A DNA stretch of 37,191 bases, taken from positions 1-37,191 of the forward strand of contig CAMBTO010000014.1 in the NCBI GenBank assembly GCA_945870865.1. Direction: 5' to 3'. This document shows positions 1-37,191 of this stretch, in pieces. The DNA is from Klebsiella pneumoniae (GTDB lineage Bacteria; Pseudomonadota; Gammaproteobacteria; Eutrophobiales; Eutrophobiaceae). The notes beneath the pieces are model-generated. The model was not told the origin of the DNA. It did no database searches and saw only the letters and a list, made by a program, of their open reading frames with translations. Position numbers and translations under genes: made by a program. Within the stretch, counting starts at the first letter, position 1; the number at the start of each line of letters is the position of its first letter.

Positions 1-696
1 GGTTACCCCGCTCACCGAAATGTTCCCCGGACTGGAGGTCACGGTGTAGCTGGTAATCGTAGCACCACCCGTAGAGGTTGGTGCAGTGAAACTCACCGTG
101 GCTTGTCCTTGCCCTGCTGTGGCTGAAACACTCGTCGGTGCACCGGGGACGGTCGCACTCGGTGTCACACTACTGGAGGCCGTCGAAGCACTGGAGGTCC
201 CCACCGAATTGGTCGCTGTCACGGTGAAGGTATACGCCGTGCCGTTTGTGAGTCCGGTTACGGTCAACGGAGAGCCTGCCCCGCTCACGGCAATATTCCC
301 CGGACTGGAGGTCACGGTGTAGCTGGTAATTGCAGCACCGCCAGTAGAGGTTGGTGCCGTGAAGCTCACGGTAGCTTGTCCTTGCCTTGCGGTGGCAGTA
401 ACACTTGTCGGTGCGCCGGGGACGGTCGCACTCGGTGTCACACTACTGGAGGCCGTCGAAGCGCTGGAGGTCCCCACCGAATTGGTCGCCGTCACGGTGA
501 AGGTATACGCCGTGCCGTTTGTGAGTCCGGTCACGGTCAACGGAGAGGTTACCCCGCTCACCGAAATGTTCCCCGGACTGGAGGTCACGGTGTAGCTGGT
601 AATCGTAGCACCACCATTAGAGGCCGGTGCCGTGAAGCTCACGATAGCTTGTCCTTGGCCTGCTGTGGCTAAAACACTCGTCGGTGCGCCGGGGAC
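1..696 (-). repeat. Tandem 273-bp FN3-encoding repeats
   Basis: Unit boundaries taken at VPGAPTS fall at 696, 423 and 150 on the minus strand, exactly 273 bp apart. Positions 1-69 match 547-615 base for base, an offset of exactly two units. Differences between copies are few and scattered. The array continues past the left edge, so the copy number is unknown. Confidence 0.93.
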
Positions 697-831
697 AGTA
701 ACACTGACAGTCGGCGTTGAGGGGGGGCTCGCTGTGCTCACAGCTGGTGTACCGCCACCTCCTCCGCAAGCGGACAAAACCAAAAGACCGACACAACCAA
801 TGACGTTAAGAATTTTGCCAGACATGAACAT
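1..831 (-). CDS. Fibronectin III-repeat lipoprotein, 3' end missing
   Basis: The reverse strand is open from an ATG at 831 to the left edge, so the C-terminus is missing. The N-terminus is a lipoprotein signal: a hydrophobic stretch ends in a lipobox LSAC with the lipidated Cys at residue 22, followed by a Gly run and a Ser/Thr/Pro linker. Then come repeats of 91 residues starting VPGAPTS and containing ITSYTVTSSPG, GLTNGTAYTFTVTATN and SVTP, which is typical of bacterial fibronectin type III domains. Two full repeats and part of a third are visible. A second ATG at 825 would give a signal shorter by two residues; neither start has a strong ribosome site. The likely role is a surface-exposed or periplasmic adhesive or scaffold lipoprotein; the ligand is unknown. 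Small plus-strand ORFs here are shadows of these repeats. Confidence 0.85.
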   Translation of the reverse strand, partial: MFMSGKILNVIGCVGLLVLSACGGGGGTPAVSTASPPSTPTVSVTVPGAPTSVLATAGQGQAIVSFTAPASNGGATITSYTVTSSPGNISVSGVTSPLTVTGLTNGTAYTFTVTATNSVGTSSASTASSSVTPSATVPGAPTSVTATARQGQATVSFTAPTSTGGAAITSYTVTSSPGNIAVSGAGSPLTVTGLTNGTAYTFTVTATNSVGTSSASTASSSVTPSATVPGAPTSVSATAGQGQATVSFTAPTSTGGATITSYTVTSSPGNISVSGVT

Positions 832-893
832 ACACCCAAGAGAAAATTATATTTAGATTATATTTTAATTATAATTTCATGTATTTGAATTTT
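832..893. other. Very AT-rich spacer, possible promoter for the FN3 lipoprotein
   Basis: This stretch is almost entirely A and T, unlike its surroundings. On the minus strand it contains several TATAAT-like hexamers upstream of the lipoprotein start, so a promoter is likely. No convincing -35 box at the right spacing could be fixed. Confidence 0.4.
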
Positions 894-1223
894 TTATGAG
901 TGTGAGGACCTCGGGCGTAAACAGACGATGTCGCTAAGGCGAACAATCCTTCTTCCTAAAATTACTGGCTGATTTTCTGACACAACAACAGGAAATAGTG
1001 GCCAGATCTGGTCCGCCAGAAACTCATGCTGAGATACTTCCGGCCAGTTTTTTGTCGTCAACTGATGACCGGTGTGCTCGCCGTGGATCTCCTGCAGAAA
1101 GGCCATATCCACATTGGTTTCCTGTAATGTCTCCCGGATCTGGTGCAGTACAAACTTCCGATTAGTGATATTGAAACCCTTGTGGATGTTGTATGTCAGT
1201 AATTTGAGATGTGGGCGAGGCAT
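894..1223 (-). pseudogene. Truncated endonuclease/exonuclease/phosphatase-family gene
   Basis: The first 75 or so residues match the start of EEP-family phosphodiesterases/nucleases: LLTYNIHKGF (with the catalytic Asn), a basic arginine-rich helix, then AFLQEIHGEHT (with the metal-binding Glu) and FLADQIWP. Family members run to about 230-260 residues; this one stops at 109. Its last 35 residues do not read like the family, so the Asp/His catalytic half is absent. The break lies close to the AT-rich spacer and the repeat lipoprotein, suggesting that a rearrangement removed the 3' half. It is probably not a functional enzyme. Confidence 0.75.
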
Positions 1224-1304
1224 AATTGCAACTTTATCATGAACTGCCGCTGGAAATATTTTATGCCGGTATCAATTCATCACTTTAAACCCTAGAATAA
1301 TGCC

Positions 1305-2750
1305 TTGTCCCGGCTGAAGCTTTTCAAGACGCAAGTTACCAGATTGAATATCAAATCTACACAAGAGTACTACCTGAATAGTCCTTCCGCGCGCTGGCTG
1401 GCACTGGCAAGTATCAGCATCTCGAATTTTGTAGTCTCGGTGACGATGTCAGCGGTCAACGTCGCCGTTCCAATGATGGCAAAGGACCTCAGTGCCAATG
1501 CGATCCTGGTCAGCTGGGTGCCAACCGCATTTCTGCTGGCAAACGCTATATTCCTGTTGCCTGCCGGCAGGATGGCGGATATACACGGACGTAAAAAGAT
1601 ATTTCTGACAGGCATGACGCTATTTTCGGTCTCCTGTGTACTTGCCAATCTGGCACCGAATATCGAACTGTTGCTAGTAACAAGGGTATTTCAAGGTATC
1701 GGAGGCGCGCTCGCCTTTGCAACTGGTCTGGCCATCCTCATGTCTATCTTCTCCTCCAGCAACCGCGGCACGGCACTTGGCATCGCCGCTGCAACGCTGT
1801 ATCTGGGCCTGTCACTCGGTCCCGTCATCGGCGGCTGGTTCACCGAAAATTACGGCTGGCGCAGTGTATTCCTGTTCCCGGTTGTCCTCGGCTTTATCTC
1901 GGTAACGATGACTGTGCTCCGATTGAAAGGTGAGTGGAAAGACGACGGGGCACAAAAGGTTGACTGGTACGGCAGTCTGGTCTTTGGCGTCTGGAGCAGT
2001 GCGCTGTATATCGGTATCTCATTGATACCGGATCCGCTGGCCTGGATACTGATATTGTCCGGCATAGCCGGTGCCGTGTATTTCTACTACCAGCAACTGG
2101 CCTCGCCAAATCCACTGATTAAATTCAAGGCAATCCTGCAAAACAGGGTGTTCTCGCGCTCGCTGATGGGCAACCTGTGTATCTATTCGAGTAATTACCC
2201 GTTCGTATTCCTGTTCAGTCTGTACCTGCAATATATCCAGGGTATGTCACCGGCAAACGCTGGCCAGATTATGGTACTCCAACCGCTGATGATGGCGATC
2301 GTGGCACCCATCTCCGGGAGATTATCGGATACATTTGAACCCCGGTTCATTGCAACCACCGGGTGTATCGTGATGGCCTGTGCGTTCGCCCTGCTGCAGA
2401 CGATAGACACCGATACCAGCATTACACTTATCGCCATTGCCCTGATGACACTGGGAATTGGTTTTGGCCTGTTCACCACTCCGAACAACAATGCGGCACT
2501 AAGTGCGATGGACAAGGAAAGACTGGGGATAGGCTCAGCCTTGCTGAATCTGGCGCGTGTATCCGGCAATATGATAGGTACGGCCACGGTGCTGCTGCTG
2601 GTCACACTGTTTATCGGTCATGTGCAGATTAAACCACCACTGTATCCCGCCCTGCTGACACTGATCCACGTGGCACTGGGCATGTCGTGTGTATTGACGA
2701 TATGGGGTGGGTGGTTTTCCTACTCTCGCGGACTGGTCCAGCAGACATAG
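1305..2750 (+). CDS. MFS drug/proton antiporter, DHA2 (EmrB/QacA) type
   Basis: This is an inner-membrane transporter of about 480 residues with many hydrophobic segments, consistent with the 14-helix DHA2 family. MFS motif A is visible as GRMADIHGRKK in the loop after TM2, and the antiporter motif C as LGLSLGPVIGG in TM5. The usual role is proton-driven export of toxic organic compounds; the substrate cannot be read. The start is uncertain: an ATG at 1300 leads straight to a stop, so TTG at 1305 or a TTG near 1344 is more likely. It stands alone, with no membrane-fusion partner beside it, and ends 27 bp from the convergent rnt. Confidence 0.85.
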   Translation: MSRLKLFKTQVTRLNIKSTQEYYLNSPSARWLALASISISNFVVSVTMSAVNVAVPMMAKDLSANAILVSWVPTAFLLANAIFLLPAGRMADIHGRKKIFLTGMTLFSVSCVLANLAPNIELLLVTRVFQGIGGALAFATGLAILMSIFSSSNRGTALGIAAATLYLGLSLGPVIGGWFTENYGWRSVFLFPVVLGFISVTMTVLRLKGEWKDDGAQKVDWYGSLVFGVWSSALYIGISLIPDPLAWILILSGIAGAVYFYYQQLASPNPLIKFKAILQNRVFSRSLMGNLCIYSSNYPFVFLFSLYLQYIQGMSPANAGQIMVLQPLMMAIVAPISGRLSDTFEPRFIATTGCIVMACAFALLQTIDTDTSITLIAIALMTLGIGFGLFTTPNNNAALSAMDKERLGIGSALLNLARVSGNMIGTATVLLLVTLFIGHVQIKPPLYPALLTLIHVALGMSCVLTIWGGWFSYSRGLVQQT

Positions 2751-2777
2751 TCAGTCACAACCTGCGGAAGCAGAATC

Positions 2778-3398
2778 TTATTTACAGTTCCAGCGATTGA
2801 CGATCATACAAAACAGTTCAGCCGTCTTTTCCGCATCATACATCGCCGAATGAGCCTCGCTGCTCTTCCAGTCGAGACCGGCTGCCTCGGCAGCACGTGA
2901 CAATACGGTCTGGCCAAAAGCGAGTCCGGCAAGTGTGACCGTGTCAAACGTGCTGAACGGGTGAAACGGATTGCGTTTGATACCGGTGCGCTCGACTGCT
3001 GCGTTCAGGAATCCGAGATCAAAGGAGGCATTATGGCCAACCAGTATCGCCCGTTTGCATCCATGTTCCCTGATCTTCTGGCGAACCAGTCTGAACACAT
3101 CGTGCAAGGCATCCTTTTCAGCCACAGCGATCTGTTTGCGAAACGGGTGTTCAGGATCGATGCCGGTGAAGGCCAGCGCGGCCTTGTCCAGATTGGCGCC
3201 CTCGAACGGATTCACGTAACGGGTAATTGTTTCGTCGATAAACCAGTTACCCTGTTCATTCACGCCCACCATCACCGCCGAGATCTCTAGCAATGCATCA
3301 GTTCTGGAATTAAATCCCCCCGTCTCGACATCGATCACAACCGGAAGATAACCGCGAAACCGGTTGGAAACAGCAGTATGCGTGGATTTCTCAGTCAT
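2778..3398 (-). CDS. rnt: Ribonuclease T
   Basis: A DEDDh 3'-5' exoribonuclease that trims the 3' ends of tRNA and other stable RNAs in the cytoplasm. Exo motif I is [10 protein letters not shown] near residue 20, motif II is the [12 protein letters not shown] region near residue 122, and motif III with the catalytic His is [11 protein letters not shown] near residue 182. At 206 residues it has normal RNase T length. Its ATG overlaps the end of pyrC by 8 bp, so the two are probably co-transcribed and translationally coupled. Confidence 0.93.
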
Positions 3399-4434
3399 GG
3401 GTCGCTACCAGTTTCCATTGACAGGTCTCTCCGGCACGAAGTGGGACGATTTCACCATCGGCAAACGGCAGTGAGGCAGGTATCTCCCATTGCTGTCGTG
3501 CCAGTGTAATCTTCTGTCTGTTTACCGGCAGTCCGTAAAAACGGGCACCATTGAGACTGGCAAACGCTTCCAGTCGGTCCAGGCAGCCTGTGGTGTCGAA
3601 GACCTCGGCATACAATTCGATCGCGCAGGGGGCAGAATAGATGCCGGCGCAACCGCAGGCAGTTTCCTTTGTTGAGCGCGCATGCGGGGCACTGTCAGTG
3701 CCGAGAAAGAAACGCGGGTTACCACCGGTTGCCGCCTGTACAACTGCCTGTCGGTGTTGTTCACGCTTGAGCACGGGCAGACAATACATATGCGGGCGTA
3801 ATCCACCCTTAAACAGGCTGTTGCGGTTATAAAGCAGATGTTGAGGCGTGATAGTGGCGGCGATATTTTCCGGGCCCTGGCCCACAAACTGGGCTGCTTG
3901 TGCGGTGGTGATATGTTCAAATACCAGTTTGAGCGCCGTGAATCGCTTCAGCAGCGGGACCAGTACCTGATCTATAAATACCTGTTCGCGGTCAAACGTA
4001 TCAACTGCAGGACCGGTCACCTCGCCATGTACCAGCAGCGGCACTCCCCATTGTTCCATCCGTTCCAGTACCTTGTATACTTTGTGGATATCGGTGACGC
4101 CCCGGTCTGAATTTGTGGTTGCACCGGCCGGGTAATACTTCAGGGCATGTACAAATTCACTGTCAGCGACAGCATCAATCTCGTCCGCGCTGGTGTTATC
4201 CGTCAGATACAGTGTCATTAACGGCTCAAAGTGACTGTCAAGAGGCAATGCCTCCAGGATGCGCTTTCTATAGGCAAGCGCCTGTTCAACCGTTGTCACT
4301 GGCGGGTTCAGGTTCGGCATAACTATTGCACGCGCAAACTGGCGTGCTGTCGGCGCTATCACACTGGCGAGCGCCGCACCATCACGCAGATGCAGGTGCA
4401 GATCGTCCGGTCGAATGATTGTCAATGTATCCAT
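3391..4434 (-). CDS. pyrC: Dihydroorotase, class II
   Basis: Catalyses reversible cyclisation of N-carbamoyl-aspartate to dihydroorotate in pyrimidine synthesis. The zinc motif HLHLRDG is at residues 12-18, the carboxylated-lysine region [13 protein letters not shown] follows around residue 95, and the other metal-site segments LVHGEV, FEHITT and LGTDSAPH are all present. An upstream in-frame ATG at 4473 would add 13 residues, but the start at 4434 ([11 protein letters not shown]) agrees with family N-termini and leaves room for the promoter at 4480-4508. It is followed directly by rnt. Confidence 0.94.
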
Positions 4435-4479
4435 AATTATCCGGCAGTTTCGGGGCTGATTCAGTACGTGCAAGGTAAC

Positions 4480-4508
4480 ATATCAGCCCGCATTTGTCTG
4501 ATACGCAA
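4480..4508 (-). promoter_or_regulatory. Candidate sigma-70 promoter for pyrC-rnt
   Basis: On the minus strand TTGCGT and TGATAT are separated by 17 bp, about 45 bp upstream of the pyrC start. It lies next to the divergent tas promoter. Prediction by eye only. Confidence 0.45.
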
Positions 4509-4515
4509 ATGTTGC

Positions 4516-4543
4516 TTGAAATAACCCTGTTTCCTTTTATCAT
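4516..4543 (+). promoter_or_regulatory. Candidate sigma-70 promoter for tas-purB
   Basis: TTGAAA and TATCAT are 16 bp apart, 30 bp upstream of the tas ATG. A small inverted repeat (CATTTG/CAAATG) lies just upstream, between this and the divergent pyrC promoter, and could be an operator. Confidence 0.5.
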
Positions 4544-4573
4544 AAATCAACCTACTTATTAGCGTGAAACAAG

Positions 4574-5614
4574 ATGAAATATTCTGAATTGGGCAGGACA
4601 GGCATCAAGGTCAGTACCTTGTGTCTGGGAAGCATGACCTGGGGTAATCAAAACACCGAACCGGAAGGCCATGCACAACTTGATCTCGCACTGGATGCCG
4701 GCATCAATTTTATTGATACGGCCGAGATGTATCCTATACCGCCACAGGCAGCAACTTACGGCAGGACCGAGGAGATCATCGGCAGCTGGCATACCCGTCG
4801 GCGCAATCGCGACAGGTTTATCCTGGCTACCAAGATTACGCCACCCGGCAAGAACCGGCCATGGATACGCGGAGAGGACAACAAACTGGACCGCAGAAAC
4901 ATCGAACTGGCCATCAACGCGAGTCTGAAACGACTGCAAACAGACTACATTGACCTGTACCAGATTCACTGGCCCGAGCGTAATGCGAACAACTTTGGTC
5001 AACTGAATTATACCCATACACCTGAACGTGACGGCACGCCAATCGAGGAAACGCTGGAAGCACTGGATGCGATGATACGCAGTGGCAAGATCCGATATGT
5101 CGGTGTCAGTAACGAGACCGCCTGGGGCCTGAATGAGTATCTGCGTATTTCTGACAAACGATCACTGGCGCGTATCGTCTCAGTCCAGAATCCGTACAGC
5201 CTGCTGAATCGGTCTTTCGAGATTAATATGTCGGAGATTGCCCTGCGCGAACAGGCAGGACTGCTGGCTTACTCGCCACTCGGTTTTGGCGTACTTAGCG
5301 GCAAATATCTTGCTGATCAGCAACCAGAGAATGCCAGACTGACGCTATACAGCGGGTTCAGGCGTTACCTTAATGAACAGGCTGTCAGTATCACGACAAA
5401 ATATGTGCAGCTGGCGCGCGATCACCGGCTGGAGCCGACGCAGATGGCGCTCGCCTTTGTATTGACCCGGCCATTTTTAACCAGTGTTATAATAGGTGCC
5501 TCCTCAACGGCACAATTGACTGCCAATATTGGCAGTCTGCAGGTTCAACTGTCAGTAGAGCTGTTGCAACAGATAGAGAAGCTGCATACTGAACAACCGA
5601 ACCCCAGCCCCTGA
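4574..5614 (+). CDS. tas: NADP(H)-dependent aldo-keto reductase, Tas type
   Basis: A soluble TIM-barrel oxidoreductase of 346 residues. The AKR tetrad can be placed: Asp and Tyr in FIDTAEMYP, Lys in ATKITPP and His in QIHWPE. Sequence and length follow the E. coli Tas subfamily closely, including GKIRYVGVSNETAWG, VSVQNPYSLLNRSFE, LAYSPLGFGVLSGKY and a late TQMALAFVLTRPF. The physiological substrate of Tas is not established. It ends 30 bp before purB, so the two may share a transcript. Confidence 0.88.
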   Translation: MKYSELGRTGIKVSTLCLGSMTWGNQNTEPEGHAQLDLALDAGINFIDTAEMYPIPPQAATYGRTEEIIGSWHTRRRNRDRFILATKITPPGKNRPWIRGEDNKLDRRNIELAINASLKRLQTDYIDLYQIHWPERNANNFGQLNYTHTPERDGTPIEETLEALDAMIRSGKIRYVGVSNETAWGLNEYLRISDKRSLARIVSVQNPYSLLNRSFEINMSEIALREQAGLLAYSPLGFGVLSGKYLADQQPENARLTLYSGFRRYLNEQAVSITTKYVQLARDHRLEPTQMALAFVLTRPFLTSVIIGASSTAQLTANIGSLQVQLSVELLQQIEKLHTEQPNPSP

Positions 5615-5632
5615 ACATCCTCTGGAATATAA

Positions 5633-7039
<1,407 letters not shown>

Positions 7040-7053
7040 CCGGAGATGAATCC

Positions 7054-7461
7054 ATGATCAAGTTTGAAGACTGCAGGCTGGGCGAGACCGACGAGGCGCT
7101 TGCAATTGATACCAGCGAGCAACTGGGGCAGGTGTCACTGGAAATGGTCAGGCAGAGGAAACGCATGCTCGACATCATCAGCCGGGAACTGGATCCGGCC
7201 ATCTACAACACGGCAGAATTTACCGAAGCCGTCAAACAACTGGTATTAAAGAGCCGTAACAACAGGGTACGTATACTGGTCCACGAACCGTTACGGATTG
7301 CCAAACGCGGTCATCGCCTGGTGGATCTGGCAATGCACCTGAGTAGCTTCATCTGGTCGCCCCACGCCAGAGCTCGGTCAATCCTGGCCGGGTGCCGAAA
7401 TTTGATATACAAAGTGTGCAGACCACCGTCACTGGCCAACTGGGTGAATGGATACAGATAG
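7054..7461 (+). pseudogene. DUF7931-like gene truncated by a junction
   Basis: The first 99 residues (ending AMHLSSFI) resemble a short soluble protein family of gammaproteobacteria, assigned from memory to DUF7931; members usually continue to about 160-170 residues. Here the similarity stops near base 7350, and the remaining 36 or so residues look like out-of-frame translation of the next piece of DNA. The start ATG at 7054 follows purB closely. The protein is probably non-functional or reduced. The family function is not known to me. Confidence 0.6.
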
Positions 7462-7571
7462 GCGGACTGGATCAGTCCAGTTTCGCTAACCGACAAATAC
7501 CCGGTGGATCGAACAGTCGCCAGGTAGATGAGATGCGATCAGTACTGATAAAAGTTGAAGAAATTCGGTAA
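7347..7571 (+). pseudogene. 3' remnant of an unidentified gene fused behind the DUF7931 fragment
   Basis: In the third frame, directly after the junction, about 74 codons read as ordinary coding sequence with no start codon of their own: VPKFDIQSVQTTVTGQLGEW, then IQIGGLDQSS and MRSVLIKVEEIR, ending at TAA 7569-7571. It looks like the C-terminal tail of a larger beta-rich protein. I could not place it in a family; a secretin-like or envelope protein is only a guess. It ends 53 bp before purL. Confidence 0.5.
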
Positions 7572-7624
7572 ACTGTCGGCCTGAACAGCCCGAAATTTAA
7601 CTTACATAGCAGGAATCCAGATTA

Positions 7625-10600
7625 ATGCTCGTATTCCGCGGTGAACCCGCATTTTCCCCGTTTCGCATCGAAAAAAAGTGCACTACGCTCGGACAGGTTT
7701 GTCCCGCACTGCGGCAGGTCCAGACTGAATACGTCTATCTGGTCAACAATACTGCGACACTGTCAGCTACCGACATCGGCAAACTGGAAAACTTGCTACA
7801 AGCACAGCATCAGTCCGACGCCGGTTCCTGGCCGGAACAGACACTCCTGGTAGTTCCTCGTCCGGGCACAATTTCACCCTGGTCAAGCAAGGCCAGTGAT
7901 ATTGTCCACCATTGTGGACTGCCCCAGGTCAGACGGGTCGAACGCGGGCTCATCTGGCAGTTCGAGTTTGAAGCGGGATACAGTCTGGATACGATCACGC
8001 TGACGGCATTAAAAGGACTCATCCATGACCGGATGACACAAACCGTATTATCCAGCCTGAGCGGAGCAGATTCCCTGTTCCAGGCCGGTCAGCCCAAACC
8101 ATTGAAACATATCGACCTGCTCGGTACAGGCAAGCAGGCCCTGATCACAGCAAACAAGATCATGGGTCTGGCGTTGTCAGTAGATGAAATTGATTATCTG
8201 GATCAGGCGTTTACCACGCTGGGACGTAATCCTTCGGATGTGGAACTGATGATGTTTGCGCAGGCCAACTCCGAGCATTGCCGACATAAAATATTCAATG
8301 CCAACTGGACGATAGACGATATTGCAATGCCGGACTCACTGTTTGGGATGATACGCACCACCCATGCCCACGCCCCGGGTCGCGTCATGTCTGCCTACAA
8401 GGACAATGCGGCTGTCATGCGCGGATATACCGCGTCACGCTTCTTCCCGGATCCGGCTGACAGTACCTATCGTTATCACGCTGAAGATGTAAACATCCTG
8501 ATGAAGGTGGAGACACATAACCATCCAACGGCAATTGCGCCCTTCCCCGGTGCGGCGACCGGCTCGGGTGGCGAGATCCGGGATGAGGCTGCAACGGGCA
8601 CTGGCGCCAAACCGAAGGCCGGTATGACCGGGTTTACCGTTTCCAATCTGCAGTTACCCCAGCTGCCGCAAGACTGGGAGATCGACACCGGTAAGCCGGG
8701 CAGGATAGTCAGTGCGCTCGACATCATGATCGATGGACCGCTCGGTGCTGCCGCATTTAATAACGAATTTGGTCGACCGGCACTCTGCGGGTACTTCCGC
8801 AGCTATGAACAGCCCATCCCCGGCACCCAAGCTTTTTTTGGGTATCATAAACCCATCATGCTTGCGGGTGGTTACGGTGCGATTCGCACGATGCATGTTG
8901 AAAAGAAACCGATCCTGGCCGGGGCAAAACTGGTTGTGCTCGGTGGACCGGCCATGTTGATTGGTCTGGGTGGTGGCGCTGCCTCGTCTGTCGCCTCCGG
9001 CCTCGGCGATGCTGATCTGGATTTTGCCTCGGTGCAGCGGGAGAACCCGGAGATGGAACGACGCTGTCAGGAAGTGATAGACCGCTGCTGGGCACTCGGT
9101 GAGGACAGCCCGATAGTTTCGATCCACGATGTTGGTGCGGGCGGACTCTCCAATGCCTTGCCCGAACTCATACACCAGGGTAATCGTGGAGCTCTGTTTC
9201 AGATGCGCGCGATCCCGAATGACGACCCGGGCATGTCGCCAATGGAGCTCTGGTGCAACGAATCGCAGGAACGCTACGTGTTGGCGATTAGACCGGATGC
9301 GATCGAAACATTTACGGCCCTGTGCCAACGCGAGCGTGCCCCGTTTGCCATACTGGGCGAGGCCGATGATAGCGGTCAGTTACAGTTGCATGATTCGGTC
9401 TTTGATAACAAACCGATCGACATGCCGTTGAATGTGCTGCTGGGCAAACCGCCCCGCATGAGCCGCCAGGTCACACGTCACCCATTTGCAGGCAAACCGC
9501 TGCAACTGGATAAGGTTTCCGTGGCAGAGGCGATCTCGCGTCTGCTGCAATTACCGACGATCGCTGACAAACGCTTCCTGATTACGATAGGAGATCGCAG
9601 TGTGTCCGGTCTGGTCGCCCGCGATCAGATGGTCGGCCCATGGCAGACCCCGGTGGCCGATTGTGCCGTAACCGCCAGCAGTTACGATGCATTGGTTGGT
9701 GAGGCCATGTCCACCGGTGAACGCTCACCTGTCGCTGCGCTGAATGCACCGGCCTCAGGCAGGCTGGCACTGGCAGAGGCGATCACGAATATCTGTGCGG
9801 CAAGGATACTGAGGCTGGAGGATATCGCACTGTCTGCCAACTGGATGGCCGCCTGTGGCCAGCCTGGCGAAGATGTGAAACTGTATGAAACTGTCAATGC
9901 GGTGGCGACCCTCGCCCGTGCACTGAATATTCCGATACCGGTCGGCAAGGATTCGTTGTCGATGAATACGGTATGGAAAGAAGGTGAACAACAAAAGCAG
10001 GTGTATTCTCCCCTGTCGGTCAACATTACCGCGTTCGCCCCGGTCGCCGACATCCGCAAGGTACTGACACCGCAATTGCAGGCGCAACCAGACAGCTGTC
10101 TGTTATTGATCGACCTGTCCGGTGGGCGCAATCGCCTCGGCGGTTCCTGTCTGGCCCAGGTTTTTAACCAGTTTGGTGAGCATACCGCTGATCTTGATAA
10201 TCCCGCCCTGCTCGCCGGGTTTTTCCGGGCGATACAATTGTTGAATGAAACCGGTCATATCCTCGCCTATCACGATCGGTCTGACGGGGGTCTGTTTGTC
10301 ACTGTTTGTGAAATGGCCTTTGCCGGACACCTGGGTGTGGATATCCAGATACAGACGGACAACCACGAGATATTCGCGCAATTATTCAGTGAAGAGTCAG
10401 GTGCTGTCATCCAGATTAACAACGCGCATAAAGAGAGTGTATTGCAGGCATTTTATAATGCTGGTCTGCGCAGTGAACATCTACAAGTAATTGGTCTGCC
10501 GAATGATAACAGGACAATCACAATTTCGAATTCGGGCAAGCAGATCTATAGCGAACAGCTGGCCAAGCTCCACCGCCTGTGGTCATCCACATCAAACAAC

Positions 10601-11503
10601 ATACAGCAGCTGCGTGACAATCCCGACTGTGCACGAGAAGAGCTTGAAACGCTGCTCGACATGAACGATCCCGGCCTGTTTATCTATGTACCCGCAACGG
10701 CAACCCGACGACATGCTCCGGCTATCAATCCCGGCGCCCGCCCGCGTATCGCCATTTTGCGCGAACAGGGCGTCAACGGACAGGTTGAAATGGCGGCGGC
10801 ATTTACCCGCGCCGGCTTTGATTGCATAGACGTCCATACCAATGACCTGATCAACAACACCGTCGCCCTGGAGTCATTCCTTGGCTTCGTCGCCTGTGGT
10901 GGGTTTTCCTACGGCGACGTGCTCGGTGCGGGTGGTGGCTGGGCAAAATCAATACTGTATAACCCTGCCCTGCGCGACAGCTTCGAGCAGTTTTTTAAAC
11001 GCACCGATTCCTTTGGTCTGGGTGTGTGTAACGGCTGCCAGATGTTGTCACAGTTACGTGAGATCGTACCGGGTGCTGAACACTGGCCCGATTTTGTCAG
11101 AAACCGTTCCGAGCAGTTCGAGGCACGTCTGGTCATGGCTGAGGTGATGCAGTCACCCTCTATTTTCACGGCCGGTATGGCAGGTGCGTATGTACCAGTG
11201 GTCGTGGCCCACGGCGAAGGCAGGGTACGTTTCAAACACGGTCAGGATGCCGGTATGAGCCTGCCGATAATGCGCTTTACCGATAATTCTCGCCAGCCAA
11301 CCGAACACTACCCGGCCAACCCGAACGGGTCACCCAGCGGGATGACCGGTTTTACCACAACAGACGGACGATTTTCCATCATGATGCCGCATCCGGAACG
11401 TGTATTTCTGACTCGTCAGCTGTCTTATATCCCGACGGACTGGGCACATGAAGAAACACCGTGGATGTGGATGTTCCACAATGCCCGGAACTGGGTAAAA
11501 TAG
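7625..11503 (+). CDS. purL: Phosphoribosylformylglycinamidine synthase, long form
   Basis: Converts FGAR, glutamine and ATP to FGAM in purine synthesis. At 1292 residues it is the single-chain proteobacterial form. Visible parts are an N-terminal PurS-like domain, a linker with [16 protein letters not shown], two AIR-synthase-like halves ([20 protein letters not shown] in the first, a second glycine-rich ATP-binding half) and a C-terminal glutaminase domain with the nucleophile Cys in GVCNGCQM and His in MMPHPER. An AGGA ribosome site precedes the ATG. purB lies just upstream, which suggests a purine gene group separated by the gene debris at 7054-7571. Confidence 0.96.
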
Positions 11504-11568
11504 GACTGGTCGAACGGAATTACTGTTATGCTGTCACACATAAACAGCCTCGGATGGAGGATAGATTA

Positions 11569-12522
11569 ATGCTTATCAGGTACCCGACAGATATAAAACC
11601 CTCGGAGATCACCAGCAAGACGGATTATCTCAACCGGCGCAAATTTATCCAGGGCAGCCTGGGTACCGGGCTGGTACTGGCGAACAGCAGTCTTCTGCTT
11701 CACTCACCGACTGTGCAGGCCGGCACACCGTTAGCGGATGTAATTAAAAGCCCGCTGTCTACGGCAGGTGAAACCCTGACCCCGCTCGAGGCGGTTACCA
11801 CCTATAATAATTTTTATGAGTTCGGTACTGCAAAGGAAGATCCGGCAGAAAATTCCGGCAAATTCAAGCCGCAGCCATGGACGGTGTCAGTAGAGGGCGA
11901 ATGCAACAAACCCGGCACCTATAATCTGGAAGATATCGTCAAACCACACAAGCTGGAAGAACGCATCTACCGACTACGCTGTGTCGAGGCTTGGTCAATG
12001 GTTATACCCTGGGTAGGGATCCCTCTGGCAGAGGTTTTAAAACGTTTTGAACCAAATGCCGATGCGAAATATGTCGCGTTTACTACCATAATGCGACCGG
12101 AAGAAATGCCCGGGCAACGTTATGATGTGCTCGACTGGCCTTACGTCGAGGGACTCAGAATCGATGAATCCATGAACCCATTAGCCATACTCGCTGTTGG
12201 TCTGTATGGAGAAGAACTACCCAACCAAAATGGAGCCCCGCTCAGACTGGTCGTGCCCTGGAAGTATGGATACAAGAGTATCAAGTCGATTGTGAAGATC
12301 GCTTTTACCAGCAAGAAACCACCTACCTCCTGGAATCGTTCGGCTCCGAATGAGTACGGATTTTATTCAAATGTGAATCCCGAGGTTGATCACCCGCGCT
12401 GGAGTCAGGCCAAAGAACGTCGTATAGGCAGTTTCCTGAAGCAGGACACATTGATGTTCAATGGTTATGCAGACCAAGTCGCCTCACTTTATGCGGGCAT
12501 GAATCTGAAACGGAATTTCTGA
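11569..12522 (+). CDS. msrP: Periplasmic methionine sulfoxide reductase, molybdopterin subunit, copy 1
   Basis: MsrP (YedY) reduces oxidised methionine in envelope proteins using a Mo-molybdopterin cofactor and electrons from MsrQ. The Tat signal has NRRKFIQ at about residue 23, a hydrophobic stretch and a likely cut after VQA. The cofactor Cys is in [15 protein letters not shown], and the C-terminal [17 protein letters not shown] is typical. An in-frame GTG at 11461 lies inside purL; the ATG at 11569, with GGAGG 8 bp upstream, is the better start and gives 317 residues, like its neighbour. It begins 65 bp after purL and is followed 24 bp later by a second copy. Confidence 0.93.
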
Positions 12523-12546
12523 GGTCTACAACCTGGATATTGAGCG

Positions 12547-13503
12547 ATGCTGATTAAGAAACCAGATCTGATCAAGCCTTCGGAAATTACCAGCAAGTCA
12601 GCGTATCTTTCGCGTCGCCAGTTTATCAAATCCACCGTACACGCCGGAATGGCAGGTATAGTCACCAGCAGTGGTCTGTTGCCTATTGCAAAGTCCGAAG
12701 CTGCTATACTGGGCAACATTGTTAAAAGCCCCCTGTCTGATACTCAGGAACAACTGACCGACCTTGAATCCATCCGTACCTACAACAACTTTCTGGAATT
12801 CGGCAACGACAAGAAAGATGCCTCGAAACATGCTGGCAAACTGACCATCCTCCCGTGGAGCATTACTGTTGATGGCGAGTGCAACAAACCTGGCGTGTTT
12901 AATCTGGAAGATGTAATCAAGCCGCACCAACTGGAAGAACGGATCTATCGACTGCGCTGTATTGAGGCCTGGTCCATGGTAATCCCATGGACAGGGATTT
13001 CGCTCGCGGAGGTGCTAAAACGCTTTGAACCCAACTCCAGTGCAAAATTCGTTACCTTTACCACGGTCTACCGCCCGGAAGAAATGCCCGGACAGAAAAA
13101 TAACCGGAATCTGAAGTGGCCCTATCTGGAAGGGTTGCGTATTGATGAGGCAATGCACCCATTGTCCATTCTTGCTGTCGGATTGTATGGCGAGGAACTG
13201 ATGAACCAGAACGGCGCCCCCATCCGGCTGGTTGTGCCATGGAAATACGGAATCAAGAGTATCAAATCGATCGTCAAGATCAGTTTTGTACGTGAACTGC
13301 CCCCGACTATCTGGACGCAATTTGATGCAAAGGAATTCGGGTTCTACTCGAATGTAAATCCACAGGTCGACCATCCTCGCTGGAGCCAGTCCAAGGAACG
13401 GCGGATAGGTAATCTGCTCAAACAGGATACCCTGATATTTAACGGCTATGCCGATCAGGTCGCTTCCATGTATAGCGGCATGGATTTACTAATCAACTTT
13501 TAA
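12547..13503 (+). CDS. msrP: Periplasmic methionine sulfoxide reductase, molybdopterin subunit, copy 2
   Basis: A 318-residue paralogue of the gene just upstream, similar along its whole length (about two thirds identical by eye). It has its own Tat signal (SRRQFIK), the same cofactor-Cys segment [15 protein letters not shown], and the conserved [14 protein letters not shown] and [16 protein letters not shown] blocks. The signal region and the segment around residue 180 ([12 protein letters not shown] versus [11 protein letters not shown]) differ most. Both copies keep the residues expected for activity, so neither looks like a pseudogene. It sits 6 bp before msrQ, placing both reductases in one operon with a single membrane partner. 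Confidence 0.92.
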
Positions 13504-13509
13504 TCCGCC

Positions 13510-14106
13510 ATGAAATTATTCGTTAAACCGGCAGTGTTCATACTGTCACTCGTTCCGGTTGCCCTGCTGACATACTACGGATTTACCAGACAATTAACAG
13601 CAAACCCGATTGAATTTATCACTCATTACACCGGTGACTGGGCACTTTACTTCCTGCTGATAACCTTGGCGGTAACCCCACTCAGGGTAATAACGGGCAA
13701 TATTACTGTGAACCGTTACCGGCGGATGCTCGGCTTGTTTGCGTTTTTTTATGCCTGTCTGCACGTTATGACCTATTTTGTACTGGATCAGTTTTTTGAT
13801 GTAGAAGCTATCATCAACGATATTGTGAAGAGACCGTATATCACGGTTGGCTTTAGCGCATTCGTGTTACTGGTGCCACTGGCCCTGACCTCTACCCGAA
13901 ACATGGTTATGCGTCTGGGCAAACGCTGGCGACAGTTGCATTCGATGGTTTACCCGCTGACCGGGCTCGCCCTCCTGCACTACTATTGGCTGGTCAAGGC
14001 GGATACATGTACTCCGATCCTGCTGGGAATCATTTTTACCCTGTTGATGTTACTTCGAACCACCTGGTTTAAACAGGCCAGGGATCGCATCGCTGCCTCA
14101 CTTTAA
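13510..14106 (+). CDS. msrQ: Heme-binding membrane subunit of the MsrPQ system
   Basis: An inner-membrane b-type cytochrome (YedZ) of 198 residues that passes electrons to MsrP. About six hydrophobic helices are visible. Candidate heme-ligand His residues are in FFYACLHVMTYFV and in the QLHSMVYPLTGLALLHYYW region. The ferric-reductase-like fold, the MRLGKRWRQLHS loop and the gene order are characteristic. It follows the second msrP by 6 bp. Confidence 0.93.
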   Translation: MKLFVKPAVFILSLVPVALLTYYGFTRQLTANPIEFITHYTGDWALYFLLITLAVTPLRVITGNITVNRYRRMLGLFAFFYACLHVMTYFVLDQFFDVEAIINDIVKRPYITVGFSAFVLLVPLALTSTRNMVMRLGKRWRQLHSMVYPLTGLALLHYYWLVKADTCTPILLGIIFTLLMLLRTTWFKQARDRIAASL

Positions 14107-14155
14107 GTACTTGTGATTCCAGACATTTTCCGGAAAGTACGTTAATCTGATCCCC

Positions 14156-14713
14156 ATGAATAAAAAGGGCCTGCCACCGGAAGACATCGAACTGTTCCGC
14201 CAACATGCGGGTGAGGTCAAACCGATTTTAAGCAACACGATAGAATTACCCCGACCGGTATCACGCAAAAGGCACAGACATCCGGAAACTGCCAGCCGCG
14301 CCGTTCCGATGGGCGCCATGTCTGACCAGCCAACCTACATACCTGCTGAAATCGATATCAGCGATGAGAATTATATCCATTTCAAACGACCCGGCATACA
14401 GGACCGGATATTCAGGAGATTGCTACGTGGTCAAATACCGATCGTGGCTGAACTGGATTTGCACGGAATGACGGTCTATAACGCAAAAATTGCGCTGGAT
14501 CAGTTCATGGACCATATTCGCCAACACGAACGCCAGGTATGTATCAGGATTATCCACGGCAAGGGATACGGTTCCCGGGACGGACTGCCCGTCATCAAAA
14601 GACAGACCCAGCTTTGGTTGCAGTGCAATATAAACATACTGGCCTATTGTTCCTGCACACCGGCAGACGGGGGAACAGGAGCGATATATGTTCTTGTGAA
14701 AAATTGTGCATAA
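14156..14713 (+). CDS. Smr-domain protein, SmrB/YfcN-like
   Basis: A 185-residue soluble protein with a basic, probably disordered N-terminal third and a C-terminal Smr domain from about residue 95: ELDLHGMTVYNAK, then RIIHGKGYGSRDG and the end GAIYVLVK. Smr proteins of this size act on nucleic acids; E. coli SmrB cleaves mRNA at collided ribosomes. Assignment to SmrB rather than another Smr protein is likely from length and layout but not proven. It begins 49 bp after msrQ on the same strand. Confidence 0.85.
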   Translation: MNKKGLPPEDIELFRQHAGEVKPILSNTIELPRPVSRKRHRHPETASRAVPMGAMSDQPTYIPAEIDISDENYIHFKRPGIQDRIFRRLLRGQIPIVAELDLHGMTVYNAKIALDQFMDHIRQHERQVCIRIIHGKGYGSRDGLPVIKRQTQLWLQCNINILAYCSCTPADGGTGAIYVLVKNCA

Positions 14714-14867
14714 ATAACTCAATTACACCATAGTTGATATATTCATGAACTACGTAATATAAAATAATTGCCGTCACTAATCCAAGTCAGATCAGAGATT
14801 GATTAACTTCTATGGAGTTTAAGTTTTTAATAAAAAAACAGTTCTAATATTTGACTGAAATCTTGAT
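14714..14867. other. AT-rich convergent intergenic region
   Basis: 154 bp between the ends of the Smr gene and ispF, markedly AT-rich. I see no ORF, clear GC-rich terminator stem or repeat. Confidence 0.5.
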
Positions 14868-15365
14868 TTAATAACTTGGTTGAATTGCGGTTAGGCTTCG
14901 AGAAATCATAACCACCGCATATACCGCCACCCCCTCTTTCCTGCCAACAAAGCCCATCCCTTCTGTTGTAGTTGCCTTGATACTGACCTCGTCTATAGAT
15001 ACATCAAGATCCTGGGCAAGTAACTTTCGCATCTCATCTATATATGGCATTAACTTCGGTGCCTGTGCGAGTATCGTAATGTCGGCATTACCTGGCTTGT
15101 AACCCCTCTCCTTTATCAACCCATTTACCTTTCTGAGTAAAATGCGGCTGTCTATATTCCTGAAATCAGGGTCCGTGTCAGGGAAATGTTTACCTATATC
15201 ACCCAGGGCAGCAGCGCCTAGTAATGCATCACATAAGGCGTGAATAACGGCATCACCATCAGAGTGTGCAAGCAGGCCTTTTTCATATGGGATCGTAACC
15301 CCTCCCAGAACGAGCGGTTTGCCTTCGATAAACTTATGGGCGTCATACCCGTGGCCTATTCTCAT
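14868..15365 (-). CDS. ispF: 2-C-methyl-D-erythritol 2,4-cyclodiphosphate synthase
   Basis: Fifth step of the MEP isoprenoid pathway: cyclises CDP-methylerythritol 2-phosphate and releases CMP. The metal site [12 protein letters not shown] is at the N-terminus and [20 protein letters not shown] follows near residue 31. Also visible are [11 protein letters not shown] and the late [16 protein letters not shown]. At 165 residues it has normal length. Its ATG shares one base with the ispD stop (TAATG), implying translational coupling. Confidence 0.96.
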
Positions 15366-16072
15366 TACTGCGTCTCCTGTTGTCTCAGGTATATCTCTGC
15401 AAGTGATAAATCTGCAGGATGGGTAATCTTGATATTGTCCGGGTGACCTTCCACCATCAAGGGACAGAGGCCGGTCATCTCAATCGCCTGTGCTTCATCT
15501 GTCACGGCCATATTCTGGCCAACGACCTTTTCCAGGGCGGCTCGCAGTGTGCCCAACGGGAATATCTGCGGCGTCTGTGCATGCCAGAGCTGGTCTCGGC
15601 TGACTGTTGTGGTAATCCTGTTGCCTGCGTCTGCCCGTTTCATGGTATCGCGCACTGGCATAGCCAATATTGCGCCATCAACACATAGACTCGTAGCATT
15701 GATTAATTTTTTTATATCTGCAGGGCGTACACATGGCCTGGCTGCATCATGGACCAGTACCCAGTCATCAGCATCAGCCATTTTTTCCAGATACCGTAAC
15801 CCGTTCAGGACGGACTGGTAACGCTCTGCACCACCGATGGTGGTATGGATAAGGGTGTTTGAAGTTAACTGCAGGGACTGCCAGTAAAGATCATCTGCTG
15901 CAAGTACGACTACCAGACCCTTAATCGCGTCTATACCAGTAAATCGTTGCAGGGTATGTTCCAGTACTGTTTTGCCCGCAAGTGGCATGTACTGTTTTGG
16001 AATCCCGGTACCCATTCTGGTTCCGAGACCTGCTGCAGGTATGACTGTCCAACACGTCCGCGGTGTTCCCAT
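15365..16072 (-). CDS. ispD: 2-C-methyl-D-erythritol 4-phosphate cytidylyltransferase
   Basis: Third step of the MEP pathway: transfers CMP from CTP to methylerythritol phosphate. The CTP-binding start is [20 protein letters not shown], followed by [13 protein letters not shown] near residue 100 and the C-terminal [15 protein letters not shown]. At 235 residues it has normal length. It lies 6 bp after ftsB and overlaps ispF by one base. CTP synthase is encoded upstream in the same cluster. Confidence 0.96.
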
Positions 16073-16078
16073 GGGCAG

Positions 16079-16381
16079 TTATTCTCGAGGAGTTGAGGTT
16101 ATGCTTTCTGGTTTATCTACAATAATATAAAAGGTTTCACCTGATCGTACCATGCCCATCTCACTTCTGGCGCGTTCCTCAATGGCTTCCATGCCCTGTT
16201 TCAGATCCATTACTTCCGCTTCGAGTGACAGGTTACGTTCGGTCAATTTTTCATTTTCGGCAATCTGGGTAGCCTTGATCTCTTCCAGACTCCAGACATC
16301 AGGCACGCTTCCGTTACCGAGCCAGAGTCGGATTTGCAGCAAAACCAGTAATATCAGTAGTGTAAAATTTACAAATTTCAT
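16079..16381 (-). CDS. ftsB: Cell division protein FtsB
   Basis: A small bitopic division protein of 100 residues: one N-terminal membrane helix (residues 3-21, FVNFTLLILLVLLQIRLWLG), then a periplasmic coiled coil rich in Glu and Leu (KLTERNLSLEAEVMDLKQG) and the family segment ARSEMGMVRSGETFYIIV. With FtsL and FtsQ it forms the complex that activates septal peptidoglycan synthesis. The position between eno and ispD is the usual gammaproteobacterial one. Confidence 0.93.
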   Translation of the reverse strand: MKFVNFTLLILLVLLQIRLWLGNGSVPDVWSLEEIKATQIAENEKLTERNLSLEAEVMDLKQGMEAIEERARSEMGMVRSGETFYIIVDKPESITSTPRE

Positions 16382-16430
16382 CCGGTTGTCCTGATAAATC
16401 CAAAAAACAGCTACCGGCCAGGTTGACAGG

Positions 16431-20423
<3,993 letters not shown>

Positions 20424-20945
20424 CTATGTGGGGCCTGGGACCAACTCCATTTCAAAGTCGTCCATTTCAAATCCGTTACCGATATCCACAACGATGTCAC
20501 CGGTGATGGCAAAGCCAATTTTTTGGTAAGCGGCAAGAGTAGCATGATTGTATTTATTGACCGTTAGATACAGTCTGTCCAGGCCATGACCTCTGGCCAG
20601 ATTGCAGGCTATATCAATCACGTACCGTGCCAGCCCTTGGCATCGCCAGTCTGCCAGCAGGTATAGCTTACTGATTTGCAGACACTGTCTGTCGGGGCGA
20701 AGTACAAAGGCGGTATACCCGGCAATACTACCTGCTGACTGAATCAGGTAATAACGGTAGTCTTGCCGGATCTGTTCCTGTATTACCGGGAAACTCTGGA
20801 ACCGGTCCAGCATATAGTCGACCTGGCCCTGACCGATTATGGCAGGGTAATGCTGGTTCCAGATTTGAAATGCCAGGTCAACCGTCTGCCGGATCTGCTG
20901 CTCAGACTTGACCTCAACCAAACCGCTGTTTTTGGGCCACCGCAT
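20424..20945 (-). CDS. GNAT-family N-acetyltransferase
   Basis: A 173-residue GNAT protein. The core strand IAGYTAFVL is followed by QISKLYLLADWRCQGLARYV, which contains the acetyl-CoA-binding Q/R-x-x-G-x-A motif, then LYLTVNKYNHATLAAYQKIGF, typical of the GNAT C-terminal motif. The closing IGNGFEMDDFEME resembles GNAT proteins that act on small molecules or amino acids, but the substrate is unknown. It lies 23 bp downstream of the baeR-like gene on the same strand and may be co-transcribed with it. Confidence 0.82.
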   Translation of the reverse strand: MRWPKNSGLVEVKSEQQIRQTVDLAFQIWNQHYPAIIGQGQVDYMLDRFQSFPVIQEQIRQDYRYYLIQSAGSIAGYTAFVLRPDRQCLQISKLYLLADWRCQGLARYVIDIACNLARGHGLDRLYLTVNKYNHATLAAYQKIGFAITGDIVVDIGNGFEMDDFEMELVPGPT

Positions 20946-20968
20946 ATTTACCAGCGCTGGACCGGAGT

Positions 20969-21655
20969 TTACAGGTCAAGTTGCTCGAATTTATAACCAA
21001 TCCCATACACAGACTGGATAAACTCCTGCCCCGGCAAGGCGTCTGAAATCTTGCGCCTGAGCTTCTTGATATGACTGTCGATGGTACGATCACTGACAAT
21101 CCGATGATCGTGGTATATCCGATCTATTAACTGGTTACGGGTAAAAATCCGGCCAGGATCCGAGGCCAGCAGTTTAAGTAACTGGAACTCGACCACCGTC
21201 AGTTCGAGCGACTGGCCCTTTAATATGGCCATATTGCGGGTTTCATCCAGAATCAGCTCCTCGGTCTGCAGGAGGCCACCCCGGCTACGGCGCAGTACCG
21301 CCTTGACGCGGGCCACCACCTCTCTCGGACTGAACGGTTTGCAGATGTAGTCATCCGCACCCAGCTCCAGCCCCAGCAAGCGGTCGATTTCCTCTACCCG
21401 GGCGGTCAGCATGATGATAGGCACCTCCGAAAAACGCCTGATTTCCTTGCATATTTCCATACCGTCCTTGCCCGGTAACATAATGTCCAGCAATAACAGG
21501 GAAGGCATATTCAGCTTCATCGCCGGTATGACCTGTAATCCGTCCATCAGACAATCGGTCTGGTACCCGCTGCTTTGCAGATAATCGTTTAACAGCGATG
21601 CGAGCTTCGGTTCATCCTCGACGATCAGTATGCGGGATTCCTTATCTCTCATCAC
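20969..21655 (-). CDS. baeR: BaeR-like OmpR-family response regulator
   Basis: A 228-residue regulator. The receiver domain has the acidic pair in ILIVEDEP, the phospho-Asp in LLLLDIMLPG, Thr in IIMLTAR and Lys in DDYICKPFSP. The winged-helix DNA-binding domain ends with SDRTIDSHIKKLRRKI and VYGIGYKFE. The segment RVEEIDRLLGLELGADDYICKPFSPREVVARVKAVLRR (about residues 85-122) closely follows E. coli BaeR, which responds to envelope stress and controls efflux genes. No such target is in this window, so the role here is inferred only from similarity. Its start overlaps the sensor kinase stop by 4 bp. Confidence 0.85.
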   Translation of the reverse strand: MMRDKESRILIVEDEPKLASLLNDYLQSSGYQTDCLMDGLQVIPAMKLNMPSLLLLDIMLPGKDGMEICKEIRRFSEVPIIMLTARVEEIDRLLGLELGADDYICKPFSPREVVARVKAVLRRSRGGLLQTEELILDETRNMAILKGQSLELTVVEFQLLKLLASDPGRIFTRNQLIDRIYHDHRIVSDRTIDSHIKKLRRKISDALPGQEFIQSVYGIGYKFEQLDL

Positions 21656-23094
21656 GAGCGAACCAGCGGTAACTCAATTGTGATTTGCAGACCATCGTAG
21701 GGTGAGCGCCATGCGCTGATATGACCTTGATGGGCCTCGACAATGTTCTTGCAGATAGCAAGGCCAAGTCCCGTACCACCGGTTTCGCGACTGCGAGAAG
21801 ACTCCACCCGATACAACCGGTCAAACAGTCGGGGAATCTCCATATCGGGGACAGACGGCTCGGTGTCGTTGAACTGTATTTCAACCTGCTGTGCCTTCTC
21901 GATTACCTTAATCTCAAGTTTGCCACCCGCGTCGGTATATCTCAGCGAATTTGTCAGCAGGTTGGCAAACAACTGGCCAAATCGGTCCCGATCGGCCAGC
22001 ACCTTGATCGGTCCTGGTGGCAACACCATTACGATTCGAATATTCTTCTTCTCGAACTCCTCAGTGAAGATGGAGACAGACTGTTGCAGGATTTCAAGCA
22101 GGTTCAGTTTATGCTTCTGGTAACTCAACGCACCGATATCGGACATCGACAATTCATACAGGTCCTTGACCAACCGGTCGAGGTTCATCACCTCGCTATG
22201 CAGGTTTTCCAGCGTCTCCGGGGTCAGTTTGCGCACCTGATCCTGGATAGCCTCGATTTCACCACGCAGGATGGCCAGCGGTGTGCGTAACTCGTGGGAG
22301 ATGTCTGCTATCCACTGACACCGGGCCTTTTCGTTCTCTTCCAGTGTCCTGGCCAGCACATTGAAATCCTGGGACAACTTGCCCAGCTCATCATTGGAGA
22401 TAGAGGGAATCCGGATACCGTAGTTTCCCGAGGCCAGTTCGCGGGTTCCGGTCGCCAGCGTATTGATCCGGGTAACCAGATATCTGGCCAGCGGTATCGA
22501 AAGGACAAAGGTCAGCAACGCGATCACTACCGCAATAATATTGAAGCCACGGATCTGCTGTTTGGAAAACTCAATGTCAGGGGTCTCCAGCACTGTCAGC
22601 AATGGTCTTGCCGCCAGATATCCGACTACCTTCGAATTGACATAAATCGGCTTGAACTCAGTCCCCGCAGGTTGCTCAATTTCGCGCCCGACAACATGCT
22701 CTTTGTTGACGTCGAGTAATGCCACATTGGAACGATAAAACCGGCGCTCACGTTTGGAGATATTACGGTTGGGGTCATCCAGATTGAGGATGTCTGTCGG
22801 TGCCGCATTATTATTGCTGTTTCCGTGACGTGTTGTGGCACGGGCAAAATTCGATACCACCAGATCATTCCAGCGGTCCTCATCCTCGCGGATGACGTCC
22901 CAGCTCCCGTGTTTCTGGTATTCCTCGCCCAGATTTGCAATCAGGTTGTTCTGGGCCTCCTGTTCGTATTCATTGACGTACTGAAGAAAACTTCGATCAA
23001 AACTTTCCTGCAGCAGATAGACCATGCCACCAATCGCCGCCAGTAACAGCACGGTAATCGACAGGAATATCTTGTATTTCAGTTTGAAAATCAT
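21652..23094 (-). CDS. baeS: BaeS-like sensor histidine kinase
   Basis: A 480-residue inner-membrane kinase. TM1 is at residues 9-26, a periplasmic sensor domain of about 140 residues follows, TM2 (FNIIAVVIALLTFVLSIPLA) is near residue 185, then a HAMP domain. The phospho-accepting His is in WIADISHELRTPLAILRGE, the N box in FANLLTNSLRYTDAGG and the ATP lid in GGTGLGLAICKNIVEAHQG. The periplasmic part contains an ESFDRSFLQYVNEYEQE stretch as in BaeS. It overlaps the response regulator, forming an operon with it and probably the GNAT gene. Confidence 0.87.
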   Translation of the reverse strand: MIFKLKYKIFLSITVLLLAAIGGMVYLLQESFDRSFLQYVNEYEQEAQNNLIANLGEEYQKHGSWDVIREDEDRWNDLVVSNFARATTRHGNSNNNAAPTDILNLDDPNRNISKRERRFYRSNVALLDVNKEHVVGREIEQPAGTEFKPIYVNSKVVGYLAARPLLTVLETPDIEFSKQQIRGFNIIAVVIALLTFVLSIPLARYLVTRINTLATGTRELASGNYGIRIPSISNDELGKLSQDFNVLARTLEENEKARCQWIADISHELRTPLAILRGEIEAIQDQVRKLTPETLENLHSEVMNLDRLVKDLYELSMSDIGALSYQKHKLNLLEILQQSVSIFTEEFEKKNIRIVMVLPPGPIKVLADRDRFGQLFANLLTNSLRYTDAGGKLEIKVIEKAQQVEIQFNDTEPSVPDMEIPRLFDRLYRVESSRSRETGGTGLGLAICKNIVEAHQGHISAWRSPYDGLQITIELPLVRS

Positions 23095-23236
23095 GGACAG
23101 GGATTTTTTCCAAAGTAACCCGGGACGAAAATTCTACAATTATTGGAAGTGTGATCATAAATTTATTTCACCAGATCACCGCATTTACACAATATTTGCT
23201 CATTTCCTGCATGTATGGCAGGGACTGGACTTTTGG

Positions 23237-23395
23237 TCAGCTGATGTGCCGCAATCGCTGCAACTGGCGATCATGGAAATTGCCCATGATTATGAGAGCA
23301 AAAATCGCACCCCACATGGCCCAGGCCATATCCGACTGAGTGTCCCAGATGTAACCCTGGGTACCCAGAAAATAGTCGCCTGCAGCAATATCCAT
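23237..23395 (-). pseudogene. C-terminal mini-ORF of a DUF2238 (YjdF-like) membrane protein
   Basis: A 52-codon ORF reads MDIAAGDYFLGTQGYIWDTQ, then a membrane stretch (WGAIFALIIMG) and HDRQLQRL. This is the C-terminal block of DUF2238 inner-membrane proteins, which are normally about 200 residues; the upstream helices are absent and a stop codon lies just before the ATG. It has its own ATG with AGAAGG about 7 bp upstream, so it might still be translated as a one-helix microprotein. It lies between metZ and baeS on the same strand. Confidence 0.6.
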
Positions 23396-23502
23396 ACTGC
23401 ACCTTCTGCTTAATCAACCATGCATTCAGTGTACAACTTCGCCCAGATCGATACCAGAACTGCCGTTGGCAGCAGCCATCGCGTCCAGCTTAACAGGCGC
23501 GA

Positions 23503-24699
23503 CTATTTCCTAGCTGCCGTCATCGCGATATCAAGGTCACGCAGCAAGTCATCAATCGCCTCATGGCCTACAGACAGACGTATCAGACTGTCTGTAATAC
23601 CGACTTGCGCCCGCTCTTCCGATGTTACCCGATGATGTGTCGTTGTCGCCGGATGAGTAACGGTGCTCTTCACATCCCCCAGATTCGCCGTAATTGTGAA
23701 GATGCTGGTCGCGTCTATAAACTTCCAGGCCATCTCGCGGCCGCCGTCGATATCAAAACTGACCATACCTCCGGCACCACTCTGCTGACGCTGGGCGAGT
23801 TCATACTGGGGATGAGTAGGCAACCCCGGATAATGGACCCTTTTGACACCCTTCTGGATCGACAGCCACTCGGCCACCTTCTGCGCGTTCTGGCAATGCG
23901 CCTGCATACGGATATTCAGCGTCTCCAGACCCTTGAGGAACACCCAGGCGTTGAACGCACTCATGGTTGGCCCGGCAGTACGCAGAAATATCAGGATGTC
24001 TTCCTCCATCTGTTTGGCCGGGCCCACAATTGCCCCACCGATACAACGGCCCTGTCCATCCAGATATTTCGTTGCAGAATGGATCACATAGTCTGCGCCG
24101 AGCCGCAGTGGCTGTTGCAATGCCGGTGTACAGAAACAATTGTCCACCACCAGCAGGCAATTGTTCTCATGTGCCAGCGTGGCCAGTCGACGAATATCAG
24201 CAATTTCCGCCATTGGATTTGACGGGGTCTCCAGAAACAGGATTTTTGTTTCAGGGCGCATGGCCGCGGCCCAGGCATCATAATCAGACAAGGGGACATA
24301 CGTGGTTGATATATTGAACTTGCCCAGGATCTTGCTGAAAAGCGCAACAGTCGTACCAAAGATATTTTTTGCCGACACAATATGATCACCGGACTTCAGT
24401 AAGGCCATACAGGTAGTCAGTATCGCGCTCATGCCGGAGGACGTCGCGATGCAACGGTCACCACCTTCCATCGCCGCCAGTCGTTCTTCGAACGTCCGCA
24501 CCGTCGGGTTGGTAAACCGCGAATAGATATTGCCCGGCTCCTCACCGGAGAACCGTGCAGCAGCCTCTGCCGCATTATCAAATACAAAACTGGACGTCAG
24601 GAAGATAGGCTCACTGTTCTCGTTTTCCTGCGTACGTGTCTGACCGGCCCGGATTGAACGCGTCTGTATGTCATATTTCGACGGATCAAATTTACTCAT
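23503..24699 (-). CDS. metZ: O-succinylhomoserine sulfhydrylase
   Basis: A PLP enzyme making homocysteine from O-succinylhomoserine and sulfide (direct sulfhydrylation). At 398 residues it has the family start YDIQTRSIRAGQ, the GEEPGNIYSRFTNPTV block, SSGMSAILTT (phosphate contacts), VVDNCFCTPALQQPL and the PLP Lys in SATKYLDGQGR. MetZ is favoured over MetB/MetC from the overall pattern and the C-terminal TTTHHRVTSEERAQVGI. A GGAGA ribosome site lies at 24711-24715. Paired hairpins in the leader suggest regulation by attenuation. Confidence 0.92.
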   Translation of the reverse strand: MSKFDPSKYDIQTRSIRAGQTRTQENENSEPIFLTSSFVFDNAAEAAARFSGEEPGNIYSRFTNPTVRTFEERLAAMEGGDRCIATSSGMSAILTTCMALLKSGDHIVSAKNIFGTTVALFSKILGKFNISTTYVPLSDYDAWAAAMRPETKILFLETPSNPMAEIADIRRLATLAHENNCLLVVDNCFCTPALQQPLRLGADYVIHSATKYLDGQGRCIGGAIVGPAKQMEEDILIFLRTAGPTMSAFNAWVFLKGLETLNIRMQAHCQNAQKVAEWLSIQKGVKRVHYPGLPTHPQYELAQRQQSGAGGMVSFDIDGGREMAWKFIDATSIFTITANLGDVKSTVTHPATTTHHRVTSEERAQVGITDSLIRLSVGHEAIDDLLRDLDIAMTAARK

Positions 24700-24722
24700 A
24701 GAATTACTGTTCTCCAGAAACT

Positions 24723-24780
24723 AAAAAACCTGCATAAGCTGTCGCTAAAGCAGGCTGGTTTTCTTTAGCGGTATTTTTTA
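24723..24780 (-). promoter_or_regulatory. metZ leader with two competing hairpins; possible attenuator
   Basis: Read on the metZ strand, the first hairpin pairs CGCTAAAG (24770-24763) with CTTTAGCG (24750-24743). The second pairs AGCCTGC (24756-24750) with GCAGGTT (24733-24727) and runs into six T residues ending at 24723, like an intrinsic terminator, 23 bp before the metZ start. The arms interlock, so they form alternatives or a pseudoknot. On the plus strand the first hairpin is followed by a T run at 24774-24779, so a plain bidirectional terminator is also possible. Confidence 0.5.
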
Positions 24781-24866
24781 AGCGCCCGCAAGCTGATGTC
24801 AAATCGGCGCTGCCGTTTACAGTAGATAAACAGCGTCAGACTGTCAACCGTTTTCAGCTTGGTTTC

Positions 24867-25067
24867 GTGCACAAGCAGATGCCGCTGTTATGGGTCTTAC
24901 GTGAAAAGGTCAAACTGACGGGAACCAAGTTTGGCTGCGGCATCGCTGAATGTGGTGCCTGTTCGGTACATTACGTAATCCCAGTTTATTTTTTAAATCG
25001 TCATCGTACCCGGCAGTATAGGATAAAAAATATGAGGCTGTATCAGACAGCTAACGGGGCCGTTTGA
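24867..25067 (+). pseudogene. Remnant of a [2Fe-2S] subunit of a molybdenum hydroxylase
   Basis: Residues 5-35 (about 24879-24971) read [20 protein letters not shown], then [11 protein letters not shown]. This is the ferredoxin-like N-terminal domain of xanthine dehydrogenase/isoquinoline 1-oxidoreductase small subunits, with the cluster ligands in a Cys-x4-Cys-x2-Cys pattern. Intact subunits are about 150-160 residues. Here the similarity ends after SVH and the rest overlaps the 3' end of the convergent PLP-enzyme gene. No large subunit or maturation gene is nearby. It is a decayed fragment. Confidence 0.72.
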
Positions 25068-26002
25068 TAACCGCCTGTGTGCAGGAACAACAGCCTGCTG
25101 CCGCGGACGAATCGGCCGGACACGGCGAGTTGTTCCAGCTGCAACAAGGCCTTGCCGGTATAGACATAATCCAGTGGGAACGTGAGTTGTCCCTGCAGCG
25201 CGTGTAATTGTTGCATCACTGAAGTGGCTGGTTTGCCATAGCGTCCGAAGGGCGCACTGCCATCAAACTGTAAATGCCTTGCCAGGATCTGTTCTGCCTG
25301 TTCCGCCCCCACCTTGTCACACAGGGCAGATCGCCCCTGTTCAGGCAGTGTGGTATAACCGCGTAATGCTGACAACGCGAGTACCGTTGGCAACGATTGT
25401 TCTGACTGTTGCGCCAGACCCCATGCCAGTCCAGCCGCAGTAGTGCCGGTGCCGACGGCACAAACAATATGTCTGTAGGTATCAAGATCGACAATTTCGT
25501 TTATTATTTCACCGACACCCTCAATGGCAAACACCGAGGCCCCGCCTTCCGGAATCACATACGGTGTAGTACCAAGACCCAGTCGGGCGCACAGCGCGTC
25601 AGGCGCCAGTTGTTGCAGGGGGTAATATTCCCCTGACTCCACCGTAATTATTTGCATCCCTCTGCACCGGCATTCATCCAACACCGCTGATTCACCGAGT
25701 ACGTCGGCGCCTCGCACAACACCTTTAGTAGTGATACCGAGGATCTGTCCGGCCTGAGCCACGGCGAGCAGGTGATTGGAAAAACGGCCACCAAAGGTCA
25801 ACATAGCGTTGTATCCCGAACGCTGAATCATCTCAAAATGACGTGAGGATTTGCGCAACTTGTTTCCGATAATCAGCGGATGGATCAGGTCGTCACGCTT
25901 TACACACAGTTCCAGCCCGAGCGCCGCCAGTATGGGTAGTTGAACCGGCACGATTGGCGTAGGCACCGCCATTAACGGTATGGTAGGTGATTTGTTGTTC
26001 AA
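25043..26002 (-). CDS. D-cysteine desulfhydrase / ACC deaminase family PLP enzyme
   Basis: A fold-type II PLP enzyme of 319 residues. The PLP Lys is in [12 protein letters not shown], preceded by [22 protein letters not shown] gives the substrate-site Ser/Asn and [16 protein letters not shown] the phosphate-binding loop; the C-terminal [11 protein letters not shown] is conserved in this family. Members degrade D-cysteine to pyruvate, sulfide and ammonia, or deaminate ACC; the sequence alone does not decide. Its neighbour metZ uses sulfide, which makes D-cysteine breakdown plausible. The start may be TTG 26002 or ATG 25972. It follows the M15 gene by 8 bp. Confidence 0.8.
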
Positions 26003-26010
26003 GATGATTT

Positions 26011-26523
26011 CTAATGTGGCTGATCGGTTATAGTCTTCCAGTTACCGCCCCAATCAAGTCCCAGTTCCATACCAAGCACGCCGACCGCCTTGTATTTTGG
26101 CGAATCAGCTAAATAGCTGGATCCTTCAAATACACCGACATGAAAGGCTATCCCGAAATTGTGGTTGGAGTAACCCCCTCTGGCTTTTGTAACTATATTG
26201 CCTGGAACTGTGCGGCCTTTTGCGTACAATTCTTCCTGTTCCTCGAATGTACGCATGCCACTGATGATTTTGATGCGTATACCGTTGTCGGCAGATTTCT
26301 GGATCAGTGCGCGAGCAAGTTTCTGCACTGGTGGCAATAAAGTGGCAATCACCTTTTCACTGCGTGTGTCTACCGGCTCAGGGCTGGTAGAAACTAATGC
26401 TGTTGCAGCGGTGGGTTTGACGATTTTTTTGTAGATTACCTCCCAGGTTTCAGGCCCTGCCCTGCCATCGACTGTCACACCGAGAGCTGCCTGTACAGCA
26501 GAAATTATTTCTTCATTTTTCAT
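26011..26523 (-). CDS. M15-family peptidoglycan peptidase with altered zinc motif
   Basis: The N-terminal 35 residues (AALGVTVDGRAGPETWEVIY) look like a partial peptidoglycan-binding repeat. The C-terminal half is a VanY/L-alanyl-D-glutamate peptidase-like M15 domain: ISGMRTFEEQEELYAKGRT, then GYSNHNFGIAFHVGVFE and LGLDWGGNWKTITDQPH. Enzymes of this family hydrolyse cell-wall peptides and usually carry S-x-H-x-x-G-x-A-x-D; here the last Asp (a zinc ligand) is His. The protein ends at the third metal His, 170 residues, without the usual few residues after it. There is no signal peptide. It could be an inactive or altered endolysin-like protein. AGGA precedes the ATG. Confidence 0.78.
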   Translation of the reverse strand: MKNEEIISAVQAALGVTVDGRAGPETWEVIYKKIVKPTAATALVSTSPEPVDTRSEKVIATLLPPVQKLARALIQKSADNGIRIKIISGMRTFEEQEELYAKGRTVPGNIVTKARGGYSNHNFGIAFHVGVFEGSSYLADSPKYKAVGVLGMELGLDWGGNWKTITDQPH

Positions 26524-26631
26524 ATTGTTATCCTACCTGGCTCTATAATTATTTGCCCCGTACCGTTCCTGGTATAACTCCTTGGTCTGGACCCGAAACA
26601 CACGTTCTATTTTGGTTCGTATTGTCACAAA

Positions 26632-26983
26632 AGTGCTAGGATGGATAAATGTAATCCTGTATACCATTCTATGTTATGGCCTCGGTCTGTGGAATTCGAT
26701 TCCGGGAACGCTGGCGATCGAAGGTTTTTTTTATGGCCGCGGTTATCCTTTATGCAAAGGCATTCCCTGCCCGCGATACTCTGGGCAAGACAGGTTTTAC
26801 TGCCCTCGTCGGTCTGGAAGGCATCATCTGGGTCTCCGGTCATTTTCGCCACCGCCACCGAATGCTACGGCAATTGCGTTTGTCACGCTTGGCTTGTGGA
26901 TTTTTCCGCTCTGGGCGTGGAGAATAGAAACACACCGGCAGTTCAGTCCTGCCAACATTATCAATAACAGGCATAAACTTTAT
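26632..26983 (+). pseudogene. Frameshifted small membrane-protein gene
   Basis: Three consecutive pieces in two frames read as one protein of about 115 residues with four membrane helices. The first is GWINVILYTILCYGLGLWNS, then IEGFF; the second, after a run of eight T residues at about 26727-26734, is MAAVILYAKAF, then GKTGFTALVGLEGIIWVSGHF; the third, after the repeated CCACCG near 26850, is TAIAFVTLGLWIFPLWAWRI. The frame returns to the first, so the two shifts compensate. In the last frame there is no stop before the VIT gene. Family not recognised. Confidence 0.55.
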
Positions 26984-27682
26984 ATGTATAGAAGCCATAC
27001 CGAACGCCACCGGACCAACCGTATAGGTTGGCTACGTGCCGCCGTACTTGGCGCAAACGACGGGATAGTCTCAACCGCGAGCCTGGTCGTCGGGGTAGCG
27101 TCGGCCCAGGCTACACAGGGTGAAATACTGGTTGCAGGTATGGCAGGTTTAGTCGCGGGTGCCATGTCGATGGCGGCCGGAGAGTATGTCTCTGTCAGCT
27201 CACAATCCGATACGGAAAAGGCAGACCTTGCAAAAGAGACCCGCGAACTCGAAACCGACGTTGCGCATGAACTGGATGAGTTGGCGGCAATCTATGAAAG
27301 TCGCGGTCTGGATTCACGCCTGGCGAGGCAAGTGGCTGAACAGATGATGGCACATGATGCGCTGGGTGCCCATGCGCGGGATGAACTTGGCATATCCGAG
27401 TTTATGACGGCAAGACCGGTACAGGCTGCTTTCGCCTCGGCCGGGACCTTTGCCATCGGTGCAGCCCTGCCATTACTGACTGTAGTGCTTGTACCAGAAA
27501 CGATCATCGGCCCGGCTGTCTCGGTGACCTCACTGGTCAGCCTCGCCGGCCTGGGCACGCTGGCCGCGCGTGCCGGTGGTGCAGATGTAGTCAAATCGAC
27601 AGTGCGCATTACATTCTGGGGTGCGATGGCGATGGCAATAACGGCTGGTGTCGGTGCGCTGTTCGGTACCACGCTCGCCTAG
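26984..27682 (+). CDS. VIT/Ccc1-family iron/manganese transporter
   Basis: A 232-residue inner-membrane protein. The N-terminus HTERHRTNRIGWLRAAVLGA and NDGIVSTASLVVGVA is the VIT family hallmark; AGAMSMAAGEYVSVSSQSD follows in TM2, then a cytoplasmic Glu-rich helical region (residues 75-140) and three C-terminal helices. VIT1/Ccc1 proteins export Fe2+ or Mn2+ from the cytosol by proton exchange; the ion here is not determined. The frame is open far upstream to 26582, but the family N-terminus fits the ATG at 26984. Confidence 0.9.
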   Translation: MYRSHTERHRTNRIGWLRAAVLGANDGIVSTASLVVGVASAQATQGEILVAGMAGLVAGAMSMAAGEYVSVSSQSDTEKADLAKETRELETDVAHELDELAAIYESRGLDSRLARQVAEQMMAHDALGAHARDELGISEFMTARPVQAAFASAGTFAIGAALPLLTVVLVPETIIGPAVSVTSLVSLAGLGTLAARAGGADVVKSTVRITFWGAMAMAITAGVGALFGTTLA

Positions 27683-27828
27683 ACTGGATAATTGAGGAGC
27701 TCGTCCAGTGGGGTGGAGTCTGGCTCATCGTGCGTCAACTCGCGTAAATGTAAATTTACTAGAAGTGAAATAACATGTCCTCTGATAGTAGTTATCCTGA
27801 CACGTGAAATGCAAGGCGTGTCTGATCT

Positions 27829-28215
27829 ATGATGACTGTAGTTATGGGGATAGTCTACCTGCCAGATGGCCGATTTCTAATCGCCCGGCGGCCTGCTCAC
27901 AAGATGTATGGTGGCTTGTGGGAGTTTCCCGGTGGCAAACTGGATGCAGGGGAAACCCCGGAGCAGGCGCTGCACCGTGAGTTCGCCGAGGAGCTGAATG
28001 TCGCAATCACAATAGATCGTGCCCTGCAAGAATACCAGCATCATAACGGGCAGACGTCGATCCGGTTTCTTCCCTTTATTGGCAGCATGACAGACATCAA
28101 TGTCAGTCTGCTTGAACATCAGCAGATTGCCTTTATCAGGCTGGCAGAAATTGACAACTACCCGTTTGCCCCGCCCGATTATGAAATTGTGGATCGTCTG
28201 AAGCGTTACGCCTGA
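27829..28215 (+). CDS. mutT: 8-oxo-dGTP diphosphatase, MutT-type Nudix hydrolase
   Basis: A 128-residue Nudix protein that should hydrolyse oxidised dGTP to prevent mutagenic incorporation. The Nudix box GGKLDAGETPEQALHREFAEEL fits G-x5-E-x7-REUxEE exactly, preceded by RPAHKMYGGLWEFPGGK as in MutT. The C-terminal LAEIDNYPFAPPDYEIVDRL is also MutT-like. The start at 27829 gives MMTVVMGIVYL. It stands alone rather than after secA as in E. coli. Confidence 0.88.
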   Translation: MMTVVMGIVYLPDGRFLIARRPAHKMYGGLWEFPGGKLDAGETPEQALHREFAEELNVAITIDRALQEYQHHNGQTSIRFLPFIGSMTDINVSLLEHQQIAFIRLAEIDNYPFAPPDYEIVDRLKRYA

Positions 28216-28320
28216 CAAAAGCATAGCTTGAATACCTTAAATCAGCCCTCGCAGATTACCTGCATAAACTATGATCCAAATCATCCTCCACCCCGGAAAA
28301 TGCGGATAGGATAGCTCACA

Positions 28321-28349
28321 TTGTGGATAAGACGGATCGGGTCTATAAC
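28321..28349 (+). promoter_or_regulatory. Candidate sigma-70 promoter for the macro-domain gene
   Basis: TTGTGG and TATAAC are separated by 17 bp, about 30 bp upstream of the start codon; a GGAG ribosome site follows at about 28367. Prediction by eye. Confidence 0.5.
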
Positions 28350-28378
28350 CGGGAACACTATACAAATGGAGTGCACTT

Positions 28379-28867
28379 ATGATTTATGAAGTTGAGGGAG
28401 ATATCTTGCTGACCAGCGCGCAGGTCATTGCGCACGGAGTCGCGGCGAATGACCCGATGAAACAGGGGCTGGCAATGGCATTACATGAACGTTATCCGGC
28501 GATGTACAAGGATTTTCATCACTGGTGTCATCAGGCACGTCCTGAACCGGGTGCCGCCTGGATATGGGCCAGTGCGGACGGCAAGCGTATCGTCAACCTG
28601 CTGACATCGGAAGGTGGTTACGGTGCAGGTAATCCTCCGGGCAAGGCGACAGAGTCAAATGTGAATCATGCATTAAAGGAGCTGAAGAAGATCCTGCAGA
28701 AGGAGAAATGTACCTCGGTGGCCCTGCCAAGACTCGCTACTGGTGTAGGTGAACTGGAATGGAACAAGGTTGCTCCACTCATTCAGGCGCAACTGGGTGA
28801 TCTGGATATTCCAGTTTATGTTTATGTGGTTTACCACGCCGGACAGAAGGCAAAAGAGCCGGTCTGA
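28379..28867 (+). CDS. Macro-domain (ADP-ribose-binding) protein
   Basis: A 162-residue stand-alone macro domain. It starts MIYEVEGDILLTSAQVIAHG, the usual first strands and ADP-ribose-binding turn; GLAMALHERYPAMYKDFHHWC follows, then IVNLLTSEGG, the helix NHALKELKKIL and SVALPRLATGVGELEW, which forms the diphosphate-binding loop. Such proteins bind or hydrolyse ADP-ribose and its esters. No ADP-ribosyltransferase toxin is beside it, so there is no sign of a DarTG-type pair. It has its own promoter and a strong terminator. Confidence 0.87.
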   Translation: MIYEVEGDILLTSAQVIAHGVAANDPMKQGLAMALHERYPAMYKDFHHWCHQARPEPGAAWIWASADGKRIVNLLTSEGGYGAGNPPGKATESNVNHALKELKKILQKEKCTSVALPRLATGVGELEWNKVAPLIQAQLGDLDIPVYVYVVYHAGQKAKEPV

Positions 28868-28902
28868 CAATCGATTTCGGGGTTTGATTTGCCCCATTTT
28901 AC

Positions 28903-28946
28903 CGCCCGGGATGGCCTCCCCCCTGTTATCCCGGGCGTCGTTTTTT
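28903..28946 (+). terminator. Intrinsic terminator after the macro-domain gene
   Basis: A perfect 9-bp stem, CGCCCGGGA (28903-28911) with TCCCGGGCG (28929-28937), is followed by TCG and six T residues. A weaker GGGG/CCCC hairpin with a short T run lies just upstream at 28879-28899. Confidence 0.9.
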
Positions 28947-29024
28947 CAAGTGCCAACTCATCTCCTCGCGGGCATTACCCGGACTCTTACTGCATAATCT
29001 TAAGGTGCCGCTGATCGCCCCTGG

Positions 29025-29054
29025 TAGACACCCTGCACGGGCGGCGGCTATACT
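29025..29054 (+). promoter_or_regulatory. Candidate promoter for the small ORF and MORN-repeat gene
   Basis: TAGACA and TATACT are 18 bp apart, just after the macro-gene terminator, and about 25 bp before the AGGAGG at 29079-29084. Confidence 0.55.
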
Positions 29055-29090
29055 CAAGCCTGTCACTGTTCACATAACAGGAGGGCCAGA

Positions 29091-29324
29091 GTGAACACAT
29101 CCGTAGTCCCCTGGTTCCTGATCGATTGCCGTCTCACATGCCACCGATTAATTTCAGGAGTTCGAATGAGAGCCGTTCCAGTACTTTTAATAACACTGCA
29201 ACTGCTGCCAACCATCTCCAGGGAGGCCATGCAGGTGGGCGAATCCTGGGGTCGTGCATTGGGACCCGCTATCCAGCAAAAGGTAAATCAGCGGTTTGAG
29301 CAGGAATCCATCAAGATCCGCTGA
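29091..29324 (+). CDS. Small hypothetical protein
   Basis: A short ORF that I do not recognise. A GTG at 29091 with a strong AGGAGG six bases upstream gives 77 residues; an internal ATG at 29166 with AGGAG five bases upstream gives 52. The shorter form begins MRAVPVLLITLQLLPTIS, like a weak signal or membrane segment, followed by a helical charged tail (GESWGRALGPAIQQKVNQRF). Both starts look usable, and the longer one fits the promoter distance better. It ends 13 bp before the repeat-protein gene, so the two are probably co-transcribed and may work together. Confidence 0.55.
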   Translation: MNTSVVPWFLIDCRLTCHRLISGVRMRAVPVLLITLQLLPTISREAMQVGESWGRALGPAIQQKVNQRFEQESIKIR

Positions 29325-29337
29325 CCCGGGACGAAAG

Positions 29338-31083
29338 ATGAAACTAACCGCACTACTGGTTTCATTGCTCCTATGGGCAAGTACGGCCTTTGCCGCCGGC
29401 CCGCCGCCTTACGGAATGGACCCAGAGAGCGATCCCGGCAAGCTGGTAAGCTGGTTTGACACCGGGGAGATCCAGTTCATTTATGAAATCAATGAGGGTG
29501 TCCGCAATGGCAAGGCCTGGGAGCTATACAAAAACGGCAAGCTGAAGGGTGAATACACCTACCGTAATGATATACATAACGGTGACGCACTGACCTATGA
29601 TGAAAACGGTACACTCCGCTCGCGCTACATCATGAAGTTCGGGCGTCGGGACGGGCTGATGCAGGAGTACACTGACACCGGCCAGCTGCAATATGAAACT
29701 GTGTATATAGCCGGATTAAAGGACGGTGTCTCGAAAGAATATAATGCGGCCGGGATTGCCACTGTCGTTTATACCTTCAACAACGACATGCTGGATGGCC
29801 CGGCACAACTGCATCACCCCGACGGCAAGTTACACCGCGACTTTGGCTACCGGAACAATCTGCTGCATGGCGATTTCGTCGAGTACGACGATACCGGCAA
29901 GATGCGGATCCGGGCCCAGTACGAAGACGGAAAAAAACACGGTACGGCCTATGCCTATAATCCCGCCGGCGTCATGACCCACCACTACACCTATACCCAC
30001 GACAAGCTGCACGGTGAGATGATCCAGTATTACGACACCGGTGTGCTCAAGATCAAAAGCAGCTATACGAATGGCAAGATTACCGGTCCGATATATATGT
30101 ACGACGAGGCCGGACTGATCACCGACATGTACCGTTACAACGCGGGGGAAATGGTCGAGTTCACCAAATACAGGGCCGGTGTCCCCCTCCAGGGGGAACA
30201 CAAGGACTATTACGAGTCCGGTTCGATACGCACGCATTACCAGTTATTTGACGGCCGACCTGTAGGCCCCGGCCTTGAATATTATGAAAATGGAAATGTG
30301 GCACGTGAACTCCCGTACAAGGAAGGCAACCTGAACGGTGTGGCCAGACGCTTTTATCCCTCCGGCAAACTCGAAGGTGAACGCACTTATCGTAATGGTA
30401 CCCAGCAAGGTGAGGCCAGTTATTATTATGAGGACGGAATACTAGGCAGTACCGCCAATTATAAAGACGGTGTGCGCGACGGTCTGACCCGTGAGTACGC
30501 GCGCGACGGACATCTGGTCAGTGAATCGGTCTACCACAATGACCAGTTCGACGGTAAACATATTGAATATTATGACAACGGCAGCATCGCGAAGGAAAAG
30601 CAATATCTGAACGGACTGGATAATGGTTATTCAAAAACCTACTACGTTGATGGCAAGACCAAAGGTCTGTATCACTACAAGGACGGTAAATACGATGGCG
30701 AGGTAAAGACCTGGTATCCGAACGGACAGGTAGAGGGAGAATGGACCTATGTGCTCGGCAAGAAGGACGGTGTCATCCGGACCTATGCAGAGGATGGTTC
30801 CGTAAGAAACCTCTGGCACTACCGCGATGACCTGATGCACGGCGTCGCCATGACCTATTTTTCGGACGGCAAAACTCATCAGACCTGGATGTATGTGGAT
30901 GGCAAACTGAATGGCGAGCACACGGAGTATTATGAAAATGGCAAGGTGAAGTACGAGACTTCATACAAGGATGATCAGTTGCATGGAATGGCAATCAGTT
31001 ATTCCAGCAACGGTGCAGTCAATGAAATTGTGTATTTTGAAAACGGCGTGCAGGTTGACCGCAAGTCACCCGACGTGATCTGA
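29338..31083 (+). CDS. Exported MORN/YwqK-like repeat protein
   Basis: A 581-residue protein with a Sec signal peptide (MKLTALLVSLLLWASTAFA, cut before AGPPP) followed by about 21 repeats of 24 residues. A typical unit runs EYYENGKVKYETSYKDDQLHG: aromatic pair, NG turn, hydrophobic strand, second Tyr, and a closing DG/HG. This is the MORN_2/YwqK pattern and should fold as a long beta-hairpin ribbon in the periplasm or outside the cell. One unit near residue 280 is about 12 residues longer. The frame extends upstream, but the ATG at 29338 begins the signal peptide. Function unknown; database names calling such proteins antitoxins should not be taken literally. Confidence 0.83.
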   Translation: MKLTALLVSLLLWASTAFAAGPPPYGMDPESDPGKLVSWFDTGEIQFIYEINEGVRNGKAWELYKNGKLKGEYTYRNDIHNGDALTYDENGTLRSRYIMKFGRRDGLMQEYTDTGQLQYETVYIAGLKDGVSKEYNAAGIATVVYTFNNDMLDGPAQLHHPDGKLHRDFGYRNNLLHGDFVEYDDTGKMRIRAQYEDGKKHGTAYAYNPAGVMTHHYTYTHDKLHGEMIQYYDTGVLKIKSSYTNGKITGPIYMYDEAGLITDMYRYNAGEMVEFTKYRAGVPLQGEHKDYYESGSIRTHYQLFDGRPVGPGLEYYENGNVARELPYKEGNLNGVARRFYPSGKLEGERTYRNGTQQGEASYYYEDGILGSTANYKDGVRDGLTREYARDGHLVSESVYHNDQFDGKHIEYYDNGSIAKEKQYLNGLDNGYSKTYYVDGKTKGLYHYKDGKYDGEVKTWYPNGQVEGEWTYVLGKKDGVIRTYAEDGSVRNLWHYRDDLMHGVAMTYFSDGKTHQTWMYVDGKLNGEHTEYYENGKVKYETSYKDDQLHGMAISYSSNGAVNEIVYFENGVQVDRKSPDVI

Positions 31084-31091
31084 ACCCGACC

Positions 31092-31111
31092 GGTCCGGCA
31101 AGCGCCGGACC
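31092..31111. terminator. Perfect GC-rich hairpin between convergent genes
   Basis: GGTCCGGC and GCCGGACC form a perfect 8-bp stem with an AAGC loop, 8 bp after the repeat-protein stop and between it and the convergent SDR gene. There is no T run on either side, so it is not a classical intrinsic terminator, but it may stop or protect both transcripts. Confidence 0.55.
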
Positions 31112-31145
31112 AGTTGTGGGACCTCTGTTAGTATCAGTGTTTACA

Positions 31146-31916
31146 CTACTGTGCTACCCAGCCTCCATCAATGGCCAAATTCTGTCCTGTAATATAGGAC
31201 GCCTGGTCCGTACTCAGAAACAGGATAGCCTGCGCCACATCTTTGGGCTGGCCGATCCGGTACTCGGGCACACCGGCCATTATCTGCTCCCGGAAACCCG
31301 GCGTGGTCTTCATGATGCGTTCCAGCATTGGTGTCATAATGGGACCGGGGCATACCGCATTGACGCGCACATTCTTGTCGGCATATTCAAGTGCGGCCGT
31401 TTTCGTCAGACCAATCACACCGTGCTTACTGGCCACATAGGCCGGCAGCCCGGGGAAACCTATCAGACCGGCGAGTGAAGACAGGTTAACGATACTGCCA
31501 CCTCCAGCCTTGACCAGTTAGGGGATCTGGTATTTCAGGCATAACCACATGCCTTTCAGATTGATATCAATGACCTGCTCGAAATTCTGTAGCGTACCTT
31601 TGGTGGTTATACCATTCACACCTTCTATGCCGGCATCGTTGCAGACAATATTCAACTTGCCATAGCGCGCGACCGTTTTGGTCACCAGTGCGATCACCTG
31701 TTTCTCCTTCGAGACATCACAAGCGATGAACACGGCAGATTCGCCACTGCGTTTTATTTCGTCCGCGATTTTCTGGCCACGCACCTTGTCCACATCTGAA
31801 ACCACGACACTGGCACCGCTTCGTGCATATTCAAGAGCTGTCTCGCGACCGATGCCGGATGCCGCTCCGGTGACCAGTGCGACCTTGTCTGTAAAATCAA
31901 ATCGGATAGTACCCAT
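31146..31916 (-). pseudogene. SDR-family oxidoreductase interrupted by one stop codon
   Basis: The 257-codon frame is otherwise intact. The NAD(P)-binding TGAASGIGRETALEYA is at residues 16-31, then CDVS, CNDAGIEG, the catalytic Ser in SIVNLSSLAGL, Tyr/Lys in AYVASKHG and the C-terminal SYITGQNLAIDGGW. A TAA at 31518-31520 (codon 133, after KYQIP) splits it into 132- and 124-residue parts; related proteins keep a residue such as Gln here, so a C-to-T change could explain it. Reading frame and similarity continue unbroken across the stop. Substrate unknown. It could be recent inactivation, read-through or a sequencing error. Confidence 0.85.
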
Positions 31917-31984
31917 CGATTACTTCCTCCATCACACATTGGTTAACTATGCCTGTAATCTAGATGATCCCGGAACAGGCCGTG

Positions 31985-31998
31985 CTGATCCAGATCAA
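31985..31998. promoter_or_regulatory. FNR/Anr-like binding site
   Basis: CTGATCCAGATCAA matches the FNR consensus TTGAT-N4-ATCAA at 9 of 10 defined positions. It lies between the divergent SDR gene and icd, 130 bp upstream of the candidate icd promoter, and about 69 bp upstream of the SDR start. Which gene it would control is unclear. Confidence 0.45.
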
Positions 31999-32057
31999 GG
32001 ATGCGTGAGTTCGCGGGAACAAGCCGCGTAGTCTGGTGGCAGGACTCCCGGACTTGA

Positions 32058-34439
<2,382 letters not shown>

Positions 34440-34465
34440 CCAGCTTACGCCCCGAGGGGCAGGTA

Positions 34466-35488
34466 GTGAAATACCGCCACCCGATTTGGTCGATACTTGT
34501 TTGTGGTCTGTTATTGAGTGCATGCCAGGTACAGAACGATGAACCGGTAGAAATTACCGGGTCAGCCATGGGCAGCACTTATACGGTTAGCATCGTATCG
34601 CTATCCGCCCCATTGTCGCGCCCCCGGCTTGAGCAGCAGATTGCGCAGATACTTGATGAAATAAACAGGTCCATGTCGACCTATCTGCCTGACTCCGAAC
34701 TGTCCCGGATTAATCAGAGTAGCTCAAGTGAATGGATACCGGTGTCCCTGCCCTTGTATGAAGTACTGGCCGAGGCACAACGTGTCAGCATACTGACCCA
34801 GGGCAAGTTTGACATTACTGTAGGCCCTCTGGTCAACCTGTGGGGATTTGGTCCTGATCCGGACCGACAAACAATCCCGGACAAGGACGCAATCGAAGCC
34901 GCCCGCCACCGTGTCGGATATCAGCAGCTGGAATTACGTGCATCTCCTCCGGCCATCAAAAAACATTCGCCCCTGGCCTGGATTGATCTGTCCGGTATCG
35001 CGTCAGGGTATGCGGCGGATCGCGTTGCTGAGCTACTGGACGCTGACCATATTGACCGTTATCTGGTCAATATCAGCGGTGAAATGCGCGCACGTGGTAC
35101 CAACACCCATGATGAAGCCTGGCAGATCGGTATTGAAAAACCACTGATCGACCGGCAGGACGTGCAGACCGTTATCGCTTTGCTCAATACCGGGCTGACC
35201 ACAGCGGGTGATTACCGCAATTTTTTTGTGCATGACGGAAAACGTTACTCACATACAATAGACCCGGCCACCGGTTGGCCAATAGCACACCCGCTCGCCT
35301 CGGTTACTGTGGTCCATGATTCGGCGATGACAGCCGATGCACTGGACACCGCGCTTATGGTGATGGGTCCGGATATGGCTTACGAGTTTGCCGAAAAGGA
35401 AAATATTGCTGCGCTGTTTATCATCGCGGAGGGCGATAATTTTATCGTGAAACAGTCCAGTCGCCTCGCCACCATTCTGGTAAAGTAG
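34466..35488 (+). CDS. apbE: FAD:protein FMN transferase
   Basis: Attaches FMN covalently to Thr residues of flavoproteins such as NqrB/NqrC and RnfG, using FAD. It is a 340-residue lipoprotein: the signal ends in the lipobox LLSAC (Cys20), then GSAMGSTYTV, TYLPDSELSRIN, FDITVGPLVNLWGFG, WIDLSGIASGYAADRVAELL and the metal/FAD motif HTIDPATGWP near residue 263. The start is GTG at 34466, close behind icd. No nqr or rnf genes lie in the window, so its client must be elsewhere. Confidence 0.93.
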   Translation: MKYRHPIWSILVCGLLLSACQVQNDEPVEITGSAMGSTYTVSIVSLSAPLSRPRLEQQIAQILDEINRSMSTYLPDSELSRINQSSSSEWIPVSLPLYEVLAEAQRVSILTQGKFDITVGPLVNLWGFGPDPDRQTIPDKDAIEAARHRVGYQQLELRASPPAIKKHSPLAWIDLSGIASGYAADRVAELLDADHIDRYLVNISGEMRARGTNTHDEAWQIGIEKPLIDRQDVQTVIALLNTGLTTAGDYRNFFVHDGKRYSHTIDPATGWPIAHPLASVTVVHDSAMTADALDTALMVMGPDMAYEFAEKENIAALFIIAEGDNFIVKQSSRLATILVK

Positions 35489-35494
35489 GCGTCC

Positions 35495-35848
35495 ATGTAT
35501 ACTGTCAATTCACTGCTTATTCTCTGTGGACTGGTCGCCATTATCATCTTCTGGTTCGAGAGCCTGCGTATACGTGAACAGATGATGCGTGCCTGCCGTG
35601 AGCTGTGCGAAAAATCCGGATTGCAGCTGCTGGATCAGACGGTGGCACAAACATCGATATCGTTCGCACGTTCCGCAGGTGGTGGTTGGCAGTTGCGGCG
35701 CATATACCGTTTTGAAGTCAGCAATAACGGGGCTGACCGCGCCTTTGGGTATATTACTCTGCTCGGTGCTGTTATTGAGGCCATCCAGATTGATAATGCA
35801 GACGGTGTGACTACCATTTATCCAACCCTGCCCGGGCGCCTCCATTAA
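35495..35848 (+). CDS. DUF3301-family membrane-anchored protein
   Basis: A 117-residue protein with one N-terminal membrane helix (SLLILCGLVAIIIFWF) followed by a basic helix with Cys residues (MRACRELCEKSGLQLLDQTV) and a beta-rich domain containing WQLRRIYRFEVSNNGADR and GYITLLGAVIEAIQID. This is the pattern of DUF3301 proteins, common and uncharacterised in gammaproteobacteria. It starts 6 bp after apbE, so it is probably in the same operon. Confidence 0.78.
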   Translation: MYTVNSLLILCGLVAIIIFWFESLRIREQMMRACRELCEKSGLQLLDQTVAQTSISFARSAGGGWQLRRIYRFEVSNNGADRAFGYITLLGAVIEAIQIDNADGVTTIYPTLPGRLH

Positions 35849-35856
35849 GACAATAC

Positions 35857-35884
35857 TTGAATCCGGGTATTTCAGTTCTATAAA
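35857..35884 (+). promoter_or_regulatory. Candidate sigma-70 promoter for the yajQ-family gene
   Basis: TTGAAT and TATAAA are 16 bp apart, 26 bp before the ATG, with AGGAGG in between. Confidence 0.6.
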
Positions 35885-35910
35885 ATCAGTCCAGTCCAGG
35901 AGGAAAACAT

Positions 35911-36396
35911 ATGCCATCATTTGATGTAGTATCAGAAATCGACATGCACGAACTGACCAACGCAGTGGATCAGGCCAACCGCGAGATCAACACCCGTTTT
36001 GATTTCAAGGGAACTAAATCGCGTGTTGAACAGACTGAAAGAACATTGAAACTGATAGCCCCCACCGAGTTCCAGGTGACACAGATGCAGGACATCATTT
36101 ATTCGAAGCTGGCAAAGCGCCAGATCGATGTACGTTGTGTTGATGCCGGAAAAATCACCTCGAACCTGGCCGAGGCACAGCAGGAGATAGTCATCAAACA
36201 AGGCATCGACAAGGAGCTGGCAAAAAATCTGGTCAAGATTGTCAAGGAGTCAAAGCTGAAGGTTCAGGCGGCCATCCAGGGGGAGCAGGTCCGCATTACC
36301 GGGAAGAAACGTGATGACCTGCAGGAGGCGATAGCGATGCTGCGGGCAGAAAAGACAATTGAAATGCCGTTACAGTTTACCAACTTCCGTGACTAA
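35911..36396 (+). CDS. yajQ: YajQ-family nucleotide-binding protein
   Basis: A 161-residue soluble protein with the full family pattern: start MPSFDVVSEIDMHELTNAVD, INTRFDFKGTKS near residue 27, GIDKELAKNLVKIVKESKLK near residue 93, QAAIQGEQVRITGKKRDDLQ and the end LPLQFTNFRD-like. YajQ proteins bind nucleotides; a Xanthomonas member binds cyclic di-GMP and acts with a transcription factor. It has a strong ribosome site and its own promoter. Confidence 0.95.
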   Translation: MPSFDVVSEIDMHELTNAVDQANREINTRFDFKGTKSRVEQTERTLKLIAPTEFQVTQMQDIIYSKLAKRQIDVRCVDAGKITSNLAEAQQEIVIKQGIDKELAKNLVKIVKESKLKVQAAIQGEQVRITGKKRDDLQEAIAMLRAEKTIEMPLQFTNFRD

Positions 36397-36448
36397 TACG
36401 GAACATTACCGGCTGTCCTGTAAAAATAGCAGACTGAATCTATACACT

Positions 36449-36754
36449 ATGAACATAAGAAAACTGTTAAATCTTCTATTTCTTCCCCTGTTTACACTGG
36501 GACTCCCCTCTTTAGTCACTGCCGCAACTGACACTAACACTGACTTGACCACCAGCTTGCCCAGCATTATTTCACTTGTACTATTCCTGACGGCTTATGC
36601 GCTGGTGATCAGCGAGGAAGTTATACACCTGCGTAAGTCTGTTCCAGTTATGATTGCCGCAGAAAGTATCTGGGTACTTGTGGCAATTGCACTTGGTTAT
36701 GCGGCGAGTATTGCCACACATTTATGGATAAACGCAGACAAATTTACAGTCTAG
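36449..36754 (+). pseudogene. N-terminal fragment of an NhaD-type Na+/H+ antiporter
   Basis: A 101-residue ORF with a signal-like N-terminus (LLNLLFLPLFTLGLPSLVTA) and two membrane helices. FLTAYALVISEEVIHLRKSV and PVMIAAESIWVLVAIALGYA match the beginning of NhaD sodium/proton antiporters, which are normally above 400 residues with many helices. The rest is absent: the frame stops at 36754 and a convergent antiporter gene of another family ends 18 bp later. No clear ribosome site is visible. It is probably a truncated gene; a two-helix small protein is the alternative. Confidence 0.65.
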
Positions 36755-36772
36755 ATAACACTAATCCGCGTA

Positions 36773-37191
36773 TCAAGCCAGTAAATCAAGTTTTTCAGCC
36801 AGCCAACGCGTGGTGGTTGCCTGCACCAGTATTGTTACCAGAATTGCGACCAGAGTCACCGAAGCAATCACGTCTGCCCCTGGCACATTCATACCCATCA
36901 ATATGCCTGCCAGTGCACCGGGTATAACACCGGTCTCGCGGGTCCAGCTCATGAACAGCATTTCCTGCACTGTCCATTTCGCACGTCTGTCAGCCCCGGC
37001 ACATATAAACACTGTAACCGGCCTTGCAACTAGCATGAATATGAGCACCACCCACAGGGTGGACATACCCTGCTCCATGATCAGGGCAAAATCAACGTGT
37101 GACCCAAGCAATATGAATATAAATACCCGCATGACAAAGGCGGTCGTCAAAGTGTATTGCTCGGTATTATGCAGGGCTTTACTGGACATAC
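36773..37191 (-). CDS. CPA1-type cation/proton antiporter, N-terminal part outside window
   Basis: The C-terminal 138 or more residues of a membrane antiporter; the frame is open to the right edge, so the Met at 37189 is probably internal. Features are AFVMRVFIFILLGSHVDF, the arginine-bearing VVLIFMLVARPVTVFIC, MSWTRETGVIPGALAGILMG and the final VTILVQATTTRWLAEKL, matching the last helices of NhaP-like Na+(K+)/H+ exchangers. The ion cannot be assigned. Confidence 0.85.
   Translation of the reverse strand, partial: MSSKALHNTEQYTLTTAFVMRVFIFILLGSHVDFALIMEQGMSTLWVVLIFMLVARPVTVFICAGADRRAKWTVQEMLFMSWTRETGVIPGALAGILMGMNVPGADVIASVTLVAILVTILVQATTTRWLAEKLDLLA

Follow-up and report, generated by a model that had tools for sequence, protein, structure and literature searches.

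Between purB and purL, in the 37,191-nucleotide stretch of contig CAMBTO010000014.1 (assembly GCA_945870865.1) that we call the window, lies an open reading frame of 135 residues whose resemblance to the DUF7931 family stops partway. Is this frame a gene, or is it the trace of genes that were lost? The original prediction held that the DUF7931-like frame loses family similarity near base 7350, that a different frame, with a stop codon at 7344–7346, continues as good coding sequence for 74 codons, and that a deletion between two genes had left this arrangement behind. As a reference we used G001, the nearest relative compared, which belongs to the same genus and shares approximately 91% DNA identity. 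The locus is laid out as follows, with D denoting the DUF7931 gene and S the secretin homologue.

5645–7039, plus strand: purB (adenylosuccinate lyase), intact left flank; a 464-residue ORF, 94% identical to G001 purB.
7054–7353, plus strand: remnant of gene D (DUF7931), codons 1–100 of 170, from the alignment to G001 and the DUF7931 match.
7054–7461, plus strand: 135-residue ORF, a mechanical product made of D residues 1–100 and 35 out-of-frame residues of S DNA.
7353–7354, no strand: probable deletion junction, where 855 bp of G001 are absent, from the alignment to the G001 locus (L062).
7354–7571, plus strand: what is left of S, the secretin homologue (codons 217–287 of 287 plus the stop), from the alignment to G001.
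7392–7571: 59-residue GTG ORF inside the S tail.
7625–11503, plus strand: purL, intact right flank; a 1292-residue ORF, the first 350 residues of which are 91% identical to G001.

The 135-residue frame matched DUF7931 (PF25559, E = 6e-21) over residues 21–100, equivalent to profile positions 2–81 of 149, compared to positions 2–147 for gene D of G001. Family similarity thus ends at residue 100, as had been proposed from the sequence. The second frame was also found as described, with a TAG at 7344–7346 followed by 74 open codons from 7347 to a normal stop at 7569–7571. The 99-residue head and the 74-residue tail were then searched separately, each against 58 genomes including the window's own. 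Matches to the head were obtained in 37 of the 57 other genomes and matches to the tail in 31, the latter always within a longer open frame of 239–406 codons; the best tail match was to G001 (E = 4e-38, 88% identity). Because the tail matches so many genomes inside longer open frames, the 74-codon frame is not a product of chance, and a lack of homologues, which would have argued against a deletion, was not observed. Its interpretation as the end of a second gene stands as far as homology is concerned, but its first codons have to be given up: the TAG and positions 7347–7352 are D DNA read in the wrong frame, and codon 7353–7355 is a hybrid across the D/S boundary. The 74-residue tail had no Pfam match, to Secretin_N and Secretin or to any other family.

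Comparison of the purB–purL interval with G001 showed that this relative carries two whole, adjacent genes in the predicted order, D with 170 residues and S with 287, the start of S overlapping the stop of D as ATGA. Two collinear BLAST blocks, with identities of 91.0% and 91.4%, adjoin at window position 7353/7354, and the 855 bp of G001 that lie between them, a single gap, are absent from the window. The head (7054–7353) corresponds to D residues 1–100 and the tail (7354–7568) to S residues 217–287. Intact orthologues of both pieces are therefore adjacent in close relatives, the intervening DNA is cleanly gone, and the flanks are collinear with G001 from window position 1000 to 14724. A frameshift or sequencing error in place of a deletion was rejected, since 855 bp are missing relative to G001. 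On the strength of these alignments, we consider it very highly probable that a single 855-bp deletion joined the head of D to the tail of S out of frame and thereby broke both genes. Such a deletion would have taken D residues 101–170 and S residues 1 to approximately 216, including the S start codon and an N-terminus that, judged by eye, is signal-peptide-like, while purB and purL would have been kept. The D/S junction is known from one assembly.

To consider how the two ends were joined, we placed both breakpoints on the G001 sequence, where no base is shared between them. The longest word common within 30 bp of the breakpoints is 5 bp, a length equalled or exceeded in 276 of 300 random pairs. 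Repeat-mediated deletion was rejected, since the breakpoints have no word in common beyond chance. Repeat-independent (illegitimate) joining would be the simplest mechanism, with the limit that G001, at approximately 91% identity, is too distant to speak to lost microhomology.

The missing DNA was next sought in the window's own assembly, which consists of 97 contigs and is listed as 100% complete. The 855 deleted bases of G001 gave no significant match there (best E = 0.46, over 22 bases). The D protein matched the head only, with no second copy, and the S protein matched the tail and two weak secretin-like sequences (E = 7e-4, in a 659-codon frame, and E = 0.2) that were taken as other proteins, with no intact second copy. 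On these searches, we rejected a transfer of the missing piece to another place in the genome and, because the stretch lies nowhere else in the assembly, both D and S would be broken in this organism. The fragmentation into 97 contigs is compatible with an error of assembly or binning, by which 855 bp that exist in the organism were dropped; yet for the assembly graph to collapse, both breakpoints would have to carry a repeat, and there is none, no other contig holds the deleted DNA, and the flanks are collinear over kilobases. We regard such an artefact as very improbable, and nothing points to one; the junction might also be a minority variant.

We also searched the 135-residue ORF as a unit in 20 genomes, its own included. 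Among the 19 others, 13 matched, 12 of them aligning over approximately residues 1–100 only and one, G043, giving a weak match to residues 18–112 (E = 0.007). No homologue of the ORF as written was found in these 19 genomes, so that the finding named beforehand as telling against a deletion did not materialize. In G001, the last 35 residues matched only S-gene DNA, and there in a frame that is non-coding and just 35 codons long. By these comparisons, the 135-residue ORF is not a conserved gene, and a functional fused ORF was rejected on both grounds. It appears extremely unlikely to us that the fusion has created a new functional gene, be it this ORF or the 59-residue GTG ORF at 7392–7571: both frames are open and the dN/dS of the remnants is low, but a young deletion would be expected to leave low ratios anyway, the D part is without its C-terminal half, and the 35 residues added to it stem from the wrong frame of S. 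Moreover, most of the invariant residues of D beyond position 100 (D120, R127, R132, F139, F152 and W156) are lost with that half, and the fusion is conserved in no sister strain.

The ratios in question, calculated against G001, were 0.138 over the 100 codons of the D head and 0.221 over the 71 codons of the S tail, compared to 0.094 for purB and 0.127 for purL (501 codons). Low values for the remnants suggest that the deletion is recent; most of the divergence between the remnants and G001 may predate it, in which case dN/dS says only that there has been little decay so far. At the eight positions where the S tail differs from G001, other members of the family share the window residue at two and the G001 residue at six; for the eight differences in the D head, the corresponding numbers are three and four. 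The S-tail counts, small as they are, hint at relaxed selection on the remnants. We picture the deletion as probably recent and also of little cost, since elsewhere in the family the same two genes have gone as well.

In order to follow these losses, all 53 genomes of the family in our set were searched with D and S profiles. Both genes were present near full length in 38 genomes, on one strand and separated by no more than 41 bp in 37 of these (143 bp in G065). Both were broken only in the window's genome (1 of 53). D occurred without S in four (G020, G031, G062 and G073), with purL directly following D; S was truncated and D absent in one (G004); and neither gene was found in nine (G010, G018, G024, G029, G035, G058, G059, G060 and G061). 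The interval was visible in five of these nine, and in G024, G029, G035 and G060 purB and purL lie close together. It was not visible in G010, G058 and G059, which gave no purB match, or in G061, where the locus ends after purB. This tally omits a second D match of G034, at a contig edge, and weak S matches (E of 5e-10 or weaker, in frames of 658–802 codons), which were taken as other secretins.

Since D and S are adjacent in the 38 family genomes and also in two genomes outside the family, G047 and G050, the intact pair is, judging from this distribution, ancestral. In G004, of the same genus as the window's genome, S begins only at residue 53 and D is absent, whereas purB and purL are still there; this locus was thus hit by another, different deletion. 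From their scatter over genera, we infer that the losses in the family were probably separate events. D and S could work together as a small module of the envelope that is coupled to the purB–purL operon and repeatedly lost, with S never whole without D; we offer this tentatively, as possible rather than probable.

Two further arrangements of the interval were observed. G018 carries a nucleotidyltransferase gene and a nucleotidyltransferase-substrate-binding gene (NTP_transf_2 and NTase_sub_bind) on the opposite strand between purB and purL (L091:606-1380); gene pairs of this kind are known as toxin-antitoxin systems. In G073 (L096:856-2946), purB continues in frame, via a tandem-repeat linker, into a DUF7931 domain, giving a protein of 697 residues with Lyase_1, ASL_C and DUF7931 matches; S is absent and purL is next.

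Beyond the locus, the genome measures 2.17 Mb, compared to 3.6 Mb in G001. The window is shorter than G001 at 14724–14734, 23387, 24878 and 24971–24978 (approximately 7.5, 2.8, 6.8 and 3.7 kb), as well as at 26012–27804. We do not claim that the genome is shrinking through many recent deletions of which the junction would be one, because several of these sites are compact in G004 too and the changes may have run in either direction. At 11461–13503, the window holds two neighbouring, similar ORFs of 353 and 318 residues, whose cross-matches suggest a tandem duplication; from inspection by eye, we take them to be an MsrP/YedY-like molybdopterin protein. The contig record of G001 (L078, CAMDWI010000002.1) is titled as a Klebsiella pneumoniae MAG, a label that is probably wrong, given that the family of genomes in which D and S occur is a different one.

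The simplest reading of the D–S scar is ordinary pseudogenisation, that is, tolerated gene loss. The scar can be read from the raw sequence alone, and it explains a misleading 135-residue ORF that automatic annotation would name a DUF7931 protein. A modest functional lead comes from the pairing of a DUF7931 gene with a very small secretin homologue between purB and purL, a pairing repeatedly lost. Our literature search found no paper on DUF7931, and none on purB, purL and a secretin together.

How do the genes and the scar compare with known systems? S of G001 resembles the secretins GspD and PilQ in carrying both Secretin_N (PF03958, E = 6e-9) and Secretin (PF00263, E = 1.7e-11), above the Pfam cut-offs, and its profile matches GspD chains of solved structures (5wln, E = 3e-11). 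In contrast to GspD and PilQ, it has just 287 residues, its NCBIfam scores are 48.5 against a GspD cut-off of 351 and 38 against a PilQ cut-off of 284, and the window keeps only its last 71 codons. As for DUF7931 (PF25559), the head in the window corresponds to residues 1–100 of a member but is without the C-terminal half (profile positions 82–149); the D profile gave weak matches only to solved structures, the best (E = 0.009) being to designed or chimeric proteins. The locus as a whole is like other deletion-generated bacterial pseudogenes, with one deletion, two truncated neighbours, intact core-gene flanks and intact orthologues in relatives. It shows no difference in kind from these, the purB–D–S–purL site and the genes themselves being what is specific to this family.
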